Shown: in pieces, positions 1 to 64,000 of the stretch
Position numbering within the stretch: position 1 is the stretch's first letter
How the letters are laid out: each line of letters begins with the position of its first letter
Source: Sabellastarte sp. h YS-2021
Taxonomy: Eukaryota; Annelida; Polychaeta; Sabellida; Sabellidae
Assembly: GCA_964017235.1 (NCBI GenBank)
Contig: OZ024931.1
Span: 100,954,221-101,018,220 of the forward strand
Length of the DNA stretch: 64,000 nucleotides
Direction: 5' to 3'
The notes under the pieces: model-generated
What the model saw: only the letters and a program-made list of their open reading frames with translations
What the model was told of the DNA's origin: nothing
Database searches by the model: none
Program-made: the position numbers and the translations under genes

Positions 1-373
1 ATTTCATCCACAAGTCACAGAGAAGAATGTTATTTATTATTATTTGCTGTGCATAGTAATTTTTAAAACAATTATCTTAATATTGGACCAATTTTCCTCA
101 AATCAAAAGGAACATAACCTCTAGAAATTTGCCTTTAAATTGGTATAGATATTATATTGCTAGCTTCAATAAAACAATCACAAAAATTATTTTAAACAGA
201 GTTCCAGCAAGATTGTGGATCACACCAGGTGTTCGTTTTCTTCAAATATTTTTTAAAAAGTCACACCAGTTATTGCAATAAATATGATATAATTAATATA
301 CTATAACACAATAAAATGATATAGAGTTAGGGATATTTAAATATGGACTTCTTTATTATATGGATTTAATTTT

Positions 374-522
374 GTCAAAGTTGTGATTTTTATGTCTCAT
401 GCAACAGCAACAACCAGGGTCATATTATGACAGGTACTCTGCATTGTTATTTTGGGGAGTCATACCTACACAGAGGTGACAGCCTATATCATTAGATGTC
501 AAACTTGCTAACCCACAAGGAC
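374..522 (-). repeat. SINE-derived block inside the satellite monomer (first copy; repeated in every monomer)
   Basis: Read on the minus strand, this part of the monomer aligns almost end to end with the intact SINE at 18079-18231. Shared blocks include GTTAGCAAGTTTG, AGGCTGTCACCTCTGT, AATATGACCCTGG and CAACTTTGAC, in the same order and spacing. The tRNA-like B box is decayed (GGTTCGAGTCC in the SINE against AGGTATGACTCC here). The block recurs once per monomer through the array, for example around 1040-1180. I infer that a SINE sat in the founder sequence before it was amplified. Confidence 0.85.
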
Positions 523-3500
523 ATTCTATTTTGTCGAGGATAAGAAATCATATCTCAAGCAGTAAACTATTCCCACTAAAGGTAGCACAAGTGATAAAGC
601 CTGCCTTTCCTCTCAGTTAATCACACATATTTAGTGTTTGATGTCATTTTTATTGCATTAAATTTCATACACAAGTCACAGAGAAGAATATTATGTATTA
701 TTATTTGCTGTGCATAGTAATTTTTAAAACATTTACCTTAATATTGGACCAATTTTCCTCAAATCAAAAGGAACATAACCTCTAGAAATTTGCCATTAAA
801 TTGGTATAGATATTATATGGCTAGCTTCAATAAAACAATCACCAAAACTATTTTAAACACAGTTCCAGCAAGATTGTGGATCACAACAGGTGTTCGTGTT
901 CTTCAAATATTTTAAAAAAAATCACACCAGTTATTGCAATAAATAGGATATAATTAATATACTATAACACAATAAAATGATATAGAGTTAGGGACATTTA
1001 AATATGGACTTCTTTATTATGTGGATTTAATTTTGTCAAAGGTCAAAGTTGTGATTTTTATGTCTCATGCAACAGCAACAGCCAGGGTCATATTATGAAA
1101 GGTACTCTGCATTGTCATTTTGGGTAGTCATACCTACACAGAGGTGACAGCCTATCATCAGATGTCAAACTTGCTAACCCACAAGGACATTCTATTTTGT
1201 CAAGCATAAGAAATCATATCAGAAGCACTAAACTATTCCCACTAAAGGTAGCACAAGTGATAAAGCCTGCCTTTCCTCTCAGTTAATCACACATATTTAG
1301 TGTTTGATGTCATTTTTATTGCATTAAATTTCATCCACAAGTCACAGAGAAGAATATTTTTATTATTATTTGCTGTGCATAGTAATTTTTAAAACAATTA
1401 TCTTAATATTGGACCAATTTTCCTCAAATCAAAAGGAACATAACCTCTAGAAATTTGCCTTTAAATTGGTATAGATATTAGATTGCTAGCTTCAATAAAA
1501 CAATCACAAAAATTATTTTAAACAGAGTGCCAGCAAGATTGTGGATCACACCAGGTGTTCGTTTTCTTCAAATATTTTTTAAAAAGTCACACCAGTTATT
1601 GCAATAAATATGATATAATTAATATACTATAACACAATAAAATGATATAGAGTTAGGGATATTTAAATATGGACTTCTTTATTATATGGATTTAATTTTG
1701 TCAAAGTTGTGATTTTTATGTCTCATGCAACAGCAACAACCAGGGTCATATTATGACAGGTACTCTGCATTGTTATTTTGGGGAGTCATACCTACACAGA
1801 GGTGACAGCCTATATCATTAGATGTCAAACTTGCTAACCCACAAGGACATTCTATTTTGTCGAGGATAAGAAATCATATCTCAAGCAGTAAACTATTCCC
1901 ACTAAAGGTAGCACAAGTGATAAAGCCTGCCTTTCCTCTCAGTTAATCACACATATTTAGTGTTTGATGTCATTTTTATTGCATTAAATTTCATACACAA
2001 GTCACAGAGAAGAATATTATGTATTATTATTTGCTGTGCATAGTAATTTTTAAAACATTTACCTTAATATTGGACCTATTTTCCTCAAATCAAAAGGAAC
2101 ATAACCTCTAGAAATTTGCCATTAAATTGGTATAGATATTATATGGCTAGCTTCAATAAAACAATCACCAAAACTATTTTAAACACAGTTCCAGCAAGAT
2201 TGTGGATCACAACAGGTGTTCGTGTTCTTCAAATATTTTTAAAAAATCACACCAGTTATTGCAATAAATAGGATATAATTAATATACTATAACACAATAA
2301 AATGATATAGAGTTAGGGACATTTAAATATGGACTTCTTTATTATGTGGATTAAATTTTGTCAAAGGTCAAAGTTGTGATTTTTATGTCTCATGCAACAG
2401 CAACAGCCAGGGTCATATTATGAAAGGTACTCTGCATTGTCATTTTGGGTAGTCATACCTACACAGAGGTGACAGCCTATCATCAGATGTCAAACTTGCT
2501 AACCCACAAGGACATTCTATTTTGTCAAGCATAAGAAATCATATCAGAAGCACTAAACTATTCCCACTAACGGTAGCACAAGTGATAAAGCCTGCCTTTC
2601 CTCTCAGTTAATCACACATATTTAGTGTTTGATGTCATTTTTATTGCATTAAATTTCATCCACAAGTCACAGAGAAGAATATTTTTATTATTATTTGCTG
2701 TGCATAGTAATTTTTAAAACAATTATCTTAATATTGGACCAATTTTCCTCAAATCAAAAGGAACATAACCTCTAGAAATTTGCCTTTAAATTGGTATAGA
2801 TATTAGATTGCTAGCTTCAATAAAACAATCACAAAAATTATTTTAAACAGAGTGCCAGCAAGATTGTGGATCACACCAGGTGTTCGTTTTCTTCAAATAT
2901 TTTTTAAAAAGTCACACCAGTTATTGCAATAAATATGATATAATTAATATACTATAACACAATAAAATGATATAGAGTTAGGGATATTTAAATATGGACT
3001 TCTTTATTATATGGATTTAATTTTGTCAAAGTTGTGATTTTTATGTCTCATGCAACAGCAACAACCAGGGTCATATTATGACAGGTACTCTGCATTGTTA
3101 TTTTGGGGAGTCATACCTACACAGAGGTGACAGCCTATATCATTAGATGTCAAACTTGCTAACCCACAAGGACATTCTATTTTGTCGAGGATAAGAAATC
3201 ATATCTCAAGCAGTAAACTATTCCCACTAAAGGTAGCACAAGTGATAAAGCCTGCCTTTCCTCTCAGTTAATCACACATATTTAGTGTTTGATGTCATTT
3301 TTATTGCATTAAATTTCATACACAAGTCACAGAGAAGAATATTATGTATTATTATTTGCTGTGCATAGTAATTTTTAAAACATTTACCTTAATATTGGAC
3401 CTATTTTCCTCAAATCAAAAGGAACATAACCTCTAGAAATTTGCCATTAAATTGGTATAGATATTATATGGCTAGCTTCAATAAAACAATCACCAAAACT

Positions 3501-6500
3501 ATTTTAAACACAGTTCCAGCAAGATTGTGGATCACAACAGGTGTTCGTGTTCTTCAAATATTTTAAAAAAAATCACACCAGTTATTGCAATAAATAGGAT
3601 ATAATTAATATACTATAACACAATAAAATGATATAGAGTTAGGGACATTTAAATATGGACTTCTTTATTATGTGGATTTAATTTTGTCAAAGGTCAAAGT
3701 TGTGATTTTTATGTCTCATGCAACAGCAACAGCCAGGGTCATATTATGAAAGATACTCTGCATTGTCATTTTGGGGAGTCATACCTACACAGAGGTGACA
3801 GCCTATCATCAGATGTCAAACTTGCTAACCCACAAGGACATTCTATTTTGTCAAGCATAAGAAATCATATCTGAAGCACTAAACTATTCCCACTAAAGGT
3901 AGCACAAGTGATAAAGCCTGCCTTTCCTCTCAGTTAATCACACATATTTAGTGTTTGATGTCATTTTTATTGCATTAAATATCATCCACAAGTCACAGAG
4001 AAGAATATTATTTATTATTATTTGCTGTGCATAGTAATTTTTAAAACAATTATCTTAATATTGGACCAATTTTCCTCAAATCAAAAGGAACATAACCTCT
4101 AGAAATTTGCCTTTAAATTGATATAGATATTATATTGCTAGCTTCAATAAAACAATCACAAAAATTATTTTAAACAGAGTTCCAGCAAGATTGTGGATCA
4201 CACCAGGTGTTCGTTTTCTTCAAATATTTTTTAAAAAGTCACACCAGTTATTGCAATAAATATGATATAATTAATATACTATAACACAATAAACTGATAT
4301 AGAGTTAGGGATATTTAAATATGGACTTCTTTATTATATGGATTTAATTTTGTCAAAGTTGTGATTTTTATGTCTCATGCAACAGCAACAACCAGGGTCA
4401 TATTATGACAGGTACTCTGCATTGTTATTTTGGGGAGTCATACCTACACAGAGGTGACAGCCTATATCATTAGATGTCAAACTTGCTAACCCACAAGGAC
4501 ATTCTATTTTGTCAAGGATAAGAAATCATATCTCAAGCAGTAAACTATTCCCACTAAAGGTAGCACAAGTGATAAAGCCTGCCTTTCCTCTCAGTTAATC
4601 ACACATATTTAGTGTTTGATGTCATTTTTATTGCATTAAATTTCATACACAAGTCACAGAGAAGAATATTATGTATTATTATTTGCTGTGCATAGTAATT
4701 TTTAAAACATTTACCTTAATATTGGACCAATTTTCCTCAAATCAAAAGGAACATAACCTCTAGAAATTTGCCATTAAATTGGTATAGATATTATATGGCT
4801 AGCTTCAATAAAACAATCACCAAAACTATTTTAAACACAGTTCCAGCAAGATTGTGGATCACAACAGGTGTTCGTGTTCTTCAAATATTTTTTAAAAAAT
4901 CACACCAGTTATTGTAATAAATAGGATATAATTAATATACTATAACACAATAAAATGATATAGAGTTAGGGACATTTAAATATGGACTTCTTTATTATGT
5001 GGATTTAATTTTGTCAAAGGTCAAAGTTGTGATTTTTATGTCTCATGCAACAGCAACAGCCAGGGTCATATTATGAAAGGTACTCTGCATTGTCATTTTG
5101 GGTAGTCATACCTACACAGAGGTGACAGCCTATCATCAGATGTCAAACTTGCTAACCCACAAGGACATTCTATTTTGTCAAGCATAAGAAATCATATCAG
5201 AAGCACTAAACTATTCCCACTAAAGGTAGCACAAGTGATAAAGCCTGCCTTTCCTCTCAGTTAATCACACATATTTAGTGTTTGATGTCATTTTTATTGC
5301 ATTAAATATCATCCACAAGTCACAGAGAAGAATATTATTTATTATTATTTGCTGTGCATAGTAATTTTTAAAACAATTATCTTAATATTGGACCAATTTT
5401 CCTCAAATCAAAAGGAACATAACCTCTAGAAATTTGCCTTTAAATTGATATAGATATTATATTGCTAGCTTCAATAAAACAATCACAAAAATTATTTTAA
5501 ACAGAGTTCCAGCAAGATTGTGGATCACACCAGGTGTTCGTTTTCTTCAAATATTTTTTAAAAAGTCACACCAGTTATTGCAATAAATATGATATAATTA
5601 ATATACTATAACACAATAAACTGATATAGAGTTAGGGATATTTAAATATGGACTTCTTTATTATATGGATTTAATTTTGTCAAAGTTGTGATTTTTATGT
5701 CTCATGCAACAGCAACAACCAGGGTCATATTATGACAGGTACTCTGCATTGTTATTTTGGGGAGTCATACCTACACAGAGGTGACAGCCTATATCATTAG
5801 ATGTCAAACTTGCTAACCCACAAGGACATTCTATTTTGTCAAGGATAAGAAATCATATCTCAAGCAGTAAACTATTCCCACTAAAGGTAGCACAAGTGAT
5901 AAAGCCTGCCTTTCCTCTCAGTTAATCACACATATTTAGTGTTTGATGTCATTTTTATTGCATTAAATTTCATACACAAGTCACAGAGAAGAATATTATG
6001 TATTATTATTTGCTGTGCATAGTAATTTTTAAAACATTTACCTTAATATTGGACCAATTTTCCTCAAATCAAAAGGAACATAACCTCTAGAAATTTGCCA
6101 TTAAATTGGTATAGATATTATATGGCTAGCTTCAATAAAACAATCACCAAAACTATTTTAAACACAGTTCCAGCAAGATTGTGGATCACAACAGGTGTTC
6201 GTGTTCTTCAAATATTTTTTAAAAAATCACACCAGTTATTGTAATAAATAGGATATAATTAATATACTATAACACAATAAAATGATATAGAGTTAGGGAC
6301 ATTTAAATATGGACTTCTTTATTATGTGGATTTAATTTTGTCAAAGGTCAAAGTTGTGATTTTTATGTCTCATGCAACAGCAACAGCCAGGGTCATATTA
6401 TGAAAGGTACTCTGCATTGTCATTTTGGGTAGTCATACCTACACAGAGGTGACAGCCTATCATCAGATGTCAAACTTGCTAACCCACAAGGACATTCTAT

Positions 6501-6637
6501 TTTGTCAAGCATAAGAAATCATATCAGAAGCACTAAACTATTCCCACTAAAGGTAGCACAAGTGATAAAGCCTGCCTTTCCTCTCAGTTAATCACACATA
6601 TTTAGTGTTTGATGTCATTTTTATTGCATTAAATTTC

Positions 6638-7301
6638 ATCCACAAGTCACAGAGAAGAATATTTTTATTATTATTTGCTGTGCATAGTAATTTTTAAAAC
6701 AATTATCTTAATATTGGACCAATTTTCCTCAAATCAAAAGGAACATAACCTCTAGAAATTTGCCTTTAAATTGGTATAGATATTAGATTGCTAGCTTCAA
6801 TAAAACAATCACAAAAATTATTTTAAACAGAGTGCCAGCAAGATTGTGGATCACACCAGGTGTTCGTTTTCTTCAAATATTTTTTAAAAAGTCACACCAG
6901 TTATTGCAATAAATATGATATAATTAATATACTATAACACAATAAAATGATATAGAGTTAGGGACATTTAAATATGGACTTCTTTATTATGTGGATTTAA
7001 TTTTGTCAAAGGTCAAAGTTGTGATTTTTATGTCTCATGCAACAGCAACAGCCAGGGTCATATTATGAAAGATACTCTGCATTGTCATTTTGGGGAGTCA
7101 TACCTACACAGAGGTGACAGCCTATCATCAGATGTCAAACTTGCTAACCCACAAGGACATTCTATTTTGTCAAGCATAAGAAATCATATCTGAAGCACTA
7201 AACTATTCCCACTAAAGGTAGCACAAGTGATAAAGCCTGCCTTTCCTCTCAGTTAATCACACATATTTAGTGTTTGATGTCATTTTTATTGCATTAAATA
7301 T
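6638..7301. repeat. Chimeric A/B satellite monomer
   Basis: This monomer opens with type A markers (CATCCACAAG, TAGATTGC, CACCAGGTGTTCGTTTTC, AATATGATATA) and finishes with type B markers (GGGACATTTA, ATTATGTGG, TCAAAGGTCAAAG, TATCATCAGATG). The switch lies between about 6916 and 6963. It breaks the A-B alternation because the next monomer is again type A. Confidence 0.85.
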
Positions 7302-7965
7302 CATCCACAAGTCACAGAGAAGAATATTATTTATTATTATTTGCTGTGCATAGTAATTTTTAAAACAATTATCTTAATATTGGACCAATTTTCCTCAAAT
7401 CAAAAGGAACATAACCTCTAGAAATTTGCCTTTAAATTGATATAGATATTATATTGCTAGCTTCAATAAAACAATCACAAAAATTATTTTAAACAGAGTT
7501 CCAGCAAGATTGTGGATCACACCAGGTGTTCGTTTTCTTCAAATATTTTTTAAAAAGTCACACCAGTTATTGCAATAAATATGATATAATTAATATACTA
7601 TAACACAATAAACTGATATAGAGTTAGGGATATTTAAATATGGACTTCTTTATTATATGGATTTAATTTTGTCAAAGTTGTGATTTTTATGTCTCATGCA
7701 ACAGCAACAACCAGGGTCATATTATGACAGGTACTCTGCATTGTTATTTTGGGGAGTCATACCTACACAGAGGTGACAGCCTATATCATTAGATGTCAAA
7801 CTTGCTAACCCACAAGGACATTCTATTTTGTCAAGGATAAGAAATCATATCTCAAGCAGTAAACTATTCCCACTAAAGGTAGCACAAGTGATAAAGCCTG
7901 CCTTTCCTCTCAGTTAATCACACATATTTAGTGTTTGATGTCATTTTTATTGCATTAAATTTCAT

Positions 7966-8627
7966 ACACAAGTCACAGAGAAGAATATTATGTATTATTA
8001 TTTGCTGTGCATAGTAATTTTTAAAACATTTACCTTAATATTGGACCAATTTTCCTCAAATCAAAAGGAACATAACCTCTAGAAATTTGCCATTAAATTG
8101 GTATAGATATTATATGGCTAGCTTCAATAAAACAATCACCAAAACTATTTTAAACACAGTTCCAGCAAGATTGTGGATCACAACAGGTGTTCGTGTTCTT
8201 CAAATATTTTTTAAAAAATCACACCAGTTATTGTAATAAATAGGATATAATTAATATACTATAACACAATAAAATGATATAGAGTTAGGGACATTTAAAT
8301 ATGGACTTCTTTATTATGTGGATTTAATTTTGTCAAAGGTCAAAGTTGTGATTTTTATGTCTCATGCAACAGCAACAGCCAGGGTCATATTATGAAAGGT
8401 ACTCTGCATTGTCATTTTGGGTAGTCATACCTACACAGAGGTGACAGCCTATCATCAGATGTCAAACTTGCTAACCCACAAGGACATTCTATTTTGTCAA
8501 GGATAAGAAATCATATCTCAAGCAGTAAACTATTCCCACTAAAGGTAGCACAAGTGATAAAGCCTGCCTTTCCTCTCAGTTAATCACACATATTTAGTGT
8601 TTGATGTCATTTTTATTGCATTAAATT
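7966..8627. repeat. Chimeric B/A satellite monomer
   Basis: This monomer is type B through TATCATCAGATG, then switches to type A markers (TCAAGGATAAG, CTCAAGCAGTAAAC) between about 8455 and 8499. A type B monomer follows, so the alternation is reset. It is the reciprocal kind of junction to the one near 6940. Confidence 0.85.
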
Positions 8628-11600
8628 TCATACACAAGTCACAGAGAAGAATATTATGTATTATTATTTGCTGTGCATAGTAATTTTTAAAACATTTACC
8701 TTAATATTGGACCAATTTTCCTCAAATCAAAAGGAACATAACCTCTAGAAATTTGCCATTAAATTGGTATAGATATTATATGGCTAGCTTCAATAAAACA
8801 ATCACCAAAACTATTTTAAACACAGTTCCAGCAAGATTGTGGATCACAACAGGTGTTCGTGTTCTTCAAATATTTTTTAAAAAATCACACCAGTTATTGT
8901 AATAAATAGGATATAATTAATATACTATAACACAATAAAATGATATAGAGTTAGGGACATTTAAATATGGACTTCTTTATTATGTGGATTTAATTTTGTC
9001 AAAGGTCAAAGTTGTGATTTTTATGTCTCATGCAACAGCAACAGCCAGGGTCATATTATGAAAGGTACTCTGCATTGTCATTTTGGGTAGTCATACCTAC
9101 ACAGAGGTGACAGCCTATCATCAGATGTCAAACTTGCTAACCCACAAGGACATTCTATTTTGTCAAGCATAAGAAATCATATCAGAAGCACTAAACTATT
9201 CCCACTAAAGGTAGCACAAGTGATAAAGCCTGCCTTTCCTCTCAGTTAATCACACATATTTAGTGTTTGATGTCATTTTTATTACATTAAATTTCATCCA
9301 CAAGTCACAGAGAAGAATATTTTTATTATTATTTGCTGTGCATAGTAATTTTTAAAACAATTATCTTAATATTGGACCAATTTTCCTCAAATCAAAAGGA
9401 ACATAACCTCTAGAAATTTGCCTTTAAATTGGTATAGATATTAGATTGCTAGCTTCAATAAAACAATCACAAAAATTATTTTAAACAGAGTGCCAGCAAG
9501 ATTGTGGATCACACCAGGTGTTCGTTTTCTTCAAATATTTTTTAAAAAGTCACACCAGTTATTGCAATAAATATGATATAATTAATATACTATAACACAA
9601 TAAAATGATATAGAGTTAGGGATATTTAAATATGGACTTCTTTATTATATGGATTTAATTTTGTCAAAGTTGTGATTTTTATGTCTCATGCAACAGCAAC
9701 AACCAGGGTCATATTATGACAGGTACTCTGCATTGTTATTTTGGGGAGTCATACCTACACAGAGGTGACAGCCTATATCATTAGATGTCAAACTTGCTAA
9801 CCCACAAGGACATTCTATTTTGTCGAGGATAAGAAATCATATCTCAAGCAGTAAACTATTCCCACTAAAGGTAGCACAAGTGATAAAGCCTGCCTTTCCT
9901 CTCAGTTAATCACATATTTAGTGTTTGATGTCATTTTTATTGCATTAAATTTCATACACAAGTCACAGAGAAGAATATTATGTATTATTATTTGCTGTGC
10001 ATAGTAATTTTTAAAACATTTACCTTAATATTGGACCAATTTTCCTCAAATCAAAAGGAACATAACCTCTAGAAATTTGCCATTAAATTGGTATAGATAT
10101 TATATGGCTAGCTTCAATAAAACAATCACCAAAACTATTTTAAACACAGTTCCAGCAAGATTGTGGATCACAACAGGTGTTCGTGTTCTTCAAATATTTT
10201 TTAAAAAATCACACCAGTTATTGCAATAAATAGGATATAATTAATATACTATAACACAATAAAATGATATAGAGTTAGGGACATTTAAATATGGACTTCT
10301 TTATTATGTGGATTTAATTTTGTCAAAGGTCAAAGTTGTGATTTTTATGTCTCATGCAACAGCAACAGCCAGGGTCATATTATGAAAGATACTCTGCATT
10401 GTCATTTTGGGGAGTCATACCTACACAGAGGTGACAGCCTATCATCAGATGTCAAACTTGCTAACCCACAAGGACATTCTATTTTGTCAAGCATAAGAAA
10501 TCATATCTGAAGCACTAAACTATTCCCACTAAAGGTAGCACAAGTGATAAAGCCTGCCTTTCCTCTCAGTTAATCACACATATTTAGTGTTTGATGTCAT
10601 TTTTATTGCATTAAATATCATCCACAAGTCACAGAGAAGAATATTATTTATTATTATTTGCTGTGCATAGTAATTTTTAAAACAATTATCTTAATATTGG
10701 ACCAATTTTCCTCAAATCAAAAGGAACATAACCTCTAGAAATTTGCCTTTAAATTGATATAGATATTATATTGCTAGCTTCAATAAAACAATCACAAAAA
10801 TTATTTTAAACAGAGTTCCAGCAAGATTGTGGATCACACCAGGTGTTCGTTTTCTTCAAATATTTTTTAAAAAGTCACACCAGTTATTGCAATAAATATG
10901 ATATAATTAATATACTATAACACAATAAACTGATATAGAGTTAGGGATATTTAAATATGGACTTCTTTATTATATGGATTTAATTTTGTCAAAGTTGTGA
11001 TTTTTATGTCTCATGCAACAGCAACAACCAGGGTCATATTATGACAGGTACTCTGCATTGTTATTTTGGGGAGTCATACCTACACAGAGGTGACAGCCTA
11101 TATCATTAGATGTCAAACTTGCTAACCCACAAGGACATTCTATTTTGTCAAGGATAAGAAATCATATCTCAAGCAGTAAACTATTCCCACTAAAGGTAGC
11201 ACAAGTGATAAAGCCTGCCTTTCCTCTCAGTTAATCACACATATTTAGTGTTTGATGTCATTTTTATTGCATTAAATTTCATACACAAGTCACAGAGAAG
11301 AATATTATGTATTATTATTTGCTGTGCATAGTAATTTTTAAAACATTTACCTTAATATTGGACCAATTTTCCTCAAATCAAAAGGAACATAACCTCTAGA
11401 AATTTGCCATTAAATTGGTATAGATATTATATGGCTAGCTTCAATAAAACAATCACCAAAACTATTTTAAACACAGTTCCAGCAAGATTGTGGATCACAA
11501 CAGGTGTTCGTGTTCTTCAAATATTTTTAAAAAAATCACACCAGTTATTGCAATAAATAGGATATAATTAATATACTATAACACAATAAAATGATACAGA

Positions 11601-14600
11601 GTTAGGGACATTTAAATATGGACTTCTTTATTATGTGGATTTAATTTTGTCAAAGGTCAAAGTTGTGATTTTTATGTCTCATGCAACAGCAACAGCCAGG
11701 GTCATATTATGAAAGGTACTCTGCATTGTCATTTTGGGGAGTCATACCTACACAGAGGTGACAGCCTATCATCAGATGTCAAACTTGCTAACCCACAAGG
11801 ACATTCTATTTTGTCAAGCATAAGAAATCATATCAGAAGCACTAAACTATTCCCACTAAAGGTAGCACAAGTGATAAAGCCTGCCTTTCCTCTCAGTTAA
11901 TCACACATATTTAGTGTTTGATGTCATTTTTATTGCATTAAATTTCATCCACAAGTCACAGAGAAGAATGTTATTTATTATTATTTGCTGTGCATAGTAA
12001 TTTTTAAAACAATTATCTTAATATTGGACCAATTTTCCTCAAATCAAAAGGAACATAACCTCTAGAAATTTGCCTTTAAATTGGTATAGATATTATATTG
12101 CTAGCTTCAATAAAACAATCACAAAAATTATTTTAAACAGAGTTCCAGCAAGATTGTGGATCACACCAGGTGTTCGTTTTCTTCAAATATTTTTTAAAAA
12201 GTCACACCAGTTATTGCAATAAATATGATATAATTAATATACTATAACACAATAAAATGATATAGAGTTAGGGATATTTAAATATGGACTTCTTTATTAT
12301 ATGGATTTAATTTTGTCAAAGTTGTGATTTTTATGTCTCATGCAACAGCAACAACCAGGGTCATATTATGACAGGTACTCTGCATTGTTATTTTGGGGAG
12401 TCATACCTACACAGAGGTGACAGCCTATATCATTAGATGTCAAACTTGCTAACCCACAAGGACATTCTATTTTGTCGAGGATAAGAAATCATATCTCAAG
12501 CAGTAAACTATTCCCACTAAAGGTAGCACAAGTGATAAAGCCTGCCTTTCCTCTCAGTTAATCACACATATTTAGTGTTTGATGTCATTTTTATTGCATT
12601 AAATTTCATACACAAGTCACAGAGAAGAATATTATGTATTATTATTTGCTGTGCATAGTAATTTTTAAAACATTTACCTTAATATTGGACCAATTTTCCT
12701 CAAATCAAAAGGAACATAACCTCTAGAAATTTGCCATTAAATTGGTATAGATATTATATGGCTAGCTTCAATAAAACAATCACCAAAACTATTTTAAACA
12801 CAGTTCCAGCAAGATTGTGGATCACAACAGGTGTTCGTGTTCTTCAAATATTTTAAAAAAAATCACACCAGTTATTGCAATAAATAGGATATAATTAATA
12901 TACTATAACACAATAAAATGATATAGAGTTAGGGACATTTAAATATGGACTTCTTTATTATGTGGATTTAATTTTGTCAAAGGTCAAAGTTGTGATTTTT
13001 ATGTCTCATGCAACAGCAACAGCCAGGGTCATATTATGAAAGGTACTCTGCATTGTCATTTTGGGTAGTCATACCTACACAGAGGTGACAGCCTATCATC
13101 AGATGTCAAACTTGCTAACCCACAAGGACATTCTATTTTGTCAAGCATAAGAAATCATATCAGAAGCACTAAACTATTCCCACTAAAGGTAGCACAAGTG
13201 ATAAAGCCTGCCTTTCCTCTCAGTTAATCACACATATTTAGTGTTTGATGTCATTTTTATTGCATTAAATTTCATCCACAAGTCACAGAGAAGAATATTT
13301 TTATTATTATTTGCTGTGCATAGTAATTTTTAAAACAATTATCTTAATATTGGACCAATTTTCCTCAAATCAAAAGGAACATAACCTCTAGAAATTTGCC
13401 TTTAAATTGGTATAGATATTAGATTGCTAGCTTCAATAAAACAATCACAAAAATTATTTTAAACAGAGTGCCAGCAAGATTGTGGATCACACCAGGTGTT
13501 CGTTTTCTTCAAATATTTTTTAAAAAGTCACACCAGTTATTGCAATAAATATGATATAATTAATATACTATAACACAATAAAATGATATAGAGTTAGGGA
13601 TATTTAAATATGGACTTCTTTATTATATGGATTTAATTTTGTCAAAGTTGTGATTTTTATGTCTCATGCAACAGCAACAACCAGGGTCATATTATGACAG
13701 GTACTCTGCATTGTTATTTTGGGGAGTCATACCTACACAGAGGTGACAGCCTATATCATTAGATGTCAAACTTGCTAACCCACAAGGACATTCTATTTTG
13801 TCGAGGATAAGAAATCATATCTCAAGCAGTAAACTATTCCCACTAAAGGTAGCACAAGTGATAAAGCCTGCCTTTCCTCTCAGTTAATCACACATATTTA
13901 GTGTTTGATGTCATTTTTATTGCATTAAATTTCATACACAAGTCACAGAGAAGAATATTATGTATTATTATTTGCTGTGCATAGTAATTTTTAAAACATT
14001 TACCTTAATATTGGACCAATTTTCCTCAAATCAAAAGGAACATAACCTCTAGAAATTTGCCATTAAATTGGTATAGATATTATATGGCTAGCTTCAATAA
14101 AACAATCACCAAAACTATTTTAAACACAGTTCCAGCAAGATTGTGGATCACAACAGGTGTTCGTCAAATATTTTTTAAAAAATCACACCAGTTATTGCAA
14201 TAAATAGGATATAATTAATATACTATAACACAATAAAATGATACAGAGTTAGGGACATTTAAATATGGACTTCTTTATTATGTGGATTTAATTTTGTCAA
14301 AGGTCAAAGTTGTGATTTTTATGTCTCATGCAACAGCAACAGCCAGGGTCATATTATGAAAGGTACTCTGCATTGTCATTTTGGGGAGTCATACCTACAC
14401 AGAGGTGACAGCCTATCATCAGATGTCAAACTTGCTAACCCACAAGGACATTCTATTTTGTCAAGCATAAGAAATCATATCAGAAGCACTAAACTATTCC
14501 CACTAAAGGTAGCACAAGTGATAAAGCCTGCCTTTCCTCTCAGTTAATCACACATATTTAGTGTTTGATGTCATTTTTATTGCATTAAATTTCATCCACA

Positions 14601-15160
14601 AGTCACAGAGAAGAATATTATTTATTATTATTTGCTGTGCATAGTAATTTTTAAAACAATTATCTTAATATTGGACCAATTTTCCTCAAATCAAAAGGAA
14701 CATAACCTCTAGAAATTTGCCTTTAAATTGGTATAGATATTATATTGCTAGCTTCAATAAAACAATCACAAAAATTATTTTAAACAGAGTTCCAGCAAGA
14801 TTGTGGATCACAACAGGTGTTCATGTTCTTCAAATATTTTTTAAAAAGTCACACCAGTTATTGTAATAAATATGATATAATTAATATACTATAACACAAT
14901 AAAATGATATAGAGTTAGGGATATTTAAATATGGACTTCTTTATTATGTGGATTTAATTTTGTCAAATGTCAAAGTTGTGATTTTTATGTCTCATGCAAC
15001 AGCAACAGCCAGGGTCATATTTTGACAGGTACTCTGCATTGTCATTTTGGGGAGTCATACCTACACAGAGCTGACAGCCTATCATTAAATGTCAAACCTG
15101 CTAACCCACAATGACATTTTATTTTGTCAAGCATAAATCATATCTGAAGCACTGTGGTGT

Positions 15161-15530
15161 AAGTTCTCTATGTGTGATATGAAAACTGATTCCATCACAG
15201 AATTGTGACAAAGCTGAATAACTGTTCAGGTCAATCCAAAAGTGCCTACTGATATTGCCCAATAAAGGTAGCACGAGTGATAAATTTATCTTTCATCTTA
15301 GTTTATCACACCTATTTAGTGTCATCTTTTTATTTCATAAAAATCCATACACAATTCACAGAGGAAAATTTTTTTAATTGAACATTATATTTTGCATTTC
15401 CTGTTCATTGCTGTGCATACTAACTTTTAAAAGTAGTATTTTGGCCAATATATTGCCAAAGTTTTTCAAATCAAGGGAATATAACTTGAAAGAAGAAATA
15501 TTTACGAAAAATGTCGAAATCTGCATATTT
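15161..15530. repeat. Decayed edge of the satellite array
   Basis: After a ~105-bp unrelated stretch (about 15160-15265), the satellite resumes in badly diverged form. Recognisable pieces are TTTATCACACCTATTTAGTG, CATACACAATTCACAGAGGA, TTGCTGTGCATACTAA and TTTTCAAATCAA, in monomer order. Homology fades by about 15520. This gradual loss of identity is typical of the edge of a homogenising array. Confidence 0.75.
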
Positions 15531-15566
15531 GGGTAAAATCTTCTATTATCGCCCACGGCTGAAGCG

Positions 15567-15835
15567 ATGAACAAGAAATATGCTGGTAGTTTTCATCTTA
15601 AACCAGCCTTTCTATTTGTAAAATATTGTCAGAAAACCCTCTCAAAGAACTGCCGTGTCTGCGCATATTTGCTCATTAATATTAATGAGGCAAGTCCGCG
15701 AACAGAAAATATGCTGGTAGTTTTCATCTTAAACCCGCCTTTTGGTTATAAAATAGGGCGTGGCTGTGGTACGGTAAAACCGTTCCATAGAAAGTATGCT
15801 GCAGTACGGATTGCTGCACTCTAGAACGTTGTCTC
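15567..15835. repeat. Dispersed repeat with palindromic core, first copies
   Basis: Two copies of a block reading AAATATGCTGGTAGTTTTCATCTTAAACC lie at about 15577 and 15705 around the 14-bp palindrome CATTAATATTAATG (15674-15687). Related blocks recur at 17.7-19.7 kb. An open frame runs through both copies, but it is created by the repeats and shows no recognisable protein. Confidence 0.6.
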
Positions 15836-16257
15836 GAGGTGCGGTTTCAGTAAGAATTGTTTTCATTGGTTAATTGAATTAATCACATTTGCAGACGAAA
15901 ACTATATTGGCTGGCTATATCTCCCATTTTTAAAATATGGCTAGAAATACCCATCTTAACCTCATATTTCCTTAAGTCTGTGTGTGCAAGTACTAACATT
16001 TGATATTCTATTTGTAAAATATTGCTAGAAAACATCAACTAATTGAGGTAAGAGTGTCTCGAGTGAGGTTTCAGTAACAAATTATTTCATTGGTTAATTA
16101 AATTAATCACGTTTGCAGATGAAAAGTAGACTGGTTGCCTAGATCCTCTGTAAAATATGGCTAGAAACCCCATCGTGACCTCATATTTCCTTAAGTCTCT
16201 GTATGCAAGAACTAGCATTTGATATTCTATTTGTCAAATATTGTTAGAAAACTATCA
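15836..16257. repeat. Direct duplication of a ~210-bp segment
   Basis: The stretch starting GGTTTCAGTAA at about 15841 recurs at about 16063. Both copies continue through CATTGGTTAATT, ATTAATCAC, TTTGCAGA, AAAATATGGCTAGAAA, CCTCATATTTCCTTAAGTCT and CATTTGATATTCTATTTGT. The copies have diverged by substitutions and small indels. Nothing coding is visible. Confidence 0.75.
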
Positions 16258-16431
16258 TTAGAAGGTGCGGTAAGAGTAAAATATTGCTAGACTTCTGTTT
16301 GTAATGTAATGGGATATTTAACCGCACTCGAGTCAGTTTGCTGGAATACGGCAAATGAATGCTACCGTACTGTAGAATTTCTTCTCGAGTGCGGTGTTTT
16401 ACCGTACTCCAGCCACTTCGTATAAAATACG

Positions 16432-16650
16432 CAGTGGTGGTGGACCAATTCACGCCCGGCTACCAATTCACGCCCACCCCTAAATTTATCCAAAACAATC
16501 ACAGTTAAACAATAAATTACAAATGTAAATGAGCCATTAGATGATTATCTATGATGTGGTAAACATCTTCTCTATGAAAAATAATAAATCTTCAAGAAAA
16601 TTGAGGGTGGGCGTGAATTGGTACCCGGGCGTGAATTGGTCCACCACCAC
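16432..16650. mobile_element. Foldback/MITE-like element with ~45-bp inverted ends
   Basis: The left arm begins GGTGGTGGACCAATTCACGC (from about 16432) and is mirrored by the right arm ending GCGTGAATTGGTCCACCACC (to about 16650). Within each arm the motif CCAATTCACGCCC occurs twice in tandem, so the ends are doubled. The interior is about 125 bp and AT-rich. A non-autonomous DNA transposon is the simplest reading, but no transposase is present to assign a family. Confidence 0.7.
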
Positions 16651-16659
16651 TAGTATATT

Positions 16660-16983
16660 AGTGGCATTCTACCAGTAAACACCCGTGCAAAAGTAAATAT
16701 ATTGAATTTAAATTATATAAACAGATTTTTATTTTACTCTTCTTCCAGCAGATTGTCAATTGATGTACACAACAATTAATAATGCAGTTGCATGTTGCTA
16801 CATTTGTTTTGAAGCTTTATATTTTAATAATTGAACTCTATTATCGGCCATTTTTACCGCAAACCGGAAATACCAGTGAACGCCCATTTTGTAGACTTAT
16901 AGAAGCATTTGTCCTTGACCTCTAATAAAGATATATAAGGCGGGCGTTCACTGGTAGGCGGGCGCTCACTGGTAGAAAGCCAC
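16660..16983. mobile_element. Second foldback element abutting the first
   Basis: The left end carries GTGGCATTCTACCAGTAAAC and the right end the inverse, ending in ACTGGTAGAAAGCCAC. As in its neighbour, the right arm holds the inner motif twice (GGCGGGCGTTCACTGGTA and GGCGGGCGCTCACTGGTA). The inner sequence differs from the neighbour, so this is a separate family with the same doubled-end design. Confidence 0.65.
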
Positions 16984-17003
16984 TATAAATTTCAAAGAAA
17001 AAC

Positions 17004-17700
17004 TGGGGCCGTATTCATAAAGAGATCTTAAGTCTGAGACAAAAAATAGTCTCAGCTTTGAGATTTGGTCTCAGCTGAGACCAAGTCTCAAGTTTGTATT
17101 CACAAATAGGTTCTCAGCTGAGACCAAGCTGAGACCAGTCTCAAGTCTTCCCAATGTAAACAAATCATTAACTTGCAAATATATCCAACATTTTTTAAAG
17201 ATCAATAGTTGTTGTGTTTTAATTCTTAATAAAAATTATACTGTTCATTAAAATAAAAAATAAATAGAAAATTTTGTCAATTGTTTTTTATTTTGCATGT
17301 CACATGATCCACTTCTTTGTTGCTATGCAGTCAGAAAACTCTGTTGAAAATTGTCTCAAAGTAAGGCACTTTTGAAGCCAAAATTTGTGCTATCAGTTGT
17401 TAAAAAAGTTTAGGCCAAGTAGTGTATAGGTTGTAAATTATTTCTACTTTACATTAAGCCATAAAAAATAAAAATATGAATTTCAGTTAAGATGAAATAA
17501 TGCTTGAGACTTTGAACAAAATATTTAAGACAGCTATGTACCAGTCTTAAGTTTGAGACCAAATCTGAGACTAAATTTGGTCTCAACTGTTTTGTGAATA
17601 GCTAACAAGTTTGAGATCAAAAATGGTCTCAGACTTGAGACCAAAACTTAAGACTTGAGACAAAATTTGGTCTCAGCAAGTTTTATGAATACCGGCCCGG
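17004..17700. mobile_element. MITE with GGGCCG-ATTCATAAA termini and GAGACC-rich subterminal repeats
   Basis: The ends are inverted: GGGGCCGTATTCATAAA on the left and TTTTATGAATACCGGCCC on the right. Both subterminal regions are packed with copies of CTGAGACCAA / TTGGTCTCAG in both orientations, which would fold extensively. The interior (17150-17500) is AT-rich with no coding capacity. This is the structure of a non-autonomous cut-and-paste element; family unassigned. Confidence 0.75.
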
Positions 17701-17985
17701 GTTTAAGATTAAATACCAGTGAACTTCCTGTCCATGGATTTGCCTCATTAATATTAATGACGAAGTCTGAGGTCCAGAATTTCTCGAATAGATAGAAAAG
17801 CGGCTGGTTTATGATTAAATACCAGTGAACTTCCAGTGCACGGACCTGCCTCATTAATATTAATGAGGAAATATGGCCTAATCGAATTTCTTGGATGGGG
17901 GTTTACTACTGTACTGTAAGTTGACACCAAGAGTTTTGTTTATCATAATCCAGCAGTATTTCATAAATTTTAAAGAAACGGCAAG
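17700..17985. repeat. Dispersed palindromic-core repeat (two copies)
   Basis: Two units each contain ATTAAATACCAGTGAACTTC, a GGA-TTGCC/GGACCTGCC block and the palindrome CATTAATATTAATG (17746-17759 and 17852-17865). They are followed by a ~100-bp tail beginning GGGTTTACTACTGTACTGTA that recurs at about 19165 and 19449. Open frames here arise from the repeat itself. Confidence 0.75.
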
Positions 17986-18065
17986 GTTATGTCGAGGGAC
18001 GTCTCGATATATAACATACTGGCTATACGTTGGGAAGTGCTAAAATGTGACAACCGGGAAGTGTT

Positions 18066-18078
18066 TCCTCTAAGGAAG
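18066..18078. repeat. Left target-site duplication of the SINE
   Basis: TCCTCTAAGGAAG here is repeated exactly at 18232-18244, directly bracketing the SINE. Confidence 0.85.
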
Positions 18079-18231
18079 AGGGTCCTCAGTGGCCTAGTGG
18101 TTAGCAAGTTTGGCATCTAATCATAGGCTGTCACCTCTGTGGGTTCGAGTCCCACAAGTGGCAATTCTGAGGACCTGTCCCAATATGACCCTGGCTGTTG
18201 AACGGGACGTAAAACCCCAACTTTGACTTTG
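18079..18231 (+). mobile_element. tRNA-derived SINE, intact, with 13-bp target duplications
   Basis: The head is tRNA-like. An 8-bp acceptor-like pair (GGTCCTCA at 18081, TGAGGACC ending at 18175) encloses a polymerase III A box, TGGCCTAGTGG (18090-18100), a B box, GGTTCGAGTCC (18142-18152), and a perfect T-arm stem GTGGG/CCCAC. The body ends in CTGTTGAACGGGACGTAAAA and CCCCAACTTTGACTTTG with no poly-A tail. Perfect 13-bp direct repeats flank it, so the insertion is young. It is not a working tRNA gene, because extra bases separate the T arm from the 3' acceptor strand. Confidence 0.9.
18090..18152 (+). promoter_or_regulatory. Internal RNA polymerase III promoter of the SINE (A and B boxes)
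   Basis: TGGCCTAGTGG matches the A-box consensus and GGTTCGAGTCC, 41 bp downstream, matches the B-box consensus. The spacing is normal for tRNA-type type-2 promoters. Confidence 0.8.
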
Positions 18232-18244
18232 TCCTCTAAGGAAG
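18232..18244. repeat. Right target-site duplication of the SINE
   Basis: Exact copy of TCCTCTAAGGAAG found at 18066-18078. Confidence 0.85.
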
Positions 18245-18900
18245 TGCTTTATATCTCGGGATGCCTTAAATTATTTTAGGATTGTAGCAATATTTTACAA
18301 AACATAGTGGATAATGTAACGAGAAGATATTCGGATTTCCCCTCGCATTTCTTTGCAATATTTTGTAAAATAGAAGCATAAACGAAGACTTTTAACTACA
18401 GAATTCACGGCAATAGCACCAAAGTCATTAATATTTATGAGAAGGTATGAGGTCACGGATTTCCCCTGTAGTTTCCTAACAATAGTTTATTGAAGATGGA
18501 CGTCTCAATGAAGATCAAATATTTTAAACTACAGAACTCACGGCCATAGCACCCAAGTCATTAATATTCAAAATGAAAGCCCTTCCCTCATAGAAGATCA
18601 TATACCTTAAGCTCGAGAATTCACGGCAGTAGCACCAACTCATTAATATTCATGAAAAGATATGAGGTAACAGATTTCCCAGATTTTCTAACAATAGAGA
18701 AAACTAATGATAAAAAATCGACCAATGAAATTATTTCCCGACATTTAGCCACTAAGTTACATATCGGGATGTCCCGTGATTTAACCACTGCGTTAAAGAA
18801 AAGCTTTCTGTTATAAAATATTGTCAGGAAACCCGCTCAAAGAACTGCCGTGACCTAAAATTTGCACATTAATTTTAATTAGGCAGGTACTGGCAGTTTT
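18245..18900. repeat. Degenerate copies of the palindromic-core family
   Basis: Three spaced copies of CATTAATATT (about 18427, 18558, 18642) sit in a repeated context of CACGGCAATAGCACC and GAGGT-ACAGATTTCCC. Spacing is irregular (~85-130 bp). No coding signal is seen. Confidence 0.55.
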
Positions 18901-19039
18901 CATCTTAAAGCAGCATATCAATTTATAAAATATTATTAACCACAAATCTATAATAATTTACCGTGAGTCTTTCAAATATTTACTGCGAATCTTCCAATAT
19001 TGACCGCATATCTTCCTGACCGTGTATATTCCAGATACC

Positions 19040-19735
19040 CAGTACTAGCATATAAATTTCAAAGAAAAAGTGGTTTAACATTAAATACCAGTGAACTTCC
19101 TGTCCACGGACCTGCCTCATTAATATTAATGATGAAATATGACCTGATCAAATTTCTTGGAAGAGGGTTTACTACTGTACTGTAAGTTCACGCCAAGACT
19201 TTTGTTTATCGGTATCCAGAAGTATTTTATAAATTTCAAAGAAAGCTGGTTTAAGATTAAATACCAGTGCACTTCCTGTCCATGGACCTGCCTCATTAAC
19301 ATTAATGAGGAAATATGAGATCACAGACTTTCTCGAATAAATAGAAAAAAAGCCTGGTTTATGATTAAATACCAGTGAACTTCCAGTGCACGGACCTGCC
19401 TCATTAATATTAATGAGGAAATAAGACCAAACAAATTTCTTAAATGGGGGTTTACTACTGTACTGTAAGTTCACGCCAAGAGTTTTGTTTATCATAATCC
19501 AGCAGTATTTCATAGATTTTAAAGAAAAGCTGGTTTAAGATTAAATACCAGTGCACTTCCTGTCCACGGACCTGCCTCATTAATATTAATGACGAACTAT
19601 GAGGTCCAGAATTTCTTGGATAAATAGAAGAAAAGGCTGGTTTATGATTACATACCAGTGAACTTCCTGTCCACGGACCTGCCTCATTAATATTAATGAG
19701 GGAATATGACCTGATCAAATTTCTTTGATTATATT
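19040..19735. repeat. Cluster of palindromic-core repeats
   Basis: Four perfect CATTAATATTAATG palindromes (19118, 19402, 19578, 19685), each preceded by ACCAGTG-ACTTCC and GGACCTGCCT, are arranged as a partly duplicated block of about 290 bp with the GGGTTTACTACTGTACTGTA tail between them. Long minus-strand open frames (to 113 codons) are by-products of the repeat and look like no known protein. Confidence 0.75.
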
Positions 19736-19739
19736 TCTC

Positions 19740-20190
19740 TAAATATGTTATTCATCTACTTTTGTGTGAGCTATATCGTATTAAAATAGCATCCCTACAA
19801 CTGATTGCTTAGTTGAGCAAAAGCTACTTTGACCTGTGCCTCATTGCATAACTGAATAATAGCTACTTTGATGTTATTCCTGTTGAGTAAATCAGTTATA
19901 ACTTGAAAACTATTGCATTTAGAATATTTTGTTTAAGTAAGTTATTCACCTACTTTTGAGTAAGCTACAACATAGAAAAATACCAAATCTGTAGCTTATT
20001 TCATAGCTGAGCAATAGCTAATTTGAGGTTCTCATTGTTGAGTAAATCAGTTGTAACTTGAAATTTATTGGTTTATAGTATTTTCTTTGAATATGTAGTA
20101 CACCTACTTTTAGGTCAACTATAACATAGCGAAGTTACAGACCGATAGCTCATGGCATAGCTGAGCAATTGCTACTTTCAGGGCTGTTGG
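19740..20190. repeat. Diverged ~150-bp tandem repeat (GAGTAAATCA family)
   Basis: Units contain GCATAGCTGAGCAATAGCTA, TGTTGAGTAAATCAGTT, TAACTTGAAAACTATTGCAT and a CACCTACTTTTGGGTCA-like block at ~150-bp spacing. The family continues at 20985-22260, 23330-24020 and 31104-31555. Confidence 0.75.
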
Positions 20191-20199
20191 GGTATTGTT

Positions 20200-20890
20200 T
20201 TCACCCATGGTGTCCGGATGGGCGGGCGGGTGGCGGGAAAAAGTTTGTCCGGGCTGTATCTGAGAAACCACAAGGTGTAGGAAGTTGATACTTGGTAGGG
20301 ACATTGGATGTGTAGGTGTGCAACATCAAGGCCTGACCTTGATTTGACCTTTGACCTTACCGTAGTGACCTTGAGTTTGGAAATCTTGTCTGGGCTATAT
20401 GTTGGAAAGTGTAAGGTGTAGGAAGTTGATACTTGGTAGGGACATTGGTTAGGGAGTGTAGGTGTGCAACGTCATGGTGTGATCTTAATTTGACCTTACT
20501 GTAGTGACCTTGACCTATAAAATCTTGTCCGGACTATATCTCAGAAACTGTAAGGTGTAGGAAGTTCATACTTAGTAGGGACATTGGTTCGGGGGTGTAG
20601 GTATGCAACGTCATGGTCTGACCTTGATTTGACCTTTCACCTTACTGAAGTGACCTTTACCTATAAAATCTTGTCCAGGCTATATCTCAGAAACTGTAAG
20701 GTGTAGGAAGTTGATACTTGGTAGGGACATTGGTTCGGGGGTGTAGGTGTACAACGTCATGATCTGACCTTGATTTGACCTTCGACCTTGCTGTAGTGAT
20801 GCTGACCTATAAAATCTTGTCCGGGCTATATCTTGGAAACTGTAGCATGTAGGACGTTGCTACTTGGTAGGGATATTGCTTTTATACACA
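20200..20890. repeat. Tandem repeat of ~143 bp (AGGAAGTTGATACTTGG family), five units
   Basis: GAAGTTGATACTTGGTAGGG recurs at 20281, 20422, 20561, 20707 and about 20852 (139-146 bp apart). It alternates with TGACCTTGATTTGACCTT and AATCTTGTCCGGGCTATAT. The left end reads TTTTCACCCATGGTGTCCGG. The same family in reverse appears in the AOS-LOX introns (about 48470-48910 and 52420-52720), so it is dispersed and probably a non-autonomous element rather than a local satellite. Confidence 0.8.
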
Positions 20891-20984
20891 ACCACACTCT
20901 GTAAGCCTTTCACACATGAAACACACATTAAGCCATTCCACTCTGCCAAACCCTAGATATGTGACCGATTCATTCGGTCACTGA

Positions 20985-22260
20985 TTGCTTGTTCTAAAAT
21001 ACATTGACAACTTACCATTGAGTAAATCATTTATAACTGCAAAAATGCATTTCATGATCTGTGTCATGACAAAGTTTGACTAGATTTGATGTTCGGTGTC
21101 AAGGCAAATTTTCAGTTTAGTTCCATAGGAATGTAATAGCTAATATGAGGATTCAGCTTTGAATAAATCATTTGTAAAAAATATTGAAGTAAGAATATTT
21201 TCATAAAATATGATGTTCACCTACTTTTTGGGTGTACTGTGTCATCTGACCTATAGCTTCATAGCTGTGTAATAGCTACCTTTATAGTTCCCTATTGAGT
21301 AAATCACTCATAACTGCTAAAGTGTTGAAGTAAGAGCACTTAGTGAAATACTCTGTTCAACTACTGTTTGATGACCAATTTTCACACCTGTAGCTCCATA
21401 GCTGAGTAATAGGTACTTTGACATTTCCTCTGTGAGTGAATCACTAGTAACTACAGAACTATTGATTTTACAGCGTTTTTATGAAATATGACCTATTTTT
21501 TGGAGTTCTGTGTCTTGGTAAGTTTCTATAGCTATAATGCAATAGTTAACTGAGTAATAGCTACTTTGATAGATCTTCATTGAGTAAATCACTGATAACT
21601 GCAAAAGTATTATACTAAAAACATTTTTCTAAAATACATTGACAGCTTACCATTGAGTAAATCATTTATAACTGCAAAAATGCATTTCATGATCTGTGTC
21701 ATGACAAAGTTTGACTAGATTTGATGTTCGGTGTCAAGGCAAATTTTCAGTTTAGTTCCATAGGAATGTAATAGCTAATATGAGGGTTCAGCTTTGAATA
21801 AATCATTTGTAAAAAATATTGAAGTAAGAGTAAATCATTTATAACTGCAAAAATGCATTTCATGATCTGTGTCATGACAAAGTTTTTATTTCACTGTGCC
21901 AGTGAAATACATCACTCAACTTCTTTATAATGTTCTGTCTCTCATTGACAGTTTACCATTGAGTAAATCATTTATCTCAAAAATGCATTTCATGATCTGT
22001 TTCATGACAAAGTTTTTATTTCACTGTGTCGGTGAAATACATCACTCAACTTCTTTATGATGTTCTGTCTCATGACCAATTTTCGAAGTTGTAGCTTTAT
22101 ATCCGAGTAATAGCTACTTTTACATATTGCCCTTGAACAAATCACTTGTAGCTTGAATACAATTGAATTATTATTAAATACTTGTTTCACCTATATTGTG
22201 ATGAACAGTATCATGGACATTTTTCAAAGATGTAGATCCATCATTGAGTAAGTCACTTGT
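20985..22260. repeat. GAGTAAATCA-family repeat with a near-perfect ~195-bp internal duplication
   Basis: Degenerate ~150-bp units continue here. A block from about 20993 (CTAAAATACATTGACA) to 21187 is duplicated almost exactly at about 21628-21822. A shorter piece (TTTATAACTGCAAAAATGCA) recurs at about 21839 and 21970. No gene is visible. Confidence 0.75.
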
Positions 22261-22850
22261 TTTACAGGTCCCTAGGGACATTTGCTCTGGTTTTTGTTCA
22301 TGGCATCTGGATACAATGTGTACTTTGTTGTAGCAAAATTTTTAAGTAAGATTGCATATAATAATTCACTGGCAGTTAATGAAACTTCATCTTTTTATAT
22401 AATATAGTGTGTAATCCCTGCCAGATCCTAACACTGTGATGGTCTTGTGAAAAATACTGTATGTTGGTAATATAACGTAAAATTGAAATCCAGTTCAGTT
22501 AACTGAAGTTAGTCAACCACTCTATGTATGGTTGCAGCAGCAAATTTTATTGCACAATTTATATCTGTGTATTGAAACATATTATCAACAGTGAAAAAAG
22601 ACTAAATGTCCTTTGTAGTAAGGCATTTTAGGAAAATAACTCCTGAAACAAAAACTTTACCTTTTTGGTTTGGGTCTAGTCATCTTGTGCTGCTGTCATT
22701 TTATGGTCTTAATATCTTGTCAGTATGGAAATGACTTTTAGCATAAATCTTATTTGGATGTGGGAAAATTGTTTCAGATGCATTGAGATTTGACCTTTCT
22801 TAAGGTCACATACATCAGCAGGACCGGTTGTGTAATGTATTTGTTAGGTG
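22261..22850. other. No recognisable feature
   Basis: AT-rich sequence without repeats shared elsewhere in the window and without a convincing coding frame. Confidence 0.4.
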
Positions 22851-23040
22851 GCCTGACCTACCTCGTGTCTAGACAATGTGATGTCATAGAATCTTTTCTA
22901 GGTGGGAGAAGTCGGTTCGTGAGACTTCCACTTACTGTAATCAGACAGCCGGCTTCAACCGGTGCCTCTTTATGTCAGCTGACTTGTCTGACATTATGTC
23001 GTCACTCTGCGGCGTGGGCATACGCGTCCGCGTGAACAAC
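22851..23040. repeat. Possible relic of a DIRS-type terminal repeat
   Basis: TGTCTAGACAATGTGATGTC and the following ATAGAATCTTTTC match the inner end of the DIRS inverted repeat at 24190-24213 (TGTCTAGACAGCGTGACGTC, ATAGCATCTTTTTC) at roughly four in five bases. The stretch is GC-richer than its surroundings, as is the DIRS end. No internal DIRS sequence follows, so this would be an isolated, diverged end. Confidence 0.35.
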
Positions 23041-23329
23041 TTCTCCTCCTAAACTACAATACCCCGAGACATGCTGTTTTTTTTAAAGATACCTAAACTA
23101 TTGAGGATGAAAAATTGTTCAGGCCATGCAGATCTGTTCGTCTGTTCCCCAGAGTCATTACAAGTCAGGTACCCCCACCCAAAGTGTGAAAATTTCAACC
23201 CTTTATCACAATTTTCTCATTCACTATTGCAGGGATTTTTCTCATATCTTGCATATATGTACTAGGCCACTAGTAGATTACCTTGTGTGAGAATTAGACC
23301 TGGATCTGTCTTACCTTTTTTATTAATTT

Positions 23330-24020
23330 TTAATGCAATAAAATTCATGAAATTATGCACTAAAACACTTATAACTTGAAAAGTATTGCAGTTAGAGCAT
23401 TTTGTTAAAATAATTATGTTATTCAACTACTTTTTTTATAGCTACAACATGGTGAGTAATTTGAGTGTCTATCCCAATAGCTAAGTGAGTAATAGCTACT
23501 TTCTGATTTTTCAGTACCTCCCATAATGAGTAAAATCACCAAAACTTGAAAACTATTGCATATACAACATTTTGTTTAAATATGTTGTTCACCTACTTTT
23601 GGGTCAGCTACAGCATAGTAAAATTTCAGACCTGTAGCTCAGTGCATAGCTGAGTAATAGCTACTTTGAACTTATCACTGTTGAGTAAATCAGTTCTAAC
23701 TTGAAAACTATTACATTTAGAGTATTTGTTTAAATATGTTATTTGCCTAATTTTTGGTCAGCTATAACATAGTGAAATTGCAACCTGTAGCTCATTACAT
23801 AGCTGAGCAATAGCTATTTTCAGGTTCTTACTGTTGAGTAAATCAGTTATAACTTAAAAACTATTCCATTTACAGTATTTTGTTTAAATACGTTGTTCAC
23901 CTACTTTTGGGTTAGCTATAACATAGTGAAATTGCAGGCCTGCAGCTCAATATATAGTTGAGCAATAGCTACTTTCAGGTTCTCACTGTTGAGTAAATCA
24001 GTTGTAACTTTAAAAATATT
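23330..24020. repeat. GAGTAAATCA-family ~150-bp tandem repeat (host of the DIRS insertion)
   Basis: The phrase GTTGAGTAAATCAGTT recurs at about 23680, 23831 and 23985 (~150 bp). Each unit also holds TTAAATATGTTGTTCACCTA and TTTTGGGTCAGCTATAACAT. The array is interrupted at about 24021 by the DIRS element and resumes at 31104. Confidence 0.85.
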
Positions 24021-24047
24021 ACTTTTATTGTGTTAATACATCCTATC

Positions 24048-24213
24048 CAATGGACAATAGCTTATCCGGTCAGCGCAGACCAGCCCGCCAAACGTCAGAA
24101 AAAGACGTCCTGTGTTTCCACCGGCTTGCCGGTCCGTAGTACTAGTGCACTCGCCAGATGACGTGTCGTACTTCCTTCCTGTCTAGACAGCGTGACGTCA
24201 TAGCATCTTTTTC
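24048..24213 (+). repeat. DIRS left inverted terminal repeat (166 bp)
   Basis: Starting CAATGGACAATAGCTTATCC, this pairs with 30938-31103 in inverted orientation over its whole 166 bp with only a few mismatches. The inner end is TAGCATCTTTTTC. The element extends slightly further left (from about 24021), as shown by the complementary region at 30781. Confidence 0.9.
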
Positions 24214-24336
24214 GTTTGGCGCATGTACAGTGTGCACGGATTTATTCTGAGTTTAGTTTTCAGTTTTTTTGTGAGAATATCTACAAATTTGCTTTTTAAA
24301 GCTTATTATTTGATTCTTGGTAGTGTACAGCACATT

Positions 24337-25165
24337 ATGTCATCTAGTCAGCGACGTGGAGGGTGTGGCCACATGATGGCAGGCTTTGATTTACATGGTG
24401 TCTGCGCATGCTGTCGTGACAAAAAGAAGGGTAAGGACCCCTGTGTTGAGAAACCAGGATCTGATTGCCAGCACTGTAAAGCCTTGACCCCTGAGCAACT
24501 TGCACAACTATCCACCCCTTCCTACAAACTAAAGAAGGAGAAACGTGACAAGTCTGACACTACCCCTTCAAAGAACGCTTCATCTACCAAAGTCACTCTC
24601 AGTCCCACCCTTGTGGACCCGGCACGAGTGTTGGTAATAAGGGCAGTGGATGGCCAGGACACTGGTTTGAGTGCACAGCTGGCTGAAAAGAAGAAAAAAG
24701 TAGAAGACAAGAAGAAGTCGATCAAGTCTAAGCCTTCAGCTAGCCGGTCGGCTGCAGTGTCCACCGACCAGAGGTTTGACGAGTTAGATCAGAAGTGGTC
24801 AGACCGGTTCAACCGGCTGGAAGCCCTCTTACTAGCAAGAACTCTGGACCAGCCTCAACAGGAACCTACCTTTGGTACGGTCAAGGTGGTCCCAGCTCAC
24901 TCACCACCAGCTAGTGTCATCAGGTCGGAACCCTTCATCAGACCTACTGACCAGCCAGCTTCTCAGGCTTCTGACCGACCCTCTGGATCTACTCACCAAC
25001 CCTCTGCGTCGACCACCACCGACCTCTAGGTCTCAGTCTGACCGACATCAACCATCAGACCGACCAGCAGCTTCTGATAGACCTTCTACCAGCATATCCA
25101 GTGCTTTTCAACCGACCAGAAAGAACTCTTCCAGTGAATCCGACTCAGACAGCTGTTGTATCTGA
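24337..25165 (+). pseudogene. DIRS gag-like protein, N-terminal part, frameshifted
   Basis: The likely start is the ATG at 24337. The first ~60 residues form a Cys/His-rich module (CGHMMAGFDLHGVCACC, then CVEKPGSDCQHC) of the kind found at the N terminus of DIRS gag proteins. A basic Lys-rich linker and a Pro/Ser/Thr-rich tract follow. The frame stops at 25029, while the same type of Ser/Pro-rich sequence continues in another frame to 25165, indicating a frameshift near 25000. Its role would be nucleic-acid binding in the element's particle; this copy cannot make it intact. Confidence 0.75.
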
Positions 25166-25199
25166 CTGACCCCCTGTTGATATTTTTGTTGAGGGAGAA

Positions 25200-26306
25200 T
25201 TGTCGGTTGAACTGGATGCTACAGTCACAGATCCGGATCATTCCCCTTCAGTAGAACAATCTTACAGAGAAACAATGAGGGGAATCCGGTCCTTCATGGG
25301 ATGGACCCACATTCCAGATATGGATACAACCACTGGCTCTTCAGAAGATAATCCATTTGCTGGACCCAACCTGCAAACACCGGGCAAGATATCAGTTCAC
25401 TTACCTACTGACGAGTGGCTCTGCCGGAAACTCTCCAAACTGAACTTAACCCTCACTGATGGATACCCATCTCGCAGTGCTGAGGCCGGTGGATTACAGA
25501 GGGATCAGTTTTTAAAGCCACCTAGATCTCAGACCAAGTGGTACAGTTGCCACCCTCAGCAGAAGAGTGACACTACAGAGACGTCCTGTTACGTCCTGGA
25601 GTACAGATTCATCCAAGCTCAATAGTGGTTACCTGCAAGGCAGGCTGGAATCGCCACCAGCCCTCCCCAGTCACGGCCAATCTCTCAAGATACCTTGAGA
25701 AAGTGGGAGAAATCCGTCCGGGAGTCGTCGGTTATCTGCAACCAGGCTGCAGGTTTCAATAGATGCTTGATGAAAGTACAACAGGACATGCAGTCCCAGC
25801 TAAAAGCCATTAGACTCAAACACAATGGCAAGTCTTCCTCGAAACTGCCTACAGCCGCAGAAGAGTTACAGTTTCTCATGGACTTTAATTCCTGCATTTG
25901 CCAGGCTATGGCCAAGTCCATGGAACATTTGACAGACTCTGTTTTTGTGAATATGGCAAATGTCACACTTCTCAGAAGGGACTCGTATCTAGCTTACTTG
26001 AAGGCAGGAATCAAGGCAGATACTCTGGCAGCTCTCAGGACTGCCCCACTTCATATCTCCACCTTGTTTCCAGATACGGCACTGAAACAAGCAGAAGAAG
26101 ATATCTCCAACTATGATAAAGGTTGGTCAGGGTCGGTCTACAAAAAAGGTCGCTACCACCCCTATGAACGCCAGGAAAGCAAGTCGGATAATAGAAAGCA
26201 AGACAGGCCGGCTTGGAAGAACATATCAAGGGGTCACAACAAGAGGAGTAAAGGCAAGCACCAGTACTCATCGCGACCTGCCAAAGGTCAACAGCCTTAT
26301 AAATGA
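25200..26306 (+). pseudogene. DIRS gag-like protein, C-terminal part, frameshifted
   Basis: One frame covers 25200-25625 and another 25695-26306. The second ends in a basic Lys/Arg/Gln-rich tail before TGA. The second DIRS copy encodes the same domain at 35514-36044; shared blocks include FLMDFN, AMAKSMEHL (AMAKTMEHL there) and DTLAALRTAPL (DTLAALHTAPL there). That conservation supports it as real gag sequence rather than chance frames. Confidence 0.75.
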
Positions 26307-26359
26307 CAATCAATGTATAACTTTGTTACAGGAAAGGCTGTTGACTGGGAGCCCATCAG

Positions 26360-26560
26360 TACAAAGAAGGACTATAAACTTTTTAAATGTAAATTGTCAT
26401 GTTGCCAATCTTGTTCATACTGCCCCCGGGCACTCACAAAGGAAAGAGTTAAGTCCCGGGTCAGCAGGCTGTTATTTGATACAAGAATGTCAAAGGTGCT
26501 TCCTGTGTCACTCAGTTGTCTTGTGTAAAACCGTAAAACCGAAAGTAGTTCAAATCTTGA
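26360..26560 (+). pseudogene. Decayed Cys-rich module at the N terminus of the DIRS pol frame
   Basis: FKCKLSCCQSCSYC followed by ALTKERVK, then in a shifted frame QRCFLCHSVVLC, is the remains of the cysteine-rich block that is uninterrupted in the second copy (36258-36450). Several cysteines have been lost here and at least one frameshift lies inside it. Confidence 0.65.
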
Positions 26561-28045
26561 GAGAGGGCTACACCCTCCCCTTTCGGATCCGGCCAAAACT
26601 CACAAGGTCTCCTACAGTCATAAGCTGTTATGTCAATCCCCACAGGAACAGCTACCTGCTGGAGGCATTACATCAGCTTATAGACAAAAATGCAGTGGAA
26701 CTAATAAGAAACAAAACCTCTCTGAGCTTTTTCAACCGACTATTTTTAATCCCAAAGCCAAACAACAAGTGGAGACCTATATTTGATCTGAGCAATCTGA
26801 ATCTTTTCCTCAAGGCGGAGAAATTCAAGATGGAGACACCGGAAACCATCAGGACATCCCTCCAGCAAGGGGAGTGGGTCACCTCAATAGACTTCAAGGA
26901 CGCCTACTTCCATATACCAATACAGGAACAATCCAGGAAATATCTGAGATTTCACGTCCAGGGGCAGACATATCAATTCAATGCACTGCCCTTCGGTCTG
27001 TCCACAGCACCCTTGGAGTTCACTGTGGTAGCAAAAGAGGTGAAACTAATGGCCATACACAAGAGTATAAGGATCCACCAATACCTAGACGACTGGTTGG
27101 TGAGAGCCAGATCCCACCAGGTCTATCTCCAGCATACTCAAGATCTAGTGAAGATATGCCAAGAACTAGGTTGGCTAGTGAATTTGGACAAATCAGAACT
27201 GGAACCCAAGCAGATCTTCGATTTTGTAGGCTACCAGTTCGATCTCAAAGCCGGTCGGGTCCGCCCTACACCAGACCGGTGGCAGAACCTTCAGGACAAA
27301 GTATCAGAAATATTGTCACTACCAGCCTGTCTGGTCCGGCAGCTCATGTCCCTTATAGGTCTGCTAACAGCCACAGAAAAGCAAGTTCACCTAGGCCGAC
27401 TACACATGAGACCCATACAGTGGCATCTCAAAAACAACTGGAGGGTACCAGAGTCACTAGAAAAGGTGATTCTAATTCCCAGATCATTGCACGCTCACCT
27501 ACAGTGGTGGCTACTGGAGGACAACGTTCTCACAGGCCAACCATTACACCCAATAAAACATGCTCTGCAAATCTTTACAGACGCATCAAAAGAAGGGTGG
27601 GGTGGGGCGCTCACTTAAACGAACGCACTGAAAGAGGGTCCTGGTCCTTACCAGAAAGCAAGCTGCATATAAACTATCTGGAACTAAAAGCAGTCTTTTC
27701 AGCACTGAAAGAATTGCAAGACCTCTGTACTGACAAAATAGTACTTGTGGCAACCGACAACACTACAGTAGTGTCGTACATAAACAAGGAGGGAGGCATG
27801 AGGTCGGGCCCACTTTGTGCCCTTCTATGGAGAATCTTGACCTGGTACACCAGCCATCAAGTAACTCTCAAAGCCCGACACATCCCAGGCCGGCTGAACG
27901 TGGTAGCAGACAAGCAATCCCGTCTAGGCCAGACCATTTAAACAGAAGGGTCCCTCCTTCAAGAGGTTTTTCAAGCCATATGCAGCAGGTGGCACCGGCC
28001 CAACATAGACCTATTCGCCACAAGGTTCAACAACAAACTAGACCT
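26530..28045 (+). pseudogene. DIRS reverse transcriptase and RNase H, disrupted
   Basis: The RT domain shows LIPKPNNKWRPIFDLSNLN, SIDFKDAYFHIPI, ALPFGLSTAPLEF and the catalytic box YLDD. RNase H follows with its acidic residues visible: FTDASKEGWG, NYLELKAVF, VATDNTTVV and LNVVADKQSR. A 5-bp GGGGT-type duplication at about 27600 shifts the frame between the two domains. The RNase H frame then ends at TAA (27939-27941), where the second copy has CAG, and homologous sequence continues past it (SLLQEVFQAICSRWHRP, IDLFATRF). The RT would copy the element's RNA and RNase H would degrade the template. Confidence 0.88.
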
Positions 28046-28047
28046 AC

Positions 28048-28064
28048 GCATCGGAGACCGATGC
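28048..28064. other. Short perfect hairpin at the insertion boundary
   Basis: GCATCGG-AGA-CCGATGC folds with a 7-bp stem and 3-base loop, just before the tandem-repeat insertion. Such a hairpin near a terminus is seen in Helitron-type elements, but it could also be chance. Confidence 0.4.
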
Positions 28065-28080
28065 AAATTTGTATCCACCG

Positions 28081-29190
28081 AAAAGACAATTCACCAAAAC
28101 CAGTGAACCACTGTTTGACCTTGAAGGAGGGGCCCAAGGTCAAATCTAACATCAGAAAATTCCTAGCCCAAGATTTTGTATGAGTTGGTTTCGTACTGTA
28201 AACTTCTAGGATCAATAATAAGCGAGTTATAAGCACTTTTAACTTTGGCTATCCTCGTTTGACCTTGAAGAAGGGGCCCAAGGTCAAATCCGACCACACC
28301 AGAAGATTCCCAGCCCATGTTTTCCTATATGTTGGTTTACCATCCCAAACCTCTAGGACCAATAATAAGCGAGTTATAAGCAGTTTTAACTTTGGCTATC
28401 CTCATTTGACCTTGAAAGAGGGGCCCAAGGTCAATTCCGTCCACACCAGAAGATTCCCAGCCAATGATTTCCTATATGCTGGTTTACCATCCCAAACCTC
28501 TAGGACCAATAATAAGCAAGTTATAAGCACTTTTAAGTTTGGCTGTCCTCATTTGACCTTCAAGGAGGGGCCCAAGGTCAAATCTGACCACACCAGAAGA
28601 TTCCCAGCCCATGATTTCCTATATGTTGGTTTACCATCCCAAACCTCTAGGATCGATAATAAGCGAGTTATAAGCACTTTTAAGTTTGGCTATCCTCGTT
28701 TGACTTTGAAGGAGGGGTACAAGGTCAAATCTGACCACATCAGAAGATTCGCAGCACATGATTTCCTATAGGTTGACTTCTCATTGCAAACCTCTAGGAC
28801 CAATAATAAGGGAGATATAGGCACTTTTAAAGTCCGCTATGTGGGTTACTTCGGCACTCCGTGGATGACCTTGAGTTAGGAGCTTCAAGGTCAAATGTGT
28901 GCAAGGTTGTAGAGGACATGTATATGTGTCATACATATCACCTATGAAGAGATTCAACCTTCTACCTATGAGGAACAGCCAGTAGAAAAATGTAGATTAT
29001 TTTCAAAGAAATGCCCGTGGCGGCCATCTTGTTTTTCAGAATGAGGCTATTTTCCTTCCCAGAGAAGCTTGCCCCCCAATGAAGATATCCTGCAAATTTG
29101 GTGAACCTAGCTGCTGTTGTTTTCCTCTTAGAGCGTTAACACCGAAAATCTCTCTACGCGCGGCGGCGGCGTAGCGAACGCTAAACCAAA
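28081..29190 (+). mobile_element. Tandem-repeat-bearing (pearl/Helitron-like) element inserted in DIRS
   Basis: About five units of ~146 bp (AAGGTCAAATC, AGATTCCCAGCCCATGATTT, CCTCTAGGACCAATAATAAG, AAGCACTTTTAA) are followed by a unique tail with AAATGCCCGTGGCGGCCATC and GCGCGGCGGCGGCGTAGCGA. The ten bases GTATCCACCG occur at both sides (28071-28080 and 29191-29200). Bivalve pearl-type non-autonomous Helitron relatives have a core of ~160-bp tandem units between unique ends, so I assign it there by analogy. Open frames across the units (170 codons at 28259-28771) come from a unit length divisible by three in places, and resemble no protein. Confidence 0.7.
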
Positions 29191-29200
29191 GTATCCACCG

Positions 29201-30466
29201 GATACCGGATTATCCCTTCCCACTAGCAGCCATCTTGGGCAAAGTGGTGGAGACTCCCCATGCAAGAGAATCATTCTGATTGCTCCTGGGTGGCCCAACA
29301 TGCCTTGGTTTTGGGATCTGGTGGCCATGTCCAGCCAGATCCCACTGAGTCTGCCCAATCTGCCCAACCTGTTGACACAGCCCTTCAATCAGATCCCTCA
29401 TAGAAATCTGACAAATCTAAATCTCCATGCATGGCTCCTAGAGCCACAGTAATCAAGGAGCAGGGCTTCTCTGAGGCAGTGAGAATTGAGGCTCCTCAAA
29501 GAGGATCAACCAGATCAGTCTATGAGGCAAAGTGGACCCTTTTTACAAAGTGGTGCATCACTAATCAGGTGGACGTCAGGGCACCCCCTGTGAAGTCAGT
29601 TGCTGACTTCCTTTTGTACCTCTTTGAGGACAGGAAGTTACAGCCCAGCACCATTGATGGTTACAGGTCAGCCATTGCTGATAAACTGGGAAATTCCCCC
29701 GATCTCCAGGATAGTTTCCATAGAGACAGACCCAAAGGTAGGAGGGGTATCCCCTCTTGGAACCTATCCCTGGTTTTACACCAGCTGACTAAGGCTCCAT
29801 TCGAACCTATCCAAGAGGCCTCCTTGAAGCACCTTACCTTCAAGACTGTTTTCCTCTTGGCCCTTGGATCAGGCAAGCGCAGAAGTGAGATTCGTGCCTG
29901 GCAAAATAAAAATATTAGACACCAATCTGATTGGTCAAAGGTGTCCCTGTATCCATCACCCAGCTTTCTCTCCAAGAACTAGCTGGCCATAGAAGGTCCT
30001 GAAAGTGTGCCCCCAGTGGTTATACCTGCCCTGGCCCCAACTCTGGACAGGTCCCTCAAAGTCTGATAGGTCCCTCTGCCCAGTCAGAGCTCTACGCTAC
30101 TATTTGGACAGGACCTCAGACCTAAGGCAGAATCAGGAGTTGGTCTTTGTCTCCTTCAAGAAAGGTTTTGACAAGGACATCTCACCTGCCACCATCTCCT
30201 CGTGGATCAAACAAACTGTGATCCTATACTACGAGCTCTCAGACCAAGAGGCCCTCACCCTGCATCAGGTTAAAGCCCATGATGTCAGGGCCTTTGCTGC
30301 CTCCAAGGCCTTCCAGTCAGGAGTCTTACTGGAACAGATATTATCAGCCTGTCACTGGAAATCATACAACACCTTCACCCAGTTCTACCTGAAGGATGTG
30401 GCTTGGGGTGATTCTGAGCTCTTCCATCTAGGTCCACTAGTGGCTGCCCAGCAGATCCACCAATGA
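29201..30466 (+). pseudogene. DIRS tyrosine recombinase and preceding linker, disrupted
   Basis: The linker to the upstream frame is visible as IILIAPGWPNMPWFWDL (about 29264). The recombinase runs from about 29431. A SAM-like N-terminal region (KWTLFTKWC, STIDGYRSAIAD) is followed by the catalytic domain with Arg in GSGKRRSEIRAW, His-x-x-Arg in KAHDVRAFAASKA and the Tyr nucleophile candidate in TFTQFYLKD. A TAG at 29980-29982 and a frameshift near 30060 split it. Its role is site-specific joining of the circular DNA copy into the genome; this copy cannot make it. Confidence 0.85.
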
Positions 30467-30780
30467 CCTGATTTGTATATATGTAAATAGCTTGTACATA
30501 GTTATATAAAAAAAAACTCTGACGTGCTTCATTCAGGAGGTTTATTTCCTTCTCATGGGACTGAACTCATCCCTCTCTTCCCCTACCTCAGAGCAGGTCT
30601 GTCAAAAAAGGGGGGGTAAGTCGGTTTGGGCCGTTTTACTGGTCTCTGTTGACCGACTATGGCCTTAAGGGTTTCTTGACCTCAGGGTCGACCCAGGCTT
30701 GGATGAAATTTTGTTAGTTCTATCTATGAGTTCACTTAAGTCCCTAGTAACTTACCCGCCGACCAAGCGGTAGTTATTCA

Positions 30781-30822
30781 GCTATTGTCCATTGGATAGG
30801 ATGTATTAACGCAATAAAATTG
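30781..30822 (-). repeat. DIRS internal complementary region
   Basis: This 42-bp stretch is the reverse complement of the extreme left end (24021-24061) with one or two mismatches, including TTAATACATCCTATCCAATG. In DIRS elements such a region templates the joining of the two ends into a circle. CTATCCAATGGACAC nearby at about 30871 carries a further end-like motif. Confidence 0.85.
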
Positions 30823-30937
30823 CAAATTTAATAAGTAAATTAAATTTTTATAAGTTAATACCCTATCCAATGGACACACAAGACTCTCCCACCGACCCCA
30901 CTATCAGCTTACTAGGGGTCTAATAGGTTTAGACAAT

Positions 30938-31103
30938 GAAAAAGATGCTATGACGTCACGCTGTCTAGACAGGAAGGAAGTACGACACGCCATCTGGCGA
31001 GTGCACTAGTACTATGGACCGGCAAGCCGGTGGAAACACAGGACGTCTTTTTCTGACGTTTGGCGGGCCGGTCTGCGCCGACCGGATAAGCTATTGTCCA
31101 TTG
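30938..31103 (-). repeat. DIRS right inverted terminal repeat (166 bp)
   Basis: Reverse complement of 24048-24213 with a few substitutions. It ends in AAGCTATTGTCCATTG, after which the host ~150-bp repeat resumes (TTTGGAGTATTTTGTTAAAA). Confidence 0.9.
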
Positions 31104-31555
31104 CAAATTTGGAGTATTTTGTTAAAATATGTTGTTCACCTACTTTTGGGTCAGCTATAACATAGTGAAATTACAGACCTATAGCTCATGGCATAGCTGA
31201 GCAATAACTATTTTCAGGTTCTCACTATTGAGTAAATCAGTTGTAACTTGAAAACTACTGCATTTACAGTATTTTGCTTAAATATGTTGTTCACCTACTT
31301 TTGGGTCAGTTATAACATAGTAAAAATTCAGACATGTAGCTCATTGCATAGCTGAGTAATAGCTACTTTGAGGTTATCACTGTTGAGTAAATCAGTTGTA
31401 ACTCGAAAACTATTGCATTTAGATATATATTTTGTTTAAATGTTATTCACATAATTTTTGGTCAGCTATAACATAGTGAAATTTCAGACCTGTATGTCAT
31501 GGCATAGCTGAGCAATAGCTACTTTCCGGTTCTCACTGTTGAGTAAATCATTGTA
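31104..31555. repeat. GAGTAAATCA-family ~150-bp tandem repeat, right of DIRS
   Basis: Three units resume after the DIRS element with the same phrases as at 23330-24020 (TTGTTCACCTACTTTTGGGT, GCATAGCTGAG, TGAGTAAATCA). The last unit is cut after GAGTAAATCA by the next inserted element. Confidence 0.85.
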
Positions 31556-33530
31556 TCCACTGGATAACCGCAGTGTGTAGAGAGATTTCACCATTACCGC
31601 TCTAACGAAAAAATATTATAGCTAGACTTCTCAAGTTTGCAGGATATATTAATAACCATAAAATGTTGCCTGGGAATATTTTTGGCCTCATTTTGAAAAA
31701 CAAGATGGCCGCCAGGGATGTTTATTCGACTTAAAGCCAGGACTTTTGTTGGCCCCCTAGAGCAAAGGGTATTATAGCTATAGATCTCAAATTGGCAGGA
31801 TATGTTTGTCATTAAAAAATCTTGACTGGGAATATTTTTGGACTCATTTTGAAAAACAAGATGGCTGCCACGGGTGTTTCTTTGTCAGTCATGAAAAGTG
31901 CTTATATCTCACTTATTACTTAAAAGTGCTTATAACTTGCTTATTATTGGTCCCAGAGGTTTGGGATGTTAAACCAACCTATAGGAAATCATGGGCTGCG
32001 AATCTTTTGGTGTGGTCAGATTTGACCTTTGACCCCTCCTTCAAGGTCAAACGAGGATAGCCAAACTTAAAAGTGCTTATAACTTGCTTATTATTGGTCC
32101 CAGAGGTTTGGGATGGTAAACCAACCTATAGGAAATCATGGGCTGGGAATCTTTTGGTGTGGTCAGATTTGACCTTTGACCCCTCCTACAAGTTCAAACG
32201 AGGATAGCCAAACTTAAAAGTGCTTATAACTTGCTTATTATTGGTCCCAGAGGTTTGGGATAGTAAACCAACCTATAGGAAATCATGGGCTGGGAATCTT
32301 TTGGTGTGGTCAGATTTGACCTTTGACCCCTCCTACAAGTTCAAACGAGGATAGCCAAACTTAAAAGTGCTTATAACTTGCTTATTGTTGGTCCCAGAGG
32401 TTTGGGATGGTAAACCAACCTATAGGAAATCATGGGCTGGGAATCTTTTGGTGTGGTCAGATTTGACCTTTGACCCCTCCTTCAAGGTCAGACAAGGATA
32501 GCCAAACTTAAAAGTTCTTATAACTCGCTTATTATTGGTCCTAGAGGTTTAGGATGGTAAACAGACATATAGGAAATCATGGGCTGGGAATCTGTTGATG
32601 TGGTCTGATTTGACCTTGGACCCCCTCCTTCAAGGTCAAACGAGGATAGCCAAACTTAAAAGTGCTTATAACTTGCTTATTATTGGTCCTAGAGGTTTGG
32701 AATGGAAAACCAACCTATAGAAAATCATGGGCTGGGAATCTTTTGGTGTGGTCGGATTTGACCTTGGACCCTGCCTTCAAGGTCAAACGAGGATAGCCAA
32801 ACTTAAAAGTGCTTATAACTTGCTTATTATTGGTCCTAGAGGTTTGGAATGGAAAACCAACCTATAGAAAATCATGGGCTGGGAATCTGTTGGTGTGGTC
32901 GGATTTGACCTTGGACCCTGCCTTCAAGGTCAAATGAGGATAGCCAAACTGAAAAATGCTTATAACTCGCTTATTAATGGTCCTAGAAGTTTGGGATGGT
33001 AAAGCAACCCATAGGAAATCATGGGCTGGGAATCTATTGGTGTGGTCAGATTTGACCTTGGACCTCTCCTTCAAGGTCAAACGAAGATAGCCAAAATTAA
33101 AGTGCTTATAACTCACGTATTATTAGTCTTGGAGGTTTGGGATGGTAAACCAACCTATAGGAAATCATGGGTTGGGAATCTTTTGGTGTGGTCGAATTTG
33201 ACCTTTGACCCCTCCTTCAAGGTCAAACAAGGATAGCGAAACTTAAAAGTGCATATAACTCGCTTATTATTGGTCCTAGAGGTTTGGGATGGTAAACCAA
33301 CCTATAGGAAATCATGGGCTGGGAATCTTTTGGTGTGGTCAGATTTGACCTTTGGACCCCTCCTTCAAGGTCAAATGAGGACAGCCAAACGTAAAAGTGC
33401 TTATAACTCGCTTATTATTGGTCCTAGAGGTTTGGGATGGTAAACCAACCTATAGGAAATCATGGGCTGGGAATGTTTTTGTATGGTCGGATTTAACCTT
33501 GGACCCCTCCTTCAAGGTTGAACGAGGATA
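31556..33530 (-). mobile_element. Second tandem-repeat-bearing (pearl/Helitron-like) element, minus orientation
   Basis: A unique end starting TATCCACTGGATA (about 31556) with AAACAAGATGGCCGCCA is followed by about eleven units of ~146-150 bp containing ATTATTGGTCCTAGAGGTTT and AAATCATGGGCTGGGAATCT. This is the reverse complement of the unit at 28.1-28.8 kb. It interrupts the ~150-bp host repeat, which resumes with TTGCATTTGCAGTATTTC at about 33531. Open frames of 60-84 codons here are repeat artefacts. Confidence 0.75.
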
Positions 33531-34540
33531 TTGCATTTGCAGTATTTCTTTAAATATGTTTTAACCTACTTTTTACACTTAAACAGTTACCTTGTTACTT
33601 TCCTTCATAATACCATTTGCAGGGCACAACTTTTGTGTCTTTTTCTTCTGTCACTTCTAGTATTTATATATAGTGGAATACTAGTAGATTCTCTTGTGTG
33701 AGTATCGGCCCCCACATCTATCTTAATTTATTTTAAATATTTTTTTTTGTGTTGAAAAACATGAAATTACACACTTAGTCGCCATTTTCTCAGTCACTAT
33801 GATAGGGATTTATCTGAAATCTTACATTTTTATAGCGAATTACTCCTACCATTTCCTAAAAGTAGCTATTATGTTGGAGCCATCCAGCCCAATGGCCAAC
33901 GCCAAAAAGCGTTTTAAGGTTATATAACAACCTTAATCAGCCAAAGGGCTACATAGTAGTCCGTCCTCCCACCACTAGGTCACCTGACCACTCTTTGTTT
34001 ACCATATTTTGCTGGCCATCTTAGTAGTCAAGACGTGTTTTGGAAAGCTCTGATTGTGGACATTTTCTTTACAAAATGTCTTACAATATGGATTCTTATG
34101 ACATATCAACAAGAAACAATCTTCATTTGGACTCATTATACAAGTAAATACCTTACAATTCTGTGGATTTTGGGGTATCATGCGATCCATGCGCAGTTTG
34201 GAGACAGATTTGTGTCATGGTTTTGCTAGGAACTGGACTTTTACAGATACATTGGACGAAGGTTACTCAGGTTCTAAAAATATATGCCTACCTTTTGCTG
34301 CTACTGTGGAAAAGATGGTTATTTTAGCAAAATCCTTGCATTACACCGCTACGGTGGTGAATGGAGGTAAAAAGTCTTAGGCATAGGACAAAAAGTATTT
34401 CATATACATTTTATTTATGCATGTGTATTATATGAATGTGTACATATATGAACTTCAATTTACTTATTTTTATAGATTTTTTGTACATTGCAAAACAGTG
34501 TTTGGGATTTACATGGTCCTTTAAATTTCAATATAAGTTT
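33531..34540. other. Fragments of the ~150-bp repeat, then unannotated sequence with two small hairpins
   Basis: Repeat homology lasts to about 33850. Around 33895-33965 two short hairpins sit side by side: AACGC-CAAAAA-GCGTT and AAGGTT-ATATAAC-AACCTT. The rest, including short open frames near 34000-34380, shows nothing I recognise. Confidence 0.45.
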
Positions 34541-34554
34541 TGGGATTAACATTA

Positions 34555-34915
34555 TCACAAGTGGCTTCATTGCTTTTTGTTTTGCCTGATGCATTAAACC
34601 CAACTATTATGGTGTGAAATCTTTTGAAGTATATTAGATGTGGCTTCACAGCATTCTATCCTTTAAAATCAAAGAAAAAATTTGATGAAGTGAAATTGTA
34701 TGAAGTATATCAGATGGCTTCACAACCTTCCCTCTTTCCAATCAAAGAAATACTATTATGAAGTGAAACCCTTTGAATTATAATACCTGTGGCTTCACTG
34801 CCTTTTAATCTTGTATCCTTTGCAATCAAAGAAAATCTATAATCTTTTGTATTATATTAGATATAGCTTCACTGTCTTTGAACTTTCTTTCCTTTTCAAT
34901 TGAAGAACAGTTATT
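34555..34915. repeat. Degenerate ~75-bp minisatellite, five units
   Basis: TGGCTTCAC (or a close variant) recurs at 34561, 34641, 34715, 34790 and 34864, 74-79 bp apart. Each is followed by a CTTTNAATCAAAGAAA-like block. Units have diverged considerably. Confidence 0.65.
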
Positions 34916-35529
34916 GTTTTTACAACACAAAAGCAAGAATGTATGAAAAGATTAATGTAATTGTAATTCATTCCATCTTTGATATGGGAACACTTGACAA
35001 TGCAATTGGGATAAAAACTACAAGACACATTATTAAGTGTTCCATTTCAAGTGTACTCTGGTAGGTTTGAGTAACAAATGATCATGATAAAGATTTCAAA
35101 AGCCTAAGCATAGATTAATGGTAAGAAGCTGCTCAGGGGGGATTAAGTTGTTAAAATACAAAAAGGTGTCAGCAACAAATATACAAATAACAAATACTTC
35201 TTTGTGCTGTAAATGTGCAGTGACTTACATATGTTTTATACAACAATAAATGTAAAATAAAAAAAATTAATACTTTTTCTCCAGATACTCTTTGTCCTAC
35301 AATCACTTTTTTCATGGCCACAACATGGTCAATAACTTGGAGGTGTATCTCCATTATAAGGTAAGTCAGTAATAACTATTTTCAGCTTTTCAGCACTTAT
35401 TTAATGAGTGGGTGGCTCATATCTTTAAAATTCTTGCAGCTTCGGAATTTCTTTCGAACATGCTGTTCAATTACCATTTACTGTAATTCTGTACAGCACT
35501 TTCCCTGATAATTATGCTTTCCTCTCACC

Positions 35530-37925
35530 TTCACAACTCAAAAACACTCAGTCAGCTGACACAGTGCCGGATCACGGCCACTCTACTCTTGTTAGATACA
35601 GAAAACATGCAATGTCAACTTAAAGCCATCAGAACAGACCTTAGCAAGGGCAAGTCTTCAGCCAAGGTGTCCACAACAGTAGACGAACTCCAATATTTGA
35701 TGGATTTTAATACCAGTATATCTCAAGCTATGGCAAAAACCATGGAGCATTTAAGTGACTTCGTTTTTGTGACAGTAGCCAACACTACTCTTGCCAGAAG
35801 GGACGCCTACCTATCTCATTTGAAATCTGGTATTAACCTGGACACCTTGGCAGCACTGCATACTGCTCCATTACAGATGGCCACACTCTTCCCTGATAAC
35901 ATTCTCCAGCAAGCAGAGCAGGATATTGCAACCTTTGAGAGTAACGGCCAGTCACACTCGGGCAAGAAATGTCGGTTCCACCCCTACGAACCAACAAATG
36001 TTCGGATAACAGAAAACCAGACCGACCAGCCTGGAAGACTATAGGAAATCGTGGCCAGGGCAAGAAGAGCAGAGGCAAGGCCTACCATTACACTCCATGA
36101 CCAGCCAAGGGGCAGCAGTCGTACAAATGACAATATGTAATCGTTTCATTGTTTCAGTTGCAGGACTGCTGCCTGGGAGCTTAAAGACTGCAAAAGCTGT
36201 TCATTTTACTCAGTCTCCCATTGTTTCAACAAAGACAACAAACTCTCAAACACAAGACAGTTTAAGTGCAAGCTTAAATGTTGTAAGTCATGTACCTTTT
36301 GTGCAAGGGCTATCACAAAAGAAAGATGTAAGTCCTGTCATTGTAAAACATTGCAAAAAGAAATTAAAATATGTGAAAGATGTTTCCTGTGTCGATCAAT
36401 TGTCTTTTGTCAATCATGTAACAAATATCCCAGCTGTTTCACAAATCCACCTGTAGGGGCCAGGCTAGAAAACTTTTGGAAAGCTTGGGAAGACCTGGGG
36501 GCCAGTCCGAAAGTAGTTCAAATCCTCAAAGAGGGTTACACCCTCCCTTTCGGATCCGACCCAAATTGGCAAGAGCACCTACCATTATAAGCTGCTAAGT
36601 CAGTCCTCAGAGGGACGCAGCAAAAACGCAGTAGAATTCGTCAAAAATCAGACATCTCTAGGGTTTTTCAACAGATTATTTTTGGTCCCAAAACCCAACA
36701 ACAAGTGGAGGCCCATACTAGATCTGAGCCAATTAAACCCATTCCCCAAGGTGGAGAAATTCAAAATGGAGACACCGGAAACCATCAGAACCTCCCTCCA
36801 GTAAGGGGAGTGGGTCACATCAGTAGACTTCAAGGACGCATATCTCCACATACCAATACAGGAACAGTCCAGGAAATATCTGAGATTTCACATCTCCAGG
36901 GCAAGTCATATCAGTTCAAAGCCCTACCGTTCGGGCTGTCCACAGCACATTTGGATTGCAGCACAGTGATTGCAAAGGAAGTGAAACTGATGGCCTTACA
37001 CAAGGGTATAAGGATCCACCAATACCTGGACGACTGGTTGGTGCGAGCCAAGTCCCAACCAATTTGTCTCCAGCATACCTAGGAACTAGTCCAGATATGT
37101 CAGAGTTTAGGTGGCTAGTGAATTTGGAACAATCAGAACTGGCCCCCAAACAGGTCATCAACTTTGTTGGTTATCAGTTCGATCTTCAAAGTGGCCAGGT
37201 TCGCCCCACTCAAGACAGATGGCAAACCCTGCAACAAAAGATCTTTTGTCCTGTTTGGCTTGTCTGGCCTGGGAATTCATGTCTCTGATAGGGTTATTAA
37301 CAGCCACAAAGAAACAACTTCACCTTGGCCGCCTACACATGTGACCCATGCAGTGGCATCTCAAAAACAACTGGAGGGTTCCAGAGTCTCTAGAAAAGGT
37401 CATACCTTTGCCAAGGTCGCTCCACCCCCACCTAGAATGGTGGCTGGAGGAAAGCAATGTCCTTTAAGGTCAACCATTTCACCCACTAAAACATGCTCTG
37501 CAAGACCTCTGCGAGAACAACATAGTTCTTATAGCCACAGACAACACTGGTTGCCTACATAAACGAAGAGTGGGGGATGAAGTCAGGCCCTCTATGTGCC
37601 CTTCTGTGGAGAATCCTGACCTGGTGTACCAGCTAGCAGGTCACTCTCAAAGCCCGACACATTCCAGGCCGGCTAAATGTGGTAGCAGACAAGTTATCCA
37701 GACTAGGCCAGACCATCCAGACAGAATGGTCTCTCCTCCCGGAAGTTTTCCAAGCAATATGTCAAAGGTGGCACCATCCCCAGATAGACCTGTTTGCAAC
37801 CAGGTTCAACAATACACTGCCAAGATTTGTGTAACCAGTACCGGATTCCCTGGCCTGGGCAGTCGATGCACTCAGCCTGTCATGGGAGAATCTGGATCCA
37901 TATGCCTTCCCACCAACAGTCATCT
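35530..37925 (+). pseudogene. Second DIRS copy, truncated at both ends and heavily mutated
   Basis: It begins in the middle of gag (frame to 36044 with CQLKAIRTDLSKGKSSAK and AMAKTMEHLSDFVFV). It continues through the Cys-rich block and RT (FNRLFLVPKPNNKWRPILDL, YLDDWLVRAK) and ends in the post-RNase H segment (IDLFATRFNN, then DPYAFPPTVIL). RT carries TAA after RTSLQ, TAG after LQHT, and several frameshifts. The recombinase and both terminal repeats are absent. It keeps CAG where the first copy has the RNase H stop, so the two copies decayed independently. Confidence 0.85.
36258..36590 (+). pseudogene. Intact Cys-rich (zinc-ribbon-like) module leading into DIRS RT
   Basis: One uninterrupted frame reads FKCKLKCCKSCTFCARAITK, then ERCKSCHCK, ICERCFLCRS and FCQSCNKYPSC, and runs straight on into the RT leader KVVQILKEGYTLPFG. 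At least sixteen cysteines in CxxC-type pairs within ~70 residues suggest several zinc sites. It would give the pol protein a nucleic-acid or protein-binding head. Another frame over the same bases is also open but lacks any pattern. Confidence 0.7.
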
Positions 37926-38245
37926 TGTGATGATGTATTTATTACACAAAGCACTTTTAATAACAATGCTTTTGATAATACAATGGATCTGGAAGCCAAT
38001 ATTATAGATTTAATGTCTATTCTAGATAATGATGAAATCAATGTTAGGTCTTACAATGATGAAGCTAGTCAGAAGAATGATTCTAACTCTGATACTTTTT
38101 CTGGCTGTGACAACAATATTCTGATACAAGCTACAGAAAAAGAGGCAGAAAAACAGATTGTTCCTCATTATTATGACATCAGTGATGAAGAAGAAACTTC
38201 GGATACAAAGAGATGAAAACCTTGGATTTTTTGCCACAAAAATGT
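37926..38245 (+). pseudogene. Acidic open frame between the DIRS relic and the Crypton-like gene; possible lost 5' exon
   Basis: From the DIRS junction an Asp/Glu/Asn-rich frame runs to TGA at 38214-38216 (DDVFITQSTFNNNAFDNTMD, then DISDEEETSDTKR). Acidic N-terminal segments are common in animal DUF3504/Crypton-derived proteins, and a good splice donor (AAAAATGTAAGTT) lies about 30 bp past the stop. The donor's phase does not match the acceptor at 39427, and the TGA is in the way. I therefore treat this as a possible broken exon only. Confidence 0.35.
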
Positions 38246-38898
38246 AAGTTAAGCAAACTTTGAATTTTCTGTTATTTATTACCCAGACTAAGGTTATGAT
38301 TTTGCTGATATTTGTTTCTGTGTTTATTAACAAGATAACTTGAAGCTCATTATTTTCTGGTGGTGATTTGGTTCAAATCCTAGATTCTGGATTGCTTTTA
38401 GAATTCAGTACTATTACGAAATGAAATGTTTGTGTAAAATATACCACATTTCTGCATTTCCGCCACATAATATCAATTAAAAGTTGTGGTTTTAGCTTGA
38501 AAACATATAATTTACTCCATATTCTATAATACCTGGTTTAAAATAGAAGACGTTTTTCTTCAAAAATTTGGTTACCATTTGTTTGCAGAAGATTTCTTTA
38601 TGGTTGATGATTTGGTGGAGATTCAGTGCTATAAAGTGTTTATTAGATCACAAATTAGGGTAAACCCATGGTACCTATTCCCTAGCATGTAACTTTTGTG
38701 ATCTTTGTTCTAAAACAGTAATTTTCTGGGGTTAAATTTCTTGGGGGCCTATTTGATGGGACTGGGATCCCATGACCTCCTTTGTGGATGTAATAGTTGA
38801 TTTTTCTTAATAACACAAGAATTTGTTAAAGGACTGGTAAGCCAATCATGTCTACAAGTACTGAAATACTTTCCATTACTTTGAGCTATTAAGTATAC
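38246..38898. other. Non-coding, no recognised feature
   Basis: AT-rich sequence without shared repeats or convincing coding frames. Confidence 0.4.
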
Positions 38899-39015
38899 GT
38901 TAATGGCCAAGTAAGTGTCCAATATTTGAAAATAATGGACTGTTTACAAGCTCCCATAGGGACCGAGTAAACAGTCCATTTTTTCAAATATTGGACTCTT
39001 ACAAGGCTATTAACC
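38899..39015. repeat. ~50-bp imperfect inverted repeat (hairpin)
   Basis: Left arm GTTAATGGCC...GTCCAATATTTGAAA...ATGGACTGTTTAC pairs with the right arm (from 38966) GTAAACAGTCCAT...TTTCAAATATTGGAC...GGCTATTAAC. A short loop (~17 bp) lies between. It looks like a tiny foldback element. Confidence 0.7.
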
Positions 39016-39426
39016 TATTTAAATTGCACCCTCCCTTAATTTTTAATTTTAAAAATGTTGTTTAACATCCTTGGCATTCCTTACTATTCATTCCTAAATT
39101 TCTGGTGTGCATTTTTCTTTTTATGATCATTTTAGTTGAAATAAATGTAAAATGGTTTCTTTAGAAATGTGCTAATAAGACTTCTATATATGGTCAAAAT
39201 CACAAAGTGGCCAAGAGTGAAAGATTTTTCAGGGGTAATTTAATTATGTTTACTATTAAATTTTGCTTTACAAAAAAGACCTCTTTATTTAGGGAGTGAA
39301 TATTTTCTGTTACTCTCCAGGGCTTATCAGAAATTTGGCAAACAGAGGAATAGATCATTTTTAACCCTAGTAACTGGTTCTTGTTATAATTTATGGTACA
39401 TCTAGCATTTTGTAATGTATGTTTTA

Positions 39427-40578
39427 GGTATGCTGAAAGCACTGAAACCAAAATTAAGTGGTTATTCAGGAAATGGCTTTCGTCCAGAAACTTGTTTGAA
39501 ATGAAAAACACAGATGTCCAACTGAGTCCTATCCTGACTGACCTTGAGCACATGTCAAGAGATGAACTGAACTACTGTCTGTCAAGATTTGTTGTAGAAG
39601 TCAGAAAACAAAATGGACAACTTTATCCTGGAAAAACTTTAAGGGAACTAGTTTTGCGCATGCAGTTTTTCCTTGAGAAAAAGGGAAAATGCTACAAACT
39701 ACTTCAGGATGAAGATTTTGTACAGTTTCAAACCACTCTTGATAACACCATGAAAGATATTGCCAAAAAGGGAGCAGGCATACATGTACGCCAAGCAAAA
39801 GTCATATCAGTAGCTGATGAGAAGTTATGGAAATCTGAGGTTTTAGGTTCAGACAGTCCAACTAAACTGGTACATACACTTTTTTATCAGCTTGGACTAA
39901 ATTTTGCACTCAGGGGTGGACGTGAGCATAGAGAATTATGTGTTGGACAAACTTCTCAGCTGACTGTGAATACAGATTCCAACAATGGCCTTTACCTTCA
40001 GTATTGCCAGGATATATCTAATACGGACCAAGGAGGTTTGAAGCATATTAAGCTTGACAAAAAATGTGTGAGAGCTTATGCCAGCAAGAACAGAGATAGG
40101 TGTGTAATTACACTGTATCAAAAATATTTATCCAAGTGTCCCCAAAATAGACCAAGAACCATTATATCTCTGACCACTCACAAAATTAAAATGCAAGGAC
40201 TGGGATGATGAACCAGTTTGGTATACTGCACAACCAATAGGTCAGCATACTCTTTCCAAGATGGTGAAGACGATTTGTCAGGCAGGTTCACTGGAGGGAT
40301 ATTTTACAAACCATTCGTTGAGGGCCATTGCTGCTTTTCGGCTATATAATGCAGGGGTTGATGAACAATTGTTTCAGGAAACAACTGGGCACAAATCAAT
40401 TGCTGTCCGAGGATACAAGAGAACAAGTGATTGCTTAAAAAGAAGCATCAGTGACATATTACTGGGCCAAAATATGAAATCTGCTACTGTCTCTGCACCA
40501 TCAGATGTCAATGTCCAACCAGAAGAATCAAAGGATGAAATCGGAAAATTTTCACTAACTTTTAATTTTAATCTGTAA
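39427..40578 (+). pseudogene. Crypton-like (DUF3504) tyrosine recombinase with two lesions
   Basis: The open frame begins after a plausible splice acceptor (TTTTAG at about 39426) and reads AESTETKIKWLFRKWL, an N-terminal core-binding region. The catalytic domain has Arg in NFALRGGREHREL, His-x-x-Arg in NHSLRAIAAFRLY, a TGHKS motif and Tyr in VRGYKRTSD. DUF3504 proteins derive from Crypton transposons and are numerous in molluscs. The frame is broken near 40160 by a one-base shift; in the correct frame a TGA follows at about 40172 before PLTKLKCKDWDDEPVW. The C-terminal part then reads through to TAA at 40576-40578. Without those two changes it would be near full length, so inactivation is recent. 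A host-domesticated gene with an assembly error is the alternative. Confidence 0.8.
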
Positions 40579-40579
40579 A

Positions 40580-41860
40580 CTACATTCACACAATGGATAT
40601 ATTCAATTCTTTAAATACATATAAATCATACATGAGAATTGAAAACTAACCCTGGATATTTCAAGTTTATTTGACTTCCGAGTAATGTATTCATTATTTT
40701 TTCATTGCAAGTAATTTGTGTAAATGTTATCATTACTCAGTGTTGATGAAAGAATTACTGTTTTATTTCAAGATTGCTCACTTTGGTTCTCTATTAACAC
40801 ATTAAAATTATATTTTTATTTTTAAAAATTAGAATGAAATTTATTACTGAATATGCACTGCCAAGTGACTATTACTTGTTTCGTTTTTAAATATGTCATT
40901 AATTTTCCGTTAACAATAGAGCAGCAATTGTTTCTAGACAATCACTTCTTAAGTTTTGTTGCTTTACTAAGACTTTTATTTTTATATGTTGTATTACACA
41001 TCATTAATTTGTGTTGTCATAATTCTGGTATGGATTTGTGTTTTCTCTATATATGGTCTTTCACTTGCAATAAAAGTTAAAAGCTTTCTTTAAAATGTGT
41101 GTTTAAAAAGGATTCCCAAATATGGTCATAATTACTTAGATGAACAACTGTCCATTAATGAAAAATATTGGACACTTTCAACAAAAGAAAAACTCTCAGG
41201 TGTAATTTAAATTCTTTTATAAACTTTGTGAAATGTTTACTCTGAAATATTTTCTTTTTAGAAAATATTAATGAAATACCCATTGATTCCTATGAATACT
41301 ATTGCAAAAAAGATCTTGTAAATTTGTGTCACACCAACAACCAGCTTTTCCAAAGTTGAATTATACAGAAGAATTAAGAATTTAAATTGTTTTGTAAATT
41401 ATTTTCACTCTTCATTTTCATCTGCAGATAGCTGTGATAGAAATCTAATTCATCCCAGTGCAACCAAATTTAAATTTTAAATTTTATGTAAATAATCAAG
41501 AAAAAGGGTATTATAATAATCTGAAGGCCAAGGATAAATAAAAAATAAATAAACTAGAAAGTACTCATGGAGTGCAGACCTCCACCAATAGTGTTTTTCT
41601 TTCCCAAATGTAATAACTACATGTCCATATAAAATGCAGAAAAAACTATTCATTGTATGTCCGAAAGTTGGGGATACTATGGATCATGCACGGTCATCGT
41701 ACGTGTACATGTCCGTATACGAGTCCGCGTCCACAGAGATTTATTGTGTTCAACCTACAAGCCACCTTTCTTTTGGGATTCTTTAAAACTTTGCAAGTGG
41801 CTTGCTATGGCAGAGATCTGGCCACCCTTTTGGTAGCCCAGGAGTCAAAATTATCCTCTG
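40580..41860. other. Intergenic, no recognised feature
   Basis: AT-rich, with poly-A-signal-like AATAAA matches but no gene or shared repeat until the repeat-derived block at about 41860. Confidence 0.4.
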
Positions 41861-41989
41861 GGGAGTGAGATGTTAGGTTTATGTAAAAATATGACAAATG
41901 GACAGACGCACGAATGGATGCACATATGGAAGGCATTTTACAATCTCTTGACCATGGCCCTCCCTTTTCATTGACTGTCTTTACATTCT

Positions 41990-42535
41990 GAAGCCATAGC
42001 ACCAATAATAAGGGACAAATAAGGACGTTTTAGTGTGACGACCCCATTTAACCTTGTACCAGGGGTCAAAGGTCAAATTCAACACCTGGAAAAGATTCCC
42101 AGGCCATAACTTTCTGCAAGTTGTTTCACATTCCAAACCTCTAGGAGCAATATTAGGGGAGATATAAGGCCTTTTTAATAGGATAACCCTGTTTGACATT
42201 AAACATGTGATACGTCAGCCATTTATTTTTTTGAACTAGGCCAAAATTACTATCAGGCTAGCTTCTCTAGCCATATAGCTTTTGTGCAAATTTGATGAAG
42301 CTAGCTGGAATATTTCAAGATTTAGAACACCTTTATGATTTTCAAACAATTAGCTATGGCCGCCGTTTTGTTTTTCAAAATGAGGCCAAAATTTTGCACA
42401 GACAGGTTATTATAGCCATAAACATTCCCTGCAAATTTGGTGAAGATATCTTAATAAATGAATGAGATATTAAGGTTTATGCAAAAACGTAGCGAACAGA
42501 CGCACAAACATACGCATATACAGAGGGGGTTTCAT
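41990..42535 (+). mobile_element. Partial tandem-repeat-bearing element (third copy)
   Basis: One to two diverged units (AAGATTCCCAGGCCATAACT, CCAAACCTCTAGGAGCAATA) are followed by the unique tail with GGCCGCCGTTTTGTTTTTCA and CCCTGCAAATTTGGTGAAGA. Order and orientation match the copy inside DIRS (28.1-29.2 kb), with more divergence. Confidence 0.65.
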
Positions 42536-42556
42536 AACAAGCTGGTTTCTTGGTAG

Positions 42557-42664
42557 GATAAGACTTGAAGTGATAAGGAGAAGACTGCAATTGATAAGAA
42601 AAAGACTGGATGTAATAAGACAAGACTGGAAGTGATTAGGACAAGACCGGAAGTGACTAGGACA
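42557..42664. repeat. ~21-bp minisatellite, five units
   Basis: Units of the form AAGACTGGAAGTGATAAGGA recur with substitutions about every 21 bp. Confidence 0.75.
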
Positions 42665-43189
42665 TGGTGGTTTCCAGGTGGGCCAGTGTAATTCTTAATT
42701 ACGCATTCCGTTTTACAAACTTTCTGTCATCCAAACAAAATCTAACTCTCTTCACATGGTTGGATAACGGAGGCTCAACCCTAAATTTAGTTGCAAATTT
42801 CATATTTTGACGCATTTTGTTGTTTCTAAAGCAATCTGTTTTTAGATCCTGTTTCAGCCACTATCAGTGTAAATTGGTCTCAGGTAAAGATTTTGCTTAT
42901 GTTAAGTATGTGTGTTTGAAATAAGATTAAGTGTGTGTGTTTGAAATTTGCCTCATCTCTTTGTGATTAACACATTGCCTTGATATATAAGGCAGGAGGT
43001 TAAATAATTTATCACAATGAAATAAATTTTAAAAGTAAACTAAGCAGGTTACATAAAGAAAATTATCTGAAATAATGAAATACTTTTTGCGTTTGAAAAT
43101 ACATACAAGTTGAGAGAGCAAGATCATTTGAAAAGTTTTTATCTGTGATTAGCACTTCAAGTGGGTTAACCACAGCAGTATGCATTATA

Positions 43190-43925
43190 CTGGGTGTTCA
43201 GACTAGTGATTCAACCCGGGTTGACACAGATTGAAGCAGATTGGAGACTAGTCTGAATGCCACAATCCGGGCTGACAAGGGTAAATCTCAACCCTACTCA
43301 AGAGGTGGATTGAAGCAGATTGAACCAGATTGGTTCAACCCCCTTTGTAGTGTGAACCCTCTCAATCCGGGTTGACAAGGATTGAGTGAATTGTTACTGT
43401 AACCAATTGACTTACTGCCTTGAAACAATTGCTTAACATAACATACAAATGTATATTTTTCTTAATCCCTTGTAAGCAGGAGTACATAAGTGACATTAAT
43501 GCCACCAAAGGATCCCCACCAATTGATTGTTGTGTGATTTCTAGATGATTGCAATTTGACATAAAATACATGAATATTTGTCATTATAGTAAGAATATTT
43601 AATAATCAGAATATTTAAAAAGATTGCAGTTAGTTAGCTGCAGAAGAACACAGTCTTAATAATATAAAATTATTATTTTAAATATAAAAGGTCACTAAAC
43701 TATTTTATTGTATGATATATAACATATTGAAAAAGATGCCATTTAAAAATCTTACATGAATTCATCTAAATTTGGAGGTTTTACTGTACTCAGTTTTTAA
43801 CATTCTCAATCCAGATTAAAGTCTGTAGTGTGGACACTCAACCCAGATTGAAATGAATCTGCTTCAATCTGCTTCAACCCTCAATCCTTGTCAACACGGG
43901 TTGTAGTGTGAACAGGGTGATAGAG
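43190..43925. mobile_element. MITE-like element with AACCCGGGTTGACA-type inverted ends
   Basis: The left end (GTTCAGACTAGTGATTCAAC, CCGGGTTGACA, GATTGAAGCAGATTG) is mirrored at the right end (CAATCTGCTTCAACC, CCTTGTCAACACGGGTTG, TAGTGTGAACAG). Additional TCAATCCGGGTTGACAAGG copies lie just inside the left arm. The ~400-bp centre is AT-rich and non-coding. Confidence 0.7.
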
Positions 43926-44277
43926 TACACAGATGGCTTGCTGTGCATGTCATAAAACACCCACGTGGTTTCAGTCAACTGGAATTTGGGGGAATTCTTC
44001 CCTCAGAAGACAGCCTGTCAATTATCTTGGTAAAGGTTTTTTGGACAGTAAAATTTTAAATGCTGTCTTTTATTTTCTCTTTTTTTTTGCATAACCTTTA
44101 AAAGAGATTGCTAAAAAAAGCCTTAAAAAAACTCTAGAATTGAGTGGCATATTGAACCCCAACCATGGGATTACAAGGTCTACACATTACACACAGCCAC
44201 AATCAAGGGACTCTGATTGAACAGAAATTCATGAGGAGGAAATCCTGTCAGGCTATTGATTTTTTTATGTATGTGAC

Positions 44278-44816
44278 CAAGAGAAGCAGATTTCACTGTA
44301 TAAAAACAAGAAAAACTTTCTCCTGACTTTAATTTTTAAACAAATTGCATCAAATTTGAAAGAATCCATCTGTATCCCATGAAATACCTGCCCACCAAAT
44401 TTGAGTTCAATTAATGTTATAGTTTTTGAGTTACAAGGGCTAAACGGTGTACAGACAGACAGACAGACACAAACTTATCATAATAACCCTCTCCTATTGT
44501 CGAGTGTTAATAAAACTTCATTTTGTTTGCAAGGAACTGAAAAGTGATATTCAGATCTTACTTTTTCATCTTATTAACGCTCGATGATAGGAGAAGGTTA
44601 TTGTGACCAGTTTGTGTCTGTCTGTCTCTGCACCGTTTTGGCCTGATAACGCAAAAACTATAACATCAATCGAGCTGAAATTTGGTGGGCAGACATTTCA
44701 TGGGGTACAGACAGATTCCTCCAAATTTGGTGAAATTTGATTACAGATAAAGTCAGGAGAGAGTTTTTCTTATTTTCAATTGAGTTTATACAGAGAAATT
44801 TGCTTCTCTTCCTCCC
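44278..44816. repeat. Large imperfect inverted repeat (~240-bp arms, ~55-bp spacer)
   Basis: The left arm (AAGAGAAGCAGATTTC..., TGCCCACCAAATTTGAGTTC, ACAGACAGACAGACA, CTCTCCTATTGTCGAG) is matched in reverse by the right arm (CTCGATGATAGGAGAAGGTT, TCTGTCTGTCTCTGCACCG, GAAATTTGGTGGGCAGACAT, GAAATTTGCTTCTCTT). A transcript through both arms would form a very long hairpin. Confidence 0.8.
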
Positions 44817-44819
44817 ATA

Positions 44820-46480
44820 CGTAAAATCAATAATTTGCTTTCTGATGATGTCATTACTTAATGATGTCACAATACCATTGTAATTGTCAGGTCACAAACC
44901 TGGCTTATTATATTTGCTGTCCTTAGTTAAAAACATCTCTTCTCATTTTATATCTTAAAATTGACAAAGATAATCAAGGGAGTGGTGGTGTATTCATGAT
45001 TTTTATATTTTTATTAGTTTCTGTTTTTAATTTTTTTTGCTATGTCTTCCAATTCCCTGACAGGCCATCACAAAAAATTTACCCTGACTGATTTTCACCA
45101 AGAAGTGGTTTTTATCGGGAAAGATCTGGATCATATTTTGGATACAGAAAATCATGAATTTTCAAACTCTGGTGGATGCGAGTGCTCAGTGGTTTTTAGT
45201 ACACTCTGTGCCTATTTTATCAATTAACACTTAACTTATGTCAAGCTAAAGCATGAGCCACGCCATTGTGAACTGACTTATTATCCACAAAATATTTATT
45301 CAGTGTCTGGATGTTTGTTCAAGTATGCATGTGTCCTCAGTGGTGAAAAATTCACTGAAAATTAATATTTTTCATTTCATTTTAATGTCTTCCAACATAG
45401 CTTCAAACACAAACAATAGATGGTCAATAATATGATAGTTTACACTACTTGTGAGGCTGGTCATATGGGGTCGAGCATTTTGCTCTCTCTGAGTGCATTG
45501 TGTTATAAATGAAACTAATTTACTTTGTAAAAGGCTTAGAAGGATACATGTGAAATTATGGAAATAAAACACACTTGTAAATGTATAAATTAATCTGTTG
45601 GGTATGATCACATATTTGTCTTTTAACATTTCATCTATCCACTAACATATTAAAACATAGAAACAGATAAACTTGTGTGTGGACCTTTGCCCACAAGGAC
45701 TCTTGCCTGCAGAACCTTTGCTCACAAAGGACTTTGCTCACCACATTTTTACAGGGGAGGAACTTTACACAAAAAATAATAGGAAATAATATCCACAAAA
45801 TTTACTTTTAAATGTTTTATTGAAGTATAAGTGTACAATATCAAACATGTTAAAGGTCAACTTCTTATTATATTATTGAATTATAAGTATGTAGTATAAT
45901 AATTTTCACAATGAATGTTAGACTTTCTTGAAACCTTTCGAGTATACATACATTCTTCACTGCAATGGTTTTGGCCATCTCTGGGATTTTTTTATTATTT
46001 CCATTTTGCAATACTATGTAAATTTATCAATACTGAATCAAATGCTAATGAAATCAAGTCATATACTTTATATAGTGCAACTTAGGAAGTACAATTAATG
46101 TTTATCTCTTTCATCACTATATGTCCTAAGTAGTTATGTAAGGGGAGTATTGATTGAATAAGTGATTAATTGACTGATTGATTGATTGATGAAAATGTCT
46201 ATGTAGTAAGAAAAATTTATATTGTGGGTGGACATCTTACCCTGTTAAGATTGTTGCTGCCAAAGTTCTTGTGGGCAACGGTCTTGTGGGTAGAGTTCGC
46301 ATTTGACAAAGTTCTTGTGGGTAAAATTCCTGGATTTCATCCGTCATCTGGGGATACAGGTTTGCTTTGCAAGATAAAATATTTTAAATTGAATTACTCA
46401 AGTTCTTAGATAAGGGTGGGTATGTTTTCCTCAAAGTTATGTCACAAAAAGATGGGTGATGGGTGTGTGGTGACCTGTCT
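44820..46480. other. Non-coding stretch, no recognised gene
   Basis: AT-rich with small local repeats: GATTGATTGATTGAT near 46165 and GTTCTTGTGGG-type phrases at 46260-46320, with reverse-oriented relatives at 45680-45740. No supported coding frame. Confidence 0.4.
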
Positions 46481-46489
46481 GGGGATATG

Positions 46490-46645
46490 TTGGCGCCGAG
46501 GTAGCCCAAGTTAATTTTTCAGAATGAGGCCAAAAATATTCCCAGGCAAGCTTTTGTAATGATGAATATAACCAGCAAATCTGAGAACTGTACACACTGA
46601 AGCAGGGTACTACTACATAAATCCATAGCATCCAGTGGATTCAAA
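46490..46645 (-). mobile_element. Terminal fragment of the tandem-repeat-bearing element
   Basis: TTCAGAATGAGGCCAAAAAT, ATTCCCAGGCAAGC and the end motif ATCCAGTGGAT match the unique end seen at 31556-31700. Confidence 0.55.
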
Positions 46646-46860
46646 TATCTAATCACATGTGTACATCACAATGCAAAATTCAGACAAGTGGATATTTTCT
46701 TCTTTAAGTTAGAACAGTGTCTTCAAAACTACATAACATGCACATGTTTTCATTATACCACAGAAAAAAGAAAAAGACAATAATCAGTCTCAACATCTAT
46801 AACACAGAGTGAGGTGGAATGAAATGCAAGGTTTGACTTTTCATATTGCTGGCAATGTAT

Positions 46861-47198
46861 TTACATCATCATCATCATTCCTGGAATCGCAGAATTGCCA
46901 TACATGTTGTAGCTCAGATTGTATCTCTTCCTGTCTATGGCCTGCATTGGAACAGACACACGGTTCACATTCACATTTGACATTGCTCTGCTAAACATAT
47001 TCACAGTTAAACGTCTTCCAATGAAGCTACGTCCACCCATGTTGCGTGCAAATTGCATGCAAATGGGTAAAGTCATGAGTGGCACAGCTGGTGACATTCC
47101 AACTCCCAGTGCACTGATGCCTCGTGACCCAAAGTGTGTGGAGGTGTCTTCCAGAACTTCAGTGTCTGGTAGAGGGCAGAAAGGCACTGGCTCCACAC
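46861..47198 (-). CDS. AOS-LOX last exon: 111-residue C-terminal extension beyond the PNS motif
   Basis: The acceptor is CATCTTGACAG; phase 1. It completes the Ser of IPNS and continues VEPVPFCPLPDTEVLEDTST, GSRGISALGVGMSPAVPLM, RSFIGRRLTVNMF and NLSYNMYGNSAIPG to MMMMM and TAA. No domain is recognisable. The expected terminal Ile ligand is absent. The poly-Met end is a short ATG microsatellite abutting the stop codon, so its length may vary. A missed alternative last exon restoring a normal terminus is possible but I see none between 47198 and 47444. Confidence 0.75.
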
Positions 47199-50100
47199 CT
47201 GTCAAGATGAAGAAGAACCCAGTGTACAACCCACAGTGCAGTGCACTCTCACAATACCAGGATTGCATTTTAATTTAATTACAACACCTACTGTTTGACC
47301 ATGCAAGTTCTTTTTCTCATTACAGATAATCCTATAGGTGGTCACAGATAACCCCCTGCCATTAAGTCAAATAAAAATATAACATTTAACATATAACATC
47401 TTTAATATAATTTAACCAAAACAAAAAAGACTGTTTAACTTACTGTTTGGGATTCTTTCAGGGTTGAGGCTGTCATATGAAGCATACAATCCAACTGCCA
47501 TATTTCTGGCCATAATTCTTGAGGAAATCTTCTGCAGTTCAGCTTTCAGGTCATTCTTTATAGCTTGCACTTCTGGTTCCACAAAGTAAGTTTCCAAATT
47601 TGTTCCCAGGGCAGTCTGTATATACAATATTTGTGCACATTTTGCATGAAAGATTCAGGAAAGAAGCAGAGGTATACTACCTCATTAATATAAAAATATG
47701 CTTCCAACTGGAATCTATTGAAAATTTGCCATGACAGATTTCAATTGGGATCTCTACTGGGACAGATTCCAATGGTTACAGATGTTATTAATAAAGGAAG
47801 TACAATAAAAGCATGGTGGTGTTTAGTCAGTATCATAGGGGTACAAGATGTCGAGGCTTGCATTAATAGCTTGACCAGGCTTGTGTTTCACCCAAGCATT
47901 GCCCCTTAGTTCATCCTAACACTTGTGCCTGTAACAGTTTATGCACTCAACTATTCAGTACAGTTGTCAGTATTAGTCATAAGTCTCTCTTGTAAATAAT
48001 CCCTGTAAAACAACTGGATTCTATTTTCGTAGATAATCATTATAACAATTGGAATCTCTCTAGGAGAATTTAAACTGTCCTAGTAGAGATTCGAATTGGA
48101 GTCTGTCCTTATGATTATTCCAGTTGGAGTGGTGTGATACACAAATCTATCATGTAGAAACATTGAAGTCATAAAGATGGTTTGTTTTGCTTAATTTTTT
48201 CTTGAAGTGTTGCAAGCACTTAAATTGGTTTTGAAAAAATGTTTGAAATGACAGTTGAGAGGCTTGTGTCATAAAGTAACCCTTGCCAGTCCTAAACTGT
48301 GTCAAGGAAAAATATAATCAGACAGGACCATATGCTACAGCCCGCGGAAGTAGTTTTCAACATTATGAGCTATGGAAGTGGAACAATACAAAGGTCAAGA
48401 GAATTTCAGAGCAAACAATGTGATATGAGAAATGTATTTCAAATATGGCAGGTCAAAACACTTTGGCAGAGCTAAGGTTAAAGGTCACATCATGATTTAG
48501 CATACCTACACTCCCCAACCAATGACCCATGCAAGAATCAACTTCCTGCACTTTACAGTTTCTGAGATATGGCAAAGGCAAGATTTTAAAGGTTAAGGTC
48601 ACTACAGCAAGGTTAAATGTCAAATCAAAGTAACACCATGACATTTGCACACCTACACCCCTAAGTTGGCCTAACCAATGTCTCTACCAAGTATCAACTA
48701 CCCTATACCATACAGTTTGTGAGATGTAGTCTGGACAAGATTTCAAAGTCAAGGTCACTACAGCAAGGTCGGGGCCTAACCAATGTTACACCATGACGCT
48801 GCACACCTGCATCCCCCGGACCTACAGTTTCTTAGATATAGCCCAGACAAGTGTTTTTCCGGACACCAGCCCATCCAGACACCAAGGGTGAAAACAATGC
48901 CCGTACATCCCTTAAAGGCTGGGGGTAAAACTTACAATGTAAAATACATATACACTGAACCATTTCACTTTGTTGTGATATATATCACCATGTAAAACTA
49001 CACTAGGATTAAAGGCAAAAAATAAAATCCGAGTGACACAAACACTTGCCCAAATATTTAACCACTCAGGTATTAACAAGGAAAATATACATTGTAAATT
49101 CATTTTTCCGAATTTGGCTAGGAAATTAATTTGAGTATTAACATTTATACATTCTCACACTGAATAATTTCATCTGGCTGTCTAGCTATTTAGAAAAAAT
49201 TTATTCAGTCACTGATGCCTTGGATTTATTGTTTCATGTAGCTTTATCACTTCTATCATTTCACCTCAACGAGAATCAGAATTTCAACTGTGACTTTGTA
49301 CTTGCTACTTACATACATAAATGCAGTCATATTTCTTTTTAAAAGTACTCACATTTTCAGCTTTGCACATTGCCAGAGCATAAGCTAGAGATCCATAATA
49401 GGCTTCAGGCGACTGCTCTGGCAAGGTTTTCACAATCAAGTCTCTTCCTACAACACCTCTGCGAGTGGGTATCGGCTGTCTCATCATGGCAGGGACCAGT
49501 GGAAGGAATCCATAAAGATCCATGGCCTCTGCAGTGGTGGCATTGTGTTGGCAGGTCAGTGTGAAGAGCAGCTTAGTGACAAGATCTGCTAGTTCACAAA
49601 TGCTAGACAGTTTGCTGGGCAGACTGGCTGCCAGTCCTGGGGCTTGTGCAAAGCCATTTCCCCAGATATCACTCATCCAGTTCTGCAGCTCATGATCCTC
49701 CTCCACATCATCATTTGTGGTGTAGAAGTGAGTGATGATGCTAAAGCAGTACTTACCAATTGCATTCCACATTTTTAAACCATCATCTCGGTACAGATAG
49801 CCTGGCAACTTGTCAGAATCTTCAACACCTCGGGAGATCAAATCTCTTGGAAAGTCTAACTCTTCAAAGGAAAAGTTCTTAAAGTACTTTTTGACAAGAA
49901 TTTTGAAGCCTTCAGATCCCAGGGAAGTCCATTTGTCAATTGCACCACCCTTATCACATAGATGTTTCCGCAATAAAGTGTTAGTAGGCAGGAAATATCT
50001 GTCAATGGAAAGTTCACAAATAATAATAAAAGAATAAGATGTGGGACACAGAAAAATATGTTTATAATCTTGTTTTACAGTTAGAAACATGACAAACCTG

Positions 50101-53100
50101 TTTAATTTTACAATATGTCTTTGTCAGAAAGAATCAAAATGACCACATATTGAAATTATCACAAAAGCCTGTTTAGCCAATGCAGGCATACAATGTCTCA
50201 AACAATTTCAAATGCTGATTTTATTTCTCAAATATTGCCCTCACACAAATAATTAGACATACATTAGTTTGTAAAGTTTCACAAATGCATAGTACCTGAA
50301 GTGAGGTTTCAGCAGTTTGTATATGGGATGAGATGAGGAGAGATTCCTCAACATTGCAACACAGAAAGGCTCCATCACAAAGTGGCACTTGAGTAGATGT
50401 GAAATCATGAGTTGATGGTGGAAATCCGCACATCTCACCCAGAGTTTAGCCAGAAGCCATTCCTCTCCGTGACTTTTGGGAGTCCACAAAGGATTACTTG
50501 GGCCTGGTTTTTGCTCCAACTGAATGGCTATGGGAATGAACTCATTCTTTCTGTTCACATAGAACAAACACAGTGGTGCACACAGATATCGATGATCTCC
50601 ATCCTGATGAAAGCATGGTACCTCGGACAATACCTCATAATTGGCAATGTAAATATGGCTATCCTGTCAAGGAAAGCACATTTTTTTGTAAGAAATAAAT
50701 GCATAGTTTTATATATTTTATAACAACATTTTTTATATCACTAGGTATATTAATTGAATAAATCATCTCAAAACTTTTTATGATAATTTTTTATTTCAAA
50801 CTATATCAGTTCTGAAAAAATCAAGTGATAAAGCTCTGTCATAGTTCATCACCACAGGAAATTACATTAGTGTGCTGTGTATCAATTAACTTTTAGCTAT
50901 CTACTTATGTATCAGCTGACTAAATCAATATCAGATGGCATTTTCATATCATTGTATATTTCTAAACATTTTTGAAACTATTAGAGGACAACAGGAGAAT
51001 GACTTGCCTGCATTTCTTGATTCAAGGATAGTCCTCGGTCCAGAAATGGTTCCACATCATTTTCAGTGATGGCAAACTGTGGTGGGATTTGGGTGCATCG
51101 CTTGATGAGTCCTGGATTTGATCCTATGAGAAAGAGCCTGGCAAAGTCTTTGTCGTCCTGACAAAGGCGACACATCTCACCTTGTGGGCCATCTGGTAGC
51201 TTCACCTTTGCAATGAAGTGGATGGCATGTTTGATTTTCATCCACTTGGCACGTGCTGCAGACATTCCACCTTTACTTGAACTGGTTGCTGGAACAGATG
51301 CTTGTCGACGTAAAACATTTATATTGGATCTTCTGCGTGTTTCTTCCAAGCTGCTCATTCTTCCAAAGGCATTATGGTTGAGTTGTGTCTTGGCAGAGGT
51401 GATCATAGGACGTACAACTTCTGCAAGAGTTGTGTCAACATCCCAAAGGAGAAGTGAATATTTTTCAGCATGCAGCTGTTCATTTGCTGGTAGATCCTTT
51501 ATTGTAGGAGCTTTTAGACGACTTGGTAAACCACCAAGTTTCTGCCACAAGTATTCATGTTGCTTTTCTCGCAGTTCTAAAAGTCTTTCTTGGCGTAAAA
51601 CTTCATGGCAGTCATATTGAGGTAATGTCACTAAATACAAGAAACATTGTTAGAAATAGACAAAATTTTTGATTGCTTTAAAATTGGTACTTTGGTCTCA
51701 TTACTTATAAGGTTAATTATAAGTAAATACAAAACACTTGGGAAATTTGATTTCACATGTATAAAATTGAACATTTATCTAAAGAACACTTATGTTATTT
51801 CTCTATTAAATTCCAATATGGAAAACAGATACATACATGTGGTTTGCATATTATCAAAACTCTTCTGATAGAGCACTGAGTAATTCATCGAAGTCCTACC
51901 TTCACCAGGCCTCAGTGTGGCCTTGGATAGGATGACACTGTGACAGGGGAACTGCTTCTCATTGGTTTTCTGCTTGCCGGACACTGTGATATATCTCAGG
52001 TACCAGTCATCTGTTAGGTGTCGATGCCGAACACCCAGTGTCAAAGCCAGAATATCACCAATTGGTTCTGTCACAATATCAAAATATTCCACAAATTCAT
52101 CTTTTGACACTTGTTTTTCATCTGTTTTATCATCCAGGCGCTTAGGAGTTGCTCTTCCATGAGTTCCTGTTTGAAGTAAATCAGTTTGATCAGACAGTAT
52201 ACTCACTCTATTCTCAATTATTTATGATAGATGTGAAACTTGATAGGTATCCAAGATTTTTGAGTTACACGTCTGGATCTTGCTTAATTATTTGTCCGTT
52301 ATTTTTAAAGTGTCTAAACTTCTTTACCATTTTCTACTTACCAATTAAACATATTTCCAGTGTCCAATCAATGCATAATACTCTAGTAGGACTTTTGTAA
52401 AGTCTTGTAAATTGCAGCCATGGATCAAAATCACTACAGTGAGGTCAAAGTTCAGATCATGATCACAATATGACATTGCACACCTTCATCCTCTAACCAA
52501 AATTTTTGCCAAGTATCATCTTCCTACATCTTACAGTTTCACAGATATAGCCAGGACAAGATTTTATATGTCAAGGTCACTATGGCAAGGTCAAAGGACA
52601 AATCAAGGTCAGACCATGATGCTGTACACCCACAGCCAATGTCCCCTACCAAGTACGAGCTTCCTATATCTTATGGTTTCTTAGATACAATCTGGACAAG
52701 GTTTTCCTGCTACAATGCTACCAAATGCCCAATAGTCTGCCCAGGCTAAAAAAATGTATTTATTCTGCTACATTTTCATTTAGATTATTGTTTGGACGTT
52801 TCAGATATCTAGCGAAAGTACTGATCAAATACTAGAGTTCTACTAAAAATCAGTACTTGCCTTATTATATATAGCCTTAAAAACTACATGGAACTGAGCT
52901 TATTAATTGTAAATTGTAATTGTATTTATACTCAGCGCAATATCTCCATATACTACAGGACTCAAAGCGCTATTTAACCCATCCGACTGTACAGGTACAG
53001 CCCCAACTCACAAGTAACTGATATTCCCCTAACTGGAAGATAGAGGCTCAAGGATGACCATTTATCATTTATCTTATTAACTGAATGTCTTAGTCTCCTC

Positions 53101-56100
53101 ATTTTGTGATGCAAGTGAAAGAAAAATATTTTTATTCGTCAGGGTTTTCTTCAAAGAATGAAAACCTACCTCACACCAGATACAGTATAAACAATGGGAG
53201 ATATCCACACTGTGGCAGTGAACTTGTTCATTTTTGGCAGGCATCCTGTATTTTGAGTTGTGAAAATCAGGAGTCACTCAGAAAGAGTAACAGAATGATA
53301 GGGAGTTTATATTTTTTACTCAACAGTTTGCTCAAGAGTGCTCACTAGTCATCCAAAAGTAAGAAATTTTCATTTTAGGCAATTTTTGTGACTTTACATT
53401 ATGTCAGTTTATACAGTCCCTGCCGTGCACTTTTTTAGGTTATTGTCTCGAATCTTACTACACCTAATTTCCCTATAAATGACACATCAACTTCACTCTG
53501 AATCAAAAGCAGTCCAGTGTCTGCTGTGGGAAGTTTCTCTCAGGGAGTGGGCACCAATTCTTCTGCTTCAGACTGTACAAATGCTGTGCTACTAACCTGT
53601 CAGTGCAATGTAAATGTCAACTCTGGAGCGCAGTTCCTTCTTGTTGCCAGTGCACACACCAATGACATGTGTCACTCGTTCATGTAGACAGCTTGAGCGA
53701 AGGTTGTCATCTAGCTCAGATGTGTACTTTGGGTCTCCACATCTGCATATCAGACAAATATGTATGGCTCATTTCACAGTAAAAGTCACAACATGACAAA
53801 ACAGGACTGTCTGTAAAATTAACATACCTGTACTGGTGCATTAATGTTTGTTAATGTTTATATGTTTTGACATTGCACAAATTGGTGAGCAGAATCCAAT
53901 ATAATCTGTGACAACTTCACAAATATGTAAAGTTAAAAGTTGTAAGTCTGTGTGAATCACTAAGGTTAATTGATACTTTAGAAACTACCTTTATGAAAGT
54001 TTTATCCAATCTGTTCAACAAATAAATTTAAAAAATCATTCACATCTTCTATGGTTGTCTTTATAATAGAAGAAAGAAACTGAGGTGTATTGGTGATGGG
54101 ATTTAATCACTTTACAAGGTCTGCTGTACCTTTTGATTTCCATAGTTGTGTACATGGTGCAGCAAACATAGTGATAACTCCTGTAGTCATGTATGGACAC
54201 AGGAGAGGGGAATTTCAGGCACGGGGGTTTGTCAGTGATGTTGTAGTAGGTTTTCTTGAGAGCAGAACAAGTTAAAGGTGTGGTCAATTTTATCTCCACC
54301 AAGTCTATCCATGGATAGTGCACCTCATCCCACAGCTACAAGTATGTTTACAAATTCAATATGAAACATCAAATGGTAAACAGCGGCGCAAGACAGGATA
54401 TAATTTGTAAACTATTGTTTATATTATGTTCTGCTTTGGTGTGCATGACACAGACAGTGGGAACAAATTGGATTTACATGCTTTAAATAATGGATTTTTT
54501 TCAAGATTTCGGTCAATAATGGATCTTGTTATTGAGCATCTAATTATACTTTGTCCATAATTAAAACTTAAGCTTTTATACTCTCACATGTAAAATAGTC
54601 AATACATATAAAATGTAATTTCTTCACATTTCCTTTTAAGAAAGTCTCAGTTTTATTGTATAAAATTCCAATGTCATGCAAAAAAAATTAGACAAAAAGC
54701 AATGCAATGATAGAAACTCTGAAAGGATGTTATTTTATATGTCCATACCAAAGATGACAACTTAAATGTGCCTCAGACTTAAAGTGACACACTCCTATGT
54801 TTAATATGGTATCTATTTTACAGATAAACCAGTTTTTAAGCTGTAGTGAAACTGATTTTACTGTTTGTGCATTCCATGAGCTGTCATCTTCATCATCAAG
54901 CACTCCTTTCATCTGAATCTGCAGCTTGTATTTTACCGGACCACTCTCTAGCCTCTTGAAGAACTCACTCCGCAGATATGCCTTACCTTCAACAGTCAAA
55001 TACACTTCTTAACAAAATACCAAAAAGTAAGGCTTCACTTTCATTCAAATGCTAATATTATGAAATAAAATATCAAAATTAATCCCATTTCTCCCAGTTG
55101 TAAGGAAGCAAATCTACCCTTGAACTTTTCACTGGACTCATGAATGACAAAGAATTCATTTCTCTCCAGGAGCTGCCTAATCGACTTTTGGGGCATTCCC
55201 ACAAAATTCATGTTCGTTTCAGCTTGAGAAAGTAATAGCAAGACATCTACAGCTAATTAATCGCTTTTTATGTGTATTAGAATATTTCACCATTCCCAGT
55301 TTGTCATGTACATGTACATTTTCTGATGTTTACTCGTGAGTTGCATAAAAAATAAGATAAAACTGTTAGATACATCCTTTATATATATTCAGAAAGCATA
55401 TTCAACATTTCAGATGCTAAAATGGAGACAATTGAGCATAAATCTGAGGTATTTCCCCCAGGAGTAGCTCAGTAGATTCTTTGGAGAGCTTTGTAAGCCC
55501 AAATTATTTGTTTGGAATGGCTGTTGTTTAAATACCTTGTGTGATCTTGCAATATCATATTGTTCACTTTTCATGCATGTTGTGTAAATACTTTGTGATT
55601 AAATTTTTAGATCTCTATAAATATTATTTGTCAGTTGCTACTAATTATAATACACACACTGTACAATGATCACTGACCTCTGGTTTCTGAACTGTGAATT
55701 TTTTATGTGTATATATTGTTATTAATGTTATTTGCACACTATATAATATTATGTATACACTATACAATGACCACTGACCTCTGGTCTCAGAACTGTGTAA
55801 TATTTATGTGTGTTTGTTATTAATATTGTATGTACACTACACAATGACCACTGACCTCTGGTCTCAGAGCTGTGTAATATTTATGTGTGTTTTTATTAAC
55901 ATTATTTGCCCTGTCTACAATGACCACTGACCTCCAGTTTGAGAATTGTGTAATTGTGTGTTTGTTGTTATTAATGCTATATGCACACTATACAGCGACC
56001 ACTCACCTCTAGTTTCAGAAGTATTTCTCTGAAACTCCCAGGGTGTGTGCTGCTCACTGTATTCCAGTAACCCACTCTCCTCACATAATCCATCTGGAAC

Positions 56101-59100
56101 CAGACGAAAGCGAGCAAGCCGTGGCTTGTCACTCTTTGGAATCAGTTTGTATGGAACTTGGCTATAATATTTCAAATCTGCAAATGACTGGGGTGCTCTT
56201 CTCAAACTATCCACCAAGGCAAAATAGCTAAAAATATAAAAATAATTGATGAAGTAATCTACACTGATAAATTATCCAAAAGAGTTATATTTATTCTTCA
56301 GGAAACATAGTAATCCAAATCTAAATCATACAAATCTAAAACCACAAATGAATTAATTTTGTCACCAAATTATCTTGTGGGAACTGTTGACTATTTCACT
56401 CACACCACTGAGAATGATTCCACTGCATTAACTTAATGCACTAATGATTGGTTAAAATTTCTGTCAAAAATGAGACAAAATATTACCAAGGTTTTAACCC
56501 TGAAAGAATTTTTTTTTAATCTCTATTTGCCGGTCAATATCTTAATTAATTGGCCAAACAAGCATCTGTGATTACCGGTTATGATTTACGTAAAGTCATT
56601 TCATGCATAGCCACTCATCGTGAAAGATGTGTACTCGGAGTCAAACAACTTTTATACCTCAAATATAACCCTGAAAGCAATGTTTATGGAAAGAGATAAA
56701 TATTAACTGCAGGATTTTGATGAATTGTGTTTTTTCCACCTTCCGGCCACCTAGATATCACTGTTTTTAATATTCTTATATGCATTAGTTACACAAGGAT
56801 AACTTGTGGAAGTATGTATGCATATATGAACATATGTATATGTTGTATTGAATAAAGATAACCATTGAATGTATATGTTATGACCCAGGTGTGAAATTGT
56901 CCATTTCATGAAATGTTAAGGTTTTAGAACAGACTAATTAAAGTGGATGACACAAGGCTGCCAAAAAGGATCTTTCTTCAAGACTGCAGACAAGCAAATT
57001 CTATTTGGTCACAAGATATTAGAGAAGTGTTTAAAGTTTTAAATTTAAGCTCAGTGTACAACTCAAAAGTTGCTGTAAATGTTAGAAATGTAAAATCACA
57101 ATTAATGACCATTATAGAAAAGAAATGAAAGTTAGAACTAGAAAACAAGCCAAACCTGAGACTTTACAAAACATTTAAAGTAACTTTTGAAACCAAAGGA
57201 TATCTTTACAGACATCTTAAATGACAAGACAGATCTCTTTTGGCTCAATTCCGAACAGGTGTTTTACCTCTAAGAATTGAAACGGGAAGGTATCAATTGT
57301 GAAAAGATCCAAATACTGAAAGTTTCAGAAAATTAAATGTGGAAGATAGAACTTGTTTAATTTGTAACACAGGTGACATTGAAAATGAGATCCATTTTCT
57401 ATGTAAATGCAGTGCATACAAGATCCCAAGGCTTAATTTGTATAACATAATTGAGAAAAATTTTCAAAATTTTAAAAAAATATCTGATGAAGATAAACTT
57501 AATGTTATTCTGAAATCACATGATAAGGAACTTGTAAGTTTTATTTGTGCTTCATAGAAGATCAGACAAAATGTTATTGCCATGTGATTAAATTTTAGGT
57601 TATATTAATATTGATTTATGCACTTTTTTTGAGAAACAATGCTCAGAAATTTTTGGTGTTTTCCTTTACTAGTAGGTATATTGTTAAACTCTTGCAAATA
57701 ACTAGATATTATTATCTGTATTTTGTTCTTTTAGTATGTCAAAGACTGTAAAATATTGTCCATTTATAATTCTTATAGCAACCACTATTATTAACTATTA
57801 CTTTATAAAAGTGAGATATAAGTCCATTGGGGCTGGGCAAATTGTTTACTGTCTTATTTGATTATTGTTAAATGTATTTGCATGTCACTGTAATAAATAA
57901 ATTCTATTCTATTCTATAATAGAACTTTGTCTCTTTTGTACACTAATCTAGTTTAAAAAGGCGTTCATTTAATGATTAGATCTGAGTAATTGTAGCCTAC
58001 CCTTTGAAAATTAGATCTAAGGTAATTAAAAGTAACTGTCAATTTAAAAAGGCTGAAACCATCCCAAAGGTTACAAAAACAAGTGGGCTAATTACAATTT
58101 AATCCAACTTACCAGTGGTGTGGCTTTCTTTTAATGAGATCTAAAGATCGTAGCCAACCTTTTGAGGATCAGATCTAAGGGTTAATTCAGTGCCTGTCAC
58201 AGTCATAAATTGTATGTTAATGTGGACAAGTGAATAACAACAGTGATATCAACATTTGCAATTAGTAATGTAAATAAACAACCAATGTGGCTTCGTGTTA
58301 AAAGCTCTTAATGTTATAAAATAAATGTTGTAGTTTAGTCTCACCTAGATGCTATCTCAAATTCTTAAAGTTTTAATAAATGTAAATACAAATATTAACA
58401 AACTCTTAACTAATATTTCAATAAAAATACAAAAAATAATTTTGCTGTGAATGAGAGTAAAAATTTCGTACATTTAGTTGTCCATTTCATGAAATGGTCA
58501 GTAGATTCTTCATCCATTTCACGAAATGGACAAATATTTTTGACCATTTCACGAAATGGACAGATTGGTTGGACAATTTCACACCTGGGTCATAACATAT
58601 AAATTCAATAGCTTCGTCAATGAATGTGTAAATTCAATGGCTTAGCCATTGAATCTACACATTCAATAGTAAGCAGCCATTGAATGTGTACATTCAGTAG
58701 TTTATCTGTGGAATGTGTACATTCCACAACCATTATCATTGAATGTGTATATGAACATAACAAATGGAAATAAGTAATTGATAATGTTTGAAATGTAACA
58801 CATTATTGTCATTTTTTTAATAAATCACACCTGTTGATATAACTTACAATTAAACTTTTGCAATGATTTGATTTCCATATTCAGTTACATGGCTATGTAT
58901 TATAACAGAACTGTTTTGTTTTCTAAAAAATGTTCATCTTAATTCGGTTTCTAATTATATTGTCTATGTGGCTAATTACAATTAAATACCAAAATTTCAC
59001 ACCCAAATAGATGAATCCACTGCTATCACATTTTAGAACCATTCAGTTAAAGACCATAATATAACTACCCCAGACTTGATCTGTTTTTCTTTCAATGAGA

Positions 59101-59872
59101 GGCAAACTATTTTAATATTTGCATGTTTCAGCACTTCACAGGTCGTCGTTATTATTATTATTAGTACCCTAATATTTGTATTTCTAAATATACTCACAAA
59201 AGAAATTAGTATGCAAAAATATCAGCAAACCACTTATGTTGTCTTTTCATTTTATGAGAATGTAACCAGGGGGTGTACATTTGTCTAGAAATGCTACTTA
59301 CAAGTTTGGGTTTTTGTTGCAGTAGTCCATGATGTCTTGAGGTTTCTTGAGCTTGATGATTTCCAGGAAAGTCTTGCAGTTTCTAGCCAGGGCCACACGT
59401 CCAGTGAAGAGGATGAGATCTAGTGGACCATCCTCATTCTGGTCAGCAAACTTGATAGCCACCTCCCTCTGACATGAGCCAGCATCATCATCTGATCGCA
59501 GGTTGCTGTGTCTATACAGGAACAACCATACAGTGTACCAGCTCCACCAAATACTGGTTTCCCGATAAACTGTCACTTGATAATGCAAATGGTGGCTTAT
59601 AACATTACAATTGTAGCTTTGATATACATAAGATTATATCTCCTAATTACAAAAAGATGGAGGATTTACCTCAGGCGTACACGGAACCTTTTGCCAGGGA
59701 CAAAGAAATCATTGGCTGGAAGGAGATCATCTTGTAACACTTTTGCATAACCCACTGCTCCCACTGCATTGTAGTGGCGGATAAATTCATTGTCATTTGT
59801 CACAGCCTTCTTCACTTTGGATGACTCGATAGTTTTGAGGCGTGTTTTACTACCAAATCCGGCACTGGGAAT
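46861..59872 (-). CDS. Allene oxide synthase-lipoxygenase (AOS-LOX) fusion-like gene, 5' incomplete
   Basis: Twelve exons on the minus strand join with matching phases into 3,546 nt (1,181 codons plus stop): 59872-59670, 59511-59302, 56227-56007, 55007-54862, 54335-54130, 53742-53597, 52166-51900, 51630-51008, 50663-50296, 49998-49353, 47615-47444 and 47198-46861. The domain order is catalase-related haem domain, PLAT, lipoxygenase, as in coral AOS-LOX, where LOX makes 8R-HPETE and AOS turns it into an allene oxide. Residues aligning with the coral distal His67, Asn137 and haem Tyr353 are present. In LOX the first iron His aligns with Gln, the Asn ligand with Thr, and the C-terminal Ile is missing because 111 residues follow IPNS. 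I infer an altered or catalytically dead LOX. The first exon or exons were not found. Confidence 0.9.
47444..47615 (-). CDS. AOS-LOX exon: lipoxygenase C-terminal helix and PNS motif
   Basis: The acceptor is TATATACAG and the donor CAAACA|GTAAGT; phase 0 in, 1 out. It encodes VEPEVQAIKNDLKAEL, ISSRIMARNMAVGLYASYDS and LNPERIPN. In ordinary lipoxygenases LxPERIPNS is followed by two or three residues ending in the iron-binding Ile. Here the exon is spliced on inside the Ser codon and the protein continues. Confidence 0.9.
47616..48460. other. AOS-LOX intron, no recognised element
   Basis: AT-rich intron sequence. A short block around 47700-48120 repeats GG-ATTCCAATTGGGATCT-type phrases in both orientations. 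No coding exon needed by the alignment lies here. Confidence 0.45.
48465..48910 (-). repeat. ~143-bp tandem repeat family in an AOS-LOX intron
   Basis: Reverse-oriented relatives of the 20.2-20.9 kb units: AAGGTCACTACAGCAAGGT, GCACACCTACACCCC and the end motif CCAAGGGTGAAAACAATGCC, the reverse complement of the end at about 20190-20205. Confidence 0.7.
49353..49998 (-). CDS. AOS-LOX exon: lipoxygenase catalytic domain, Asn ligand replaced by Thr
   Basis: The acceptor is CATTGACAG and the donor GAAAAT|GTGAGT; phase 2 in, 0 out. It encodes RDLISRGVEDSDKLPGYLYR, DDGLKMWNAI, HELQNWMSDIWGNGF and FTLTCQHNATTAEAMDLYGF, then VPAMMRQPIPTRRG. In the last block the third His ligand is present in CQHN. 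The residue four after it is Thr, where coral and human 5-LOX have the Asn ligand (QHAAVN). Some LOX use His or Ser there, so this change alone need not abolish activity. The residue aligning with the Ala/Gly (Coffa) stereocontrol site is Pro in YFLPTN. Confidence 0.92.
50296..50663 (-). CDS. AOS-LOX exon: lipoxygenase iron-helix region, first His ligand apparently replaced
   Basis: The acceptor is TCCTTGACAG and the donor CTTCAG|GTACTA; phase 0 in, 2 out. It encodes DSHIYIANYEVLSEVPCF, LCLFYVNRKNEFIPIAIQLE, NPLWTPKS and ADFHHQLMISHLLKCH. Aligned without gaps to coral LOX (from W of WVRCAD to HLL), the second iron His is kept. The first falls on Gln, with His one residue earlier. A one-residue register slip is the alternative. 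The rest (SSHPIYKLLKPHFRY) is well conserved. Confidence 0.9.
51008..51630 (-). CDS. AOS-LOX exon: lipoxygenase N-terminal helical part, with basic Ser/Arg-rich insert
   Basis: Phase 1 in, 0 out. It encodes RLLELREKQHEYLW, KDLPANEQLHAEKYSLLL and DKDFARLFLIGSNPGLIKRC, each matching the coral LOX order (KELEQRKLTYQW, DDLP, RWFGYQFLNGANP). Between them is a basic Ser/Arg-rich stretch (LEETRRRSNINVLRRQASVP, ATSSSKGG) unlike the coral sequence. The donor is CAG|GCAAGT, a GC-AG intron with otherwise ideal donor context. Confidence 0.88.
51900..52166 (-). CDS. AOS-LOX exon: PLAT domain
   Basis: Phase 1 in and out; acceptor TTCAAACAG, donor GTGAAG|GTAGGA. It encodes THGRATPKRL, DIVTEPIGDILALTLGVRHR, DDWYLRYITVSG and FPCHSVI. 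The order GDI..L.LGVRH.....DWYL..I.V follows the PLAT fold of lipoxygenases, where the Trp-containing loop contacts membrane. Confidence 0.88.
52420..52720 (-). repeat. ~143-bp tandem repeat family, second intronic copy
   Basis: Two units with AAGGTCACTATGGCAAGGTC, TACCAAGTACGAGCTTCCTA and CTTAGATACAATCTGGACAA. Same orientation as the copy at 48.5 kb. Confidence 0.65.
53597..53742 (-). CDS. AOS-LOX exon: linker into PLAT domain
   Basis: The acceptor is GATATGCAG and the donor CTGACAG|GTTAGT; phase 2 in, 1 out. It encodes CGDPKYTSELDDN and then THVIGVCTGNKKELRSRVDI, the first strands of a PLAT/C2-like domain. PLAT domains in this family mediate calcium-aided membrane association. Confidence 0.85.
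54130..54335 (-). CDS. AOS-LOX exon: haem domain with proximal Tyr
   Basis: The acceptor is ACTTGTAG and the donor CAAAAG|GTACAG; phase 0 in, 2 out. It encodes LWDEVHYPWIDLVEIKLTTP (coral ILWDKETHPWFDLAKV) and later DYRSYHYVCCTMYTTMEIKR. Tyr in CTMYT aligns with coral Tyr353, the axial haem ligand. The Arg four residues before it (R-x-x-x-Y) is Cys here, which may change haem or substrate handling. Confidence 0.88.
54862..55007 (-). CDS. AOS-LOX exon: haem domain, GPVKYKLQIQ segment
   Basis: Phase 1 in, 0 out; donor CAAACA|GTAAAA. It encodes AYLRSEFFKRLESGPVKYKL followed by QIQMKG, matching coral RLQKGPVNYRLQIQ. Two AGs three bases apart could serve as acceptor, changing the exon by one codon. 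Confidence 0.85.
55118..55252 (-). CDS. Candidate cassette exon in AOS-LOX, phase-compatible but without a coral counterpart
   Basis: A 135-bp open segment lies between TTAATTAG and G|GTAGAT. It is phase 1 at both ends, so inclusion adds 45 residues (VDVLLLLSQAETNMNFVGMP, ...RQLLERNEFFVIHE...) without shifting the frame. The coral proteins have nothing at this point and the flanking exons join well without it. I do not recognise the peptide. It could be a lineage-specific cassette or a chance open stretch. Confidence 0.35.
55669..56018. repeat. Intronic tandem repeat containing copies of an exon's splice donor, five units
   Basis: GACCACTGACCTCTGGTCTC or close variants recur at about 55669, 55770, 55847, 55920 and 55994 (spacing ~75-100 bp). 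The last unit covers the real exon end and donor at 56007. On the gene strand each upstream-derived copy reads AG|GTCAGT, a plausible splice donor. Confidence 0.8.
56007..56227 (-). CDS. AOS-LOX exon: haem domain, LRRAP-YYSQ segment
   Basis: The acceptor is ATTTTTAG and the donor ACTAGAG|GTGAGT; phase 2 in, 1 out. It encodes FALVDSLRRAPQSFADLKYY followed by SQVPYKLI, close to the coral LVEALRRAP...YYYSQ. Its donor region is copied four more times downstream in the intron (55669-55940). Using the first of those copies would add 25 in-frame residues. Confidence 0.9.
56863..58610. mobile_element. Element bounded by ~44-bp inverted repeats, with a LINE tail inside, in an AOS-LOX intron
   Basis: The left end TATATGTTATGACCCAGGTG with TGAAATTGTCCATTTC is mirrored at the right (58562-58610). 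The short palindromic block CCATTTCRTGAAATGG appears once at the left and three times at the right. The LINE fragment at 56.9-57.9 kb lies between, so it is probably a later insertion. Confidence 0.6.
56940..57930 (+). pseudogene. 3' end of a non-LTR retrotransposon, broken
   Basis: Pieces in several frames read LAQFRTGVLPLRIETGRYQ, then DRTCLICNTGDIENEIHFLC and KCSAYKIPRLNLYNII. This is the C-terminal zinc-knuckle region typical of animal LINE pol proteins. Stops and frame changes separate the pieces. The copy ends in AAATTCTATTCTATTCTATA, a simple-repeat tail. It is antisense to the AOS-LOX gene. Confidence 0.75.
58600..58760. repeat. Cluster of GAATGTGTACATTC-type palindromic repeats
   Basis: CATTGAATGTGTACATTC and variants occur five or six times in both orientations, about 20-35 bp apart. 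Confidence 0.6.
58761..59301. other. AOS-LOX intron, no recognised element
   Basis: AT-rich with a short ATT microsatellite near 59149. Nothing else supported. Confidence 0.4.
59302..59511 (-). CDS. AOS-LOX exon: haem domain with conserved Asn
   Basis: Phase 2 in and out, donor AACTT|GTAAGT. It encodes HSNLRSDDDAGS, AIKFADQNEDGPLDLILFTG and ALARNCKTFLEI. The Asn in ARN aligns with coral Asn137, the second distal-side residue. KFAD-x5-GPLDL is a strong family signature of catalase-related AOS. Confidence 0.9.
59670..59872 (-). CDS. AOS-LOX exon: haem domain with distal His
   Basis: The acceptor is TTTCTACAG and the donor CCTGAG|GTAAAT; phase 0 in, 2 out. It encodes FIRHYNAVGAVGYAKVLQDD and FFVPGKRFRVRL. 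The His in IRHYNAVG (residue 33 of the visible protein) aligns with coral His67, the distal haem residue. The residue before it is Arg, where coral AOS has Thr66, a position known to separate AOS from catalase behaviour. Earlier coding sequence must lie upstream of 59873. Confidence 0.9.
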
Positions 59873-60600
59873 CTGTAGAAATAGTAAGACACCTCTCATA
59901 ATTACCAGTAAAGATGACTTACATGCATTGCCAGTTTAAGTATGCAGTCAGACTGGACCTACATACATATGTAAAAATCAACTCCTTATACAAACTTCAC
60001 AGCTTAGTGTGAGAGCACTGCATTGTGGTCTCTGTCAGTCATTCCAACAACCTGGCCCAATGTTCATATCACAAGTTCACAAGATGTATGCTTTACAGCT
60101 TGCTGACCTCAATTAGCCAAATTCTTGTATTAGTTTAAGATTTAAAAAATAAGCTGGAAACATGTTAAGATATAAAATTTCATTAAAAGTAGGGGAATAT
60201 CAAGAACATGTGCACATGCATAACCAATCTAAGCATGTACAGGTTTAAGGGGCCAAGGGGTTTTAGCAGCTAATTTCATGTCAGGACAAACCCTCAGTAA
60301 GTCCATATGCTGTCAACACACAAGTACAGTGGTAAAAACCAAGTGATCAGACCTATTATTTAATAAACATAAGGTTAAGGGAGGTTAGAAGAAAAGGTCA
60401 TATCCCGTATGTTTGCTCACTTCTCAAAGTATGGTTAGGTTTTTCTGAACAGCCCAGCATGTAAGAAGAAAGGGTTGACCAGCGGCCATTCAAAAAAACC
60501 TTTTTCACTGGACAATTCAAATCTATTGCTTTATTGCTTGCAACAGCCTGCATGGAAAATTATTATGCTTGAAGTCTCTGTTTTGCAGTCAAATTCCCCA
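59873..60600. other. Sequence upstream of the first recognised AOS-LOX exon
   Basis: It begins as intron (acceptor at 59873). No missing 5' exon of AOS-LOX could be identified here. Confidence 0.4.
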
Positions 60601-60601
60601 A

Positions 60602-60922
60602 TTAAGAATCAAAATGATGTTCAACAGGAAGCTCATGCAATTTTTTGAGAACCGGTGTCATGCTGAGGTATCTACTCGTGTTTGATACACTTCTAGCTAC
60701 ACTATTTTGGATGCATTGTAATTTACATAGATTGAACTTAGAAAGACTTCTGAAAAGAGAATTACAATAATCTAACTGACTACTAACAAGCTCATTAACC
60801 AAAAGTATAGATGCATCATAAATAAGAAACTGCCTGATACATCTGAAGTAACAGGGTTGGATAAAACACCTTTTGCAGATACCCTGAACATGTTTAGACA
60901 AGGAAAAATCAGAGTCATACAT
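60602..60922 (-). pseudogene. LINE reverse transcriptase fragment
   Basis: A single open frame reads VNELVSSQLDYCNSLFRSLS, LCKLQCIQNSVARSV and TPVLKKLHELPVEHHFDS, the C-terminal thumb region of a common animal LINE family. Both ends are missing. Confidence 0.85.
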
Positions 60923-60924
60923 GT

Positions 60925-62750
60925 AAGTTCTTGACAGACTCAGCTGGCTGTACGTTTACTTAAACAGGACCCGCATTTGTTTCAGTCTACATCATTTGTC
61001 TTAATTAACTGACTGGCTTATATTAAAAGTATTTTATTTGTAATATTTTGGTAAAAGTCATCAACTTACAGTTTTCATGTAATGTTTTTATGTACCTTTA
61101 GTAACATTCAGCTTCTTCTTGTTTTAAGTAAGTTTTCACAGACATCAGTTTATTATTTAGCTTTTATTTCTACACATGCTGTAGATTTGGATTAAGGCGA
61201 AAGCGACTCAGTGTAAAGCCCTGGTTTTATGTATATTATTGTAACAATGCTCCCCAGGAGGCTAACACTAATATGTTATTGGCGGGTGGCCTATCCATTA
61301 ACGTCAGCAAGGAATCTTAATCAGTTCATTATTACAAGGAAAGTATCTCTCAAAGTGGAGTGTATATATCCACTAATAGAGACAGTGAGATGTTATCTGT
61401 AATGAAATCCATCACTGCTAGTGAACTGGCTTCCAGTCTTTTGCAGTTCTCTGAACTCTTGCCATTACACTTACACACTGAATTTCACCATTATGTTCTC
61501 CTTAATTTAACCACTGGGCTGTTTTCACAAAGGACTAAGATAACACAAATGCAATCCTAAATCTCATGTCCAGACAATTGATTTACCAGTCTATTGACGT
61601 GATAAATCATGACTATAAAGCGTTATCCCAAGTATTTCTAACAGCCTGAGGCAGTTAGGCGCCAAATGAGGGATATCTAGTCCAATAATATAAGTAAAAT
61701 ATTTACATCCATTCCACCCACTGTCACACTGCTGACTTATTATACCATGTAATCACAAAATAAGGGTTTTACATTGCGTTCAGCAGCTAAGGGTCACATT
61801 GGAACAGGTTCCGCAGGATTGTCACTGACTGGAGAGTCATTAGGCAGTGGTTAGATGCCAAAATTAACTACCGAGAACCTCACTATATTATACGTCATTG
61901 CACTAGTATTGTTGCATGATTTTAGAACAGTATGAATTTGTTGAGATTGAGTGCTGTAAAAGTATGATACATACAAGTCAACTATGAGGTTCTCATTATT
62001 TTCATATCACAAAAACCAAGGTCAGACTTGTCAGCACTCACACTAGTCAATGATTGGGTTCTTTCTACACAAACTAAAATCGACTGGTAAGACACCCAGT
62101 GAACCAGGTGAGTTGATCATGCTAATCATTCTTCTGTCCGACAAATACGGGACCTTTTGCTTTAAGTGAAAACAAAATATGTTTGTGACATAGAAACCAT
62201 GAAGTTACGAAAATTAATTTATGTGAGTACTGTATATTATCACATATATATTGTAAGAATTATTACTGTAAATAGAGGAATACATTTGGGAGTAAATAAC
62301 TAATTAGTTTTGTTTTACCTTACCGATTTAAGTAGCTCACTTATGATGTGTTACTGGACAGAAGAATACCGTATCACTTATAGATGATATATATATGCTG
62401 GGTAGGATGTCCAGCAAGTGATTGGGATTGACCACTGAAACCATTGAGAGTGGAGTACTGTCCAAACACTAAACAGGGGGTCAAACATACAACATAAGAA
62501 TTAACCATCCATATGTCCACATCAGGGCTTAGTATCAACTAATAAAACAAATTCTGCAAGTAACAGATGAAGTAACATATATTGCCTGAAAACAATCCTC
62601 AGATACCTTAATCTATACAAGTAATAGTTCCATGACATTTCTCTATTTATTTGCCCACTTTAGAATCAACAATGTATTATCAGGTATCAGGGTGTCCATG
62701 TGCTTAATCTCCAAACTAGTGGATTCTAAGGCACACCACCCAAATCATAA
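60925..62750. other. No recognised feature
   Basis: About 1.8 kb of AT-rich sequence without clear repeats shared elsewhere in the window or supported coding frames. Confidence 0.4.
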
Positions 62751-62751
62751 T

Positions 62752-63045
62752 TCACAATATGTCGTAAAACATAATCAAGTCGTTACCAAGGGGACCAGCA
62801 GTGTTCGGTAGGTAGAGAAAGTAGGAAGGGAAGATTTCTGAACAGATAAACTGCAACAGATAAAGTGTAGGAGCAGTTCGAAACTCCAGTGGCAAATCAT
62901 TCCAGAGTTTTAGAGCATCATATGTGAAGCACTTATTGAAAAGAAATTCAGATTTATGAACTGAGGAGCTGTAAAAAGGAACACTGAGAAACATCTTTTC
63001 TGGATTTCTACATCTTGTTTTAACAACAGATGTTAGCAAAGACAA
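62752..63045 (-). pseudogene. LINE reverse transcriptase C-terminal fragment
   Basis: SSVHKSEFLFNKCFTYDALK followed by LWNDLPLEFRTAPTLYLLQF is the extreme C terminus of a LINE pol protein. It lies upstream of the other fragment on this strand although it belongs further downstream in a LINE, so the two are separate insertions. Confidence 0.8.
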
Positions 63046-63049
63046 AAAC

Positions 63050-64000
63050 GGTGCAAATTACTTCGGCTTGCTAGTGGTGAGGTTCTTGTACAGGAGTATT
63101 AATAAGGAATTGACAAACTAATAAATAAAATTGCAATGATTCACTCACAGACCATGGGTTTTCAAAATACAGAAGTTCATACTATGCTTTAAGAAAAAAA
63201 TACTGATAAAAACATTTTTGCTTGATGTTTGTACAGGGTCGTACAAACAAAACCAATACAATACACTCAGATACAGACAGGAAATAAGCTTTTGTCATTT
63301 AAAGTGGAACTTTATGTTATATGCCAGCATTGCCTACTTATCCAATAAAAGTTTCAAGTTGTTGGAAATACGGTTGTTTTGTATCAGTTGATATCATTTT
63401 CATTCAGTATGGACAAGGTTTGTTCTACCAGTTGCACCCTTACGATCAGATCTACTTGTATCACCTTGGCTGTGTACTGACCACAAGTAGCCCAAGTTGG
63501 CCCATTCTGTGCAACTCCATTGACCGCACACAGAAAATACTTTGTTGGGAGCTGTTTCACGTGTTTCTGGGTATTGTTTAGATCCCACCAAAGAATATAT
63601 ACAACCTATCCTCATTGGCTCACTACTAACTTCACATTATAATTATTGTTAATCCTAAAATGGTGAGACAGAGTTCAATATATCTGTCAAAACATCCAGA
63701 AAGCCCAAGGATGAGCTGTTTTGACTAATTTCTATATGAATTGCACTGAGGTGTCCTGATAGCAGGTCGGCAGAGCTTCTACAAAGCCATTCTATGAGTG
63801 CCACATTGACGTGAGGGAAGAACACATAAATACGGCAGAAAGTTTGATTTGTTGGTTCAGCTATTTCTTTGTTATACACAGTCTGGGTTTGTTTACCCTG
63901 CGTCTTGAAGAGGAATGTGTTTGTATTCTGCCTGTAATTAAACCTAATTCTTGCCAGTTTACCCACGTCCTCAGTGCTACTCATCAGCACATTTCTCTGC
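63050..64000. other. No recognised gene
   Basis: Two open frames (63321-63581 plus strand, 63655-63990 minus strand) are present, but neither shows a known domain, and no splice or homology evidence supports them. Confidence 0.4.

What the first reader, a model, noticed from the sequence alone, without database searches (positions are those of the whole stretch)
49353..50663. AOS-LOX fusion whose lipoxygenase seems to have lost iron ligands
Seen: ADFHHQLMISHLLKCH and CQHNATTAEAMD occupy the iron-helix positions. Ungapped alignment to coral 8R-LOX (ligands His384, His389, His570, Asn574, Ile693) gives Gln, His, His, Thr and no terminal Ile. The Coffa stereocontrol position is Pro. Three changed ligands in an otherwise well-conserved, intact, spliced frame argue for selection on a non-canonical role rather than decay. 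Inference: a haem AOS carrying a pseudo-lipoxygenase, perhaps using substrate from another LOX, or a LOX with rewired metal binding.
Basis: partly seen in the sequence, partly recalled or inferred. Interest (0 to 1): 0.92.

Follow-up and report, generated by a model that had tools for sequence, protein, structure and literature searches.

The report
Fused lipoxygenase missing its usual end
A marine invertebrate gene joins a catalase-like enzyme to a lipoxygenase whose metal site keeps its three histidines but has lost the free chain end that lipoxygenases use to hold iron; relatives share that change, so the site looks rebuilt and not simply decayed.

Summary
The gene is real: 13 exons (first tentative), minus strand 60306-46861, 1179 residues, no internal stop: catalase-like AOS, PLAT, lipoxygenase. 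His946 is present too. Two of five ligands are changed: the Asn is Thr950, and there is no terminal Ile, because the chain runs on 108 residues past that position. The Coffa residue is Leu, not Pro.

The missing end is shared. Capitella P0001 and two unnamed JGI proteins (P0002, P0101) also run on; P0001 and P0002 group with this gene at 100/100. A Glu just before the old Ile position is invariant (4 of 4). All seven relatives covering the fourth site have His, so this copy's Thr is its own.

Best reading: a metal-binding but rebuilt, non-canonical lipoxygenase, perhaps with the Glu side chain replacing the C-terminal carboxylate; a non-catalytic partner domain is the main rival. A paralogue on contig C18, and a JGI relative, have lost all four side-chain ligands: those are true pseudo-lipoxygenases. 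No activity, metal or transcript data were available.

The parts
60292..60306 (-). tentative first coding exon (MDLLR); weak GTTTGT donor
   Evidence: spliced alignment to Capitella P0001, which has 5 residues before IPPAG
59670..59872 (-). exon 2, catalase-like (AOS) domain; Arg37-His38 at 59779-59774 stand where coral has Thr66-His67
59302..59511 (-). exon 3, AOS; Asn117 (coral Asn137) at 59381-59379
56007..56227 (-). exon 4, AOS
54862..54986 (-). exon 5, AOS
54130..54335 (-). exon 6, AOS; haem-ligand Tyr320 (coral Tyr353) at 54152-54150; Cys316 where coral has Arg349
   Evidence: the end of this exon and the start of the next rest on the spliced alignment only
53597..53742 (-). exon 7, start of PLAT domain
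51900..52166 (-). exon 8, PLAT domain
   Evidence: PF01477, E 9.3e-9
51008..51630 (-). exon 9, start of lipoxygenase domain, with a basic, Ser-rich insert (RRRS, LRRQAS); GC donor CAG|GCAAGT
   Evidence: the spliced alignment breaks this exon where Capitella lacks the insert; P0002 has a related insert
50296..50663 (-). exon 10, iron helix: ligands His761 (50399-50397) and His766 (50384-50382) kept; Gln756/Leu757 where coral has His752/Gln753
49353..49998 (-). exon 11: Coffa Leu804, ligand His946 (49547-49545) kept, Thr950 (49535-49533) at the fourth ligand, Ala953 where coral has Gln950
47444..47615 (-). exon 12, last helices of the lipoxygenase core, ends in ...ERIPN(S)
46861..47198 (-). exon 13: invariant Glu1070 (47193-47191), Pro1071 at the position of the terminal Ile, then a 108-residue extension and stop
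   Evidence: the spliced alignment follows this exon to 47037, where the Capitella model diverges

Best explanation
This is a member of a conserved subfamily of AOS-lipoxygenase fusions, probably of annelids or their kin. Shown by sequence: the three-His face of the lipoxygenase metal site is kept; the free C-terminal carboxylate that should be the fifth ligand cannot exist as translated, because an extension of 72-118 residues follows; and the second shell is changed (coral Gln753 to Phe or Leu, Gln950 to Ala). Inferred: the domain still binds a metal, in a changed geometry, possibly with the invariant Glu next to the old Ile position supplying a side-chain carboxylate, and does not do ordinary arachidonate dioxygenation. 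It may instead isomerise hydroperoxides, or hold lipid for the neighbouring haem domain, with hydroperoxide coming from another lipoxygenase such as the canonical one on contig C1.
For: Ligands, counting this gene and leaving out P0100, a database fragment of this same gene: first His kept in 5 of 5 members that cover it, second in 4 of 5 (P0108 has Thr), third in 8 of 8; the fourth position is His in 7 of 7 relatives and Thr only here. In models of two relatives, Capitella Val1017, right after Glu1016, is matched to the last aligned residue of the chain in 50 of 50 listed PDB entries (coral 1066, 5-LOX 673, soybean 839), and P0101 Pro534, right after Glu533, in 49 of 50; that coral 1066 is the terminal Ile is from PMC5793058, the other numbers are recalled. 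Of the 208 proteins listed by the three protein searches (one search listed 120 of 157), 163 end in the standard pattern, 149 of these in Ile, and none of the 163 has an acidic penultimate residue, against Glu in 4 of 4 here. This gene's extension beats all 2000 shuffles against each of three relatives. Clade support 100/100 in a 17-row tree. Ala at coral Gln950 in 8 of 8 family members, Gln in 182 of 200 other rows. The same genome holds a lipoxygenase with His, His, His, Asn and a terminal SISI.
Against: No coordinates were available, so no distance from Glu to the metal was measured; the extension is modelled with low confidence (pLDDT under 50 over P0001 1018-1089 and P0101 566-642). The extension is weakly alike in P0101-P0001 and not significantly in P0002-P0001 (4 and 153 of 2000 shuffles). 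This copy has lost the His that relatives keep at the fourth site, and P0108 has Thr at the second ligand, which looks like further erosion. Second-shell changes are not unique: at Gln753, 41 of 200 other rows have Glu and two have Leu, and Branchiostoma P0092 has Leu and Cys at the two Gln with otherwise standard His, His, His, Asn (sequence). The haem domain is altered as well (Arg37, Cys316). No metal, activity or RNA data.
Confidence: 0.5

Rival explanations
1. Pseudo-lipoxygenase: the domain binds no catalytic metal and serves as a lipid-binding or membrane-targeting partner for the haem domain.
For: Terminal carboxylate gone, fourth ligand Thr here, second shell changed; a paralogue on C18 has Arg, Gln, Asn, Thr at the four side-chain ligands and the JGI relative P0190 has Tyr, Leu, Ser, Thr, so ligand-free copies do exist in this genome and elsewhere.
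Against: First His kept in 5 of 5, second in 4 of 5, third in 8 of 8 members that cover them, and His at the fourth site in 7 of 7 relatives; without metal there is little reason to keep them.
Confidence: 0.3
2. Ordinary lipoxygenase after maturation: a protease cuts at the old Ile position and exposes a new C-terminus (Pro or Val).
For: The residues after the Ile position are conserved (V/I/L-P-F/Y-x-P) in 4 of 4 and could be a recognition site; free C-terminal residues other than Ile occur in coral LOXs (Thr, Ser; PMC5793058, section 6).
Against: Conservation also deeper inside the extension (LMTLP in three of four; RSF(I/L)xRR in three of four) and the second-shell changes are not explained; no protease is known to me.
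Confidence: 0.08
3. Exon or isoform artefact: the true last exon ends in Ile and was missed.
For: The gene model is from DNA only.
Against: 233 AG acceptors from exon 12 down to 43000 were read; 25 give a tail of 8 residues or fewer ending in Ile or Val and none of these 25 passes my cut-off for a pyrimidine-rich YAG context, while the acceptor used does; the same extension follows in relatives, two of them (P0002, P0101) coded in one piece on contigs of 4511 and 2164 bases.
Confidence: 0.04
4. Decaying pseudogene.
For: Thr at the fourth ligand is unique to this copy among the family members that cover it; a related fragment P0108 has lost another ligand.
Against: No stop or frameshift in 1179 codons, consistent splice sites, 240 of 452 aligned core residues identical to Capitella.
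Confidence: 0.05

Closest known systems
Coral AOS-8R-lipoxygenase fusion (Plexaura homomalla; PDB 3dy5, 3fg1, 2fnq)
   Same: Same order catalase-like domain, PLAT, lipoxygenase; both stretches align (262 and 332 bits)
   Different: Coral keeps Thr66, Arg349, Asn947 and the free terminal Ile (PMC5793058); this gene has Arg, Cys, Thr and an extension; Coffa Gly against Leu
Branchiostoma AOS-lipoxygenase-like proteins (P0091, P0092)
   Same: Same fusion order, found by the family profile
   Different: Lipoxygenase ligands His, His, His, Asn; in P0092 the haem-ligand position is His instead of Tyr; C-termini of the database models not informative
Mammalian lipoxygenases such as ALOX15B and rabbit 15-lipoxygenase
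   Same: Show that the fourth ligand may be Ser or His (PMC5793058, section 6: mammalian LOXs have Asn, His or Ser; which enzyme has which is recalled)
   Different: They end in a free Ile (PMC5793058, section 6)
Acropora millepora predicted LOX c006594 (PMC5793058, section 6)
   Same: Thr at the fourth ligand
   Different: First His replaced by Lys; no extension is mentioned in that section; not characterised

Membership tests
Lipoxygenase (PF00305) | Lipoxygenase fold and profile | tested here: met
Lipoxygenase (PF00305) | Three iron-binding His | tested here: met
   His761, His766, His946
Lipoxygenase (PF00305) | Fourth ligand Asn, His or Ser | tested here: not met
   Thr950; His in 7 of 7 relatives
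Lipoxygenase (PF00305) | C-terminal residue (Ile or similar) whose carboxylate binds iron | tested here: not met
   Chain continues 108 residues past that position; relatives likewise
Lipoxygenase (PF00305) | Dioxygenation of polyunsaturated fatty acids | not testable with these tools
   needs enzyme assay
Coral-type AOS-lipoxygenase fusion | Catalase-like domain, PLAT and lipoxygenase in one reading frame | tested here: met
   the catalase Pfam model PF00199 does not reach this gene, so this part rests on similarity to coral 3dy5
Coral-type AOS-lipoxygenase fusion | AOS residues Thr66, His67, Asn137, Arg349, Tyr353 | tested here: not met
   Arg, His, Asn, Cys, Tyr here: 3 of 5
Pseudo-lipoxygenase (no metal-binding side chains) | Loss of the His ligands | tested here: not met
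   three His kept here; met in the C18 paralogue (Arg, Gln, Asn, Thr)

The most novel reading that the evidence does not exclude
An invertebrate lipoxygenase subfamily has given up the C-terminal carboxylate, a hallmark ligand of lipoxygenases, and replaced it by the side chain of an invariant Glu one residue earlier, freeing the C-terminus to grow a conserved tail; in the same genome another fused lipoxygenase has lost every side-chain ligand, so fused copies have handed the oxygenation step to a stand-alone enzyme.
Probability: 0.27. Interest if true: 0.85.

Novelty: new variant of a known kind. Interest (0 to 1): 0.66.

Why it matters
The C-terminal carboxylate is treated as a defining ligand of lipoxygenases (one paper screened a proteome by terminal Ile or Val, PMC10653942, passages). 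A conserved subfamily without it tests whether that ligand is essential, and how a metal site can be rebuilt while the fold stays. The four lipoxygenase genes found in this genome form a series from intact (C1) through partly altered (C20, this gene) to free of side-chain ligands (C18), which makes the origin of pseudo-lipoxygenases directly testable.

Tried and rejected
Tried without result: structure of the extension (low confidence in both models); a PDB relative of the extension (one chance hit at E 0.66); an isoform ending in Ile; terminal statistics from the large alignment (one search printed no usable C-termini, replaced by a pattern count); a search with the family profile for more members (10 hits, of which P0001 from the family, two Branchiostoma fusions and seven proteins without a lipoxygenase Pfam domain; only the 7991 candidates sharing most words were scored).

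Papers: PMC5793058 passages and section 6; PMC5617202, PMC10653942, PMC4769524 and PMC12205514 passages only; all others only in listings. Seven paper searches were made and no listed title or abstract start dealt with this subfamily; several lists were cut (one search showed 20 of 1302, 15 of 646, 20 of 25) and the library lacks most subscription journals, so novelty in print is not established. Animal transcripts annotated as AOS-lipoxygenase are mentioned for a clam and for nudibranchs (PMC4769524, PMC12205514), without active-site analysis in the passages seen.

Weak spots: the C18 and C20 models are homology-guided, C18 lacks its N-terminal part, and parts of the C1 model are unreliable small exons; only the ligand-bearing exons of these are relied on. 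C18's His at the haem-ligand position lies next to an exon end and is uncertain. C20's Thr-His pair rests on the spliced alignment alone. The organism was not identified: the mitochondrial contig was read with code 5, Capitella is nearest for this gene and Ridgeia nearest for C1 (310 of 593), which suggests an annelid or close kin. Other lipoxygenase copies in the genome cannot be excluded, as the protein searches of it did not complete and one search gives lower bounds.
Full report
The gene. Spliced on the minus strand, the window encodes a catalase-like AOS domain, a PLAT domain and a lipoxygenase in one frame. I built the model by hand and checked it with a spliced aligner using the Capitella protein. 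That returned most of the same exon boundaries, moved one pair (exon 6 end and exon 7 start, adopted) and proposed a first mini-exon, MDLLR, with a weak donor. It split exon 9 where Capitella lacks an insert, and in the last exon, where Capitella diverges, it stopped at 47037 and added two tiny pieces further on; there I keep the hand model. The introns follow GT-AG except for exon 9's GC donor. The result is 1179 residues with no internal stop.

Ligands. PMC5793058 (section 6) gives the coral ligands as His757, His762, His943, Asn947 and the C-terminal residue (section 7 passage: I1066). In the alignment the first two are the His of THLLRTH. Here they are His761 and His766. The third, His946, is kept. 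The fourth is Thr950 and the fifth is absent. The Coffa residue is Leu804. Mammalian enzymes have Asn, His or Ser at the fourth site (PMC5793058), so Thr alone would not prove inactivity.

The missing end. After ERIPNS, where coral reads PNGTAI and stops (PMC5793058), this gene reads VEP and goes on for 108 residues. Three proteins found by search do the same: Capitella P0001 (IPNSTEV + 72), P0002 (IPLSAEP + 118) and P0101 (IPVSAEP + 108). This gene's extension beats all of 2000 shuffles against each of the three; of the three pairs among the others, P0101-P0002 does too, P0101-P0001 is weaker (4 of 2000) and P0002-P0001 is not significant (153 of 2000). In a 17-row tree this gene, P0001 and P0002 group at 100/100; P0101 was not in it. 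Models of P0001 and P0101 have a confident lipoxygenase core, and the residue after the invariant Glu is matched to the last aligned residue of solved lipoxygenases in 50 of 50 and 49 of 50 listed entries. The extension itself is not confidently modelled. Among 208 proteins listed by three searches, 163 end in the standard pattern, 149 of them in Ile, and none of the 163 has an acidic residue just before the end. P0002 and P0101 are coded in one piece on contigs of 4511 and 2164 bases, which suggests, but does not show, that they are transcripts.

Second shell. Coral Gln753 is Leu, Phe, Phe, Phe in the four members that cover it; Gln950 is Ala in 8 of 8. Among the 200 other rows of that alignment, which include seven hits without a lipoxygenase Pfam domain, Gln is found in 139 (Glu in 41) and 182. 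Branchiostoma P0092, with standard ligands, also departs at both (Leu, Cys), so these changes alone do not mark a rebuilt site. That these Gln form a hydrogen-bond network with the fourth ligand is recalled.

Relatives and paralogues. P0102-P0105 are fragments with His at the third and fourth sites. P0108, 109 of 203 aligned residues identical to this gene, has Thr at the second ligand; it is read from a short contig, appears to include intron sequence and may be a pseudogene. The same genome has three more lipoxygenase loci at the sensitivity: C1 with His, His, His, Asn and SISI at the end; C20, an AOS fusion with His, His, His, Thr and a terminal Ser; C18, an AOS fusion with Arg, Gln, Asn, Thr and a terminal Met. 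P0190, 150 of 277 residues identical to C18, has Tyr, Leu, Ser, Thr. So C18-type copies are the real pseudo-lipoxygenases. At the AOS sites 66, 67, 137, 349, 353, C20 has all five coral residues in its homology-guided model; this gene has Arg, His, Asn, Cys, Tyr; Capitella has Arg, Arg, Asn, Cys, Tyr (coral Thr66 from PMC5793058).

Reading. Keeping the His ligands in nearly every member that covers them, and a fourth His in seven of seven relatives, argues that a metal is still bound. Losing the terminal carboxylate, changing the second shell and adding a conserved tail together argue for a rebuilt site. The invariant Glu is the obvious candidate for a replacement carboxylate, but this is inference without coordinates. 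In this genome the three fused copies have altered sites and the one copy that looks unfused (C1, like the 667-residue Ridgeia protein P0178) has a canonical one, so division of labour is possible. Against making this a rule: coral and Branchiostoma fusions keep His, His, His, Asn, stand-alone Ridgeia P0178 has Asn at the second ligand, and an AOS domain in front of C1 was not excluded.

Noticed in passing
window 39390-40578 (+): Two overlapping frames with QRICH1, DUF3504 and phage-integrase-type matches, probably a Crypton-like tyrosine-recombinase element (name recalled); the frame changes near 40174-40208.
   Followed up: partly
G000 C18:19243000-19282999 (L015, L016, L025, L026): AOS-lipoxygenase paralogue with all four side-chain iron ligands replaced and a terminal Met; JGI relative P0190 shares the side-chain losses.
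   Followed up: partly
G000 C20:28298000-28337999 (L017, L018, L023, L024): AOS-lipoxygenase paralogue with coral-like AOS residues in its model but Thr at the fourth ligand and a terminal Ser.
   Followed up: partly
P0178 (Ridgeia piscesae) residue aligned to His762: A stand-alone annelid lipoxygenase with Asn at the second iron ligand.
   Followed up: no
P0092 (Branchiostoma lanceolatum): AOS-lipoxygenase fusion with His in place of the haem-ligand Tyr; P0091 reads alike there.
   Followed up: no
window 51630-51008 (-): Basic Ser-rich insert with RRRS and LRRQAS, resembling kinase sites (recalled); similar RRFS and RQFS in P0002 and LLRHFS in P0101.
   Followed up: no
P0002 C-terminus: The extension of P0002 itself ends in NSANI, resembling a normal lipoxygenase end; this gene has GNSAI shortly before its end, P0101 ends ESSAF. 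May be chance.
   Followed up: no
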